Below, piece by piece: positions 1 to 47,702 of a DNA stretch of 47,702 bases. The notes beneath the pieces were generated by a model. It did not search any database. It saw nothing but the letters and a program-made list of their open reading frames with translations, and was not told where the DNA came from. Position 1 is the stretch's first letter; every line of letters starts with the position of its first letter. The stretch is taken from positions 1-47,702 of the forward strand of contig DATFVB010000222.1 in NCBI GenBank assembly GCA_035260525.1, written 5' to 3'. Position numbers and translations under genes: made by a program. Source of the DNA: Thermoanaerobaculia bacterium. Lineage in GTDB: Bacteria > Acidobacteriota > Thermoanaerobaculia > UBA5066 > DATFVB01.

Positions 1-388
1 CGCATTCGAATTCGATCGAATCGCCGGAACGCTTCCCGTAACCGATCGCGGAATACTTCCCGCCGTAGGTGTCGCACCAGTGCGCGACGTACCGTCCGTC
101 GCCGGCGTCGCCGATCAGCACGAGCGCCTCGTACTTCGGGGGACGCGCGACGTCCACCATGTGGACCTCGAGGAACCGGTGGTCGAGAACCCACCGGACG
201 TCGACGGTGTTTCGGGCCTCGCCGCCGCGGATCTTCCGCGTGAGGTCCCACTTTCCCGCGAGGCTCCCGATAAACGGATCGCGAAACGCGTCTCCGGGCG
301 GCTGCGCCGAGCCGCGGCCGGCCGCGAGGAACGCGACCATCGCGAGCACGGGGAGGATCTTCCTCGGGGCCCCCTCAGGCCTTCGCAC
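1..388 (-). CDS. Secreted DUF1579-like protein, C-terminus cut by window edge
   Basis: Reading leftward from a GTG at 388, the protein opens with a basic stretch and a hydrophobic run ending near SAQ, which looks like a Sec signal peptide. It then shows GKWDLTRKIRGGEA, VDVRWVLDHRFLEVHM and the YEALVLIGDAGDGRYVAHW region. That pattern resembles DUF1579 and related lipocalin-like proteins, whose function is unknown. GGAGGG lies 6 bases before the GTG and supports this start. The first 14 bases overlap the end of the Lrp-type gene upstream (375-388), so the two are probably co-transcribed. The frame is still open at base 1, so the C-terminal part is missing from the window. Family assignment is from memory of the pattern; secretion is inferred from the signal. 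Confidence 0.7.
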   Translation of the reverse strand, partial: MRRPEGAPRKILPVLAMVAFLAAGRGSAQPPGDAFRDPFIGSLAGKWDLTRKIRGGEARNTVDVRWVLDHRFLEVHMVDVARPPKYEALVLIGDAGDGRYVAHWCDTYGGKYSAIGYGKRSGDSIEFEC

Positions 389-878
389 GATTTTCCCTCC
401 TCTTCTTCTGTTCGCCGCCGGCCTCGAGCGGCACGAACGTCGCCGCCTTGATCCGGTTCACGACGATGCTCGTCTCGAAACGGGCCACGTTCGGATTGTC
501 GACGAAGAGCCTGCGCGCGAGCGCATCGTATTCGCGCATGTCGCGCGCGGTGACGACGAGCAGGAAATCCCCCCGGCCGGTGACGTGATAGCACTGCTGG
601 ACCTCGTCGGTCGCGAGCATCAGCCGGCGGAACTCGGAAAGGACGCGCTGGAGGGGCCGCTCGCCGATCGTGACCTCGACGATTGCCGTTACCCCTCTGC
701 CCGCCGCCTCGGGAGACACGACCGCGACGTCGGCGACGATCGTCCCGTCTCCCCGCAGGCGCTTCAACCGTCGCTGCACGGCCGACGCGGAGATCCCCGT
801 TTCCGCGGCGATCCGCTCCGCGGGCAGACGGTTGTTGCGCTGCACGATCTCCAGGATCCGGCGATCGAAGCAATCCAT
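375..878 (-). CDS. Lrp/AsnC family transcriptional regulator
   Basis: The 167-residue protein begins MDCFDRRILEIVQRNNRLPAE and carries the typical N-terminal helix-turn-helix (ISASAVQRRLKRLRGDGTI, about residues 28-46). A RAM/Lrp ligand-binding domain follows (VTIGERPLQRVL, CYHVTGRGDFLLVV, about 65-145). Length and layout match one-domain-pair Lrp regulators, which sense amino acids and often autoregulate. An in-frame start 24 codons further upstream is possible, but it adds a low-complexity R/S-rich stretch unlike the family, so 878 is preferred. It is divergent from the serine hydrolase at 1005 and overlaps the secreted DUF1579-like gene downstream. Four ATTTCG-type repeats fill the divergent gap and could be its binding sites. 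Confidence 0.9.
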   Translation of the reverse strand: MDCFDRRILEIVQRNNRLPAERIAAETGISASAVQRRLKRLRGDGTIVADVAVVSPEAAGRGVTAIVEVTIGERPLQRVLSEFRRLMLATDEVQQCYHVTGRGDFLLVVTARDMREYDALARRLFVDNPNVARFETSIVVNRIKAATFVPLEAGGEQKKRRENRAKA

Positions 879-898
879 CGAGCGGAAGCTCCCGTGGA

Positions 899-969
899 AT
901 TTCGCCGCCCCGGAGCTTCGGGGCGCGGATTTTCGTCGCGAGAGTAGCAAATTTCGGCGGATTTCGGCG
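899..969. promoter_or_regulatory. Four imperfect ATTTCGNCG repeats between Lrp gene and hydrolase
   Basis: ATTTCGCCG (899-907), ATTTTCGTCG (929-938), ATTTCGGCG (951-959) and ATTTCGGCG (961-969) lie in the 126-base gap between divergent genes; the last two are 10 bases apart. Lrp-family proteins often bind several spaced, AT-leaning sites next to their own gene. The role as an operator is an inference. Confidence 0.35.
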
Positions 970-1004
970 TCGCCGTGCGGCTATCCTCCCCGGCGGAGAA
1001 AACG

Positions 1005-2753
1005 ATGCAGAAATCGACGGCGGGTCTCCTCTTCGTGCTCGCGATCGCGCGGACCGCGCCGGCGCGAGCGGCCTCAGCGGAAGCCGGCGCGCTCGCGGGC
1101 GTCTGGGAAAGCGACCGGGTCTTCGGCCCGGAAGTCCGGGGCGCGCTCGCGCTCTCGCGCGGGCCCTCCGGATGGACGGCCTCGATCGGGCCGTTCACCG
1201 TCGCGGCACGTGAGGAGAACGGCGAGATCTCGTTCGGCCTCCCGGGAGACCGCGGCGCCTTCCGGGGCCGGCGGCGCGGCGCTGCGGTCGAGGGAAACTG
1301 GATTCAGCCGGTCAGCGTGACCGACGGCTGCCGCTACGCGACCCCCGTCGCGCTCGCGAAGATCTCCGGCGATGCTTACCGCGGTGAAGTGCGCCCGCTC
1401 GAAGATCGGCTGACGCTCGACCTCGTGATCCGGCGCGCGGCGGATGGCGCCGTCACGGCGTTCATCCGGAATCCGCAGCGAAACGCCGGCCTCAGGCTGG
1501 GCGCCCTCGCGGTGTCGAGGAGCGGCGACACGGTCACGCTCTCGCCCCCCTCGCGGCCGCCGATCGTCGGCCGCGCGCACGACGGCGGGAAATGGCTCTC
1601 CTTCGCGTTCCCCTTCGCCGACGGGACGTTCGACTTCACGCGCCGGGCCGCCGACGATGCGTTCGGCGTCGTCCCCCGCATTCCGCCGGCGGAAGGGGCT
1701 GCGCTCGCGCGGCCTCCGGAGACCCGCGACGGATGGAAGACGTCGACCCTGGCGGAGGCCGGGCTCGATCCCGCGCCCATCGAGGCGCTCGTGCGCGCGA
1801 TCCTCGCCCGGCGGGCCGACTCGGTCCGCTCGCCGTCGGTTCAGTCGCTCCTGATTGCGCGCCACGGGAAGCTCGCGCTCGAGGAATATTTCGAGGGCTT
1901 CTCGCGCGAAGCGACCCACGACTGGCGATCCGCGTCGAAGAGCCTGACGTCGCTCCTCGCCGGCGTCGCGATCGACCATGGCGCGAAGTTCGGACCCGAG
2001 ACGCCCGTCTACCCGCTCTTTCCCGGGGGGGACGCGCTCGTGCAGAAGAAACCGCGGCGCGCCCGGATCACAGTCGAGAACCTGCTCACGATGACGACCG
2101 GCTGGGCCTGCGACGACTACGACGATGCGTCTCCCGGCAACGAGGACACGATGCAGGAGCAGGCCGCGCAGCCCGACTGGTATCGGTTCGCGCTCGAGCT
2201 CCCGAGCATCGCGGAACCGGGCGGCCCGCGGTCATTCTATTGCTCGGCCGCGATGAATCTCGCCGGCGGCGTGATCGCGCGCGCCGCCGGCGTTCGGCTG
2301 GAGGACGAGTTCCACGACGGACTCGCCGCGCCGCTCGGCATCTCCCGTTACCACCTGAATCTCATGCCGGACGGCGCGCCTTACATGGCGGGCGGCGCGC
2401 GCTTGCGGCCTCGCGACTTCCTGAAGTTCGGACAGCTCATCCTCGACGGCGGAACGTGGAACGGCCGCCGCGTCGTCTCCCGCGACTGGATCGACCGCTC
2501 CGTCGCGCCCCACGCGAGCCAGAGCGGAAAGGACGACTACGGGTACGGGTGGCACCTCGGAACGCTCGCCGCGGGAGGCCGCGCCTATCGGACGATCGTC
2601 GCGGGTGGAAACGGCGGCGAGCTCCTCGTCGTCGTCCCGGAGCTCGACCTCGCGGTCGCGATCACCGGCGGGAACTACGGCGACTTCAGGACCTGGTCGA
2701 AGTTCGAGCCGGAGGTCGTCGGCGGCGTCGTGATCCCGGCGATCCGCCGCTGA
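1005..2753 (+). CDS. Secreted serine hydrolase, beta-lactamase class C / esterase type
   Basis: The 582-residue protein starts at the ATG after CGGAGAAAACG and opens with a signal peptide (MQKSTAGLLFVLAIARTAPA). An N-terminal region of about 210 residues reads as a beta-rich accessory domain. The C-terminal 350 residues form a class C beta-lactamase-like fold: the nucleophile motif S309-A-S-K312, the tyrosine motif Y412-C-S, and YGYGWHLG near the position of the third KTG-like motif. Proteins of this type hydrolyse esters, amides or D-amino-acid peptides in the periplasm; the true substrate cannot be read. An in-frame start at 975 would place extra residues before the signal peptide and is less likely. 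It is divergent from the Lrp regulator, which may control it. Confidence 0.88.
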   Translation: MQKSTAGLLFVLAIARTAPARAASAEAGALAGVWESDRVFGPEVRGALALSRGPSGWTASIGPFTVAAREENGEISFGLPGDRGAFRGRRRGAAVEGNWIQPVSVTDGCRYATPVALAKISGDAYRGEVRPLEDRLTLDLVIRRAADGAVTAFIRNPQRNAGLRLGALAVSRSGDTVTLSPPSRPPIVGRAHDGGKWLSFAFPFADGTFDFTRRAADDAFGVVPRIPPAEGAALARPPETRDGWKTSTLAEAGLDPAPIEALVRAILARRADSVRSPSVQSLLIARHGKLALEEYFEGFSREATHDWRSASKSLTSLLAGVAIDHGAKFGPETPVYPLFPGGDALVQKKPRRARITVENLLTMTTGWACDDYDDASPGNEDTMQEQAAQPDWYRFALELPSIAEPGGPRSFYCSAAMNLAGGVIARAAGVRLEDEFHDGLAAPLGISRYHLNLMPDGAPYMAGGARLRPRDFLKFGQLILDGGTWNGRRVVSRDWIDRSVAPHASQSGKDDYGYGWHLGTLAAGGRAYRTIVAGGNGGELLVVVPELDLAVAITGGNYGDFRTWSKFEPEVVGGVVIPAIRR

Positions 2754-2913
2754 CGCCGCGCATCGCGCCCGCGCGACGTTGAACGGCGCGAAGCGCGCGG
2801 ACGGCGCAGCGATTTGATTCGCATGGCTCAGGCGATCGTCCTCCCCGCCGCGTAGCTTGCAGGAAGCGGCTCCGCGAGCCCTGCTCGCGGCGCCGCGCCG
2901 ACAGGAGGCCGCC

Positions 2914-5403
2914 ATGAAACGCACCGACCGGCGCATCCTGCGCCTCGGAATCCTCGCCATCGCCCTCGCTTCGATCGCTTCTCCGCTCGCGGCCCAGAAG
3001 TGGACGCTGATCGGATGGAACGATCTCGGGATTCACTGTACGGACGGGATCGACTTCTCGGTCTTCTCGGTCCTCCCTCCCTACAACACCTTCCACGCCC
3101 AGCTGATCGACCCCTCCGGGCAGCTCGTCACGCAGCCCGCGGGAATGACGGTCACCTATGAGGCGGTCGCCGACACCGCCCAGTCGATCAACACGACCTC
3201 GATCGGAAAGACGAATTTCTGGACCTGGGTGAAGGCGCTCTTCGGCATCGATCCCCCGCCTCCGCCCGATACCGGAATCGCCGGCTTCTCCATGCCGGGC
3301 TCCGCGAACGCGCCGAAGCTCATGACGTTCGACGCCGCGAGCGCCTGGTTCACGGCGCAAGGAGTCCCGATCACGCCGTATCCCGACGGCGCGTTCTCCG
3401 TCACGCCGCCGATCAAGAACTACTACCCGATGTTTCGCCTCACCGCGCGAGACGCATTCGGCAACGCCGTCGCGACGACGGACGTCGTCGTGCCGATCTC
3501 CGACGAGATGGACTGCCGGTCGTGCCACGCCTCCGGGTCGAACCCGGCGGGCGAGCCCGCGGCGGGCTGGGTCTACGATTCGGACCCCAGCCGCGACGTG
3601 AAGCTCAACATCCTTCTCCTCCACGACGATCGGCAGGCGGCCGATCCCGTCTTCGCGGCGGACCTGGCGCTCCTCCCCGGGGCCAGTCCGAAGGGTCTCT
3701 ACGCGACCGTCACCGAGAACGGGACGCCGATCCTCTGCGCGAGCTGCCATGCGTCCAACGCTCTCGGCACGGCGGGCTTCGGCGGGACGATGCAGTTCAC
3801 GAGCGCGGTGCACACCCTGCACGCGGGGGTCATCGATCCGAGCAACGGGCTCTCGCTCGACGCCAACCAGAACCGCTTCGCCTGCTACCGCTGCCATCCG
3901 GGCGCCGCGACGAAATGCCTCCGCGGAGCGATGGGGAACTCCGTCGCCGCCGACGGGACGATGGCGATCCAGTGCCAGAGCTGCCACGGCGGCATGAGCA
4001 TGGTCGGCTCTTCGACGCGCCAGGGGTGGCTGCAGGAGCCGATGTGCCAGAGCTGCCATACGGGGACCGCGATCTCCAACGCCGGCGCGATCCGTTTCAC
4101 GTCGGTCTTCAGCAGTCCCGGGGTCGTCCGCACGACGACGAACGCCACGTTCGCGACGAACCCGAACACCCCCGCGCCCGGCCTCTCGCTCTACCGTTTC
4201 TCGACGGGGCACGGCGGCCTCGAGTGCGAAGGGTGCCACGGCTCGACGCACGCCGAGTTTCCGAGCTCCCACGAGAACGACAACGTGCAGAGCCTCGAGC
4301 TCCAGGGACACGTCGGGATGCTCTCGGACTGCGGCACGTGCCACGCGACGGCGCCCGCCGGGATCGCCGGAGGCCCCCACGGAATCCACCCCGTCGGCCA
4401 GGGGTGGGCCACGTCCCACGGCGACGCGGTCGAAGGCGTCGGGACCGGATCGTGCCAGGCCTGCCACGGCTCCGATTACCGGGGCACGGTGCTTTCGCGC
4501 GCGCTCGGTGACCGCGCGATTTCGACCGGATACGGGTCGCTCACGCTGTGGCGCGGGTTCCAGGTGAGCTGCTACGCGTGCCACGACGGGCCCGGCAGCG
4601 AGAACACGACGGCGAACCGCCCGCCGGTCGCCCGAAACGCGTCGGCGTCGACGGTGCCCGGGCAGTCGGTGGCGATCGCCCTGACGGCGACCGATCCCGA
4701 CGGCGACGCGCTGACCTACCGGGTCGTCACGCAGCCCCTCCACGGAACCGTGGGGCTCACGGGCAGTTCCGCGACGTATTTTCCGGACGTGAATTTCATG
4801 GGCGGCGACATCTTCACGTTCGCCGCGTGGGATGGCAAGATCAACTCCAATCTCGCTTCCGGATCCGTCAGCGTCCAGGCACCGGTGTGCGCCGTCAACT
4901 GTTCCGCGACGGTGCCCGCCTCGGCGTTCGCCGGGAGCGCGGTCGCCTTCCAGGCGTCGGCCTCCCTTTCCTCCGGATGCACCAGCGCGCCTTCGTACGA
5001 CTGGGATTTCGGCGACGGATCGCCGCACGGCACGACCGCCAACCAGACCCACACGTACGGCACCGCGGGAACTTACGCCTGGACGCTCGTCGTCTCCGCC
5101 AACGGCGTGAGCTGCGCGCGGAGCGGCACCATCACGATCACGAATCCCTGCTCGATCACCTGCAGCTCGACGGTGCCCACGAAGGCGCGCGTCGGGAAGA
5201 CCGTCGCCTTCAAATCGACGGCGACGACGTCCGGCTGCTCCGGAACGCCGGCATACAACTGGGACTTCGGCGACGGCAGCGCCCACGCCACGGTCCAGAA
5301 CCCGAAGCACGCGTACGGGACCCCGGGAAAGTACACCTGGCGCCTGAGCGTCACGGTGTCGGGCACCGCATGCTCCCGGAGCGGGGTGATCTCGATCTTC
5401 TGA
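2914..5403 (+). CDS. Secreted nine-haem c-type cytochrome with PKD domains
   Basis: The 829-residue protein has AGGAGG before the start and a Sec signal ending near PLAAQK. Residues 30-195 contain WNDLGIHCTDGIDFSVFSVLPP, an N-terminal region I associate with large extracytoplasmic cytochromes. Nine CXXCH haem sites follow between about residues 201 and 557: CRSCH, CASCH, CYRCH, CQSCH twice, CEGCH, CGTCH, CQACH and CYACH. Next comes a cadherin-like or Big-type domain (TDPDGDALTYRV, about 575-665), then two PKD domains with DWDFGDGSPHG and NWDFGDGSAHA. Such proteins move electrons across the periplasm or to outside acceptors, and PKD domains suggest surface display or polymer binding. No neighbouring cytochrome biogenesis or quinol oxidase genes are visible, so the redox partner is unknown. 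Confidence 0.9.
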   Translation: MKRTDRRILRLGILAIALASIASPLAAQKWTLIGWNDLGIHCTDGIDFSVFSVLPPYNTFHAQLIDPSGQLVTQPAGMTVTYEAVADTAQSINTTSIGKTNFWTWVKALFGIDPPPPPDTGIAGFSMPGSANAPKLMTFDAASAWFTAQGVPITPYPDGAFSVTPPIKNYYPMFRLTARDAFGNAVATTDVVVPISDEMDCRSCHASGSNPAGEPAAGWVYDSDPSRDVKLNILLLHDDRQAADPVFAADLALLPGASPKGLYATVTENGTPILCASCHASNALGTAGFGGTMQFTSAVHTLHAGVIDPSNGLSLDANQNRFACYRCHPGAATKCLRGAMGNSVAADGTMAIQCQSCHGGMSMVGSSTRQGWLQEPMCQSCHTGTAISNAGAIRFTSVFSSPGVVRTTTNATFATNPNTPAPGLSLYRFSTGHGGLECEGCHGSTHAEFPSSHENDNVQSLELQGHVGMLSDCGTCHATAPAGIAGGPHGIHPVGQGWATSHGDAVEGVGTGSCQACHGSDYRGTVLSRALGDRAISTGYGSLTLWRGFQVSCYACHDGPGSENTTANRPPVARNASASTVPGQSVAIALTATDPDGDALTYRVVTQPLHGTVGLTGSSATYFPDVNFMGGDIFTFAAWDGKINSNLASGSVSVQAPVCAVNCSATVPASAFAGSAVAFQASASLSSGCTSAPSYDWDFGDGSPHGTTANQTHTYGTAGTYAWTLVVSANGVSCARSGTITITNPCSITCSSTVPTKARVGKTVAFKSTATTSGCSGTPAYNWDFGDGSAHATVQNPKHAYGTPGKYTWRLSVTVSGTACSRSGVISIF

Positions 5404-5415
5404 TTCCGCGACCGG

Positions 5416-5441
5416 CGGAGGGAGGCTTCGGCCTCCCTCCG
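5416..5441. terminator. Bidirectional hairpin between convergent genes
   Basis: An 11-bp perfect stem (CGGAGGGAGGC with GCCTCCCTCCG) is closed by a TTCG tetraloop. It lies 12 bases after the cytochrome stop and 5 bases from the stop of the convergent gene at 5447. No T-run follows, so it may stop transcription from both sides in a GC-rich way or protect 3' ends. Confidence 0.75.
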
Positions 5442-5446
5442 ATTCC

Positions 5447-6085
5447 TCACCGCCGCGGCCTGACGCCGGAAGACCGGGGGGCGAGGAGGCCGGAGCGGCC
5501 GCGCATGATCCCGCGCGGGAAGCTGCCGCGCCCCGAATGAAAACCGTGCCGGCGGAAACCGCGGGATGGCGGGCCGATCACGATTCCTCCCCAGGCGAGC
5601 GACGCCGGAAGCTCGTTGGTCATCTCCGCCTCCCGCGGAGGCGCGCCGACCGCGGGCTCGTCGCGGCTCCCCCCTTCGGCGCCCGTCGGTCCCACCTCGA
5701 CAGCGGCGACGCTCGCGAGGTACGCGATCACCGACCCTCCCGCGCCGGCGTCGCGGAGCGCCGAGACGGTGTCGAAGTCGACGAATGCGGGGAGCTCGGA
5801 ACGGTGCGCCGCGAGGAACCAGACGAGCGCCTCGTCGCTCGTCCCCGACTGCTTCATCCCGACCGCGCGGGCGAGCACGGCCGTGGCCGCCTCCACCGGC
5901 GACCGGCGCCGCGCCGGCTCGGCGCTCCGTTCGACCGAGATGGCGCTGCCGGTCCCGCGGATCGTGACCCGCGCCGGGCCGGCCGGCCGGAGCGCGGAGA
6001 TCGGGGACCCGGCGAGCAGAGGAGAAGCGCCGGCCGCCAAAATGGCGGCGGCAAAACCTCGCAACGAGCCCGGACGCTTCCGCAT
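5447..6085 (-). CDS. Secreted protein of unknown function
   Basis: The 212-residue product begins MRKRPGSLRGFAAAILAAGASPLLAG, a clear signal peptide, so the start at 6085 is chosen over further upstream starts that would only add low-complexity sequence. The mature part contains VTIRGTGSAISVERSAEPARR, a predicted helical stretch EAATAVLARAVGMKQSGTSDEALVWFLAAHRSELPAF, the segment VSALRDAGAGGSVIAYLASVAAVEVGPTG and a Gly/Arg-rich tail. The middle resembles proteins that mention anti-sigma or periplasmic repeat helices, but I do not recognise a family. It converges on the cytochrome gene with a shared hairpin between them. Confidence 0.6.
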   Translation of the reverse strand: MRKRPGSLRGFAAAILAAGASPLLAGSPISALRPAGPARVTIRGTGSAISVERSAEPARRRSPVEAATAVLARAVGMKQSGTSDEALVWFLAAHRSELPAFVDFDTVSALRDAGAGGSVIAYLASVAAVEVGPTGAEGGSRDEPAVGAPPREAEMTNELPASLAWGGIVIGPPSRGFRRHGFHSGRGSFPRGIMRGRSGLLAPRSSGVRPRR

Positions 6086-6151
6086 TCGGATCGACCGGCT
6101 CCCGTATATCACGGCGGGCGCGCGATCTTGGCGTGTCTTAGGATTGCGGTA

Positions 6152-6220
6152 ATGGAAGGAACGCGGACGCCCGAAGACTCCGAGCGGAAAGCGCCCTCCT
6201 CCGCGGTCGCGGCCGGATGA
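6152..6220 (+). CDS. Possible 22-residue leader peptide
   Basis: An ATG at 6152 opens MEGTRTPEDSERKAPSSAVAAG and stops at the TGA that overlaps the next ATG as ATGA (6217-6220). The sequence has no recognisable domain and no strong ribosome binding site. It is listed because the stop/start overlap is what translational coupling looks like in the rest of the window. It could equally be chance. Confidence 0.25.
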   Translation: MEGTRTPEDSERKAPSSAVAAG

Positions 6221-6309
6221 GCCTTCTCGCGGTCGTCCTCGCCGTGATCGCGGTCTTCGTGCTGCTCCTGCCGATCCGGCTCCTCCGGGGCGTCCGGCGC
6301 CGGAAATAA
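6217..6309 (+). CDS. Small single-span membrane protein (30 aa)
   Basis: The frame encodes one hydrophobic segment (MSLLAVVLAVIAVFVLLLP) followed by a basic tail rich in arginine and ending RRRK. That is a well-formed N-out or N-in small membrane protein with a positive-inside anchor. It overlaps the preceding 22-codon frame by ATGA. There is no Shine-Dalgarno motif directly upstream, so expression would depend on coupling. Function is unknown; composition is the only support. Confidence 0.4.
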   Translation: MSLLAVVLAVIAVFVLLLPIRLLRGVRRRK

Positions 6310-6373
6310 TCCGTTTGATCTCAAATTTCAGTTGGACTTCGCGGAGCGACGGTGTCACGATCGGTCGGTCGGC

Positions 6374-6739
6374 ATGGCACTCACCCCGTCCATCGAGTCG
6401 TTCCTCGCCGCCCGGATCGCCTCGGTCGAGGAGCTCGAAATCCTGCTCCTGGTCGCGCGGGGGAACGCCGTATGGTCTCCGGCCGCCGCCGCCGAGCGCC
6501 TCGGGATGACGGCGGAAGTCGCCGGCGCCAATTTCGAGAGCCTCGTCTCCTCCAGCCTCGTGACGCGGGAAGCGGCCGGTTTCCGCTATCGCCCGGGCGA
6601 TGATGAAACCCGCGAAATCGTGTCGGACCTCGCGCGCGAATACGCCGAGCGGAGAGCCAACGTCATCAACGTGATCTATTCCGCCAACCTCGAGCGTCTC
6701 CGGAAGTTCGCCGATGCGTTTCGACTGAGGAAGCCATGA
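6374..6739 (+). CDS. Winged-helix-like small protein of unknown function
   Basis: The 121-residue product (from MALTPSIESFLAARIASVEE) has the pattern of a helix-turn-helix region: SVEELEILLLVARGNAVWSPAAAAERLGM then a second helix pair and a VTREAAGFRYRP wing-like strand. A C-terminal helix with ERRANVINVIYSANLERLRKFADAF follows. It looks like a DNA-binding or scaffold protein without a sensor domain. The ATG at 6374 is preferred; a TTG at 6332 is possible. It overlaps the next gene by 4 bases, so it belongs with the two small membrane proteins downstream and may regulate or accompany them. Exact function is unknown. Confidence 0.7.
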   Translation: MALTPSIESFLAARIASVEELEILLLVARGNAVWSPAAAAERLGMTAEVAGANFESLVSSSLVTREAAGFRYRPGDDETREIVSDLAREYAERRANVINVIYSANLERLRKFADAFRLRKP

Positions 6740-6999
6740 ACTTCGGCACCGCGGTCTACATCGCCTGCGCGGTCCTGTCCGCCGCCTGCGCCTACCTTCT
6801 GCTTCGCGGGTGGGCTCGGGGAAGGGAACGCCTCCTCCTCTGGAGCGGGCTCTGCTTCGTCGGAATCGCGGCCAACAACGTCCTGCTCTTCGTCGACCTG
6901 CGGATCATGACGCAGACCGACCTCTCGCTCGTCCGCATGATCCCTTCCGCCGTCGGGATCGCGGTCCTGATCTTCGGCCTCGTCTGGGAGACGCGATGA
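6736..6999 (+). CDS. DUF5985-like small membrane protein
   Basis: The 87-residue protein has three predicted membrane spans: residues about 5-23, 32-52 and 66-84. The RGWARGRERLLLWSGLCFVG loop, NNVLLFVDLRI and the final GLVWETR match my memory of the DUF5985 family, which usually occurs as adjacent pairs. The start overlaps the winged-helix-like gene by ATGA and its stop overlaps the next start. Function unknown; an inner membrane location is inferred. Confidence 0.7.
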   Translation: MNFGTAVYIACAVLSAACAYLLLRGWARGRERLLLWSGLCFVGIAANNVLLFVDLRIMTQTDLSLVRMIPSAVGIAVLIFGLVWETR

Positions 7000-7247
7000 G
7001 CAGCGTCGCCCTTCCCCTCGTCGCGGGTTTCCTCGTGATGGGGTTCGCCGTCGCCGCGCTCTTTTTCCTGCGTTTCTGGCGCGAGAGCCGCGACCGCCTG
7101 TTCCTCCTCTTCAGCGCGGCGTTCTTCCTGCTGGGCGTCGATCGCGTGATCGCCTCGACGTCGTCCGTCGGCGACGCCGTCTACCTGCTGCGCGCGCTCG
7201 CGTTCGTGCTGATCCTCGCCGCCGTCGTCGACAAGAACCGGCGCTGA
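6996..7247 (+). CDS. Second DUF5985-like small membrane protein
   Basis: The 83-residue protein is a paralogue in layout of the preceding one: three hydrophobic spans, an RFWRESRDRLFLLFSAAFFLLGVDRV loop/second span and a VVDKNRR end. It begins at the ATG that overlaps the stop of the previous gene. The pair probably forms a heteromeric membrane complex; this is an inference from the tandem arrangement. A structured repeat begins directly after its stop codon. Confidence 0.7.
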   Translation: MSSVALPLVAGFLVMGFAVAALFFLRFWRESRDRLFLLFSAAFFLLGVDRVIASTSSVGDAVYLLRALAFVLILAAVVDKNRR

Positions 7248-7288
7248 ACCCGCGTCGCCGGAGCTGGCTCGGGCGACGGGAGCCCGTG
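7248..7288 (+). repeat. Stop-proximal hairpin element, divergent copy of the 80-bp repeat family
   Basis: Directly after the TGA of the preceding gene, CGTCGCC and GGCGACG form a 7-bp stem around GGAGCTGGCTCG. The stretch resembles the start of the 80-bp repeats at 31839 and 32043 (shared core AGCTGGCTCGGG followed by a GGAGC...CGTG run). It may act as a terminator or 3' end structure. Confidence 0.5.
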
Positions 7289-7310
7289 ATGGGGAGGAGT
7301 TCGGTTGACC

Positions 7311-8873
7311 TCACGCGAAGGGACGCGACGCCTCGAGGGCGGCGGCCGGCTTCTCGGGCGCGGCCGCGAGCTCGCGAGCGAGCTCTTCGAGCCGGCGGCA
7401 CGTGTCGCGCATGTACTCGTAGAGGTGCTTGTGCAGCAGCGCGAGCGTGACCGCCTCGCGAATCGCGCGGGGGCGCCGGAGGAGGGTCTCGAGCATCAGT
7501 GAGACCGTCATCCACGCTCGCCGCGGAGACGCCCCGAAGACGCAGTCCCGGATGACGCGCCGGAAAATGCGCAGATCCTCGCGGCTCGTGACGAGCTTCC
7601 TCTCGATCTGGCGCCCCTTGTGGAGGAGGAGCTGCATCACCCGGCGCCGATAGTTCCGATACGCGTAGAGGCGCTCGAGCAGGCGACGGTAGCCGTCGTA
7701 GAGCTCCTGCCGCGACATCCCCTGCGGGACGATGTTCGTGAAGACGAACTGGTCGCCGACCGACTGCGCGACGAGTCGGCCAGCGTCCTGCAGCCGCCGG
7801 TAGAGCGGCGTCTTCGGTACGGCGTTCAACATGCCGGTCATCGAGATCGGGATGCGCGCGTCCTGGATGAATCGGAACTGTTCCTCGAAGATCGACGGAT
7901 CGTCGTGGTCGAACCCGACGATCATCCCCGCCATCACCGCGATCCCGGCCCCCTGAATGCGGTGGACGGAGTCGAGCAGGTTTTCGCGCAGGTTCTGCGT
8001 CTTGTGCGTCTCCTGGAGGCTCGACGCGCGCGGCGACTCGATGCCGATGAAGATCGTCGTGAAATTCGCCTCGCGCATGAGCGCCAGGAGCTCGTCGTCC
8101 TGCGCGATGTTGAGCGTCACCTCGGTCATGAACTCGATCGGGAACCCCTCGCGGCGCTGCCACTCCCCGATCGCGTGGAGCAGCTGTTTCGCCTCGACCT
8201 TGTTGCCGATGAAGTTGTCGTCCACGACGAAGATGTTCCGCAGCCCGAGCCGGCGGATCTCGACGATCTCCGCCATGACCTGGGCGACGGTCTTCGTGCG
8301 GGGCCGGCGCCCGTACATCACGATGATGTCGCAGAACTCGCAGTTGTACGGGCAGCCGCGCGCGAACTGGATCGTCATCGTGCGGTAGCGGTCGATCTTG
8401 AGCAGATCGAATCGCGGCAGCGGCGAGTCGTGCATGCTCGGCTTCTCGTCCTGCCGGTACTCCGATTGCCAGTGGCCCGCGGCGAAGTCTTCCAGGAAGC
8501 GGGGCCAGGTGTATTCGGCCTCGTCGACGAAGACCACGTCGACCTCGCCGCGCAGATCCTCCGGGCAGAGCGACGCGAAGGGTCCGCCCGCGACGACGAA
8601 CTTGCCGCGGCGGCGGAACTTGGCCGCGAGGGCGAGGATCCGCTCCCGATGAATGACGTAGCCGGTCAGACCGATGACGTCGGCGTCGGTCTCGAAGTCG
8701 ACGGGCTCGACGTTCTCGTCGCAGAGCACGACTTCGTGCCCGGCGGGGGTCAGCCCCGCGACGGTCGGGAGAGACAGGTTCGGGAAGACGCATTTCTTCT
8801 CGAGGCTGGGGAGGATCCGGTCGAACGTCCAGAAGGACTCGGGATTCCGGGGAGCGATGAGATAGATCTTCAT
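7311..8873 (-). CDS. B12-binding domain radical SAM protein (DUF4070 type)
   Basis: The 520-residue protein has an N-terminal cobalamin-binding Rossmann-like domain (about 1-135, with VAGLTPAGHEVVLCDENVE and VVAGGPFAS). The radical SAM cluster motif C174-PYN-C178-EF-C181 follows, with the family's TMTIQFARG approach. The C-terminal half (QEFRFIQDARIPISMTGMLNAVP and YDGYRRLLERLYAYRNYRRR) matches DUF4070-type radical methylases, which include hopanoid and related lipid or small-molecule methylases. It would use SAM, a 4Fe-4S cluster and methylcobalamin. The substrate cannot be read. It is divergent from the ABC exporter at 9162 with a 288-base gap in which I see no further gene. Confidence 0.9.
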   Translation of the reverse strand: MKIYLIAPRNPESFWTFDRILPSLEKKCVFPNLSLPTVAGLTPAGHEVVLCDENVEPVDFETDADVIGLTGYVIHRERILALAAKFRRRGKFVVAGGPFASLCPEDLRGEVDVVFVDEAEYTWPRFLEDFAAGHWQSEYRQDEKPSMHDSPLPRFDLLKIDRYRTMTIQFARGCPYNCEFCDIIVMYGRRPRTKTVAQVMAEIVEIRRLGLRNIFVVDDNFIGNKVEAKQLLHAIGEWQRREGFPIEFMTEVTLNIAQDDELLALMREANFTTIFIGIESPRASSLQETHKTQNLRENLLDSVHRIQGAGIAVMAGMIVGFDHDDPSIFEEQFRFIQDARIPISMTGMLNAVPKTPLYRRLQDAGRLVAQSVGDQFVFTNIVPQGMSRQELYDGYRRLLERLYAYRNYRRRVMQLLLHKGRQIERKLVTSREDLRIFRRVIRDCVFGASPRRAWMTVSLMLETLLRRPRAIREAVTLALLHKHLYEYMRDTCRRLEELARELAAAPEKPAAALEASRPFA

Positions 8874-9161
8874 CGGAGCTCCTGGAATTCGATCCTACAC
8901 CTGCGCCGCGCGCCCGGCGATTCCCGGCGGACAGGGATCTGCTCCGGGTCCGGCTCCTTTTCCGTCCAGGCGCGGCGACGAAGCCGGCGAGCCCGCGCCG
9001 CCGCAACCTTCTGGTGGCGCGAGTCTTGCCGTTCGCGCGTCATAAATGTCCGGCGTCCGGCCTCGTCGCGCTGGAGCGCCGCGCCGTCCTGCGAACGATC
9101 GGCGAGACTCGTGACACGCCGCCCGGATTCGTTTTTCAGCAGCCTGCTAGTCTTGGCGCGC

Positions 9162-11051
9162 ATGGCCGCCGAGAAAGCCTCCGCTCCCGAAAAGAAGCCT
9201 TCCGTCGCCCGGCTCCGGACCGTGTGGCCCGACCTCTGGGCCCTCATGCGTCCCCGCCGGGCGCTCCTCGCGCTCGGCCTGCTCCTCATGGCGATCAATC
9301 GCGTGTCGGGGCTCGTGCTCCCCGCCTCGACGAAGTTCCTCGTCGACGACGTCATCCTGAAGCACCGGACGCGGCTCCTCGGGCCGCTCGTCCTCGGCGT
9401 CCTCGCCGCCACACTCGTCCAGGGAGCCACGTCGTTCTCCCTCACGCAGCTCCTCTCGAAGGAGGCGCAGCGGCTGATCGCCGAGCTCCGCCGCAAGGTG
9501 CAGGCGCACGTCGGCCGCCTTCCGGTCGCCTACTACGACGCGAACAAGACGGGCACGCTCGTCGCGCGGATCATGAGCGACGTCGAAGGGGTCCGGAACC
9601 TCGTCGGCACGGGCCTCGTCGAGTTCGCCGGCGGGCTGCTCACGGCGGCGATCGCGTTCGTCGTCCTCGTCCGGATCAGCCCCACGATGACGCTCTTCGC
9701 GTTCTCCTGCCTCGTCCTCTTCTCGCTCGGGCTGAAGAAGGCGTTCGTCACGATCCGCCCGATCTTCCGCGAGCGGGGAAAGATCAACGCCGAGGTGACG
9801 GGACGGCTCACGGAGACGCTCGGCGGCGTGCGCGTCGTCAAGGGCTACCACGCCGAGGCGCGCGAGGAAGGCGTCTTCGCCCAGGGCGTCGGCCGGCTCC
9901 TCGGGAACGTCCTGAAGACGCTCACGGCAACGTCGGTGATGAGCCTCTCCTCGACCGCGCTCATGGGGATCGTCGGAGCCGTCGTGATGTTCATGGGCGC
10001 GCGCCAGATCATGGCGGGAACGCTCACGCTCGGCGGCTTCTTCACGTACACGATGTTCCTCGGCTATCTCGTCGCGCCGATCTTCCAGGTGGTCAACATC
10101 GGCACGCAGATCACGGAGGCGATCGCCGGGCTCGAGCGCACGCACGAGGTCCTCTCCGAAAAGCCCGAGGACAGCGACCCGAAGCGGACCGTCGTCCTCC
10201 CCGCGATCGAGGGGGCGATCCGCTTCGAGCACGTCGATTTCGCCTACGACGCCGACAAGCCGGTGTTGAAGGACGTGAGCTTCGAGGCGCTTCCCGGGAC
10301 CGTGACGGCGCTCGTCGGTTCCTCCGGGTCCGGCAAGTCGACGATCATCGGCCTCGTCGCCGGCTTTTACGAGCCGGCCGCGGGACGCATCCTGATCGAC
10401 GGCGTCGACCTCGGCCGCGTGCGCCTCGATTCCTACCGCGCCTCGCTCGGCGTCGTCCTCCAGGAGTCGTTCCTCTTCGACGGGACGATCCGCGAGAACA
10501 TCGCGTTCTCGCGGCCGGACGCCTCGGAGGAGGAGATCCGGCGCGCCGGCGGAATCGCGCGCGTGGACGAGTTCGCCGAGAAGTTCCCCGAAGGCTGGGA
10601 GACCGTCGTCGGAGAGCGCGGCGTGAAGCTCTCCGGCGGACAGCGGCAGCGCATCTCGATCGCGCGCGCGATCCTCGCCGATCCCCGGATCCTGATCCTC
10701 GACGAGGCGACGTCCTCCCTCGACTCGGAATCGGAGGCGCTCATCCAGGAAGGCCTTTCGTTCCTGATGCGCGGGCGCACGACCTTCGTGATCGCCCACC
10801 GGCTCAGCACGATCCGGCGCGCCGACCAGATCCTCGTCGTCGAGGGAGGTGAGATCGTCGAGCGCGGCTCCCACGACGCGCTCTACGCCGCGCGCGGCCG
10901 GTACCACGACCTCTACACGCGGCAGCACGGCCGGCAGATGAATCTGTTCCTGGCGCCGGGCGAAGGGGACACCACCGAGGAGAAGGATTCCACCCCGGAG
11001 CGCCGGGTCGCGATGCCGCGGGCGGAAGACCTGGTAAGGGGGAAGGCCTAG
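9162..11051 (+). CDS. MsbA-like ABC exporter, fused membrane and ATPase domains
   Basis: The 629-residue half-transporter has six membrane spans in residues about 25-320 and an ATPase domain with Walker A GSSGSGKST near residue 386. The signature LSGGQRQR lies near 490, Walker B ILILDEATS near 510, and IAHRLSTI is the H-loop. Homodimers of this class export lipids, drugs or peptides across the inner membrane. The ATG at 9162 follows a hydrophilic lead (MAAEKASAPEKK) before the first span; the frame is open far upstream but that part is antisense to the radical SAM gene and not coding. No accessory gene shows the substrate; the divergent radical SAM enzyme might modify it. Confidence 0.92.
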   Translation: MAAEKASAPEKKPSVARLRTVWPDLWALMRPRRALLALGLLLMAINRVSGLVLPASTKFLVDDVILKHRTRLLGPLVLGVLAATLVQGATSFSLTQLLSKEAQRLIAELRRKVQAHVGRLPVAYYDANKTGTLVARIMSDVEGVRNLVGTGLVEFAGGLLTAAIAFVVLVRISPTMTLFAFSCLVLFSLGLKKAFVTIRPIFRERGKINAEVTGRLTETLGGVRVVKGYHAEAREEGVFAQGVGRLLGNVLKTLTATSVMSLSSTALMGIVGAVVMFMGARQIMAGTLTLGGFFTYTMFLGYLVAPIFQVVNIGTQITEAIAGLERTHEVLSEKPEDSDPKRTVVLPAIEGAIRFEHVDFAYDADKPVLKDVSFEALPGTVTALVGSSGSGKSTIIGLVAGFYEPAAGRILIDGVDLGRVRLDSYRASLGVVLQESFLFDGTIRENIAFSRPDASEEEIRRAGGIARVDEFAEKFPEGWETVVGERGVKLSGGQRQRISIARAILADPRILILDEATSSLDSESEALIQEGLSFLMRGRTTFVIAHRLSTIRRADQILVVEGGEIVERGSHDALYAARGRYHDLYTRQHGRQMNLFLAPGEGDTTEEKDSTPERRVAMPRAEDLVRGKA

Positions 11052-11144
11052 AAGTCGAAAGTTTCAGGCCGGGGTCAAATGTCAGGACCGGCGTCCGCCG
11101 GGCTTCACCAGGGACGTTCGACCTTCGACTTCAGACCTTCGACT
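11051..11144. repeat. Inverted and direct short repeats between convergent genes
   Basis: GAAGTCGAA (11051-11059) is the reverse complement of TTCGACTTC (11124-11132), and ACCTTCGACT occurs twice (11121-11130 and 11135-11144). The repeat cluster fills the gap between the ABC exporter and the convergent gene at 11149 and may form a long-range hairpin. Confidence 0.55.
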
Positions 11145-11148
11145 CTCG

Positions 11149-11610
11149 TCAAGGCAAAACGACGTTCCGGAGGATCTTCCAGCCGCCGTCGGGCTGCCGG
11201 GCCCAGACCGCGAGGTATCGGCCGCCGGCCGTGACCGGCTTACCCTCCCGGATGAAGGTCATTTCTCCGTATCCGGATTCATACGCGAGATCGCCATCCC
11301 GAACGACGCTTCGCGGCTCGATCCGGGTCGCAGAAGCCCGCGCGTTCTTTCGGAAGCGCTCGACGTAGAGCGCCTCGATCGCCGCGCGACCTCGGGTGCA
11401 CGCTCCGTCGGGGCCCACGAAGAGCGCGTCGTCGAGATACGGCCGGGCGATCGCCGCTACGTCTCCGCTCTTCATCGCCGCGGCCCACTCGGAGTTCGCG
11501 GTCTCGATGGCGTGGTCGAGCCGCGGGTCACCGGAAGGGGGCGGGGCCGCCAAGACCGCGGCCGCGGCGAGGAGCGCGGCCGCGGTGATGAGCGCGTGTC
11601 GTTTCTTCAT
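11149..11610 (-). CDS. Secreted NTF2/SnoaL-like (DUF4440) protein
   Basis: The 153-residue protein opens with a signal peptide (MKKRHALITAAALLAAAAVLA). The mature part has the small NTF2-like fold pattern: AIETANSEWAAAMKSGDVAAIARPYLDDALFVGPDG, then RGRAAIEALYVERF, then strands ending GGRYLAVWARQPDGGWKILRNVV. DUF4440 proteins bind small ligands or act as hydrolases or isomerases; no catalytic set is assured here. The start at 11610 is chosen because the frame before it has no signal. It is convergent with the ABC exporter gene. Confidence 0.85.
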   Translation of the reverse strand: MKKRHALITAAALLAAAAVLAAPPPSGDPRLDHAIETANSEWAAAMKSGDVAAIARPYLDDALFVGPDGACTRGRAAIEALYVERFRKNARASATRIEPRSVVRDGDLAYESGYGEMTFIREGKPVTAGGRYLAVWARQPDGGWKILRNVVLP

Positions 11611-11730
11611 GAGGGAATTATGCCGTGCCGTCCCTCTCCGGCGAAGTGGCATGGCTCCTGCTCCCCCGTCCTCCGCCGGGCAATGGAGCCGCGGCGGGAG
11701 GCGGCCGCACGGTCGCGCGAAGGAGATCCG

Positions 11731-12183
11731 ATGGACGCGACGAAACTGCTCAAGGACGACCACGACGAGGTCCGGGCGCTGTTCAAGGAATACGAGAAGT
11801 CGGGGGATCGCGCCCTGGCGAAGAGAGAGGAGCTCTTCGAGCAGATCCGCGACGCGCTCACGGTGCACGCGGAGATCGAGGAGGAGATCTTCTATCCGGC
11901 GGTGAAGGCGGCCCGATCCGAAGATGCCAGGGACGAAGTCCGCGAAGCCGTCGAGGAGCACAGGATCGTCAAGACGCTACTCGCCGAGCTCGACGCCATG
12001 AAGCCGGGAGACGAGCAGTTCGACGCGAAAATGACCGTCCTGCAGGAGAGCGTCGAGCACCATGCGGACGAGGAAGAAAAGGAGATGTTCAAGCAGGCGC
12101 GCAAGAACCTCTCGAAGGACCGCCTGGAGGCGCTCGGCGAGGAGATGGAAGCGCGCAAAGGAGAGCTCGTCGAGGCCGAATAG
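11731..12183 (+). CDS. Hemerythrin-type HHE domain protein
   Basis: The 150-residue protein has the di-iron hemerythrin helix pattern: LLKDDHDEVRALFKEYE, LTVHAEIEEEIFYPAV, VEEHRIVKTLLAEL and SVEHHADEEEKEMF. The H...HAEIEEE...EEH...HHADEEE spacing gives the histidine and carboxylate ligands for an O2- or NO-sensing or iron-handling four-helix bundle. AAGGAGA lies 6 bases before the ATG. It stands between two secreted proteins on its own promoter region. A role in oxygen or nitric oxide stress is likely from the family but not proven. Confidence 0.9.
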   Translation: MDATKLLKDDHDEVRALFKEYEKSGDRALAKREELFEQIRDALTVHAEIEEEIFYPAVKAARSEDARDEVREAVEEHRIVKTLLAELDAMKPGDEQFDAKMTVLQESVEHHADEEEKEMFKQARKNLSKDRLEALGEEMEARKGELVEAE

Positions 12184-12206
12184 CGAGCGAAGCGAACCGT
12201 CGCCGG

Positions 12207-12262
12207 CCCGCCTGCCTTCTCCCGGCGGGAGAAGGTGACCGCCGAAGCGACGCGCAGGCGGG
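12207..12262. repeat. Nested palindrome, REP-like
   Basis: Inner stem CCTTCTCCC/GGGAGAAGG (12215-12223 and 12227-12235, 3-nt loop) lies inside outer arms CCCGCCTG (12207-12214) and CAGGCGGG (12255-12262). It begins shortly after the hemerythrin stop and can act as a terminator. The pattern resembles widely spread REP-like palindromes in GC-rich genomes. Confidence 0.65.
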
Positions 12263-12343
12263 CGGATGAGGGAGCCCCGCGAGCGTCGCGAAGGCGATGG
12301 GTGGCAGGGACGTTGCACGCCCTCGCCCGGCAATGGAGGCCCC

Positions 12344-13201
12344 ATGAAAACAAAGAACTTGCAATACCTCGCGGTAGCCGCCGGACTCCTCGCCCTCGCC
12401 GCCTGCTCCGGGAACGATACCCCGACGTCGAGCGGCAGCTCGACGATCACGGGACAGGTCGTCATGGGCTCGAGCACCCAGGCGGTCGTGCGGCCCGAGG
12501 CTTCGGCCAGCCCGGCGAACATCGTCGTGCGGGTCGAGTCCTCGAACGCGTCTGCCCAGACCGACGCGACCGGAAAGTTCACGCTGACCGGAGTTCCCCC
12601 GGGCGCCGACACCCTCTCGTTCGAACGTTCCGACGTCCATGCGCGGGCGGCGATCCAGGTCCCCGCGGGTTCGACCGTTTCGATCACCGTGGCGATTCAC
12701 GGCAACCAGGCGACGATCGTCCCGGGCGGACATCCGGGCGTGGAGATCGAGGGGCGGGTGCAGACGGTCGACGCGGCCGGGGGAACGCTGACGGTCGCCG
12801 ACCAGCGGCTCGGCACGGTCACCATCGCCACGAGCGACACGACGAGCATCCGCCACGGCGCCGTGGCGATCACGCTCGCGCAGATCACGGCGGGGATGGA
12901 AGTGCACGTCAAGGCGACGGACCAGGGAGACGGAACGTATCTCGCGACCGAGATCCTCGTCCAGGATCTGAACATCGGCGGCACCCGGGAGTTGAACGGC
13001 ACGATCGCCTCGGTCGACTCCGGCTCCTCGAGCTTCCTCGTCGGAACGACGACCGTCGTCACCAACGACGCGACGATCTTCGAGAGGAACGGAAAGGCGG
13101 CGTCGTTTTCCGATCTCGCGGCCGGAGAACGCGTGAACGTGAAGGGAACGCTCCAGGGCGACGGTTCGATCCTCGCCTCGCTCGTGACGATCGCCGGCTG
13201 A
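12344..13201 (+). CDS. DUF5666 lipoprotein with carboxypeptidase-regulatory-like domain
   Basis: The 285-residue protein has a lipoprotein signal with lipobox LAAC at about residues 18-21. A beta-sandwich-like segment follows (QTDATGKFTLTGVPPGADTL, about 30-120). Two repeats of the DUF5666 type come next: IEGRVQTVDAAGGTLTVAD and LNGTIASVDSGSSSFLVGT, each ending in a VHVKATDQGDG or VNVKGTLQGDG motif. DUF5666 repeats are small OB-like beta modules of unknown function that occur in secreted proteins. It should sit in the outer membrane or periplasm. It is convergent with acr3 and its 3' hairpin overlaps the end of acr3. Confidence 0.82.
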   Translation: MKTKNLQYLAVAAGLLALAACSGNDTPTSSGSSTITGQVVMGSSTQAVVRPEASASPANIVVRVESSNASAQTDATGKFTLTGVPPGADTLSFERSDVHARAAIQVPAGSTVSITVAIHGNQATIVPGGHPGVEIEGRVQTVDAAGGTLTVADQRLGTVTIATSDTTSIRHGAVAITLAQITAGMEVHVKATDQGDGTYLATEILVQDLNIGGTRELNGTIASVDSGSSSFLVGTTTVVTNDATIFERNGKAASFSDLAAGERVNVKGTLQGDGSILASLVTIAG

Positions 13202-13211
13202 CGGCGCCCGA

Positions 13212-14285
13212 TCAGCATCGCGCCGGGGCCCTCCCCGGCGCGATCTCTTCTGTCCCCGAAAAGAACCTCTTCCGGAGCGCGAGGGAGATATTGACCAGGC
13301 CGATGAGGACGGGCACTTCGACGAGAGGTCCGATGACCGCCGCAAAGGCCGCGCCGGAGCCGATGCCGAACGTGGCGACGGCGACCGCGATGGCGAGCTC
13401 GAAGTTGTTGGAGGCCGCCGTGAAGGAAAGCGTGGCCGTCTGCGGATAGGTCGCTCCGGCCTTCCGGCTCATCCAGAAGCTCAGCGCGAACATCACCACG
13501 AAGTAGATCAACAGGGGAATTGCGACGCGCACCACGTCCAGGGGCAGCTTCACGATCGCCTCACCCTTGAGAGAGAACATGACCACGATCGTGAAGAGCA
13601 GCGCGACGAGCGTGATGGGACTGATCCTCGGCACGAAGACCCGGTGATACCACTCCAACCCCTTGAGTTTCCCGAGGACGAAGCGCGTCAAAAATCCGGC
13701 GAGGAAGGGAATGCCGAGATAGATGAAGACGCTGCGGGCGATCTGGCCGATCGTGATGTTCACCACCACGCCCGGGAGGCCGAGCCAGGCAGGAAGCACG
13801 GTCGCGAAGAACCAGGCGTACACGCTGAAAAAGAGCACCTGGAAGATGGAGTTCAAGGCCACCAGTCCCGCGCAGTACTCGGTGTCTCCCCTGGCCAGGT
13901 CGTTCCACACGATGACCATCGCAATGCAGCGCGCGAGGCCGATGAGGATCACGCCCAGCATGTATTCCGGCTTATCGCGCAGGAAGAGCACGGCCAGGCC
14001 GAACATGAGGAGCGGACCGACGATCCAGTTCTGAACGAGGGACAGGCCCAGAACGCGCTTGTCCCGGAAGACCCGGTGCAGCTCCTCGTACCGAACCTTC
14101 GCGAGCGGCGGATACATCATCAGGATGAGGCCGATGGCGAGCGGCACGCTCGTCGTGCCCGCGTTCCAGGCGTTGATGGCCCGGTCGAATCCGGGGACGC
14201 CCCAGCCGAGCAGAACACCTATCCCCATGGCCAGGAAGATCCACAGGGTGAGGAAACGGTCGAGGAACGAGAGCCGCCCGGTCAT
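13212..14285 (-). CDS. acr3: Arsenite efflux transporter ACR3
   Basis: The 357-residue protein has ten predicted membrane spans and the ACR3 signature [15 protein letters not shown] with the conserved cysteine, plus the C-terminal [21 protein letters not shown] that carries the conserved acidic residue. ACR3 exports As(III) from the cytosol using the proton gradient. The start at 14285 ([17 protein letters not shown]) matches the usual family N-terminus and is preceded by AAAAGG. A start at 14306 would overlap the upstream ATPase stop by ATGA and add seven residues. It is the last gene of the leftward arsenic operon. Its final codons lie in a 12-bp stem that also serves the convergent DUF5666 gene. 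Confidence 0.95.
13217..13244. terminator. 12-bp hairpin overlapping the acr3 3' end
   Basis: ATCGCGCCGGGG (13217-13228) pairs with CCCCGGCGCGAT (13233-13244) around a 4-nt loop, followed by CTCTTCTG on the plus strand. It lies 15 bases after the DUF5666 stop and inside the last codons of acr3. For the plus-strand gene it reads as a terminator; for acr3 it is a coding constraint. Confidence 0.75.
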
Positions 14286-14302
14286 CGCCGCGCCTTTTCT
14301 CG

Positions 14303-15013
14303 TCATGGGTGCGCGTCCGATCCGGCATCCGAAAGCCCGTTGGAAACGATCCCGTCGTTCACGTGGTAGAGATGGTCGAAGCCCTCGACCATCCGGCTGT
14401 CGTGGGTGACGCAGATCACGGCGCTGCTTTTCTCTCGCGCGATCTGCCGGAAGAGGGCCATGACGGTCCGGCCTCGCTCGGTGTCGAGGGCGGCGGTCGG
14501 CTCGTCGGCCAGGATGACCTGGGGGCTGTTGGCGAGGGCGCGGGCGATGGCGACGCGCTGCTGCTCTCCGCCCGACAGCGCCTCCGGCAGGTGCCCCTGG
14601 CGTTCTCCGACGCCCAGGTAATCGAGCAGATCCTGCGCGATGCGCACCGCCCGCGCCCCCGTGACGCTCCGAGTCTGCAGCGCCACCAGCACGTTCTCCC
14701 GCGCGGTCAGGAACTCGATGAGGTTGTGGGACTGGAAGATGAACCCGAGATGCTCGCGGCGGAACCGGGTCCGGTCGCGCACCTTCCACCCGTCGTCGTA
14801 AGTCGTGATTCCGCCGATCGAGACGCGCCCGCCCGTCGGCTCGACGATGCCGGCCATGGACGTCAGCAGGGTCGTCTTGCCGGAGCCGCTCGGTCCGAGG
14901 ATGGCGACCAGCTCGCCGCTCTGCGCGAGGAGGTTCGCGCCGCGAAGCGCGGACACCGCGGTACGGCCGCTGCCGTACACCTTGCTCAGATTCTCGATGC
15001 GGACGACTTCCAC
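14303..15013 (-). CDS. ABC transporter ATP-binding protein (MacB/LolD/DevA-like)
   Basis: The 236-residue ATPase has Walker A GPSGSGKT at residues 40-47, Q-loop FQSHNL near 93-98, signature LSGGEQQR near 147-154 and Walker [13 protein letters not shown] near 166-177. The set is typical of LolD/MacB/DevA ATPases that energise FtsX-type permeases rather than importers. The gene follows the FtsX-like permease by only 4 bases and its stop is next to acr3. With the adaptor and permease upstream it completes a tripartite export pump inside the arsenic operon. Confidence 0.92.
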
Positions 15014-15017
15014 GTCC

Positions 15018-16220
15018 TCACCCGGTCAAGGCCGCGCCCGCTTCCACGTGGAGGGCGCGCCGGATGCCCATCGCGCTCGCGATCAGGCAGATCACGACCA
15101 CGATCGCGAACAGAGCCAGCTTGTCGGCCGTCTGCACGAGCACGAGCCGCGGCCACTTGTCGTACGTCAGGCTTCCCACGAGCAGCGCGACCGCATAGGC
15201 GATCAGGCCGAGAGCCAGGCTCTCCTGCAGGACCAGCCCGACGATGGTCCGGGTCGGCGTGCCGATGAGCTTCAAGAGCGCGATGGGCTTCAGCTTTTCG
15301 AGCGTCATCGTGTAGATGATTTGCGCGATGATGACCGTGGCCGCGATGGTCAGGAAGATGCGGAAGAGGAGCGTCTGCATTCGGGCCTTCGCCACGCTGC
15401 CCGCGAGCATGATCTGCGCCTGCTCGTCGGCCGTGTACGCGGTGAAGTACTTCCAGCGTCCGATCGCCTCGGCGACCGCCTCGGGCCGGGCGCCCGGGGC
15501 GAGCCGCACGAGGACGGCGTTGACCGTGTGCAGATCGGGATTGTCGGCGAACTCGCGGGCGAGCACGTCGGACAGGACGGGCTGCGTCGGCAGGGCATTC
15601 GCATAGGCGGCCCTGACCCGTTCCCGCACGTTGCGGATCGCCCAGTTGTCCTTCACGAACTGGATCTCTTGCGCGTCCGCGAGGGAGAAGAACGCGACGG
15701 GGTCTCCGCCCGATCCCACCGCGCCGCGGGTGAGCCCGACCACCGTGTAGTCGTCCAGCCCGAGATGCAGCTTCGTCCCCAGCGGCAGCTTGAGCTTTGC
15801 GTCGGCGACCATCTCGTAGTGGGCTTGCGCGATCCCGCGTCCGGCCACGATCTCGTGCGGACCGCCGAGGTCCGAATCCCGGTCATAGCCGACGACGACG
15901 AAGCGCAGCGACCGGCCCTGCCAGGGGCGCTGGATCGTATAGGCGACGTAGGCCCCGGCAGCCGCGACGCCGGGCACGATGGCCATGCGGTAGCGGATGT
16001 CCTCCGGCAGACGCGACTGTTCCGCAAAGGGTCCGCGGGTGTCGCGCTGGACGACCCAGATGTCCGCGCCCGCCTTGTCGATGAGAGTCAGCGCTTCGTA
16101 GACGAACCCGTGGTAGATGCCGCTGTACGAGAGCACGAGGGTCAGCAGGAGCCCGACCCCGATGCAGGAAAGGGCGAAGCGGCCGGGACGGCGCCCGATG
16201 TCCCGAACGGCGAGGTTCAC
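15018..16220 (-). CDS. FtsX-like ABC permease, DevC-like
   Basis: The 400-residue membrane protein starts at a GTG preceded by AAGGAA and overlaps the adaptor stop by GTGA (16217-16220). The first span is at residues about 17-38 (FALSCIGVGLLLTLVL) and a large periplasmic domain follows (about 45-270, with VVGYDRDSDLGGP). Three more spans lie in the C-terminal part (about 285-385). It pairs with the ATPase downstream and the adaptor upstream. The family exports lipids, siderophores or metal complexes; its place in the arsenic operon suggests an arsenical or thiol-conjugate substrate, which is inference. Confidence 0.88.
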   Translation of the reverse strand: MNLAVRDIGRRPGRFALSCIGVGLLLTLVLSYSGIYHGFVYEALTLIDKAGADIWVVQRDTRGPFAEQSRLPEDIRYRMAIVPGVAAAGAYVAYTIQRPWQGRSLRFVVVGYDRDSDLGGPHEIVAGRGIAQAHYEMVADAKLKLPLGTKLHLGLDDYTVVGLTRGAVGSGGDPVAFFSLADAQEIQFVKDNWAIRNVRERVRAAYANALPTQPVLSDVLAREFADNPDLHTVNAVLVRLAPGARPEAVAEAIGRWKYFTAYTADEQAQIMLAGSVAKARMQTLLFRIFLTIAATVIIAQIIYTMTLEKLKPIALLKLIGTPTRTIVGLVLQESLALGLIAYAVALLVGSLTYDKWPRLVLVQTADKLALFAIVVVICLIASAMGIRRALHVEAGAALTG

Positions 16221-17383
16221 CGCCGTTCCTTCTCGGGTGCGACGGCGACGCGAGCTCCGTCGGAGATCGGCTTCTTGCCGGCCAGCGGGCTCAGGATGAC
16301 CCGGTCCCGTTCGCTCACGCCGCTGACGACCTCCAGGAACCTGCGATCCCGCAACCCGGACCGCACGGGCCGCCACCGCGCCCGCCCGTCCACGACGGCG
16401 AGCACGCCCGGCTTGCCGCCCCGGACGACGAGGGAGGTCAGCGGAACGCGCAGCACATCGCGTTTGCGCGCGGTCTCGACGTACACGTCGGCCCGCTGCC
16501 CGAGGAATCGGGCTCCCGACGGCCGGTCCAGGATGACGTCCACCTCGCGCTCTTCGGTCACCCGGTCGACTTCCGCGCTCAACCGGGCGACGCGGCCGTG
16601 CTGCACGGTCTCCGGGTCGGTCTCGAACACGACCCGAGCGGGCTGCCCGAGACGCAGCGCTCCCGTTTCGCGCTCGTCCACCTGGGCCGTCACCCAGGGT
16701 ACCGATGCGGCGATGCGAAAGATCGGCGCGCCGGGCACCACCGTCGATCCCACCTCGAGGTTGCGGGTGATCACCAGACCGGATGCCGGGCTGACGATCT
16801 GCGTGTCCGAGAGTTTCGCCTGCGCCACGCCCAGCGAGGCCTCGGCGTTGCTCAGCTTCGCCTCGGCGACGACGCGGGTGGTGTCGAAAGCATCGAAATC
16901 CGCCCGGGACATGAGACCGCTCACGAGGAGCTGGCGATTCCTTTCCACGTCGGCCCTGGCCTTCGCCAGCTCGGCCCGGGACTGATCGCGCTGCGCTTGC
17001 GCAACATGAACGGCGTCCAGGAAATCCCTGGCTTCGAGTCGCGCCAACGTCTGGCCGGTCGTCACGACGTCTCCCTGATCCACCAACACCTCGACCACCT
17101 TCCCGACGACCTTGGAGCTGACACCCGACACGACCTTCGACTCCAGGGTGCCCGTCCCGAACACTTCCGCCACCACCTCTCCGCGCTGTGGCTGCGCCGT
17201 CTCGACGGGCACCGGCCGAGTGGTCAGGAACCGGACCGTTCCGGCCAGTGCGCCCGCCGCGAGGCACCAGAGGACGATCTTCAACCCCTTGCGCGAGATC
17301 ACCGGTACTCGTCTTTTCGTGTCGCCCGATGTATTCCCGGCCGGCTCCGCGTCCAATGAAGGAGCGAACCCCGTGCTATTCAT
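16217..17383 (-). CDS. Periplasmic adaptor (HlyD/RND-MFP family)
   Basis: The 388-residue protein has an N-terminal membrane anchor (about residues 34-54: GLKIVLWCLAAGALAGTVRF). A barrel-sandwich segment follows (GTGTLESKVVSGVSSKVVGKV), then a helical hairpin with repeated Ala/Arg-rich heptads (AQAQRDQSRAELAKARADV), then a beta-barrel domain (VPWVTAQVDERETGALRL). It is the periplasmic arm of a MacA/DevB-type pump. The start at 17383 overlaps the stop of the thioredoxin gene by ATGA. It is directly upstream of the permease and ATPase, giving adaptor, permease, ATPase order. Confidence 0.9.
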   Translation of the reverse strand: MNSTGFAPSLDAEPAGNTSGDTKRRVPVISRKGLKIVLWCLAAGALAGTVRFLTTRPVPVETAQPQRGEVVAEVFGTGTLESKVVSGVSSKVVGKVVEVLVDQGDVVTTGQTLARLEARDFLDAVHVAQAQRDQSRAELAKARADVERNRQLLVSGLMSRADFDAFDTTRVVAEAKLSNAEASLGVAQAKLSDTQIVSPASGLVITRNLEVGSTVVPGAPIFRIAASVPWVTAQVDERETGALRLGQPARVVFETDPETVQHGRVARLSAEVDRVTEEREVDVILDRPSGARFLGQRADVYVETARKRDVLRVPLTSLVVRGGKPGVLAVVDGRARWRPVRSGLRDRRFLEVVSGVSERDRVILSPLAGKKPISDGARVAVAPEKERR

Positions 17384-17628
17384 TCGAGTCCCAGGAGCTC
17401 CCGAATCTCCTGAGCCTTCGGGATCCGCCCGGACACGACGACTTTTCCGTCGATCGCGACACCGGGCGTCGACATGAGGCCGAGCGCCATCATGCGCTCG
17501 ACCGAATCGTCCTTGACGATTTCGACGTCGAGCCGCTCTCCGTCGACCACGTGCTGCACGACGCGGTACGTTTCCTTGCAACGAGAGCAGCCGGGGCCGA
17601 GAACTTCGATCTTCTTGTGTGTTGCCAT
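17380..17628 (-). CDS. Small thioredoxin family protein
   Basis: The 82-residue protein starts MATHKKIEVLGPG and has the active-site pair in GCSRCKET at about residues 14-17 of the motif. The cis-Pro motif STPGVAIDGKVVVSGRIP follows. Length and pattern match the small redox-active disulfide proteins that accompany ArsP/SO_0444-type permeases. It probably reduces or binds thiol-reactive metalloids or regenerates the permease cysteines. GGAG precedes the ATG at 17628 by 6 bases, so this start is preferred over the ATG at 17640. Its stop overlaps the next start by ATGA. Confidence 0.88.
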   Translation of the reverse strand: MATHKKIEVLGPGCSRCKETYRVVQHVVDGERLDVEIVKDDSVERMMALGLMSTPGVAIDGKVVVSGRIPKAQEIRELLGLE

Positions 17629-17640
17629 GATCGTCTCCAT

Positions 17641-18699
17641 TTACATCACTGTGTTGAAGAGGTAGCCGACCGCGAGAATGCCGGCGGCGACGACGGCGAC
17701 GAACGTCGCGATCAGTACGGGACGAAGGACCTTCCGGAGGATGATCATCTCCGGCAGCGAAAGCGCGACGACCGACATCATGAAGGCGAGGACCGTCCCG
17801 AGCGCCGCGCCCTTGCCCAGCAGCGCCTGGACGATCGGAATGATGCCCGCGGCGTTGGAGTACATCGGGACTCCGAGCACGACCGCGAGCGGCACCGCCC
17901 ACCAGACACCGCGGCCCATGAACGACGCCATGAAGTGGGTCGGCACGAAACCGTGGATGCCCGCCCCGACCGCGATCCCGGCAACGACGTAGATCCAGAC
18001 CTTGCCGACGATTTCGCGGACGGCGGCGCGTCCGTCCGTCAGCCGATCCGCCCAGGAGCGCTTCGCTGCCGGCATGCCGCTGCCGGACTGGATCTGCCAG
18101 ACCCAGGGCTCCACGTGCCGCTCGAGCTTCAGGCGTCCGATCACCCAGCCGGCGGCGATGGCGATCGCCAGGCCCGTCCCGAGATAGAGCGCGGCGACCT
18201 TCCAGCCGAAGAGGCCGAAGAGCAGAACGAGCGCCACCTCGTTGACCATCGGCGCGGAAATGAGAAAGGAAAACGTGACGCCGAGCGGCACGCCGGCCGT
18301 GACGAACCCGATGAAGAGCGGAACGGCGGAGCAGGAGCAGAACGGTGTGGCGATGCCGAACAGGGCGGCGAACACGTTGCCGGAAGCCTCGCGGCGTCCG
18401 GCCAGGAGCTGCCGCGCCCGCTCGGGCGTGAAGAAGCTTCGGAGGATTCCGACGCCGAACACGACGGCGGTAAGAAGGAGGAGGACTTTCGGGACCTCGA
18501 AGAGGAAGAACTCGACCGCCGAGCCCGGGCGGCCGCCGCGCGCGAGGCCGGCAAGGTCGTACGTGAGAAACCCGGCGATCCGCGACAGCTGCGTGTAGAG
18601 GAGGACCGCGGCGGCGAGAGCGGCGGCCGCCGGCGCCCAGGCGCGCCGCGGAGCCGGGCGCGACGCGTTCGCCGCGGCGGCGGCGGCAATCCCGGTCAT
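17641..18699 (-). CDS. Permease of the ArsP/SO_0444 (UPF0718) family
   Basis: The 352-residue protein has eight or more membrane spans and the conserved cysteine motif TPFCSCSAVPLFIGF in the first half; GVPMYSNAAGIIPIVQALL marks the second half. This family (PF03773) includes ArsP, which exports trivalent methylated arsenicals, and other metal permeases. With arsM in the same cluster, export of methylarsenite is a reasonable guess. The start overlaps the ArsR-type gene by ATGA (18696-18699). A small thioredoxin follows, a known pairing. The substrate itself cannot be read from the sequence. Confidence 0.9.
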   Translation of the reverse strand: MTGIAAAAAANASRPAPRRAWAPAAAALAAAVLLYTQLSRIAGFLTYDLAGLARGGRPGSAVEFFLFEVPKVLLLLTAVVFGVGILRSFFTPERARQLLAGRREASGNVFAALFGIATPFCSCSAVPLFIGFVTAGVPLGVTFSFLISAPMVNEVALVLLFGLFGWKVAALYLGTGLAIAIAAGWVIGRLKLERHVEPWVWQIQSGSGMPAAKRSWADRLTDGRAAVREIVGKVWIYVVAGIAVGAGIHGFVPTHFMASFMGRGVWWAVPLAVVLGVPMYSNAAGIIPIVQALLGKGAALGTVLAFMMSVVALSLPEMIILRKVLRPVLIATFVAVVAAGILAVGYLFNTVM

Positions 18700-19142
18700 C
18701 GTTCCACCGCTTCGGTGGCGCGGATCTTCGCCGCCTTCGCGACCGCCGACGCGAGCTTCGGGCCGTCGATCCGGCCGAGCTCGAGATCGACCCGGCAGAG
18801 CTGATCGACGGGCACGCGCCGCAGCTCCCTCAGGAGCACCGCGTCGGCGTGCGTTTCGCGGTCCTCGTCCAACTCCGGCCAGACGGAATCGAGGGTGCCC
18901 TGCCGCAGGGCGGCGTCCGAGAGCCGGTAGCTGACCCACCGGCCTTCCTTTCGCTCCGCGACGAGACCGGCCCTGCGCAGCTCCGACAGGTGCTCGGAGA
19001 CGGTGGAGGCGGCGAGCTTCACGACGACGGTCATCTGGCAGACGCAGAGCGGCCCGCCGCGGAGCATCGCGAGGAGGCGCAGCCGCACCGGGTGACCGAT
19101 GGCTTTGTGGATCTGAACGAGGCGCGCCAATGGTGTCGTCAT
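18696..19142 (-). CDS. ArsR/SmtB family repressor (second arsR)
   Basis: The 148-residue protein has the winged helix-turn-helix AASTVSEHLSELRRAGLVAERKEGRWVSYRLS (about residues 44-75). The metal site GGPLCVCQMTVVV matches the E-L-C-V-C-D type that binds As(III) or Sb(III) on helix 3. A C-terminal extension of about 60 residues (LLRELRRVPVDQLCRVDLEL) goes beyond the usual size. The inverted repeat ATTTCGT-N6-ACGAAAT overlaps its start codon and could be its operator. It heads the permease, thioredoxin, ABC pump and acr3 unit. Confidence 0.92.
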   Translation of the reverse strand: MTTPLARLVQIHKAIGHPVRLRLLAMLRGGPLCVCQMTVVVKLAASTVSEHLSELRRAGLVAERKEGRWVSYRLSDAALRQGTLDSVWPELDEDRETHADAVLLRELRRVPVDQLCRVDLELGRIDGPKLASAVAKAAKIRATEAVER

Positions 19143-19160
19143 TTCGTCATCTCACGAAAT
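19141..19160. promoter_or_regulatory. Operator-like inverted repeat at the second arsR start
   Basis: ATTTCGT (19141-19147) and ACGAAAT (19154-19160) form perfect 7-bp arms with a 6-base spacer, touching the arsR start codon at 19140-19142. The symmetry and place suit ArsR autorepression; binding is inferred. Confidence 0.5.
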
Positions 19161-19225
19161 ACCACGGCGGCGCGGAACGGACCTGATGCGTTTGAATCGC
19201 CGGGGATCCCCCGCCGCGGCCGCGG

Positions 19226-19687
19226 TTACGGAACGGGCCCGAGGCGCCGGGTCACCGCCGGCAGCGAGAGCCACAGCCGGATGCGCTGCGTCAGGTCCTT
19301 CGCGCTGTTCTCGAACGTCCGGCGTTTCTCGTCTTCGCTCCCCGTCGCTTCGGACGGATCCGGCAGGCTCCACCGGATGACTTCGGGAGCTCCGGGAAAA
19401 TTCGGGCACGCTTCCGCCGCGCGGTCGCAGACCGTGATGACGTAGTCGAACCGCTCCGGCAGGAAATCGTTCATGGACTTCGGACGCTGCCCCGCCATGT
19501 CGAGGCCGAAGACCTTCTTCACCGCCTCACGCGCGAAGGGATGGATTTCGGGGCGGGGGGCGCTCCCGGCGCTCCGCACGTCCACCGCGCCGCGCGACAG
19601 GTGGCGGAGGATCGCCTCCGCCATCTGAGAACGCGCCGAGTTGCCGGTGCACAGAAAGAGGACGCGGGGCCGCTCCGCGTCCGTCAT
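19226..19687 (-). CDS. arsC: Arsenate reductase, low-molecular-weight phosphatase type
   Basis: The 153-residue protein has the P-loop LCTGNSARSQMAEA near residues 12-25, with the nucleophilic cysteine and the arginine-serine of CX5RS. The later pair VCDRAAEACP gives the resolving cysteines of thioredoxin-coupled ArsC. It reduces As(V) to As(III) so that Acr3 can export it. Its start overlaps the arsM stop by ATGA (19684-19687). It ends 83 bases before the second arsR, in a short gap that holds the operator-like repeat. Confidence 0.95.
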   Translation of the reverse strand: MTDAERPRVLFLCTGNSARSQMAEAILRHLSRGAVDVRSAGSAPRPEIHPFAREAVKKVFGLDMAGQRPKSMNDFLPERFDYVITVCDRAAEACPNFPGAPEVIRWSLPDPSEATGSEDEKRRTFENSAKDLTQRIRLWLSLPAVTRRLGPVP

Positions 19688-20466
19688 GCCTTCTTCCGTC
19701 CGACCACCGTGACGGACAGGATTCGGACCGGGGCCGAGAGCGTCGCCCCCGCGAGCGCTGCCGAGACGATCTCGTCCGGGATCTCGATAAGGCGCTCCTT
19801 CTCGACGGCCACCTCGAATCCGGCGTCGCGGGCGATTCCGAGGTATTCCTCCTTCTGGAGGGCGCCGGAAACGCAGCCCGCCCAGAGCTCGGCGCTCTTG
19901 CGGACCGACTCCGGCAGCTCGCCGTCGAGCACGATGTCGGAAACGGTGAATCGGCCGCCGGACTTCAAGACCCGGTGGATCTCCGAGAAGGCCTTCCTCT
20001 TGTTCGGGACGAGGTTGACGACGCAGTTGGAGATCACGGCGTCGACCGTCCCGGTTTCGACGGGCAGCGCCTCGATCTCGCCGAGCCGGAACTCGACGTT
20101 CTTCGCCCCGAGCTTCTCGGCGTTCGCCTTCGCCTTCGCGATCATCTCCGGCGTCATGTCGACGCCGATCACGCGCCCCGACGGTCCCACGGCGCGCGCC
20201 GCGATGAAGACGTCGTTGCCGGCGCCGCTTCCCAGATCGAGGACCGTCTCCCCCGCGGCGAGACCCGCGTGCGCGGTCGGCAGCCCGCAGCCGAGTGCGA
20301 GGTCGGCCTCCGCCGCGTACCCTTCCATCCGCGCGTATCCCTCCTCGACGAACGAGGAGAGCTCGGTCGACGCGCAGCAGGAGGCCGAGACCGGGAGCGG
20401 CTTGCCCGCCGCGATGCTCGCGTACCTCTGCCGGATGAAGTCCTTGGTCGTCTCGTCGGTATCCAT
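19684..20466 (-). CDS. arsM: Arsenite S-adenosylmethionine methyltransferase
   Basis: The 260-residue enzyme has the SAM-binding motif VLDLGSGAGNDVF and the conserved arsenic-binding cysteines: SASCCAST near the N-terminus, ISNCVVNLVPNK and ELWAGCVSGALQ. This arrangement matches ArsM, which methylates As(III) to mono-, di- and trimethylated species. AAGGAG lies 6 bases before the ATG. It follows arsR1 by 47 bases and overlaps arsC by 4 bases. Its products include toxic methylarsenite, which fits with the ArsP-type permease in the same cluster. Confidence 0.95.
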   Translation of the reverse strand: MDTDETTKDFIRQRYASIAAGKPLPVSASCCASTELSSFVEEGYARMEGYAAEADLALGCGLPTAHAGLAAGETVLDLGSGAGNDVFIAARAVGPSGRVIGVDMTPEMIAKAKANAEKLGAKNVEFRLGEIEALPVETGTVDAVISNCVVNLVPNKRKAFSEIHRVLKSGGRFTVSDIVLDGELPESVRKSAELWAGCVSGALQKEEYLGIARDAGFEVAVEKERLIEIPDEIVSAALAGATLSAPVRILSVTVVGRKKA

Positions 20467-20513
20467 GGTGGCTCCTTTCGTCGCCCGGGGCACCGGGCGA
20501 ATGCGATTTCTTT

Positions 20514-20819
20514 TCAGACGGCGCGCGCGAGCATGTCCGCGAGCGCCGCGATCGCCGCGTCGTTTCTCCGGTAATAGACCCAGCGCCCCCGCTTCTCCCC
20601 CGTGACGAGCCCGGCGCGGATCAGGATCTGCATGTGATGGTTGACGACCGACTGCGAGAGCCCCACGTTCTGCTGGATGTCGCAGGCGCAGAGCCCGGGC
20701 TCGCGCTTTCCGATCAGGCCGCAGCACGACTGCCCCCGTTGCTTGAGGAGCGCGAGGATCCGGACGCGCGTCGGATCGGCGAGCGCCTTGAAGGAGTCGG
20801 AGACGGCGGCCTCGTTCAC
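20514..20819 (-). CDS. arsR: ArsR/SmtB family repressor (first arsR)
   Basis: The 101-residue repressor has the winged helix VGLSQSVVNHHMQILIRAGLVTGEKRGRWVYYR and the cysteine cluster QSCCGLIGKREPGLCACDI, a plausible As(III) site. It begins at a GTG at 20819. A near-consensus promoter lies so close that the transcript should begin at or just before the GTG, so the mRNA is probably leaderless. The palindrome TATAG-AA-CTATA sits between -35 and -10. It opens the leftward arsenic cluster and faces the ABC operon at 20981 on the other strand. Confidence 0.93.
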   Translation of the reverse strand: MNEAAVSDSFKALADPTRVRILALLKQRGQSCCGLIGKREPGLCACDIQQNVGLSQSVVNHHMQILIRAGLVTGEKRGRWVYYRRNDAAIAALADMLARAV

Positions 20820-20826
20820 ATATCGA

Positions 20827-20855
20827 AAAATATAGAACTATAGAAACGTTGTCAA
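20827..20855 (-). promoter_or_regulatory. arsR promoter with internal operator
   Basis: On the minus strand, TTGACA (20855-20850) and TATTTT (20832-20827) are separated by 17 bases, an almost ideal sigma-70 layout. The palindrome TATAG-AA-CTATA (20831-20842) overlaps the spacer and -10, the classic ArsR operator position. The -10 ends only 7 bases before the GTG at 20819, which implies a leaderless message. Confidence 0.8.
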
Positions 20856-20980
20856 GAGGCTTTTTTTCGGCTTCGTCGGCGCTCCTCGGCGGCCGTTGCC
20901 GCGCCGATCCCTTTCCCCTTTCGATCCCGATGGTGCGATTGGCTCTGGAGGAGGGGCGCGGGCCGTGAGACGGTGGCCGT

Positions 20981-21721
20981 GTGGCAGAAACCGCCGCATC
21001 GGCCGCGTCCCCCGACGGCCTCCCGGTCTTCCGGGCCCGGGGCTTGACGAAGACCTACCGGATGGGGGAAGTCGACATCCCCGCCCTCCGGTCGGTCGAC
21101 CTGGACCTCTATTCCGGAGAGCTCGTCGTCATCCTCGGCCCGTCGGGGAGCGGGAAATCGACGCTTCTGAACATCCTGGGCGGCCTCGACGTGCCCACGA
21201 GCGGGTCCGTCCGGTTCTTCGACCACGACCTGACGGGCGCCGACGACGCGGCGCTCACCCGGTTTCGCCGGGAGCACGTCGGCTTCGTGTTCCAGTTCTT
21301 CAACCTGATCCCGAGCCTCACGGCGCTCGAGAACGTCGTGCTCGTCACGGAAGTCGCCGAGCATCCCCTCGACGCCGCCGACGCGCTTCGGATCGTCGGA
21401 CTCGGCGACCGGCTCGATCACTTCCCCGCGCAGCTTTCGGGCGGCGAGCAGCAGCGCGTCGCGATCGCGCGCGCGATCGTCAAGCGGCCCGACGTTCTGC
21501 TGTGCGACGAGCCGACCGGGTCTCTCGACTTCCAGACCGGTAAGCCCGTCCTCTCCGTTCTCGCCCGCCTCAACCGGGAATTCGGCACGACGACCGCGGT
21601 GATCAGCCACAACGCGGCGATCGCCGCGATGGCGGACCGGGTCGTGCGCATGGTGAGCGGCGAGATCGCGAGCATCGTCCGGAACGCGTCCAAGGCCGAC
21701 CCGGAGACGCTCGCGTGGTGA
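20981..21721 (+). CDS. ABC transporter ATP-binding protein (LolD/MacB-like)
   Basis: The 246-residue ATPase starts at a GTG and has Walker A GPSGSGKS at residues 53-60, Q-loop FQFFNLIPS, signature LSGGEQQR and Walker [13 protein letters not shown]. It belongs with the FtsX-type permease downstream (7-base gap) and the adaptor after it. No Shine-Dalgarno stands directly before the GTG, although GGAGGAGGGG occurs about 30 bases upstream. It shares its 161-base upstream gap with arsR1, so ArsR control is possible but unproven. Confidence 0.9.
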
Positions 21722-21728
21722 GGCCGCG

Positions 21729-24095
21729 ATGACCACGCTCCGCCGGAAGCTCCTCCGGGACCTCTGGCACCACCGCGGACCGGGAGCGGCGGTCGCGCTC
21801 GTCGTGGCGTGCGGCATCACGAGCTTCGTCGTCACGCGCTCCGCCTACCACTCGATCCTCCTCTCCCGCGACGACTACTACGCGCGCTACCGCTTCGCCG
21901 ACGTCTTCGTGTCCGCCAAGCGCGTTCCGGACGCGCTGTTCAAGAAGGTGGCTGCGATCCCGGGCGTCGCGGCGGCCGAAGCGCGCGTCGTGGTCGAAGT
22001 CGCGCTCGACGTCCCCGGGCTCGCCGAGCCCGCGACGGGACGCCTCGTCTCGATCCCCGACTCCTCGCCGCCCGCGCTCAACCGCTTCCTCGTCCGGCGC
22101 GGGCGCGCGCCCGAACCCGGGCGGCGCGACGAAGTCCTCGTGAGCGAGGCGTTCGCGTCGGCCAACCGACTCTCGGTCGGCGACCGCGTCGGCGCGGTTC
22201 TCAACGGCCGGTGGGAATCGCTGCGGATCGTCGGGATCGCGCTGTCTCCCGAGTACGTCTACGAGATCCGCGGCGCGGGCTCCATCCTCCCGGACAACCG
22301 CCGGTTCGGCGTCCTCTGGATGAGCCGCGAAGCCGTCGGCTCCGCCTTCGACATGGAAGGCGGATTCAACGACGTCGCCCTCACGCTCGCCCCCGGCGCG
22401 AGCGAGCCCGCCGTGATCGACGCTCTCGACCGGCTGTTCGACCGATACGGAAGCCTCGGGGCCTACGGGAGGGCGGACCAGGTGTCCAACGCTTTCCTCG
22501 ACAACGAGCTGACCGAGCTCCGCACGGAAGGGTGGATCGTCCCGGCCATCTTCCTCGGGGTCGCGGTCTTCCTCCTCCACGTGGTCGTCACCCGGCTGGT
22601 CCACACCCAGCGGGACCAGGTCGCGATCCTGAAGGCGCTCGGCTATGGCAATCGCGCGATCGGCGCGCATTACCTCGAGTTCGTGCTCGCGATGACGGCG
22701 GCCGGCGCGGTTGTCGGAGTCGGCGCCGGCGTCTGGCTCGGCTCGGCCCTGACCCGCGTGTACACCCTCTACTTCCGGTTTCCCATGCTCCGGTACGACG
22801 TCGGTGCGGCGCCTCTCCTCCTCTCGGTCGCCGGGTGCTTCGCGGCCGCCGCCCTCGGCGCGCTCGGCGCCGTGAGGAACGCCGTCGCCCTCCAGCCCGC
22901 CGAGGCGATGCGCCCGGAGCCCCCCGCCCGCTTCCGCGCCGGCGCCCTGGAGCGGATCGGTCTCGGGCGCGTCCTGCGGCCGGAGATCCGGATGATGCTG
23001 CGCAACCTCCTGCGGCGGCCGGTCCGTCTCACGCTCTCGGTCGTCGGCGTCGCGCTCGCGGTCGCGATCCTCGTGCTCGGGCGATACTTCTGGGACATGG
23101 TCCACGTCGTCCTGGACAACCATTTCAACGCGGTCGAGCGCCAGGAGGCGACGGTGGGCTTCACCAACCCGGTTTCCGGCCGGGCCGCGCACGAGATCTC
23201 GCGGCTCCCGGGAGTCATCGCGTCGGAGGTCTATCGCGTCGTGCCCGTCCGCCTCCGCTCGGAGCAGCGAAGCAAGCGGACGGCGCTCCTGGGCCTCGAC
23301 GCGAGCGCCGATCTCCGCCGCGTCGTCGACCGGCGGCGGCGCGCCGTCGCGCTCCCCCCTGAAGGCCTCGTCCTCTCGGCGCGCCTGGCGAAGACGCTCG
23401 GCGTCGCGCCCGGCGACCGCCTGACGGTCGAGGTGCTCGAGGGGGAGCGTCCGGTGCGCTCCGTCGCGATCGCCTCCCTCGTCGACGAGCTGCTCGGGGT
23501 CAACGCCTACATGGAGCTCGGCGCGCTGCACCGGCTGCTCCAGGAGGAAGGCGCGCTCTCCGGCGCGTACCTGACCTCCGATCCGCGCGCCTCGGAGCGG
23601 CTCTACGCCGTCCTCAAGCGCACTCCGGCGGTCGCCGGAACGGCGCTCCAGAAATCCATGATCCGGAGCTTCGAGGACACGATCGCGCAGCTCCTCGGCA
23701 CGTTCACGGCCGTGCTGGTCGGGCTCGCGTCCGTCATCGCGCTCGCGATCGTCTACAACGGGGCTCGCATCGCGCTCTCGGAGCGGGGGCGCGAGCTCGC
23801 GAGCCTTCGCGTCCTGGGCTTCGCGCGACGGGAGGTCGCGACGATCCTCCTCGGGGAGCAGGCGATCATCACCGCGCTGGCGATTCCGCTGGGATGCGCA
23901 ATGGGATTCGGCGCCTGCGCGCTCCTCTCCGCGCTTTACGAAACCGATCTCATGCGGATGCCGCTCGTCGTCGAGCCGCGCAGCTACGTGTTCTCCGCGC
24001 TCACGGTCGGCGCCGCGACGTTCCTCTCAGGGCTCGTCGTCGTCCGGCGGGTCGCCCGCCTGGACCTCGTCGCGGTCCTGAAAACGAGGGAGTGA
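21729..24095 (+). CDS. Large FtsX-type ABC permease
   Basis: The 788-residue protein has an N-terminal span ([17 protein letters not shown]) and a periplasmic domain. A first FtsX cluster of three spans follows ([51 protein letters not shown]), then a second N-terminal-type span ([16 protein letters not shown]). A second periplasmic region and a final FtsX cluster (about 660-780) complete the layout. Two FtsX domains in one chain make a full permease core of the lipoprotein- or effector-export class. The start follows the ATPase stop by 7 bases and the stop precedes the adaptor ATG by 4 bases, so the three genes are one operon. Confidence 0.9.
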
Positions 24096-24099
24096 ACCG

Positions 24100-25281
24100 A
24101 TGTCCCGAACCCGCCGCCACGTCCTGCTCGCCGCCGCCGCCGCCGGGATCGCCGGCGCGACCCTCTTTCTCCTGCGCCCCGCTCCGGTCCTCGTCGAGAC
24201 CTCGCGTGCCGTCCGGCGCGACCTCCGGTTGACCGTCGAGGAGGAGGGGAAGACGCGGGTGCGCGAACGGTTCGTCCTCTCTGCGCCCGCGGCCGGACGC
24301 CTCCACCGCGTGACGCTCCGCGAGGGAGATCCGGTCGCCGAAGGCGCGGCCGTCGCGCTCCTCGATCCTCTTCCCCTCGACGCCCGGACGCGGGAAGAGG
24401 CGCGCGCGCGGCTCGACGCCGCCGAGGCGGAGCGCCGCGCCGCCGACGCCCGCGTGCGGCAGGCGCGCGAGGCGCTCGCGCAGGCCCGACGGGACCACAA
24501 GCGCGCGGACGCGCTCGCGTCGCAAGGACTTCGGGCGCCGGGGGAACGGGAGCAGGCCGAGCTCCTGGAGACGACGCGCGCGCGCGAGCTCGACGCCGCG
24601 CGGTACGCGGCGACCGCCGCCGCCTTCCAGGCCGACGCCGTGCGCGCGGTCCTGGTCGCCGGCGAGCCGGGCCGCGTCGGGGGGGCGATCCCGCTCCGGT
24701 CGCCGGTCGCCGGCCGGGTCCTCCGCATCGCGCAGGAGAGCGAGCGCTCGGTCGCGGCGGGAACGCCCGTCGTCGAGGTCGGCGAGCCGGGCTCCCTCGA
24801 GATCGCCGTCGACCTCCTCTCGACCGACGCGGTCCGCGTCTCTCCCGGGATGGAGATGCACGTCGACGGGGGCGAGGGGGTGTCGCTCCGCGGCCGCGTC
24901 CGCACGATCGAGCCCGCGGCGTTCACGAAGATCTCGGCTCTCGGCGTCGAGGAGCAGCGCGTGTGGGTGATCGGCGATCTCCTCGAGCCCGCCGGCCGCC
25001 TCGGGGACGGGTATCGCGTCGAGGCGGCGATCACGATCTGGGAAGGAAAAGGGGTGCTGACCGTGCCGGGAAGCGCGCTCTTCCGGCGCGGCGCCGGCTG
25101 GTCCGCGTTCGTCGTCGAGAGCGGCCGCGCCCGGCGGCACGACGTCGAGGTCGGACACCGGGGAGCCGACGACGCCGAGATCGTGCGCGGCCTCGCCGAA
25201 GGGGAGACCGTGATCCTCCATCCGACCGACACGATCCGCGACGGAACGCGCGTCCGCCCGCCCGCGTCGCGGGAGCGTTGA
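24100..25281 (+). CDS. Periplasmic adaptor (HlyD/MFP family)
   Basis: The 393-residue protein has an N-terminal anchor (VLLAAAAAGIAGATLFLL), a barrel-sandwich half (FVLSAPAAGRLHRVTLREGDPV) and a long alanine/arginine-rich helical hairpin (ARLDAAEAERRAADARVRQAREAL). The second half follows (IPLRSPVAGRVLRIAQESERSVAAG) with a beta-barrel region. It completes the second ATPase/permease/adaptor pump. The order is the reverse of the pump inside the arsenic operon, which places the adaptor first, so the two units are not recent copies of each other. Confidence 0.9.
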   Translation: MSRTRRHVLLAAAAAGIAGATLFLLRPAPVLVETSRAVRRDLRLTVEEEGKTRVRERFVLSAPAAGRLHRVTLREGDPVAEGAAVALLDPLPLDARTREEARARLDAAEAERRAADARVRQAREALAQARRDHKRADALASQGLRAPGEREQAELLETTRARELDAARYAATAAAFQADAVRAVLVAGEPGRVGGAIPLRSPVAGRVLRIAQESERSVAAGTPVVEVGEPGSLEIAVDLLSTDAVRVSPGMEMHVDGGEGVSLRGRVRTIEPAAFTKISALGVEEQRVWVIGDLLEPAGRLGDGYRVEAAITIWEGKGVLTVPGSALFRRGAGWSAFVVESGRARRHDVEVGHRGADDAEIVRGLAEGETVILHPTDTIRDGTRVRPPASRER

Positions 25282-25395
25282 CCACGGCAACTCCCCGGAA
25301 TTGATGCAATTGGACGATTGATCGTGCGCCGAATTCGGCGCAAGGTCGAAGAGTTCGGGCGATCGCCCGGAGCGGTTGCCCGAAGGAGGATTGGT

Positions 25396-26079
25396 ATGGT
25401 CACGACGGCAACGGAAAACAAAACCGACAGCCAGATTCAACAGGACGTCCTGCGCGAGCTCCGGTGGGACGCGCGCGTGAAGGAAACCGAAATCGGCGTC
25501 GAAGTCGACCAGGGGATCGTGACGCTGACCGGCAGGGTCGAAAGCTACGCGAAGAAGCTCGCGGCGCGGGAGGCGGCCCACCGCGTCTTCGGCGTGCTCG
25601 ACGTCGTCGACGACGTCGAGGTCCGGATTCCCGGATCGCTCACCCGGACGGACGAGGACCTCGCGCGCGCGGTCCGGCACGCTCTCGAATGGGACGTGTT
25701 CCTCCCCGACACGAAGATCCGGACGACGGTGTCGCACGGACTCGTCACCCTCGAGGGGGAAGTCGAGAATCTCGTCGACCGCTACGACGCGGAGAGGGCC
25801 GTGCGCCGGCTCCAGGGGATCAAGGGCGTCGCCAACAATCTCGCCGTCACGGTGAAGAAGGCGGACGAAGGAAAGCTGCGCAAGGCGATCCAGGACACCC
25901 TCGAGCGCCGCGCGGACCGGGAAGCGGACATGATCGACGTGAACGTTTCCGACGGCAAGGTCACGCTCGAAGGTCGGGTCCACTCCTGGGCGGAGAAGCA
26001 GGCGATTCTCGACGCCGTCCGGCAGGCGCCGAACGTGCGCTTTGTGTCGGCCGACCTGAAGATCGAGCCGGTCTTCTAG
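25396..26079 (+). CDS. Triple BON domain protein
   Basis: The 227-residue protein begins at an ATG with AAGGAGG 7 bases before it. Three BON domains follow in series: residues about 12-82 (IQQDVLRELRWDARVKETEIGVEVDQGIVTLTG), 90-158 (TDEDLARAVRHALEWDVFLPDTKIRTTVSHGLVTLEG) and 162-227 (RKAIQDTLERRADREADMIDVNVSDGKVTLEG). BON modules bind membrane or phospholipid surfaces and occur in osmotically induced proteins such as OsmY. There is no signal peptide, so this one should be cytosolic or lie on the inner face. A structured repeat begins 3 bases after the stop. Confidence 0.9.
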   Translation: MVTTATENKTDSQIQQDVLRELRWDARVKETEIGVEVDQGIVTLTGRVESYAKKLAAREAAHRVFGVLDVVDDVEVRIPGSLTRTDEDLARAVRHALEWDVFLPDTKIRTTVSHGLVTLEGEVENLVDRYDAERAVRRLQGIKGVANNLAVTVKKADEGKLRKAIQDTLERRADREADMIDVNVSDGKVTLEGRVHSWAEKQAILDAVRQAPNVRFVSADLKIEPVF

Positions 26080-26081
26080 CC

Positions 26082-26229
26082 GGCGCGGCGATGCATCGAG
26101 CCGGGCGGGCGCGTGCGCCGCGACCCGCGGCCTTACCGTACGCTCATCGGTACGCCGCGGCCGCGGGTCGGACGTCCGCATCCCGCCGGGCTCGCGCCTC
26201 GCCGCGCTTTCGACTTGTCGTGAACCGAC
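26082..26229 (+). repeat. Stop-proximal structured repeat, copy A
   Basis: Starting just after the BON stop, this stretch matches copy B at 40271-40415 read on the other strand. Shared ends are the 5' block with TGCATCGAGCCGGGCGGGCG and the 3' block with CATCCCGCCGGGCTC and CTCGCCGCGCTTT. The middle is a perfect 12-bp stem (CGACCCGCGGCC 26121-26132, GGCCGCGGGTCG 26159-26170) enclosing a hairpin CGTAC-N8-GTACG (26037+100, that is 26137-26154). It holds no gene. Confidence 0.7.
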
Positions 26230-26310
26230 TCGTCTTTCACCGCAATGATAGACGGCCGGCGCGGCGACTTGTCGCGCCGAAGCCTCGGCGAAGGCGGATG
26301 CATCGAGCCG
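26182..26310 (+). repeat. 129-bp direct repeat, first copy
   Basis: A 129-base block starting CCCGCCGGGCTCGCGCC and ending GCATCGAGCCG recurs at 26438-26566 with one mismatch seen (CGTCTTTC against CGTCCTTC). It overlaps the 3' part of structured copy A. It contains the small palindromes GGCGCGGCGACTTGTCGCGCC and CGCCGAAGCCTCGGCGAAGG, which look like REP units. No coding is seen. Confidence 0.8.
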
Positions 26311-26437
26311 GTCCGCCTCCGCTCTGCCGAGCTACGGCGCGATCGGCTGTGAGTTCGCGCGAGCCGGAGCGGCCGGTCGATGCCAACAGGATCGCGCCGA
26401 AGCTTTAGCGAAGGCGGAGCGGGCGCGTGCGCCGCGA

Positions 26438-26566
26438 CCCGCCGGGCTCGCGCCTCGCCGCGCTTTCGACTTGTCGTGAACCGACTCGTCCTTCACCGCA
26501 ATGATAGACGGCCGGCGCGGCGACTTGTCGCGCCGAAGCCTCGGCGAAGGCGGATGCATCGAGCCG
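26438..26566 (+). repeat. 129-bp direct repeat, second copy
   Basis: Second copy of the block at 26182-26310. It is preceded by a second copy of CGGGCGCGTGCGCCGCGACC, which also occurs in copy A, so the duplicated unit is discontinuous with the A hairpin removed. The region 26311-26437 between the copies has another REP-like CGCCGAAGCTTTAGCGAAGG unit. Nothing coding is seen in 26080-26824. Confidence 0.8.
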
Positions 26567-26664
26567 TCAACGGCCTCCCGGCGGGTCACGCAGATTGCGT
26601 TGATTCCGGCGTCGGTTGCGATAGCGACGAGGCGCCGCGAGACGTGCTGGAAGACGGGTTCGGC

Positions 26665-26720
26665 GGGCCTGCCGGCGGTGAAGGCGTACTGAGAACGTAC
26701 GTCGAGCCGGCGGCGGGCCC
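26665..26720 (+). repeat. Structured repeat, copy C (central hairpin only)
   Basis: GGGCCTGCCGGC and GCCGGCGGCGGGCCC form an imperfect outer stem around GGTGAAGGCGTAC-TGAGAAC-GTACGTCGAG. The inner part matches copy B (40324-40380) closely, with a C-G pair in place of G-C in the inner stem. The shared flanking blocks of copies A and B are absent here. Confidence 0.6.
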
Positions 26721-26824
26721 GACGGACCCGTTTAACGGCGCGTATCGTCGGCGCCCGCTTGGTCAAAACGCATCTGGCATGATCGGGCGTGGGATGCGAT
26801 CGTGGAGGGCGTCGGGGGTGGCCC

Positions 26825-27250
26825 ATGAAACCGAACACGATCCTCACGCGAACGGAAGAAATTCCCCGCAAACACTGGTTGAAGTACCTCGACGAATTCA
26901 GCAAGCGCCACGACGGGTGGCTCGTCGATGTCGAGGAGCTCATGGGCGAGCGCGGGGCGCAGAGAGAAGCGACGGCGCTCCCGTTTCGGGGTGCGACCGC
27001 GGTCCTCGAGCCGCCGAGCGTGACGATCGAGCTCGGCGGCGATCCTTCGGACCACGTCGAGCACCGGATCGAGGCCCCGGAGCACATCTGGATCGAGTCG
27101 CTCGCCGGAGGCGCGGAAGCGGCGCTGGAGATCGAATCGGCCGGCGGCCGGAAGACTCTCATGGCGTTCCGGTCCCCGCAGCCTCCGGAAGCCGTCGACG
27201 GCATGCCGGCGCCGCGCGGGCGGCGCTTTGCGCCGCGGAAACGCCGATGA
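26825..27250 (+). CDS. DUF5335 family protein
   Basis: The 141-residue protein reads IPRKHWLKYLDEFSKRHDGWLVDVEELMGERGAQREA, then LPFRGATAVL, DPSDHVEHRIEAPEHIWIESLAGGAEAALEIESAGG and FRSPQPPEAVDGMP. This is the DUF5335 pattern, a small cytosolic family of unknown function found often near stress and phosphoribosyltransferase genes. The ATG at 26825 is preferred over an upstream GTG-type start, which adds non-family residues. Its stop overlaps the next ATG, so it opens a coupled operon running to 29772. Confidence 0.85.
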   Translation: MKPNTILTRTEEIPRKHWLKYLDEFSKRHDGWLVDVEELMGERGAQREATALPFRGATAVLEPPSVTIELGGDPSDHVEHRIEAPEHIWIESLAGGAEAALEIESAGGRKTLMAFRSPQPPEAVDGMPAPRGRRFAPRKRR

Positions 27251-27318
27251 GCTCCGTGAAGGCGAAGGCGAAAACCGCCGCCGTTCCGAAAACCATCACG
27301 AACAGGAGCGCGAAATGA
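27247..27318 (+). CDS. Possible 23-residue basic peptide
   Basis: The frame MSSVKAKAKTAAVPKTITNRSAK starts at the ATGA overlap with the DUF5335 stop and ends at the ATGA overlap with the hydrolase start. It is short, lysine-rich and without a fold signal. It may be a true small protein or only a bridge that keeps ribosomes moving between genes. Position at both junctions is the only support. Confidence 0.35.
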   Translation: MSSVKAKAKTAAVPKTITNRSAK

Positions 27319-28010
27319 AGAATGAAACCGACACGATATCCCGCGAGGCCGCGGAGCTGAAGATCCCGGCCGGCGACGTCCGGCTCGGTGCCGAGCTCCA
27401 CATCCCCGAGCGGGCCCAGGGGATCGTCGTCTTCGCCCACGGGGCGGGAAGCAGCCGGCTGAGTCCGCGCAACCGCTACGTCGCCGAGACGCTGCGGGAA
27501 CGCGGCCTCGGCACGCTTCTCTTCGACCTCCTGACCCCCGAGGAGGAGGAAGCCGACTTCCCCACCGCCCGACTGCGTTTCGACATCGACCTCCTCGCCG
27601 AGCGCCTGATCCGAGCCTCCGGCTGGCTCGTCGAGGAGATCCCGCACGGCATGCCGTTCGGGTACTTCGGCGCGAGCACCGGGGCCGCGGCCGCGCTCGT
27701 CGCGGCGGCGTATCTCGGCCCCGAGGTCCGCGCCGTCGTCTCGCGCGGCGGCCGCCCCGACCTCGCCGGCGACAATCTCGAGCGCGTCAAATCGCCGACT
27801 CTCCTGCTCGTGGGAGGCCGGGACGAGCTCGTCCTCGAGCTCAACCGCGCCGCGCTCGAACGGCTCGGGGGCGAGAAGCGTCTGGAAATCATTCCCGGAG
27901 CGACCCACCTCTTCGAGGAGCCGGGGGCGCTCGCGGACGTCGCGCGGCGCGCGTCGGACTGGTTCGTCCGCCATCTCCATCCGGCGCCCGCGCAGGAGAA
28001 GCAGCCATGA
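27315..28010 (+). CDS. Alpha/beta hydrolase (dienelactone hydrolase type)
   Basis: The 231-residue protein has the alpha/beta hydrolase layout: GIVVFAHGAGSSRLSPRNRYVAETL, LFDLLTPEEEEA, nucleophile elbow FGASTGAAAALVAAA, VVSRGGRPDLAG, LLLVGGRDELVLELN (acid) and IPGATHLFEEPGAL (His). It is a cytosolic esterase or hydrolase of unknown substrate. CAGGAG precedes the ATG at 27315. Its stop overlaps the next start by ATGA. Hydrolase plus phosphoribosyltransferase is a known gene pairing, and some chromosomes fuse the two. Confidence 0.88.
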   Translation: MKNETDTISREAAELKIPAGDVRLGAELHIPERAQGIVVFAHGAGSSRLSPRNRYVAETLRERGLGTLLFDLLTPEEEEADFPTARLRFDIDLLAERLIRASGWLVEEIPHGMPFGYFGASTGAAAALVAAAYLGPEVRAVVSRGGRPDLAGDNLERVKSPTLLLVGGRDELVLELNRAALERLGGEKRLEIIPGATHLFEEPGALADVARRASDWFVRHLHPAPAQEKQP

Positions 28011-28669
28011 TGATCTTCAGCGACCGCCGCCACGCCGGGCGCGTGCTCGCCCAGCGGCTTTCGGAATACGCGCATCGACCCGACGTCGTCGTCCTCGGGC
28101 TTCCCCGCGGCGGCGTTCCCGTCGCGTGGGAAGTGGCGCGCGCGCTCGATGCCCCGCTCGACGTCTTCGTCGTTCGCAAGATCGGCGTCCCCGGCCATGC
28201 CGAGCTCGCGATGGGCGCGATCGCGAGCGGCGGCGTGACGATCCTCTCGTCCGACCTGATCGCGCGTCTTCGGGTCTCCCGTCCCGAAGTCGACGCGGCC
28301 ATCGTCCGCGAGCGGGAGGAGCTCGCCCGCCGCGAGCGGCTGTATCGCCGCGGCCGTCCCCCGCTCGTGCTCGAGGGAAAGACGGTCCTCCTCGTGGACG
28401 ACGGCCTCGCGACCGGCGCCACGATGCGCGCGGCGATCTCCGCGGTCCGCAAGCTCGGGCCGAAGTCGATCGTCGTCGCGGTGCCCACGGGGTCTCCGCA
28501 GGCCTGCGACGACGTCCGGACGACGGCGGACGACTGCGTCTGCGTCTCGACGCCGGAGCCTTTCATGGCGGTCGGAGAGTGGTACGCCGATTTCTCGCAG
28601 ACGACCGACGAAGAGGTCGAGGATCTTCTGTCGGCGCCCGACGCGGAGCCCGCGGAGGTGCGGCCGTGA
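28007..28669 (+). CDS. Phosphoribosyltransferase family protein
   Basis: The 220-residue protein has the PRPP-binding motif VLLVDDGLATGATMRAAI and the N-terminal GLPRGGVPVAWEVARALDAPLDVFVVRKIG pattern. These belong to the type I PRTase fold used in nucleotide salvage and in ComF-like proteins of unknown substrate. The 4-base overlap at both ends ties it to the hydrolase and the radical SAM gene. The substrate base cannot be read. Confidence 0.9.
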   Translation: MMIFSDRRHAGRVLAQRLSEYAHRPDVVVLGLPRGGVPVAWEVARALDAPLDVFVVRKIGVPGHAELAMGAIASGGVTILSSDLIARLRVSRPEVDAAIVREREELARRERLYRRGRPPLVLEGKTVLLVDDGLATGATMRAAISAVRKLGPKSIVVAVPTGSPQACDDVRTTADDCVCVSTPEPFMAVGEWYADFSQTTDEEVEDLLSAPDAEPAEVRP

Positions 28670-29772
28670 CCGCGCGGCGCGGTCCCGTCGTCGAGACGAG
28701 CCACTGGCATCGACTGGAAGACGGCCGCATCCAGTGCGACGTCTGCCCCCGCTTCTGCGCGCTCCACGAAGGTCAGCGGGGGCTCTGCTTCGTCCGCGCC
28801 CGCCAGGCCGACGCGATCGTCCTGACGACGTACGGCCGCTCGAGCGGGTTCTGCGTGGACCCGATCGAGAAGAAGCCGCTCAACCATTTCCTCCCCGGCA
28901 CCGCGGTGCTCTCGTTCGGGACGGAAGGGTGCAACCTCTCCTGCCGCTTCTGCCAGAACTGGGACATCAGCAAGTCCCGCGAGATCTCGAAGCTCTCCGA
29001 GGAGGCCTCGCCCGAGACGATCGCGCACGCCGCCCGGGACTTCGGCTGCCGGAGCGTCGCCTTCACGTACAACGATCCGACGATCTTTTTCGAGTACGCG
29101 AGCGACGTCGCCGACGCCTGCCGGGAGATCGGAATCAAGGCGGTCGCGGTGACCGCGGGGTACATGTGCGCCGAGCCGCGGAAGGAGTTCTACCGCCACG
29201 TCGACGCGGCCAACGTCGACCTGAAGGCGTTCACCGAGGACTTCTACCACACGGTCACCGCGTCGCATCTCGCCCCCGTTCTCGAGACGCTCGAGTACCT
29301 GAAGAAGGAGACCTCGGTGTGGCTCGAGATCACGAACCTGATGATCCCGGGACTCAACGACTCGGAGGCCGAGACCGACGCGATGACGCGCTGGATCGTG
29401 GATCACCTCGGCGGCGACGTGCCGGTTCATTTCACGGCCTTCCATCCCGACTGGAAGATGGCCGACGTCCCGCCGACTCCCCCCGAGACGCTCCGCCGCG
29501 CGCGGGAGATCGCGCGCCGCAACGGCGTCCGCTACGCCTATACCGGCAACGTTCTCGACGAGGCCGGTTCGACGACGTTCTGCGCCGCCTGCGGCGCCAC
29601 TCTCATCGGCCGCCGGGGATTCGTCGTCACCGACTGGGCGCTCGACGAGGACGGACGCTGCCTCTCGTGCGCGACGCGGCTGCCCGGCGTGATCGAGGCG
29701 GTCCCCGGCGAATGGGGCGGGATTCGGGTTCCCGTCCGCCTCCCGGCTCCCGAGGCCGCGGCGGCTCAGTAG
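28666..29772 (+). CDS. amrS: AmmeMemoRadiSam-type radical SAM enzyme (AmrS-like)
   Basis: The 368-residue protein starts at a GTG behind GGAGG and overlaps the upstream stop by GTGA. The cluster motif C89-NLS-C93-RF-C96 follows FGTEG. Extra cysteines lie at the N-terminus (IQCDVCPRFC) and at the C-terminus (FCAACGATLIG and CLSCAT). TAGYMCAEPRKEF, VDLKAFTEDFY and ITNLMIPGLND are typical of AmrS. In most genomes AmrS occurs with AmrB (Memo) and AmrA (AMMECR1); neither is visible here. Its reaction is unknown in general, so the operon context (PRTase and hydrolase) is the only local hint. Confidence 0.88.
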   Translation: MTARRGPVVETSHWHRLEDGRIQCDVCPRFCALHEGQRGLCFVRARQADAIVLTTYGRSSGFCVDPIEKKPLNHFLPGTAVLSFGTEGCNLSCRFCQNWDISKSREISKLSEEASPETIAHAARDFGCRSVAFTYNDPTIFFEYASDVADACREIGIKAVAVTAGYMCAEPRKEFYRHVDAANVDLKAFTEDFYHTVTASHLAPVLETLEYLKKETSVWLEITNLMIPGLNDSEAETDAMTRWIVDHLGGDVPVHFTAFHPDWKMADVPPTPPETLRRAREIARRNGVRYAYTGNVLDEAGSTTFCAACGATLIGRRGFVVTDWALDEDGRCLSCATRLPGVIEAVPGEWGGIRVPVRLPAPEAAAAQ

Positions 29773-30122
29773 CGGGATTCGGGAGCGGGCTTCCGGTACG
29801 GCGCGGACTCCACGGCGCGAATCTCGACCCAGACCACGGGGGAGGCGCCGAGAGACGCGATCACGCGGTTGGCGTCGTCGGCCCGGAGGCGGGCGCCCAC
29901 GAGGAGCTCGCGCAGCTCCGCGGCTCCCCGCTCGGCGCCGATCCGCTCCCCGTCGAGATAGATCGCGAACTCTTCGGCCCCCCGCCGCTTCTCACAATGG
30001 ATCTCCCAGCACGCGGGCCGGATCGACGGCGGCGGCGCGGTGCCGAGGAACGGCGGCCGGCGCTGCGCGTGCGCCATCCGCTTTCGCGGGAGCTGCGCAG
30101 GACGGGGAGTGGGATGCTTCAT
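29766..30122 (-). CDS. Small protein of unknown function
   Basis: The 118-residue product (MKHPTPRPAQLPRKRMAH start) has GGAGG 12 bases before the ATG. After a proline/arginine-rich lead it shows CWEIHCEKRRGAEEFAIYLDGERIGAERGAAELRELLVGA and ASPVVWVEIRAV, a compact alpha/beta pattern with no family I recognise. It converges with the radical SAM gene and overlaps its end by 7 bases. A start at the MAHAQ codon inside is possible. Confidence 0.55.
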   Translation of the reverse strand: MKHPTPRPAQLPRKRMAHAQRRPPFLGTAPPPSIRPACWEIHCEKRRGAEEFAIYLDGERIGAERGAAELRELLVGARLRADDANRVIASLGASPVVWVEIRAVESAPYRKPAPESRY

Positions 30123-30186
30123 AGCCGGGCCTTTGCCTCCTTCAGTCTGAACCTCGGACGCGCGAGTTTCAACTCCCGGCGGGAGG

Positions 30187-30217
30187 GGCGCCCGGCCGCT
30201 GTCGCGGCCCGGGCGCC
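30187..30217 (-). terminator. Terminator hairpin after the CBS-pair gene
   Basis: GGCGCCCGGCCGC (30187-30199) pairs with GCGGCCCGGGCGCC (30204-30217) around TGTC with one bulged base. It lies 12 bases after the stop of the leftward CBS gene. There is no T-run. Confidence 0.65.
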
Positions 30218-30228
30218 TCGCTTCCCGA

Positions 30229-30711
30229 TCAGGGAGAGACGATGAGGTGCGGGTGCGAAAGACGCGTGCCACAGATCGCCTTCAGCGTGCTGAACGCCTC
30301 ACCGTAGGTCACCTCCGCGGGCCGCTTCGCCGTCGCGGGCCCGGCGTGGATCACGATGTCGTCGACGGACAGGATCCCCACGAGCTTGCGCGCGTCGTCG
30401 AGGACGGGGAGCCGCCGCACGAGACGATACTGCATCGTCTCGAGCGCGCTCTGGATCTCGTCGTCGGGACCGCACGCGAAGACGCGCGGCGACATCGCTT
30501 CGGAGACCGGCACGTCGGATGCCGTCCGGTTCTTCGAGGTCAATGCCAGGCACACGTCGCGATCCGTGAGGACCCCGATGACCTGATTCTTCGTGTCGAC
30601 GACGGGAAGAACCCCGCAGTCGTTCTCGGACATGATCTTGCCGGCTGCGGCGAGACTGCTCTCGGCGCTCACGGTCTTGACGGGCTTGTTCATCACTGCT
30701 CGGACTTTCAT
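30229..30711 (-). CDS. CBS-domain pair protein
   Basis: The 160-residue protein has two CBS domains: residues about 3-60 (VRAVMNKPVKTVSAESSLAAAGKIMSENDCGVLPVV) and 75-135 (VSEAMSPRVFACGPDDEIQSALETMQYRLVRRLPVLDD). CBS pairs bind adenosyl nucleotides and sense energy state. The protein has no output domain and so acts through a partner or as a nucleotide sink. AAGGAGG lies 6 bases before the ATG. A hairpin follows the stop. Confidence 0.92.
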   Translation of the reverse strand: MKVRAVMNKPVKTVSAESSLAAAGKIMSENDCGVLPVVDTKNQVIGVLTDRDVCLALTSKNRTASDVPVSEAMSPRVFACGPDDEIQSALETMQYRLVRRLPVLDDARKLVGILSVDDIVIHAGPATAKRPAEVTYGEAFSTLKAICGTRLSHPHLIVSP

Positions 30712-31038
30712 GATTGGCCTCCTTGCCGTCACCGTTCCATCCTGCCGGAATGGCGCGGAAATTTCCTGATCCAGACGCATCGCCCGGCGCCGGTGCGACC
30801 GATACGCGCCGGATCGCGCAGCTGGCGCAAAAAGGCCGAACGCCTCTTCCCACGCGGGAGGTCCCGGCGAAACATCAGCCGAGCGACAGGCACGCGTTGC
30901 CATCTCGTCGCTGTTACCCGCGACTGATTCAATTGGAGCTTTCGCGACGAATTCGTACCGGGGATACTGCGTTCCGGCGAAGTTTCCCGCGCCCGGGCAA
31001 TCGGGCGCGAGCCGGCGCCGGAGAAGGTGGAGGACGCC
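30712..31038. other. Gene-free gap
   Basis: This 327-base divergent gap holds the Shine-Dalgarno of the CBS gene. I see no convincing promoter pair, RNA or gene; a long plus-strand frame across it has no family or composition support. Confidence 0.4.
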
Positions 31039-31222
31039 ATGCTCTTCGAGTTCAGCATCACTCCCCTCGGCGGGGACACGCACCTGAGCTCGCGAATCGC
31101 CGAAGCCCTGAAGATCGTCGACGACGATCCGCATCGAAGACGAGGAGGGCCAGCACGACAAGCTGACCCGCAACGTCGCCTCGGTCGAGGAGAAAGCGGA
31201 GCGATCGCTCCATCACGTCTGA
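31039..31222 (+). pseudogene. Broken MTH1187/YkoF-type thiamine-binding protein gene
   Basis: The start MLFEFSITPLGGDTHLSSRIAEALKIVDD is the intact N-terminus of the MTH1187 family, in which members are about 95-105 residues and bind thiamine or act as lumazine-type partners. Right after it, in a different frame, the DNA encodes IRIEDEEGQHDKLTRNVASVEEK, the family C-terminus, and then a stop. About 45 central residues are missing and the frame changes at the joint near 31118-31125. A short ACGACGA-type repeat at the joint suggests deletion between small repeats. GAGGACGCC precedes the ATG. The product would be non-functional. Confidence 0.7.
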
Positions 31223-31283
31223 CCGCACGGTTCCGCTTCCGTCGCTCGCCTCGCGCGAACGGGAAGCCTCGCAAAGGAGAACC

Positions 31284-31838
31284 ATGATGAACATCCCGCT
31301 GAAGGTCACGTTTCTCGGCATCGAGCCGTCGGAAGCCGTCGAGGGGAAGATTCGGCAGCGTGCCGCCGAGCTCGACCAGTTCTCGCCCCTCCTGCAGCGC
31401 TGCGAGGTCTGGGTGGACGCGCCTCACGGCCATCACCGGAAGGGCTACCTCTACAACGTCCGGATCCGTGCAACGGTCTCCGGGGAAGAGCTCGACATCG
31501 ACCGTCAACCCGACGAGGAAGACGTCTACGTCGCGGTGCGCGACGCCTTCGACGCGCTGCGCCGGCGGCTGGAAGACCATCTGCGGCGATGGCGCGGGAA
31601 GACCAAGCGGCACGAGGCCCCGCCGCAGGCGCGCGTCGAGCGGCTCTTCCCGGTCGAGGGGTACGGTTTCCTGAAGACGCCCGAAGGGCGGGAGATCTAT
31701 TTCCACCGCAACAGCGTGAAGGAGGGCTCGTTCGACGAGCTGCGGCCGGGGACCGCCGTGGCCTATTCCGAAGAGGAGGGCGCCGAGGGGCCGCAGGCCA
31801 CCGTCGTCCGGCTCGTCACGACGACCGTGCCGGCCTGA
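31284..31838 (+). CDS. HPF/RaiA ribosome-associated domain fused to a cold-shock domain
   Basis: The 184-residue protein has an N-terminal S30AE/HPF-type domain (about 1-105: VTFLGIEPSEAVEGKIRQRAAELDQ and QPDEEDVYVAVRDAFDALRRRLEDHLRR). A cold-shock-type OB fold follows (about 115-180) with the RNP1-like GYGFLKT and the IYFHRNSV RNP2-like segment. HPF proteins bind the small ribosomal subunit at rest, and cold-shock domains bind single-stranded RNA, so the fusion could place an RNA chaperone on idle ribosomes. AAAGGAG supports a start at 31284, or at the next ATG at 31287. An 80-bp repeat begins at the first base after the stop. Confidence 0.85.
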   Translation: MMNIPLKVTFLGIEPSEAVEGKIRQRAAELDQFSPLLQRCEVWVDAPHGHHRKGYLYNVRIRATVSGEELDIDRQPDEEDVYVAVRDAFDALRRRLEDHLRRWRGKTKRHEAPPQARVERLFPVEGYGFLKTPEGREIYFHRNSVKEGSFDELRPGTAVAYSEEEGAEGPQATVVRLVTTTVPA

Positions 31839-31918
31839 GCCCCGTCGCGGAAGCTGGCTCGGGGACCCGGAGCGCGTGCCGACGGCGCGGCTCGCCGAAC
31901 CAGCGACTCGACCGCGCC
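31839..31918 (+). repeat. 80-bp perfect direct repeat, first copy
   Basis: It starts at the base after the HPF stop and is identical to 32043-32122. Inside it GCTGGCTCGG pairs with CCGAACCAGC (one mismatch) and CCGTCG with CGACGG, so it can fold into a large hairpin. Confidence 0.9.
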
Positions 31919-31950
31919 GTCGCCACCCCCTCGCTTGCGCTTCCGCTCCC

Positions 31951-32000
31951 GCATCGCAGATTTTTCACCTCGGTTACTTCGGCGAAAAATCAGGCGATGC
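31951..32000. repeat. Hairpin between the 80-bp repeats
   Basis: GCATCGC (31951-31957) and GATTTTTC (31959-31966) pair with GAAAAATC (31984-31991) and GCGATGC (31994-32000), giving a nearly perfect 15-bp stem with small bulges. It is AT-richer than its surroundings. The 31839-32230 gap otherwise holds only the repeats. Confidence 0.75.
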
Positions 32001-32042
32001 GAAGGGCCCCGCGGACGACGAAGATTTTCCCGAAGCGCGCCG

Positions 32043-32122
32043 GCCCCGTCGCGGAAGCTGGCTCGGGGACCCGGAGCGCGTGCCGACGGCGCGGCTCGCC
32101 GAACCAGCGACTCGACCGCGCC
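32043..32122 (+). repeat. 80-bp perfect direct repeat, second copy
   Basis: Identical in all 80 bases to 31839-31918, 204 bases downstream. The interval between the copies contains the AT-richer hairpin at 31951-32000. Confidence 0.9.
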
Positions 32123-32230
32123 CACGGGCACCCCGGGCTCGATGGTGAACTTCGTCGAGACGCTCACGCCAGACGGATCGATGGAGACGTCGCCGCAGGC
32201 GACACCACAGCGGGTGCTATCTTTCGCCGA

Positions 32231-32920
32231 GTGGTCGACGCCCTCGAAGTCAAAGACCTGTCGATCCGATTCGGCGACGCGGAGGTCTTCCGGGGGCTGA
32301 CGTTTCGGGTCCCCGAGGGCAGCTCGCTCGCCATCATCGGACCCAACGGCTGCGGAAAGACCGTCCTCTTCAAAGCCCTGGTCGGAGCGATCCCGTATCG
32401 GGGCCAGGTCCGATGGCAGCCCGGCGTCCGGATCGGATACGTGCCCCAGAAGCTCGACGTCGCGCGCGATCTGCCCCTGACCGGAAGGGACCTGCTGCGG
32501 GCGAAGGCGCGCGTCGCGAAGGCCGCGGATGACACGTCGGAGACCCTTCGACGCGTCGGTCTGGAGGGCATCGAGGGCAAGCTCATCGGAACGCTCTCGG
32601 GCGGACAGTTCCAGCGCCTCCTCGTGGCCATGGCCCTCCTCGGCCGGCCGAACGTCCTGCTGCTCGACGAACCCACCGCCGGCGTCGACGGTCCCGGGCA
32701 GGAAAAACTGAACGAGCTCGTCCGGCACGTCCAGGAGGAGCGGGATCTGACGGTCCTCCTGATCTCCCACGAGCTCAGCGTCGTCTATCGATACGCGACC
32801 AACGTGCTTTGCCTGAGCCGCGAACAATCGTGGTTCGGCCCGCCCAGAACGATCCTGACCCCCGAGCGGTTGCGCGAGCTCTACGGCGAACCGGTCGAAT
32901 ACCACGTCCATGACGCTTGA
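32231..32920 (+). CDS. Metal-type ABC transporter ATP-binding protein
   Basis: The 229-residue ATPase begins at a GTG (VVDALEVKDLSIRFGDAEVF). It has Walker A IGPNGCGKT, Q-loop VPQKLD, signature LSGGQFQR and Walker B VLLLDEPTAGVDG with LISHELSVV. This matches ZnuC/MntB-type ATPases of metal uptake. It overlaps the permease start by 11 bases. No Shine-Dalgarno is seen before the GTG; an upstream in-frame extension would run through the 80-bp repeat and is rejected. No substrate-binding protein gene is next to it. Confidence 0.9.
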   Translation: MVDALEVKDLSIRFGDAEVFRGLTFRVPEGSSLAIIGPNGCGKTVLFKALVGAIPYRGQVRWQPGVRIGYVPQKLDVARDLPLTGRDLLRAKARVAKAADDTSETLRRVGLEGIEGKLIGTLSGGQFQRLLVAMALLGRPNVLLLDEPTAGVDGPGQEKLNELVRHVQEERDLTVLLISHELSVVYRYATNVLCLSREQSWFGPPRTILTPERLRELYGEPVEYHVHDA

Positions 32921-33674
32921 GACGGGGACGCTCGCCGCCTCCGTCGCGATGGCGGCCGCGGCGGGCGTGGTCGGATCCTTCGCGGTCATGCGCCGGATGA
33001 CGCTCGCCGCGGATGCGATCTCGCACGTCGCCCTCCCGGGGATCGGGATCGCCCTGGCGCTCCGAATCAACCCCCTCATCGGCGCCGCCGCGATGCTCTT
33101 CTTCGGCGCGCTCCTGATCTGGGCGGTCGAACGCCGGACGAGGATGGCGGCGGAGACCGTGATCGGCGTCGTCTTCTCGACGGCGCTCGCGGTCGGGAGC
33201 CTGATGAGCTCCGGGGAGGACTTGATCGACGCGCTCTTCGGCGGGCCCGGCAAGCTCGGCGCCGGTGAGCTCGCGTTCGGCGCCGCGGCGTCGGTGGCCG
33301 TCGTCCTGTTCATCCTGGTTCAGAAGGACCGGCTCGTTCTGGCGCTCGTCTCGCCGGAGATCGCCCGAACGACGGGGATCGACACGGCCCGGCTGGAGCT
33401 CCTGTTCCTCGAGACGTTCGCGCTGACGATCGCCCTCGGCCTGCGGTACCTCGGGGTGCTCCTGATGGGCTCGCTGATCATCGTCCCGGCCGCGACGGCA
33501 CGGAGGGTGTCGAACAGCCTCTCCGGCATGCTCGTGACGGCGGTCGCCGTCGCCGTCCTGTCGACCGTCGCGGGAACGGGCCTCGCTTTCCTTCTTCGTC
33601 GCCCGCCCGGGCCGGTCATCATTTGCGCAGCCGGCGGCCTGTTCCTGCTGAGCCTCCTCAGGCGCCGAACGTAG
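32910..33674 (+). CDS. Metal ABC transporter permease (ZnuB/MntB family)
   Basis: The 254-residue protein has seven or eight predicted spans and the family motifs MRRMTLAADAISHVALPGIGIALAL and LRYLGVLLMGSLIIVPAATARR. It transports zinc, manganese or iron together with the ATPase that overlaps it. The pair lacks a local solute-binding lipoprotein, which must lie elsewhere. It is convergent with the porin gene with only 4 bases between the stops. Confidence 0.92.
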   Translation: MTLETGTLAASVAMAAAAGVVGSFAVMRRMTLAADAISHVALPGIGIALALRINPLIGAAAMLFFGALLIWAVERRTRMAAETVIGVVFSTALAVGSLMSSGEDLIDALFGGPGKLGAGELAFGAAASVAVVLFILVQKDRLVLALVSPEIARTTGIDTARLELLFLETFALTIALGLRYLGVLLMGSLIIVPAATARRVSNSLSGMLVTAVAVAVLSTVAGTGLAFLLRRPPGPVIICAAGGLFLLSLLRRRT

Positions 33675-33678
33675 CGGG

Positions 33679-34755
33679 TCAGAAGCTCACGAGGGTGTGG
33701 ACCGCGTAACGCTTCTCCGTCGGCTGGGCCGGAGTGAAGTCCCGGTAGCGAACCTTCTCGAAGTCGAGGAGAACCGCGGTCGCAATCCCTTTCTGGAGCG
33801 GGAACCAGTACGCGACGCCGAAGATCGCCCGGGTTTTCCGGCCGCGATCGTTCTTGTCGGGCTCGAGCCAGTCGTAGCGGCAAAGGGCCTCGACCCCGAT
33901 CGCGGTGCGCGGCGTCGCCCACACCGACCAGCCGCGCGCGTCCTTCTCGGGAACCGCCGGGGTCGGACGGTCCTTCGCGGCGAGATATTCGAAGCCCGCG
34001 TTGACGAACGGGTGCTCGAACGTCACGCCGCCGACGAGGCGCTCCCGGGGAGCGTCGCGTTGGTAGTGGTCCGAATCCCAGAACGCCGTCAAACGCAGCC
34101 CGCGGACGACCGGCGCATGGGGAGCGGGGCGCAGCGTCGCCCGAACCTGAAATGCCTTTTGATCGTTCGTCTCCGAGTGGTTGAAGCCCTCGCCGTTGAA
34201 GACCCCGGCGACCACGTCGCCGTAATCCGAAGGAAACGCGTAGCGGGCGGAGATCCCGGCGTCGGCGACCTGGAGATAGCCTTCCCGGTCGAGAAAGAGG
34301 TTCCCCTGGAACCGGTAGCGGTAGACCGGGTCCGTGAGATCCATGTACGGGGTCCCTTGAATGCCGAGTTTCAACCAGCTCCCCTTGCCGAGAACGTCGT
34401 CGAGAGCGAGCTGCAAGAACGCGAGCTTGAGCCGGTAAACGGAGCTGCCGGAGAGCGACGAGCTCTGGTCGGTGTCGCGCACGAGGTCCGGCGTGATCCG
34501 CGCGGAGATGATTCGCGACAGATCCGCCGTCACGTTGATGTAGGCCCGGGTGACGTTGAAGCTGTTCGGGTGGATCGAGTGGCCGTCCGCGTCCGTTCCC
34601 GACGGCTCGGCCTGATACGTGTAATCGGCGAACAACATCCCTCCGACCCGGACCTGCGGATAGTCCGTCCCCGAAGTGAGGGAGAGCTCGGCCCGCGCCG
34701 CGCCTCCGGCGGACAACACCGCGACAACCACGAGCAGGACTCTTCCCAATTTCAT
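33679..34755 (-). CDS. Outer-membrane beta-barrel porin (OprO/P-like)
   Basis: The 358-residue protein has a signal peptide (MKLGRVLLVVVAVLSAGGAARA), a LTSGTDYPQVRVGGMLFADYTYQ first strand and alternating beta strands. The final YAVHTLVSF ends in phenylalanine, the usual BAM recognition end. RAYINVTADLSRIISARITPDLV and FQGNLFLDREGYLQVADAGISARY resemble phosphate-selective porin-type barrels. The passenger is unknown. It converges with the metal permease. Confidence 0.82.
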   Translation of the reverse strand: MKLGRVLLVVVAVLSAGGAARAELSLTSGTDYPQVRVGGMLFADYTYQAEPSGTDADGHSIHPNSFNVTRAYINVTADLSRIISARITPDLVRDTDQSSSLSGSSVYRLKLAFLQLALDDVLGKGSWLKLGIQGTPYMDLTDPVYRYRFQGNLFLDREGYLQVADAGISARYAFPSDYGDVVAGVFNGEGFNHSETNDQKAFQVRATLRPAPHAPVVRGLRLTAFWDSDHYQRDAPRERLVGGVTFEHPFVNAGFEYLAAKDRPTPAVPEKDARGWSVWATPRTAIGVEALCRYDWLEPDKNDRGRKTRAIFGVAYWFPLQKGIATAVLLDFEKVRYRDFTPAQPTEKRYAVHTLVSF

Positions 34756-34812
34756 CTCCTCATACCTCCGCGCCGGCGTGCACGCCGGATCTCTCGTGAT
34801 CTCGGACCGGTC

Positions 34813-36060
34813 TCAATAGACCTTCCGAGCCTGTACCTTCTCCTTCGTGGCCAGGCTGAACCGCTTCTCGACGGCGCCTCCCTCGACGACGCGCGCCGTG
34901 ACGTACTCGCCGAGCGCCGGGCCGTGCTTGAAGCCGTGGCCCGATCCGCCCCCGACCAGCCAGACGTTCTCGCGCTCGGGATGGCGGTCGATGAGGAAAT
35001 CGCCGTTCGAGGTGTTCTCGTACTGGCAGACCTCGGAGAGGACGACGGGCGCGTCCCTCAGCCCGGGGAACCGCCGGCCGACGAATTCGCGGACTCGCGC
35101 CAGGGTTTCGGCCGTGATGACGCGCTTGCCGGTGTCCGGATCGAACGCGGGGCCATGGCGGTCGGGCGCGACCTTGAAGCCGCGTCCGTTGAAGTCCGGC
35201 ATCCCGTAGATCTCTTCGGCGAAATCGACCCAGACCGGCATCGCCGGCTGCTGGAAACGGGTGTCGCCCGGAGGCGGGCCGAAGAAGAAGACCTCCTGCC
35301 GCGTCGGGAAGATGCGGTCGCCCAGCAGAGCGGGGAACAGCTTCGGGAGCCACGGGCCGCAGGCGAACACGAAGATGTCCGCGGCGATGGCGTTTCCGGA
35401 TCGGGTCTTGACCGAGGCCATCCGCCCTTTTCCTTCCGGCGGAAGGACCGCTTCCTGCAGGTATTCGACGCCGTCGGCCTCCGCCATCTGGACGACTGCC
35501 TGCACGCCGCGGAATGCGACGAGGAAGCCGCTCTCGGGCTCGAAGATCGCCCAGTCGTTCGGTCCGAAGTCGATCTGCGGCCAGCGCCGCACGAGCTCCG
35601 CGCGCTCGACCCGCTCGTGCGGGACGTTCAACCGCTGCAGGGTCGCGAGCGTCTTCGTCGTCAGCGGGTCCTCGCCGCGCGCCATCCAGAGCACGCCCGC
35701 CTGCTGGAAGAGCGATGGCCGCCCGAACGCTCCGAAGAGAGACTTCCAGAGCTCGAGCGAGCGCATCGACCAGCGTGTGTAGATTTCCTGGTCGCCGTAT
35801 CCCGCCCGGATGACGCGGGTGAATCCTCCCGAGCTCGCGCGCGCGTTTCCCGGCCCGTACGCGTCGATCAGCGCGACCCGTCGCCCCTTTTTCCGGAGCG
35901 ACCAGGCGGTCCACGCGCCGAAGACGCCCGCGCCGACGACGGCGACGTCGTAGGGCTTCTCCCCCTGCACGGCGGGGGCGGCCCCCGCGGCGGTCCCGAT
36001 CAGCGCGCCGACGGCTCCCCCCGAAGCGGTCTTCACGAACTCGCGGCGCGTCTGCGTCAA
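34813..36060 (-). CDS. Tat-exported FAD-dependent oxidoreductase (DAO family)
   Basis: The 415-residue protein starts MTQTRREFVKTASGGAVG, a twin-arginine signal. The dinucleotide-binding motif VAVVGAGVFGAWTAWSLRKKGRRVALID follows. SSGGFTRVIRAGYGDQEIY and the C-terminal GGGSGHGFKHGPALGEYV are typical of DAO/sarcosine-oxidase-like enzymes that oxidise amines or N-methyl amino acids with FAD. It should act in the periplasm after folding in the cytosol. The substrate is unknown. It is read leftward toward the porin, 57 bases away. Confidence 0.9.
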   Translation of the reverse strand: MTQTRREFVKTASGGAVGALIGTAAGAAPAVQGEKPYDVAVVGAGVFGAWTAWSLRKKGRRVALIDAYGPGNARASSGGFTRVIRAGYGDQEIYTRWSMRSLELWKSLFGAFGRPSLFQQAGVLWMARGEDPLTTKTLATLQRLNVPHERVERAELVRRWPQIDFGPNDWAIFEPESGFLVAFRGVQAVVQMAEADGVEYLQEAVLPPEGKGRMASVKTRSGNAIAADIFVFACGPWLPKLFPALLGDRIFPTRQEVFFFGPPPGDTRFQQPAMPVWVDFAEEIYGMPDFNGRGFKVAPDRHGPAFDPDTGKRVITAETLARVREFVGRRFPGLRDAPVVLSEVCQYENTSNGDFLIDRHPERENVWLVGGGSGHGFKHGPALGEYVTARVVEGGAVEKRFSLATKEKVQARKVY

Positions 36061-36133
36061 GATTCGATCTCCTGTTCGAGAGGTCCCCGGTGCGGCGATG
36101 ATAACCCGCCCCGACCCGGCAGGCTGCGTACTG

Positions 36134-36580
36134 CTAGCGGCAGCGCACGACGCGGCCCGCGCTCCCGAGCGCGAGCGTGAACGGTCCGAGGGTCTCGTCG
36201 CGCCCGAGCGCGACCGAGAGCGTCATCCTCCGGCCGTCCACCCGCCCCGAGTAGCGGGCCGACTCATGGTTTTCGACCTCTCCGACCCGGATCGGCCCGC
36301 CGTGCTCCTTGACGAAGTCGCCGGCCAGGCTGAATCTTCCCTCCGCGTCGAGCGCGAGCGGCGCCGAGATCGCCCCGTGCGCGCAGTCGAACTGGACCGT
36401 CGCGCCGGAACCGGACGCCTGGAAGACGACATGCTCCCCTCCCCACGTCCCGTTCGCGATGACGGCGGAGGCGTTTTCCGATCTCCCGCGCGCCGCCGCG
36501 CCGCTGTGACCCGCGCAGCCGATCACGCAGGCCCCGAAAAAACAGAATGCGAAGAACCTCACCGGTCCAGTATGCGCCAT
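36134..36580 (-). CDS. Small lipoprotein of unknown function
   Basis: The 148-residue protein has a lipobox (VIGC at about residues 19-22). The mature part reads VIANGTWGGEHVVFQASGSGATVQFDCAHGAI, then PIRVGEVENHESARYSGRVDGRRMTLSVALG and VVRC, a beta-rich pattern with a pair of cysteines. I do not recognise a family. It stands alone between the oxidoreductase and the response regulator. Confidence 0.75.
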   Translation of the reverse strand: MAHTGPVRFFAFCFFGACVIGCAGHSGAAARGRSENASAVIANGTWGGEHVVFQASGSGATVQFDCAHGAISAPLALDAEGRFSLAGDFVKEHGGPIRVGEVENHESARYSGRVDGRRMTLSVALGRDETLGPFTLALGSAGRVVRCR

Positions 36581-36695
36581 CGAAACGACTTACGGTTGTC
36601 CCGGTTCGCAGCAAATCTCGTGCCGCAGCGGCCGCGGCGAAGCCGGGCAGGCGATCGGCCGGGGCTTGGTACGATTGCTGCTTCCAGCACCTGCG

Positions 36696-37058
36696 GTGAA
36701 GCCGGTCATGATCATAGACGACAATCCGGACATCCTGTCCGCGATGGAGGCCCTCCTGATCACCGAGGGGATCGAGCCGATCGTGGCGACCGACGGGCTC
36801 GAAGCCTTCCGGTTGATGGATCTGGGAAAGATTCCCTCCGTCATCCTCCTCGACAACGCGATGCCGAAGATGAACGGCGCCCAGTTCCTCGCCGCCATGC
36901 GGGAGCATCCGAAGTTTGCGTCGATCCCCGTCTACGTCATCTCGGCGAGCGGAGACTTCGACGGTTCCGCTTCGACGGCCGGAATCGCGGGCTTCATCCA
37001 CAAGCCGTTCGACCCCGACAAGGTGCTCGGAATCGTCCGTCGGTTCTGCGAGGCCTGA
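36696..37058 (+). CDS. Single-domain response regulator
   Basis: The 120-residue receiver has the acidic pair IIDDN, the phosphorylation site VILLDNAMPKMNG, the S/T switch VISASGDFD and the lysine motif GFIHKPFDPDKV. There is no output domain, so it acts by binding a partner, as CheY-like or FrzS-type receivers do. The GTG at 36696 (MKPVMIIDDN when read as Met) fits the family; an ATG at 36708 is also possible. The kinase gene begins 58 bases downstream on the same strand. Confidence 0.85.
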   Translation: MKPVMIIDDNPDILSAMEALLITEGIEPIVATDGLEAFRLMDLGKIPSVILLDNAMPKMNGAQFLAAMREHPKFASIPVYVISASGDFDGSASTAGIAGFIHKPFDPDKVLGIVRRFCEA

Positions 37059-37116
37059 AGTTTCGAGCCGCCCGGTCTCCCCCCCACCGGCGCGATATGA
37101 TCGCGGGCTCACTCCG

Positions 37117-39417
37117 ATGACTCTCGCTGCCGGCACGCTCCTCGGACCCTACGAGATCCTGTCGCCCATCGGCGCCGGGGGCATGGGAGAGGTCTACCGC
37201 GCCCGGGACGTCCGTCTCGGCCGCGAGGTGGCCGTCAAGGTCCTTCCCGAATCGCTCGCCGGCAATGCCGATGCGCTCGCCCGCTTCCAGAAGGAGGCGA
37301 GGGCGGTGGCCGCCCTGTCGCACCCGAACATTCTCGCGCTCTTCGACTTCGGCAGCCACGACGGGACGCATTACGCCGTCATGGAACTGCTCCGCGGCTC
37401 GACGCTCCGCGACGCGCTCGACTCGGGGCCTCTGCCGCAGACGCGGGCGATCGAATTCGCGCTCCAGATCGCGAAGGGGCTTTGCGCCGCGCACGAGAAG
37501 GGAATCGTCCACCGGGACTTGAAGCCGGAGAACGTTTTCGTCACCCGGGATGGAGACGTGAAGGTCCTCGATTTCGGCCTCGCCAAGCGCACCGAGCTCG
37601 CCTCCCGGGAGGACGAGACGAACGCGCCGACCGAAACGCGCACGTCCCCCGGCACGGTGATGGGAACGGTCGCGTACATGTCGCCGGAGCAGGTGCGCGG
37701 CGAGCCGCTCGATCCGCGCTCCGACATCTTCTCGTTCGGAACGGTGCTCTACGAGATGCTGACCGGCCGCAAGGCCTTCGCGAGGGAGTCGGCCGCGGAG
37801 ACGATGGCGGCGATCCTGATGAACGAGCCGCCGGAGTTGTCGGAATCGGGCGTGGTGGTGTCTCTGGCGATGGCGGGAATCCTCCGCCACTGCCTCGAGA
37901 AAAGCGTCGTTCGGCGCTACCAGACGGCGCGGGACCTCCTCTTCAACCTCCAGCAGTTCGGAAGCGGGTCCGCCGAGAGTGCACCGGCGCCCGCCGGCGG
38001 GGGCACTCCCTCCGTCGCGGTCCTGCCGTTCCTGAACTTCAGTGCCGACGCCGAAAGCGAGTTCTTCGCCGACGGCATGACGGAAGATGTGATCGCGAAT
38101 CTCGCCAAGATCCGATCGCTGAAGGTGATCTCCCGCGCGTCGGTGATGCCCTTCAAGAAGCGGGAGAAGAGCCTGCGCGAGATCGGCTCGACTCTCGGAG
38201 CCGCATCGATCCTCGACGGAAGCATCCGGCGCGCCGGGAACCGCGTGCGGATCGTCGCCCAGCTCGTCGACGCCCACACGGACGAACACCTCTGGGCCGA
38301 CACCTACGACCGCGATCTGACCGACATCTTCGCGATCCAGACGGACGTCGCGACACAGATCGCCGCGGCGCTCCGGGCCGAGCTCTCCGCCGACGAGCGC
38401 TCGCGGATCCAGAGGAAGCCGACGGACAACGCGCGTTCCTACCAGCTCTACCTCCAGGGGAAACATTCCTTCTATCGCGGGACGGGAGAGGGATATCGCC
38501 ACGCGATCGCGTCGTTCGAACAGGCGATCGTCGAGGATCCCGGGTTCGCGCCGGCCCACGCGGCGTTGGCGTTGCTCTACGCCGAGCTCGGAACCGGGCA
38601 GGGATCGGGCGAGATGTCGTCGTCGGAGGCTTTCGCGAAAGCGAAAGTCGCCGTCGAGAGGGCGCTCGCGCTCGATCCCGCCCTCGGGGACGCGCACAGC
38701 GTCGCCGCTTCGCTCAAGTTCATCTGCGATTACGACTGGGCGGGCGCGGAGCAGGATTTCCAGCGGGCGCTCGCGCTCTCTCCCGGAAGCGCCGACATCT
38801 ACGATCGGTACGGCTGGATGTGCTCGGCCCTCGGCCGCTACGACGACGCCATTCGTCTCGTGCAGCGCGCACAGGAGCTCGATCCTCTCGCCCACCGGTC
38901 CGATCTCGCGACCGAGCTGCTCCGCGCCGGCCGCTACCCGGAAGCGCTGGCCGTGGCGCGCCGCATCGTCGAGATCGAGCCTCAGCTCAGTCGCGGACAT
39001 TCGCTCCTGGGATGGACGCAAATTCTGATGGGCGAACACGAAAAGGGGCTCGCGGAGCTCGAAAAAGCAACCTCACTCTCCCCCGAAGGGACGATGTTCT
39101 CCGCGCAGCTCGGCGAGGCTTACGGTATCGCCGGCAAGGAGCAGGAGGCTCGGGCCGTCCTCTCGAAGCTGCATGCTCTCGCGAAGGAGCGCTACGTCTC
39201 CCCCTATCACTTCGCCTACGTGCACACGGGCCTCGGCGAACAGGACGCAGCGATGGACTGGCTCGAGCAGGCCTACGAAGAGCGCTCGGGAGCGATCTAC
39301 GGAATCAAAGGCTCGTTCCTTTTCCAGAGCCTTCACGGCCATCCCCGGTTCCAGGCGCTGCTCGCGAAGATGAACCTGACCGTCGCGGGAGCGGGCTCGG
39401 GGAACGGGGGCGCGTGA
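37117..39417 (+). CDS. Ser/Thr protein kinase with TolB-like and TPR regions
   Basis: The 766-residue protein has a kinase domain with glycine loop GAGGMGEV (20-27), K41, HRD at 132-134 with LKPEN and DFG at 152-154, and an APE-like MSPEQ. A TolB-like/adenylate-cyclase-type domain follows (SVAVLPFLNFSADAESEFFADGMTEDVI, about 299-435). TPR repeats then run from about 440 to 745. No membrane span is seen, so it is likely cytosolic. This architecture is common in Acidobacteriota and related phyla. It probably phosphorylates partners gathered by the TPRs. The ATG at 37117 is preferred over upstream in-frame starts that read through the regulator gene. Confidence 0.93.
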   Translation: MTLAAGTLLGPYEILSPIGAGGMGEVYRARDVRLGREVAVKVLPESLAGNADALARFQKEARAVAALSHPNILALFDFGSHDGTHYAVMELLRGSTLRDALDSGPLPQTRAIEFALQIAKGLCAAHEKGIVHRDLKPENVFVTRDGDVKVLDFGLAKRTELASREDETNAPTETRTSPGTVMGTVAYMSPEQVRGEPLDPRSDIFSFGTVLYEMLTGRKAFARESAAETMAAILMNEPPELSESGVVVSLAMAGILRHCLEKSVVRRYQTARDLLFNLQQFGSGSAESAPAPAGGGTPSVAVLPFLNFSADAESEFFADGMTEDVIANLAKIRSLKVISRASVMPFKKREKSLREIGSTLGAASILDGSIRRAGNRVRIVAQLVDAHTDEHLWADTYDRDLTDIFAIQTDVATQIAAALRAELSADERSRIQRKPTDNARSYQLYLQGKHSFYRGTGEGYRHAIASFEQAIVEDPGFAPAHAALALLYAELGTGQGSGEMSSSEAFAKAKVAVERALALDPALGDAHSVAASLKFICDYDWAGAEQDFQRALALSPGSADIYDRYGWMCSALGRYDDAIRLVQRAQELDPLAHRSDLATELLRAGRYPEALAVARRIVEIEPQLSRGHSLLGWTQILMGEHEKGLAELEKATSLSPEGTMFSAQLGEAYGIAGKEQEARAVLSKLHALAKERYVSPYHFAYVHTGLGEQDAAMDWLEQAYEERSGAIYGIKGSFLFQSLHGHPRFQALLAKMNLTVAGAGSGNGGA

Positions 39418-39487
39418 CGCCGAGACCCTTCGCTCCCAGGGGACCCATTGCCGGAAAAGAAAAGCCCGTCGCGGGAGGTTGCGTGCG

Positions 39488-40105
39488 TCAGGCGAGCATC
39501 CGGCAATAGCAGTAGATGAACTCCTGCTCCGTTCCCCACGGCGTGACGTGAGTCTCCGTGGCGCTGGCGAGCTTCGCGAAGTCGGATCCGAACTCGTCGT
39601 GCAGCGCATCGGGCGAGTACCGCATGACCTCGAGGCCGCTGCACTTCTGCGGGCCTCCCGGCCCGAAGGTCGCGACGACGATGTGGCCGCCGGGCTCGAG
39701 CGCCCGGCGGGCGGCCGCGACGTATCGGGCGCGCGCCCCGGGATCACGGAGGAAATGGAACACCGCGCGGTCGTGCCAGAAGGCGTATTTGCCGTGCGGG
39801 AGCCGCGCGGTCGTGACGTCCGCGCCGATCCACTCGACGGCGGAGGCGCGATCCCCGAGCCGTGCTCGCGCGGCGTCGAGCGCTGCGGACGAAATGTCGA
39901 GCACGGTCACGTTCTCGTATCCGCGATCGAGGAGATCGTCCACGAACGTCGACGCTCCTCCGCCGATGTCGATCACGGTGTCTTTCGGACCGATTCGCGC
40001 CGCGTCCAGGAATCCCAGCGAACGATCGAGGTGCGGCCGGTACCAGCTCACGTCGTCCGTTTTCCTGGTCGTGTAAACCTTGTCCCAGTGCTCCCGGCTG
40101 CTCAT
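39488..40105 (-). CDS. Class I SAM-dependent methyltransferase
   Basis: The 205-residue enzyme has SAM motif I VIDIGGGASTFVDDLLD, the acidic motif VTVLDISSAALDAAR and WIGADVTTARLP, then VAAARRALEPGGHIVVATFGP. The N-terminal REHWDKVYTTRKTDDVSWYRPHLDRSL matches small methyltransferases of the UbiE/thiopurine type. The substrate is not readable. It ends convergent with the kinase, 70 bases away. Confidence 0.9.
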   Translation of the reverse strand: MSSREHWDKVYTTRKTDDVSWYRPHLDRSLGFLDAARIGPKDTVIDIGGGASTFVDDLLDRGYENVTVLDISSAALDAARARLGDRASAVEWIGADVTTARLPHGKYAFWHDRAVFHFLRDPGARARYVAAARRALEPGGHIVVATFGPGGPQKCSGLEVMRYSPDALHDEFGSDFAKLASATETHVTPWGTEQEFIYCYCRMLA

Positions 40106-40270
40106 GCGCTGACGTCGCTCCCGATATCGGCATCGTAGCCGACCCGCCGGAGCGGCACCTGATTCAAACGAGGGCCGCCGGTCGTGTGCCGGCGGCGGGC
40201 GGCACGGACGCGTATGACGACCCGTATCGGCGTGCTTGCTCTTCCAATGGAATTGAGACGAGAAGCCCTC
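40106..40270. other. Gene-free stretch upstream of the methyltransferase
   Basis: Between the methyltransferase start and structured repeat copy B I see no gene. It presumably holds the methyltransferase promoter; no strong -35/-10 pair stands out. Confidence 0.35.
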
Positions 40271-40415
40271 TCGTTTCCCGACAACCCAAAAGCGCGGCGA
40301 GGCGGAGCCCGGCGGGATGCGGGTTCCCGGGCGGCGGTGAAGGCGTAGTGGTGAACCTACGTCGAGCCGCCGGCCGGGAAGACGCGCCCGCCCGGCTCGA
40401 TGCATTCGCCGCGCC
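40271..40415 (-). repeat. Stop-proximal structured repeat, copy B
   Basis: Read on the minus strand it begins 6 bases after the stop of the DUF4097-like gene and matches copy A in both end blocks. The outer stem is TTCCCGGGCGGCGG/CCGCCGGCCGGGAA (40324-40337 and 40367-40380, one mismatch). The inner hairpin is CGTAG-N8-CTACG (40344-40361). Compared with copies A and C, the closing pair of this inner stem is swapped from C-G to G-C. Confidence 0.7.
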
Positions 40416-40420
40416 TGCTT

Positions 40421-41020
40421 CTACCTGAGAGTCAGGTCGCCCGCTCCGACATGCGCCCGCAGCCGATACTTCCCGCTCCCTTCCTTGTGGAACGAGCGGA
40501 ACAGACCGTCTTTCGATTCGCCGAAGGGCTGGCCGTTGAGGTCTCCGGTATTGACGGAGGCATCGACGTGGCCGTAATCGGCCGGATTTCCCACGTCGAT
40601 CGTGAGATCGCCGGCGTGCACCGCGACGTCCTTGTCTCCTTCGACGTTCTCCACCGAGACGTCGCCGAACGGAATCCGGGCGAAGAGATTCGTTCGACGG
40701 GGAATCCGGATCGTCGTGACCACTTCGTTGTGGGGCCCGCCGGAAATGCGCAGTACCGCGTCCCCGTGCTTTTCGGTCAGGCGGACCCGGACCTCCCGCG
40801 CGCGCTCCGCGTTCCGGCCGGAGAGCTCGACCGATATCCGATCTTCGTTGGTGCCGACGATGCGAACGTCTCCCGAACGCACCCGCAGGCGCAGGCGGCC
40901 GCCGGAGGCGAAACCGGCGGAGAACGGGTGGTCCACGATGTTCGCGGCCTCGATCGCCGGATCGGCGAACCCGGCCGCGGCGAGCAGGACGGCGCCAAGG
41001 AAAAACACGGCTCGGCGCAT
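40421..41020 (-). CDS. Secreted DUF4097-like beta-helical protein
   Basis: The 199-residue protein starts with a signal peptide (MRRAVFFLGAVLLAAAGFA), with AGGAGG before the ATG. The mature part has short beta repeats typical of DUF4097: LRLRVRSGDVRIVGTNEDRISVELSG, ARIPFGDVSVENVEGDKDVAVHAGDLTIDVG and ASVNTGDLNGQPFGESKDG. These small adhesin-like or envelope proteins have no known enzyme activity. A structured repeat lies 6 bases after the stop. Confidence 0.82.
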   Translation of the reverse strand: MRRAVFFLGAVLLAAAGFADPAIEAANIVDHPFSAGFASGGRLRLRVRSGDVRIVGTNEDRISVELSGRNAERAREVRVRLTEKHGDAVLRISGGPHNEVVTTIRIPRRTNLFARIPFGDVSVENVEGDKDVAVHAGDLTIDVGNPADYGHVDASVNTGDLNGQPFGESKDGLFRSFHKEGSGKYRLRAHVGAGDLTLR

Positions 41021-41069
41021 GGAAGCACCTCCTGGAACACGGTACGCAAAACCGCGTGGATTTGTTCTC

Positions 41070-41447
41070 CTACTCCGCGAGCACCCGTTGGACGAAGGAG
41101 ATCGCGATCGATCCTTCCCCGACGGCCGAAGCAACCCGTTTGATCATTTCTCCCGTGAACATCCCGCGCCGAAGGATCGCGATCGGGGAATCGGCGCCGC
41201 TCGCAGGCACGATCTCGATCTCGCCTTCCGTGACGACGAAGAAGCGGGGAGACCGTTCGCCCGGCTCGATGAGCACTTCGCCGGCCTCGACGCGGCGCCG
41301 CCGTCCGCGCGCGGCGAACCGCTCGATTTGCCGCGGCTCGAGCGCGGGGAACATCTGCTCGAAGCGCTCCGCGGGAAGCTTTGCCGTCAGGGGGAGCCGG
41401 TCGTGCGCGTCCAAGACCGCCTTTCGGAAGGCGCGGAAAGAATACAC
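41070..41447 (-). pseudogene. Remnant of a cyclic-nucleotide-domain thioredoxin reductase, interior deleted in frame
   Basis: The first about 95 residues are a cyclic-nucleotide-binding domain: MFPALEPRQIERFAARGRRRRVEAGEVLIEPGE and RFFVVTEGEIEIV through ILRRGMFTGEM. This is the N-terminus of the family of proteins that fuse this domain to a thioredoxin reductase. Instead of the reductase, the frame continues IKRVASAVGEGSIAISFVQRVLAE, which is the typical C-terminal end of thioredoxin reductases. About 400 middle residues with both nucleotide-binding sites are absent. The frame is open, so a 125-residue product could be made, but it cannot be a reductase. The start is a GTG at 41447. Confidence 0.7.
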
Positions 41448-41694
41448 CCCGTCGAGAGAGACGTTCGGAGAAGACTCCAGGTCACGGAGCGGGGCTCGGA
41501 CGCGGATTCGAACGGCCGCCGAGGCCGCGCTCCTCGAAGTAGCGGCGCAGCTTCCTCGTATCCGCTCTTCGAGCGATCAGGACCGGAAATTGGGCCATTC
41601 CGAACCGTCAGCGTGCAAGATCGCGGCCCGAGAGCGCCCCCCTCGCGCAGTTCGAGCTCGGCGTCATAGAATTCGCCGTAAGGAGGGGATCAGC
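41448..41694. other. Gap with a short ArsC/Spx-like frame
   Basis: On the minus strand, 41482-41598 encodes MAQFPVLIARRADTRKLRRYFEERGL before it turns to low-complexity sequence and stops. The first half resembles the start of Spx/ArsC-type proteins (DTRKAxRFF), but the usual cysteine is missing. It may be a remnant; evidence is weak. I see nothing else. Confidence 0.25.
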
Positions 41695-42270
41695 ATGAAT
41701 AGGCTCGTTCTTTTCGGGGCCGCGATCGCGTTCGCGGCGGGCTCGGCGCTTCAGGCGGCCGAGGAAACACCAATGAAACCGATGAAGCCGATGAAGCCGA
41801 TGGCTCACAAGATGGCGGCTTCAGGCGCAAAGATGGCCATGGCGGTGCCCGACGACATGAAGTGGGGCGACGTTCCCCCGGTGTTCTCGCCGGGCGCCAA
41901 GCTCGCGGTCCTCGAAGGGAATCCGTTCGGGAGCGGCTACTACACGGTCGCGCTCAAGATGCCGGACGGCTACAAGGTCATGCCGCACTGGCACCCGGCG
42001 ACCGAGCGCGTGACGGTGATCTCGGGCGACTTCCACGCGGGAATGGGCGACAAGATGGACGAGGCCGGCGCGAAGGATTTCCCGCCGGGAAGCTTCATCT
42101 CGATCCCGCCCCACATGCACCACTATGCCTTCGCGAAAGGCGAGACGGTCGTTCAGGTCAGCGGCCCCGCCCCGTTCAAGCTCATTTACGTCAACCCCGC
42201 GGACGATCCGAGCGGGATGCAGGGAAAGAAGCCGATGGGGAAGAAACCAATGGCGAAGCCCGCAGCGTAA
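41695..42270 (+). CDS. Secreted cupin with Lys/Met/Pro-rich ends
   Basis: The 191-residue protein has AAGGAGGGG before the ATG and a signal peptide (MNRLVLFGAAIAFAAGSALQA). A run of MKP repeats follows (residues about 24-35). The cupin motifs are MPHWHPATERVTVISGDFHAGMGD and IPPHMHHYAFAKGETVVQVSGPAPF, with three likely metal-binding histidines. The C-terminus again has KKPMGKKPMAKPAA. The core is a ChrR-like small cupin. The Met/Lys tails could bind copper or the cell surface; that is speculation. A good terminator hairpin follows at 42290. Confidence 0.88.
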   Translation: MNRLVLFGAAIAFAAGSALQAAEETPMKPMKPMKPMAHKMAASGAKMAMAVPDDMKWGDVPPVFSPGAKLAVLEGNPFGSGYYTVALKMPDGYKVMPHWHPATERVTVISGDFHAGMGDKMDEAGAKDFPPGSFISIPPHMHHYAFAKGETVVQVSGPAPFKLIYVNPADDPSGMQGKKPMGKKPMAKPAA

Positions 42271-42289
42271 CGGTCCAGAGCCGTCTCGT

Positions 42290-42326
42290 CCGTCCCCGGA
42301 AGCGTCCAAGTCGCTTGCGGGGACGG
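42290..42326 (+). terminator. Terminator hairpin after the cupin gene
   Basis: CCGTCCCCGGAAGCG (42290-42304) pairs with CGCTTGCGGGGACGG (42312-42326), 14 of 15 positions, around TCCAAGT. AAAATCTT follows. Confidence 0.8.
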
Positions 42327-42393
42327 AAAATCTTCGTCCGCGACAGAATCGACCGGATTGCTCCCATCATCGACGAGAAAAGGAGAAGACGTC

Positions 42394-42645
42394 ATGCCGC
42401 TCTACATGGACACCCACAACCACATCGAGGGACTGACCGCCGAGGCCGTCGCCGGGGCCCACAAACGGGACCTCGAGGTCCAGGGCAAGCACGGGGTGAA
42501 GTACCTCAAGTACTGGTTCGACGAGAACGCCGGCAAGGTGTTCTGCCTCGTGCACGCGCCGAACGCGGAAGCGGCGGCCGCCGTGCACAAGGAGGCCCAC
42601 GGGCTCGTCGCCGACGAGATCACCCCGGTCAAAGAAGGCGAGTGA
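42394..42645 (+). CDS. DUF4242 family protein
   Basis: The 83-residue protein has AAAGGAGA before the ATG and reads MPLYMDTHNHIEGLTAEAVAGAHKRDLEVQGKHGVKYLKYWFDENAGKVFCLVHAPNAEAAAAVHKEAHGLVADEI. This is the DUF4242 pattern, a small ferredoxin-like fold; some members bind nickel and give HD-type or sensor roles. The conserved H, D and C residues could be metal ligands. It stands alone between the cupin and the flavoprotein. Confidence 0.85.
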   Translation: MPLYMDTHNHIEGLTAEAVAGAHKRDLEVQGKHGVKYLKYWFDENAGKVFCLVHAPNAEAAAAVHKEAHGLVADEITPVKEGE

Positions 42646-42838
42646 CTTCGCCGCCCCCGCTCGCACGGACGGGCGGGGGCGGACGACGGTATTCGACAGG
42701 CGCAAGCCCGCGCTCCCTCGTCATGGTGAGCGCCAGCGAGGCGCATTCGAAGAATCCGAGCGTCGAAGGTGCGAGCATCCCCAAAGCTCTCGGTCCCTCA
42801 CGGCCCCGTTCCCCGGCACCATGGGGATTGCGGGCTTC

Positions 42839-42879
42839 GCCCTCGCAATGACGAGAGGGCCTGCGCCCTCGCAATGACG
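42839..42879. repeat. Short tandem intergenic repeat
   Basis: GCCCTCGCAATGACG occurs at 42839-42853 and 42865-42879, 26 bases apart. Its complement, a GTCATTGCGAGG core, recurs between genes in many bacteria. Confidence 0.6.
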
Positions 42880-42896
42880 CAACCGAGATGCCCGGC

Positions 42897-44711
42897 TCAG
42901 CCCTTCCGAATCCGCTCGAAACCGTCCGGGCTCCACTCCTCGCTCCCGACGCCATGGTGCACGAAAAACAGTCCGTCCGGGTCGTACTTCTTCTTGACGG
43001 CCTGGAGCTTCGGGTAGTGGGTTCCCCAGTAGGCCTGCTGCCAGGAGCGATTGAAGAAGTTGCTCTCGGACACGTACGAACCGCCGTTCGGGACGACCTT
43101 CGCGAGCTCTGCCGTCGCCCGATCGATCGCGCGCGCATCCTTGCGGGCGGCGTCCACGTCCATCGCGGGTCGCGCGAGCCCCGGGTAGGCCGGCCCCTCG
43201 CCGTCGGCAATGATGACCAGCACGAACGCGTCGAGCACCGCCGGGTTCGTCGCCGTCTCCTTCGCGGCGGCAACCGGCTCCGCGGGTGCGCCGGCGAGCC
43301 CCTTGTTGAAGTGCAGCTCGACGGTCTTGTGCCGGCTCGCCGCGAAGAGCGCGTTCGCAAGCTCCGCCTGCCTCGCGGGCGCGAGCAGTCCCTGGGGAAT
43401 CCACAGCGATTCGTAACCGTGGATGAACGCCCCGACCTGCTCCTGGTCGCCGCGCCAGAACGCATGGCCCTCCGGCGCGCCGGCGCGAGCGTCGGCGATC
43501 ATCGACGTGCTCCCCCGGCTCTTTCGATAGACGACGTCCCACCAGTGCCGTGCGGGTCGGACACCGGTGACGACGTCCGAGACCGTGTAGTCGTCGGAGC
43601 TCCTCGCCCAGTCGAAGAAGGGCTGCCAGAGCTTTTCGACCTGCGCGGCGTCGAGCCCCTGGCTGACCATCGAGATCTCCAGGGCGTCGTCTGTCCGGAC
43701 CTTCGCCTGCTCGCCCCAGTGCGGGTTGAAGAGGTTCGCCGCGTAGAACGCGACGAACCGGGCGATCAGCGCCCGGAACGCGGCCACGGACTTCGCCTTG
43801 ATCGTGCCGCCCGCGTACCCGAAGAACTCGGGGAGATCGTGCGTGCGGAGCGTGACGCGCGTGACGACGCCCCAGCTCCCGCCGCCCCCGCCTTTGATCG
43901 CCCAGAAGAGATCCGGGTTCGTGCAGGCGTTCGCGATGCGAACCTTCCCGTCGGCAGTGACGACCTCGGCCTCGAGGAGCCACGAGGCCGCCGAGCCGAA
44001 CCCCTTCGAGCAGGAGCCGAAACCGCCGCTCTGGACGAGACCGGCGACGCCGACCGTGGTGCACCCGCCGCCCTGGACGTAGCGGCCGGCCTTCGTCGTC
44101 ACGGCGTCGTAGAGGTCGATCCACATCGCGCCGGAGCCGGCGGAAACCGCGGGAACGGGCGGAACCTTTCCCGCGCCGTTCTCCGGAACGAACGCGTCGT
44201 GCAGCGTGACCGTGTTCATGTGCCGCGTCCAGACGAGGAGCGAGTCCGGCGCGTTCGACGTGCCGAGATAGCTGTGGCCGCCGCCCTTGACGACGAGCCG
44301 CAGGTCGTGCTCGCGCGCGAAGTCGACGGCGGCGGCGACGTCGTGCGCGTCTCGCGCCGCGACGGCATAGGCGGAAGGAGCGGGCTTCCACGCGTCGAGC
44401 CAGCCGGAAACCTGTGTGCCTCCCGGCTGGTCGCCGATGAAGAAGGGGTTCTGGATGTTCCTCATCGCCTCGGCGCACGCGGCGCCCTGCGGTTCCTTCG
44501 CGCAGGAGGAGAACGGCGCCTGGATTTCCACGAGATTTCCGCCAACCGCCTTTTTCAGCTCGTCCCAGCTCGCCCGCGACGGCCATCCCGGCTCTCCGGG
44601 CTGGACGCGGCGCCGCGCAACGCCGCCGGCGCGCGATCCCCACGAATGCTTCGGGAGCGCCAGCTGAAGCGCACCCAACGCGACACCCTTGATCCAGCTT
44701 CGTCTGTGCAT
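42897..44711 (-). CDS. Exported FAD-binding oxidoreductase, BBE type
   Basis: The 604-residue protein starts MHRRSWIKGVALGALQLAL, a Tat-like signal. An FAD-binding PCMH domain follows: LVVKGGGHSYLGTSNAPDS, SAGSGAMWIDLYDAVTT, YVQGGGCTTVGVAGLVQSGGFGS and IKGGGGGSWGVVTRVTL. The H of GGGHS and the C of GGGCTT are 71 residues apart and are the likely pair for double covalent flavin linkage. The C-terminal YWGTHYPKLQAVKKKYDPDGLFFVHHGVGSE is the BBE domain. Such enzymes oxidise sugars, alcohols or alkaloid-like compounds. It should act in the periplasm. The upstream frame stays open but has no domain support. Confidence 0.9.
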   Translation of the reverse strand: MHRRSWIKGVALGALQLALPKHSWGSRAGGVARRRVQPGEPGWPSRASWDELKKAVGGNLVEIQAPFSSCAKEPQGAACAEAMRNIQNPFFIGDQPGGTQVSGWLDAWKPAPSAYAVAARDAHDVAAAVDFAREHDLRLVVKGGGHSYLGTSNAPDSLLVWTRHMNTVTLHDAFVPENGAGKVPPVPAVSAGSGAMWIDLYDAVTTKAGRYVQGGGCTTVGVAGLVQSGGFGSCSKGFGSAASWLLEAEVVTADGKVRIANACTNPDLFWAIKGGGGGSWGVVTRVTLRTHDLPEFFGYAGGTIKAKSVAAFRALIARFVAFYAANLFNPHWGEQAKVRTDDALEISMVSQGLDAAQVEKLWQPFFDWARSSDDYTVSDVVTGVRPARHWWDVVYRKSRGSTSMIADARAGAPEGHAFWRGDQEQVGAFIHGYESLWIPQGLLAPARQAELANALFAASRHKTVELHFNKGLAGAPAEPVAAAKETATNPAVLDAFVLVIIADGEGPAYPGLARPAMDVDAARKDARAIDRATAELAKVVPNGGSYVSESNFFNRSWQQAYWGTHYPKLQAVKKKYDPDGLFFVHHGVGSEEWSPDGFERIRKG

Positions 44712-45333
44712 CTTCGCCTCGCAAGGGGTTCTCTCGATACACGACGTGCTCGCGAACGACCCCTTCGAAGGAAGAATAAGATCCTCCGGCGGCGGAAACC
44801 ACCGAAACCTTGCCGTCGTCACCGGACTGACGGGGCGCGATGCGGATGGATCGTTGATCACTCCTTCCCCTTCCGCCAGAATGCGGGGCACTCGAGACCG
44901 GAATGAGTCGAACGGCGTTCTTCCTCGACACGCGAACCCTCTGTGCGCTCGGGACGGGCGTCCTGTGCTGGGCGGAGTGATCGTGCTCCTGGCGATCGCC
45001 TCGTATCCAGCGGTCCTCCGGCGGATCGGCCGCCGATGGGCGGCGGCGAGCGCTTTCATGCGGGCCGCCTGCGCCCGGACCGCCTTCACACGGTTTGGCG
45101 CCGACCCGATCCCGATCGTCGGGCGGCATCTGATGGCGATCCTCGCGACGTGCACGTATTTCGACGCGGTCACCGTGCTGTGCGAGCACCGGGAACCCGA
45201 CTGGCGGAGCTATCTTCCCTTGCCGCTCGGGGCCAACCGGATCGTCTCTGCGTAGGAGTTCGACGCCGTAAGTGTTCCTGGATTGGGCCGGCTCGGCTCC
45301 GGAAGACCCGAATCCGCTCCCGGACCGATACCC
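44712..45333. other. Gene-poor gap with a weak plus-strand frame
   Basis: A 92-codon frame (44977-45255, GTG start) overlaps a 25-codon frame (44903-44980) by GTGA. It encodes a hydrophobic N-terminus (VIVLLAIASYPAVLRRIG) and no known domain. Neither frame has a Shine-Dalgarno or family match that I can give, so I do not call a gene. No repeat or RNA is seen. Confidence 0.3.
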
Positions 45334-47702
45334 CTACTCGTAGCGCAACGCGACGGCCGGATCGACGCGGCTCGCGCGAAACGCCGGAATCGCGCAGGCC
45401 GCGGCGACCGCGACCATGAGCAACCCGGCCGCCGCCGCGAACGTCGGCGGATCGAGCGGCGAGATTCCGAAGAGGAGCGAGCTGAGCACGCGGCGCGCCG
45501 CCGCGGCTCCGAGAATCCCGAGAACCGCGCCGGCGAGCCCCAGCACGATCCCGGGCCGCAGCATCAGCCAGACGATTTCGCCGCCTCGTGCTCCGAGAGC
45601 GACACGCACGCCGATCTCGTGCGTGCGCTGGGCGACGGCGTACGAGATCACGCCGTACACGCCGACCAGCGCGAGGATCGTCCCGAGCGCCGCGAAGAGG
45701 GCGAGGAGCGTCGTCGTGAAGCGCGTGTTCGAGGTCTGCCGCAGGACGATCTCCCGCACGGCGGCAACCTCCGAAAGCGGGATGTCCGGGTCGAGGCCCC
45801 GGAGGCGGTCGGCGATCGCCGGCGCGACCGACGTCTCCTTCCGCGCGGTTCGCACGATCAGGTCCTTGAACCCGACGTTGACCGTCGGAAGCTGGCGGTA
45901 GAGGGCGAGAAGCTGCGGCGAGGGCGGTTCCTTCAGCCCTTCGTTGCGCATGTCGCCCACGACGCCGACGATCGTCACGTCGGCGGAAAGGCGGGCCGAG
46001 CCCTGCGGCGGGACGTCGCCGGGCTCGCCGAGGTGCACCGTCCTCCCGATCGGGTCTTCACCCGGAAAGAAGCGCTTCACGGCGGCCTGGGTGATCAGCG
46101 CCACCGGCGGACCGCCTTCCCTGTCGCTCGCCGCGAAATCCCGGCCGCGCAGCAGCGGGATTCCGCAGGTCGACAGGAAATGTTCGTCGGTAGGGGTGAA
46201 GCCGATCCTCGGAAGGTCGTCGGACCGGACTACCCGTCCGGGGACCGTGATGTACTGCTTCCAGCGGTTGTACGTGCCGGGAACCGTGTTCGTGATCGTC
46301 GCTTCGCGGACTCCCGGAATCGCCGCCACCCTTTCCCGGAACCGGGCGGCGAACCGGGTGATCGCCGGGGAATCCGGATAGCGCGCTTCCGGAACGAAGA
46401 ACTGGGCGAACATCAGGTGGTCCGGCGAATAGCCGAGCTCCTGGCTCTGCAGCCGCCCGATCGTCCGAAGCAGCAGGCCCGCGCCGACCATGAGCATCAG
46501 CGCCAGCCCGGTCTCGGCGACGACGAGCCAGCGCCGCATCCGCTGGCTTCCGCCGCCGGAAGTCGCTCCCCGCGCGGCTTCCTTCAGCGCTTCGCCGAGA
46601 TTCACCTTCGACGCGGTGAACGCGGGCGCGAGACCCGAGACGAGGATCGTCAGGATCGAGAGCGCCGCCGAGAAGATCAGCACGCGCAGGTCGAGATGGA
46701 CTTCGCCGAGCTGGCGGAGCTGCGGAGGCCGAAGGGCGAGGAGGATGCGTGTCCCGGCGGCCGCCAGGAGCACTCCGGCGCCGCCCCCCAAAAGACCGAG
46801 CACGAGGCTCTCGGCCGTCAGCTGCCGGACGATGGCGCCGCGTCTTCCGCCGAGCGCCGCGCGGACCGCGAGCTCGCGCCGCCGGCCCGAGTGCCGAACG
46901 AGCAGCAGGTTCGCCACGTTCGAACAGGCGATGAGAAGAATCAACCCGACGGCGCCGGAAAGGATGAGCAGGATCGGCTGGAGCGGCCCGACACGGACCT
47001 TGCCGAGCGGCTCGAGCTTCACACCGATGCCCCGGTCCACCGGATAGCGCGCCGCGAGCTGCGCCGCGACGACGTCGAGATCCGCCTGCGCCTGCGCGAG
47101 CGTCACGCCCGGCTTCATGCGCGCGAGCACGAAGACGTCGCGATCGCCGCGGTTGGCCTCGGAGAAGAAATCGGCGTAAGGCGCGTCCGGCGTCCAGATC
47201 TGGGCGTTCAGCTGCAACTGCGCGTCCATCCAGCGCGGGATCGCGTCGGGGACGACTCCGACGATCGTGTACGGCTCGCCGTTGACCCGAAGCGTCCTGC
47301 CGAGCACGTCGCGCCGGCCGCCGTAGTGCTCGCGCCAGAACGTCGTGTTGACGACCGCGACGTAGTGTTTCCCGTAGACATTCTCCTCTTTTCGGAAAAG
47401 ACGCCCGAGGACGGGCCGGATGCGAAGAGCCTCGAAGTATTCCGCCGGAACGAGGCCGACGAGCATCTCCTGCGCCTCGTTGCCGCCTCCGATCCCGCTC
47501 ACGTTCTTGCGCCAGTAGTCGTATGGCACGAGCATTTCGAACGAGTGGGTCAGCCGTCCATAGTCGAGGGCGTCGATCGGAGACGGGCCCAGGAGCTCGC
47601 GCCCGTGATCGACTCCGCGAACCATGACGAGCCGCTCGGCGTTCGGGAAAGGCAGCGGTGCGATGAGTACCGCGTTGACGATCGAGAAGATCGCGGTGTT
47701 CG
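45334..47702 (-). CDS. ADOP/MacB-type ABC permease, N-terminus cut by window edge
   Basis: The visible 789 residues begin inside the first span segment (NTAIFSIVNAVLIAPLPFPNAERLV). A MacB-like periplasmic domain follows (VPAEYFEALRIRPVLGRLF, VVNTTFWREHYGG, GVVPDAIPRW). The first FtsX cluster (ILLILSGAVGLILLIACSNVANLLLVR, LAVRAALGGRRGAIVRQLTAESL) comes next, then a second periplasmic domain and a second cluster ending YGVISYAVAQRTHEIGVRVALGARGGEIVW and ASRVDPAVALRYE. This is the duplicated permease type common in Acidobacteriota. Its function is unknown; it may be an exporter or a signalling permease. No ATPase gene is visible in the window next to it. Confidence 0.92.
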   Translation of the reverse strand, partial: NTAIFSIVNAVLIAPLPFPNAERLVMVRGVDHGRELLGPSPIDALDYGRLTHSFEMLVPYDYWRKNVSGIGGGNEAQEMLVGLVPAEYFEALRIRPVLGRLFRKEENVYGKHYVAVVNTTFWREHYGGRRDVLGRTLRVNGEPYTIVGVVPDAIPRWMDAQLQLNAQIWTPDAPYADFFSEANRGDRDVFVLARMKPGVTLAQAQADLDVVAAQLAARYPVDRGIGVKLEPLGKVRVGPLQPILLILSGAVGLILLIACSNVANLLLVRHSGRRRELAVRAALGGRRGAIVRQLTAESLVLGLLGGGAGVLLAAAGTRILLALRPPQLRQLGEVHLDLRVLIFSAALSILTILVSGLAPAFTASKVNLGEALKEAARGATSGGGSQRMRRWLVVAETGLALMLMVGAGLLLRTIGRLQSQELGYSPDHLMFAQFFVPEARYPDSPAITRFAARFRERVAAIPGVREATITNTVPGTYNRWKQYITVPGRVVRSDDLPRIGFTPTDEHFLSTCGIPLLRGRDFAASDREGGPPVALITQAAVKRFFPGEDPIGRTVHLGEPGDVPPQGSARLSADVTIVGVVGDMRNEGLKEPPSPQLLALYRQLPTVNVGFKDLIVRTARKETSVAPAIADRLRGLDPDIPLSEVAAVREIVLRQTSNTRFTTTLLALFAALGTILALVGVYGVISYAVAQRTHEIGVRVALGARGGEIVWLMLRPGIVLGLAGAVLGILGAAAARRVLSSLLFGISPLDPPTFAAAAGLLMVAVAAACAIPAFRASRVDPAVALRYE

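Follow-up and report, generated by a model that had tools for sequence, protein, structure and literature searches.

A 125-codon frame in a Thermoanaerobaculia genome as the probable remnant of a gene for a cyclic-nucleotide-binding domain fused to a pyridine-nucleotide oxidoreductase

The short minus-strand frame listed first in Table 1 is most probably (we put the probability at roughly 0.84) a recent remnant of a gene that fused a cyclic-nucleotide-binding domain (CNBD) to a pyridine-nucleotide oxidoreductase, representing ordinary gene loss in progress within the window, by which we mean the whole stretch of 47,702 nucleotides analysed here. One deletion of ~1.34 kb, a multiple of three by chance, would have left the frame open while taking out the sensor's second half, the middle region and almost all of the flavoprotein. 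Since neither a complete sensor nor a catalytic fold is left, gene loss is the best reading, and the gene is predicted to be effectively null. From stop to stop, the frame extends over 168 codons, reaching 41576. The start used by the family may be a TTG at 41414 instead of the GTG at 41447, judging from the N-termini of homologues and an upstream AAAGG run, both read by eye; depending on the start, the product would have 114-125 aa.

Table 1 Features at and around the short frame, with positions in the window.
Feature	Position	Strand	Description or evidence
Internally deleted gene	41070..41447	minus	125-codon open frame, 125 aa, GTG start, stop codon 41070-41072
N-terminal part, partial cyclic-nucleotide-binding domain to ..FTGEM (residues 25-101)	41145..41375	minus	Homology to the N-terminus of fused proteins
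Deletion joint, codon 101 ATG / codon 102 ATC (..FTGEM / IKRV..)	41144..41145	minus	Alignment with relatives
C-terminal reductase tail, residue 102 onward, the last 24 residues IKRVASAVGEGSIAISFVQRVLAE and stop codon	41070..41144	minus	Protein and DNA matches, alignment
Probable remnant of an FAD monooxygenase gene, 26 C-terminal codons	41512..41589	minus	Intact in G001; tblastn 16/26 identical
Flanking gene, DUF4097-like	40421..41020	minus	PF13349 21.7 bits, below cut-off 22.9; counterpart in G001
Flanking cupin-domain gene	41696..42270	plus	Counterpart in G001

The main evidence comes from intact relatives. Both halves of the stub map to one 629-codon frame of a genome of the same order (G007; L067:2499-4385), in pieces ~1.34 kb apart, with residues 26-101 matching at 47% identity (E 5.4e-15) and residues 101-125 at 76% (E 2.1e-4); at the DNA level, the tail matches at 89% over 55 bases (E 6.6e-13). 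Another relative, G037, holds both halves within one 561-codon frame of the same layout as G007, and in G055 they stand in the same arrangement, yet in two frames (425 and 343 codons). Such a two-piece match of the stub to single relatives' genes is far beyond chance. The preliminary description had read the frame as the start of a CNBD joined in frame to the C-terminus of a reductase, and the single genes of G007 and G037 that match both halves bear this out.

Intact homologues measure ~570 residues, with both ends in one frame. As had been proposed, the frame was aligned with full-length homologues, in this case 17 intact relatives with frames of >480 codons containing both motifs (the start of L057 is cut off, and L044 changes frame near the C-terminus). 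In this alignment the window frame halts after FTGEM and picks up again at IKRV, ending in the C-terminal KRVASAVGEG tail; between these points, 438-448 residues present in the relatives are missing, the count being 446 in 10 of the 17 comparisons. Because intact relatives carry both ends around this gap, the single in-frame internal deletion suggested from the frame itself is upheld.

Profile searches show how much was lost. The PF00027 match in the stub covers residues 50-101 (E 1.8e-8) and profile positions 1-54 of 89 only, and a Pfam profile search for PF07992 in the window frame gave no match up to E 1. Both of the intact proteins that were scanned carry PF00027 over profile positions 2-89 of 89 together with Pyr_redox_2 (PF07992); in the G007 protein a glutaredoxin domain lies between CNBD and flavoprotein (25.3 bits, cut-off 22.9), and the second protein does not pass the glutaredoxin cut-off. 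The G007 homologue is thus like the stub in its N part and C-terminal 25 residues and unlike it in being full length, with PF00027, Glutaredoxin and Pyr_redox_2. The stub accordingly has neither the complete PF00027 domain that the CNBD/thioredoxin-reductase-like fusion family requires nor its FAD/NADPH-binding flavoprotein; it does have what marks an internally deleted pseudogene, namely intact homologues with both ends and a lost functional core. Homology of the N part to listed fused-family genes (39-48% identity) supports the earlier assignment of an N-terminal cyclic-nucleotide domain up to FTGEM, except that this domain is incomplete.

According to the alignment, the lost stretch starts at LSGRR of most relatives. 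This stretch, which follows FTGE, we take to be the phosphate-binding segment, by reference to the CAP and PKA folds. With the phosphate-binding segment and both binding folds gone, any product made is predicted to be unable to bind cyclic nucleotide, FAD or NADPH. Decay, one of two options that had been put forward, is supported by this domain loss and by the intact full-length relatives. The other option, a small free-standing sensor, called for a complete barrel with the phosphate-binding cassette; it is not supported, given the truncated CNBD, in which the stretch after FTGE is absent, a joint that recurs neither among the listed matches nor in the examined loci, and the lack of the gene at this place in the same-genus genome G001.

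A described protein of this architecture is ATII-TrxR from the Red Sea Atlantis II pool brine metagenome, which, in its published domain description, combines an N-terminal PF00027 domain with a C-terminal, FAD/NAD(P)-binding PF07992 flavoprotein (PMC6544261). Likened on the basis of that domain description, the stub has in common with ATII-TrxR the beginning of the CNBD and the extreme C-terminus of the flavoprotein; it is without the remaining half of the CNBD, the middle region and the sites for FAD and NADPH.

By eye, members of the fused family read ..GVYYGAT.. or similar at the position of SACATC in the genome's own canonical thioredoxin reductase (L060). From these motifs, the usual CxxC seems absent from the fused family and the name 'thioredoxin reductase' may mislead; with a GVYYGAT-type motif in place of SACATC, it is a loose label. 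The preliminary description, which had assigned the tail to a thioredoxin reductase, therefore stands as to the match with a reductase, and only loosely as to the name. A short form with a tail unlike thioredoxin reductases, the finding that would have spoken against that assignment, did not appear.

How long ago the deletion happened can be gauged from the residues that remain. Among retained columns at least 90% conserved in intact relatives, 26 of 27 are unchanged in the stub, and its mean identity to the relatives makes it an outlier neither in the N part (43.4%, intact members 38.0-49.7) nor in the C part (78.8%, intact members 60.3-83.0). In the 25-codon tail, differences from G007 number 3 at first, 3 at second and 12 at third codon positions. 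On the strength of the conserved columns and these codon differences, the deletion looks young, and most of the divergence of the tail appears to predate the loss. The 48-codon N-part stretch, with 19, 12 and 21 differences, shows a far weaker third-position excess, which counts against gene loss, as do the open frame and the good conservation of the retained residues. Selection on a short product would produce the same conservation pattern as a young deletion, and the data fit both.

The open frame, the conserved residues and a G+C content that looks coding-like (0.71, 0.48 and 0.83 at the three codon positions) would also fit a functional small protein, such as a half-CNBD cap pairing with other CNBD proteins or a reductase. 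We nevertheless regard it as very unlikely, given that the CNBD ends before the phosphate-binding segment and that the joint recurs in no other short frame among the listed matches or the examined loci. A single-sequence AlphaFold2 model of the stub was poor (mean pLDDT 43.0, pTM 0.33), although a single-sequence run without a control says little.

The search for short forms covered several overlapping sets of genomes. At class level, 148 genomes were returned and 12 had a match at E 1e-9, with at most 24 candidates scored per genome; at phylum level, 15 of 396 genomes matched at the same threshold, with part of each genome's candidates scored, mostly 11 (both counts include the genome of the window itself). 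Three more classes, with 38, 162 and 41 genomes, gave 1, 9 and 8 genomes with a match at E 1e-7. As scoring covered part of the candidates, matches may be missed. We classified 33 other fused-family genes, defined as those matching a full-length member, with duplicate loci counted once and L039 and G138 set aside: 27 are full length, in one frame that covers 537 or more of the 569 query positions, another 4 are divided between frames, and the remaining 2 are cut short by a contig end. The divided genes are L011/L078 (G040), L013/L071 (G055), L048/L075 (G121) and L099 (G599); either decay or sequencing error may have broken them. L039, from Dormiibacterota, is itself a full-length fused gene, and G138 matched in the CNBD only, at 26% identity. 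Further CNBD matches, many of them with E values from 1e-7 to 1e-3, were assigned to other kinds of CNBD protein, and those in examined loci were included in the scan for the tail. A scan of genome contigs gave five loci, four of them with the CNBD part only and the fifth being L039.

Across all examined loci, a frame of <300 codons holds the tail motif in three cases only, namely the window, G364 and the frameshifted G121 gene, and the joint of the window appears in no other short frame among the listed matches of the class, phylum and further-class searches. The G364 short form (L095:5539-5901), from elsewhere in the phylum, spans 121 codons between stops and has its joint at RTIERG/FVKTG. 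It resembles the window frame in that a gene of this family has lost an internal part in frame and kept both ends. It differs in what is left, namely no more of the CNBD than its beginning and a tail of ~70 residues, and a Pfam search at E 0.001 gave no match. Since its joint differs from that of the window on both sides, it represents an independent event. This second short form can be read both ways: it lends some support to a functional small protein and, by making short forms less than unique, counts against gene loss, and as another internal deletion of the same family it also speaks for gene loss. That it keeps less of the sensor domain and has another joint argues against a common small-sensor design.

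The joint itself offers few hints of how the DNA was cut. With the 17 relatives standing in for the ancestor, the best stretch shared between the inferred breakpoints is 1-5 bases long, without a clear repeat. A repeat-mediated deletion was rejected on these grounds; the probable mechanism would be illegitimate recombination with no clear repeat involved. The same observation bears on another idea, namely that the population carries an intact gene and the short form arose by misassembly or belongs to a minority strain. The genome is fragmented (368 contigs), which leaves room for such an error, yet no long repeat that could mislead an assembler is inferred at the joint, and the flanking genes are collinear with G001.

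Moreover, the intact G007 protein finds seven places in the genome of the window. Besides the stub, these are the response-regulator fusion (C357), the canonical thioredoxin reductase (C335), CNBD matches on C75 and C182, and C193 and C225, the weakest flavoprotein matches, neither of which matches a second intact member at E 0.001. As nothing but the stub, CNBD proteins and paralogues turned up, a misassembly or strain variant appears unlikely, and a translocated middle of the gene was rejected. The presence of other reductases, the response-regulator fusion and the canonical enzyme, favours gene loss. On C357 (L068:3638-6723), the response-regulator/reductase fusion adjoins a frame with a CNBD-like N-terminus and, as read by eye, histidine-kinase-like sequence; these two could possibly have acted together with the lost fusion or serve in its place.

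In G001, the only same-genus genome compared, contig C165 carries both flanking genes in the order and orientation of the window, at DNA identities of 74% (DUF4097-like gene) and 87% (cupin gene). The spacer between the flanking matches is about 255 bases long in G001 vs 641 in the window; the stub is not among the blastn matches listed for this spacer, and it has no match in the G001 genome at E 1e-6. Either G001 lost the gene entirely or the lineage of the window gained it there, and this one genome fits either case; that the gene may never have been present at this place in G001 counts against gene loss. The search for the intact gene in sister genomes, which the preliminary description had suggested, thus succeeded in the relatives G007 and G037, and the same-genus G001 is without the gene at this place.

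Next to the stub lies what is probably the end of an FAD monooxygenase gene. At 41511-41555, 37 of 45 bases are identical, with a score of 50 that none of 500 base shuffles reached (highest 38), and the G001 monooxygenase protein has no match in the genome of the window at E 1e-5. The intact G001 gene (L066:1323-2885) lies on the opposite side of the cupin gene, so that the order differs. This suggests other gene loss or rearrangement in the neighbourhood of 41512-41589, and the monooxygenase tail points to other gene erosion at the spot. An adjacent pair of monooxygenase and reductase was considered and dropped, as no examined locus with a fused reductase matched the monooxygenase at E 0.001.

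It is a highly speculative thought that the family repeatedly yields short in-frame forms keeping both ends, as in the window and G364, some of them expressed as mini-proteins with a modulating effect on cyclic-nucleotide or redox proteins, or else representing reversible strain variants. Under gene loss, the reading we prefer, the stub calls for caution in annotation, as a Pfam-led pipeline would label it a small cyclic-nucleotide-binding protein although its ligand site is incomplete. It also illustrates clearly what an in-frame loss allele looks like, and G001 shows the gene-free state at the same place.
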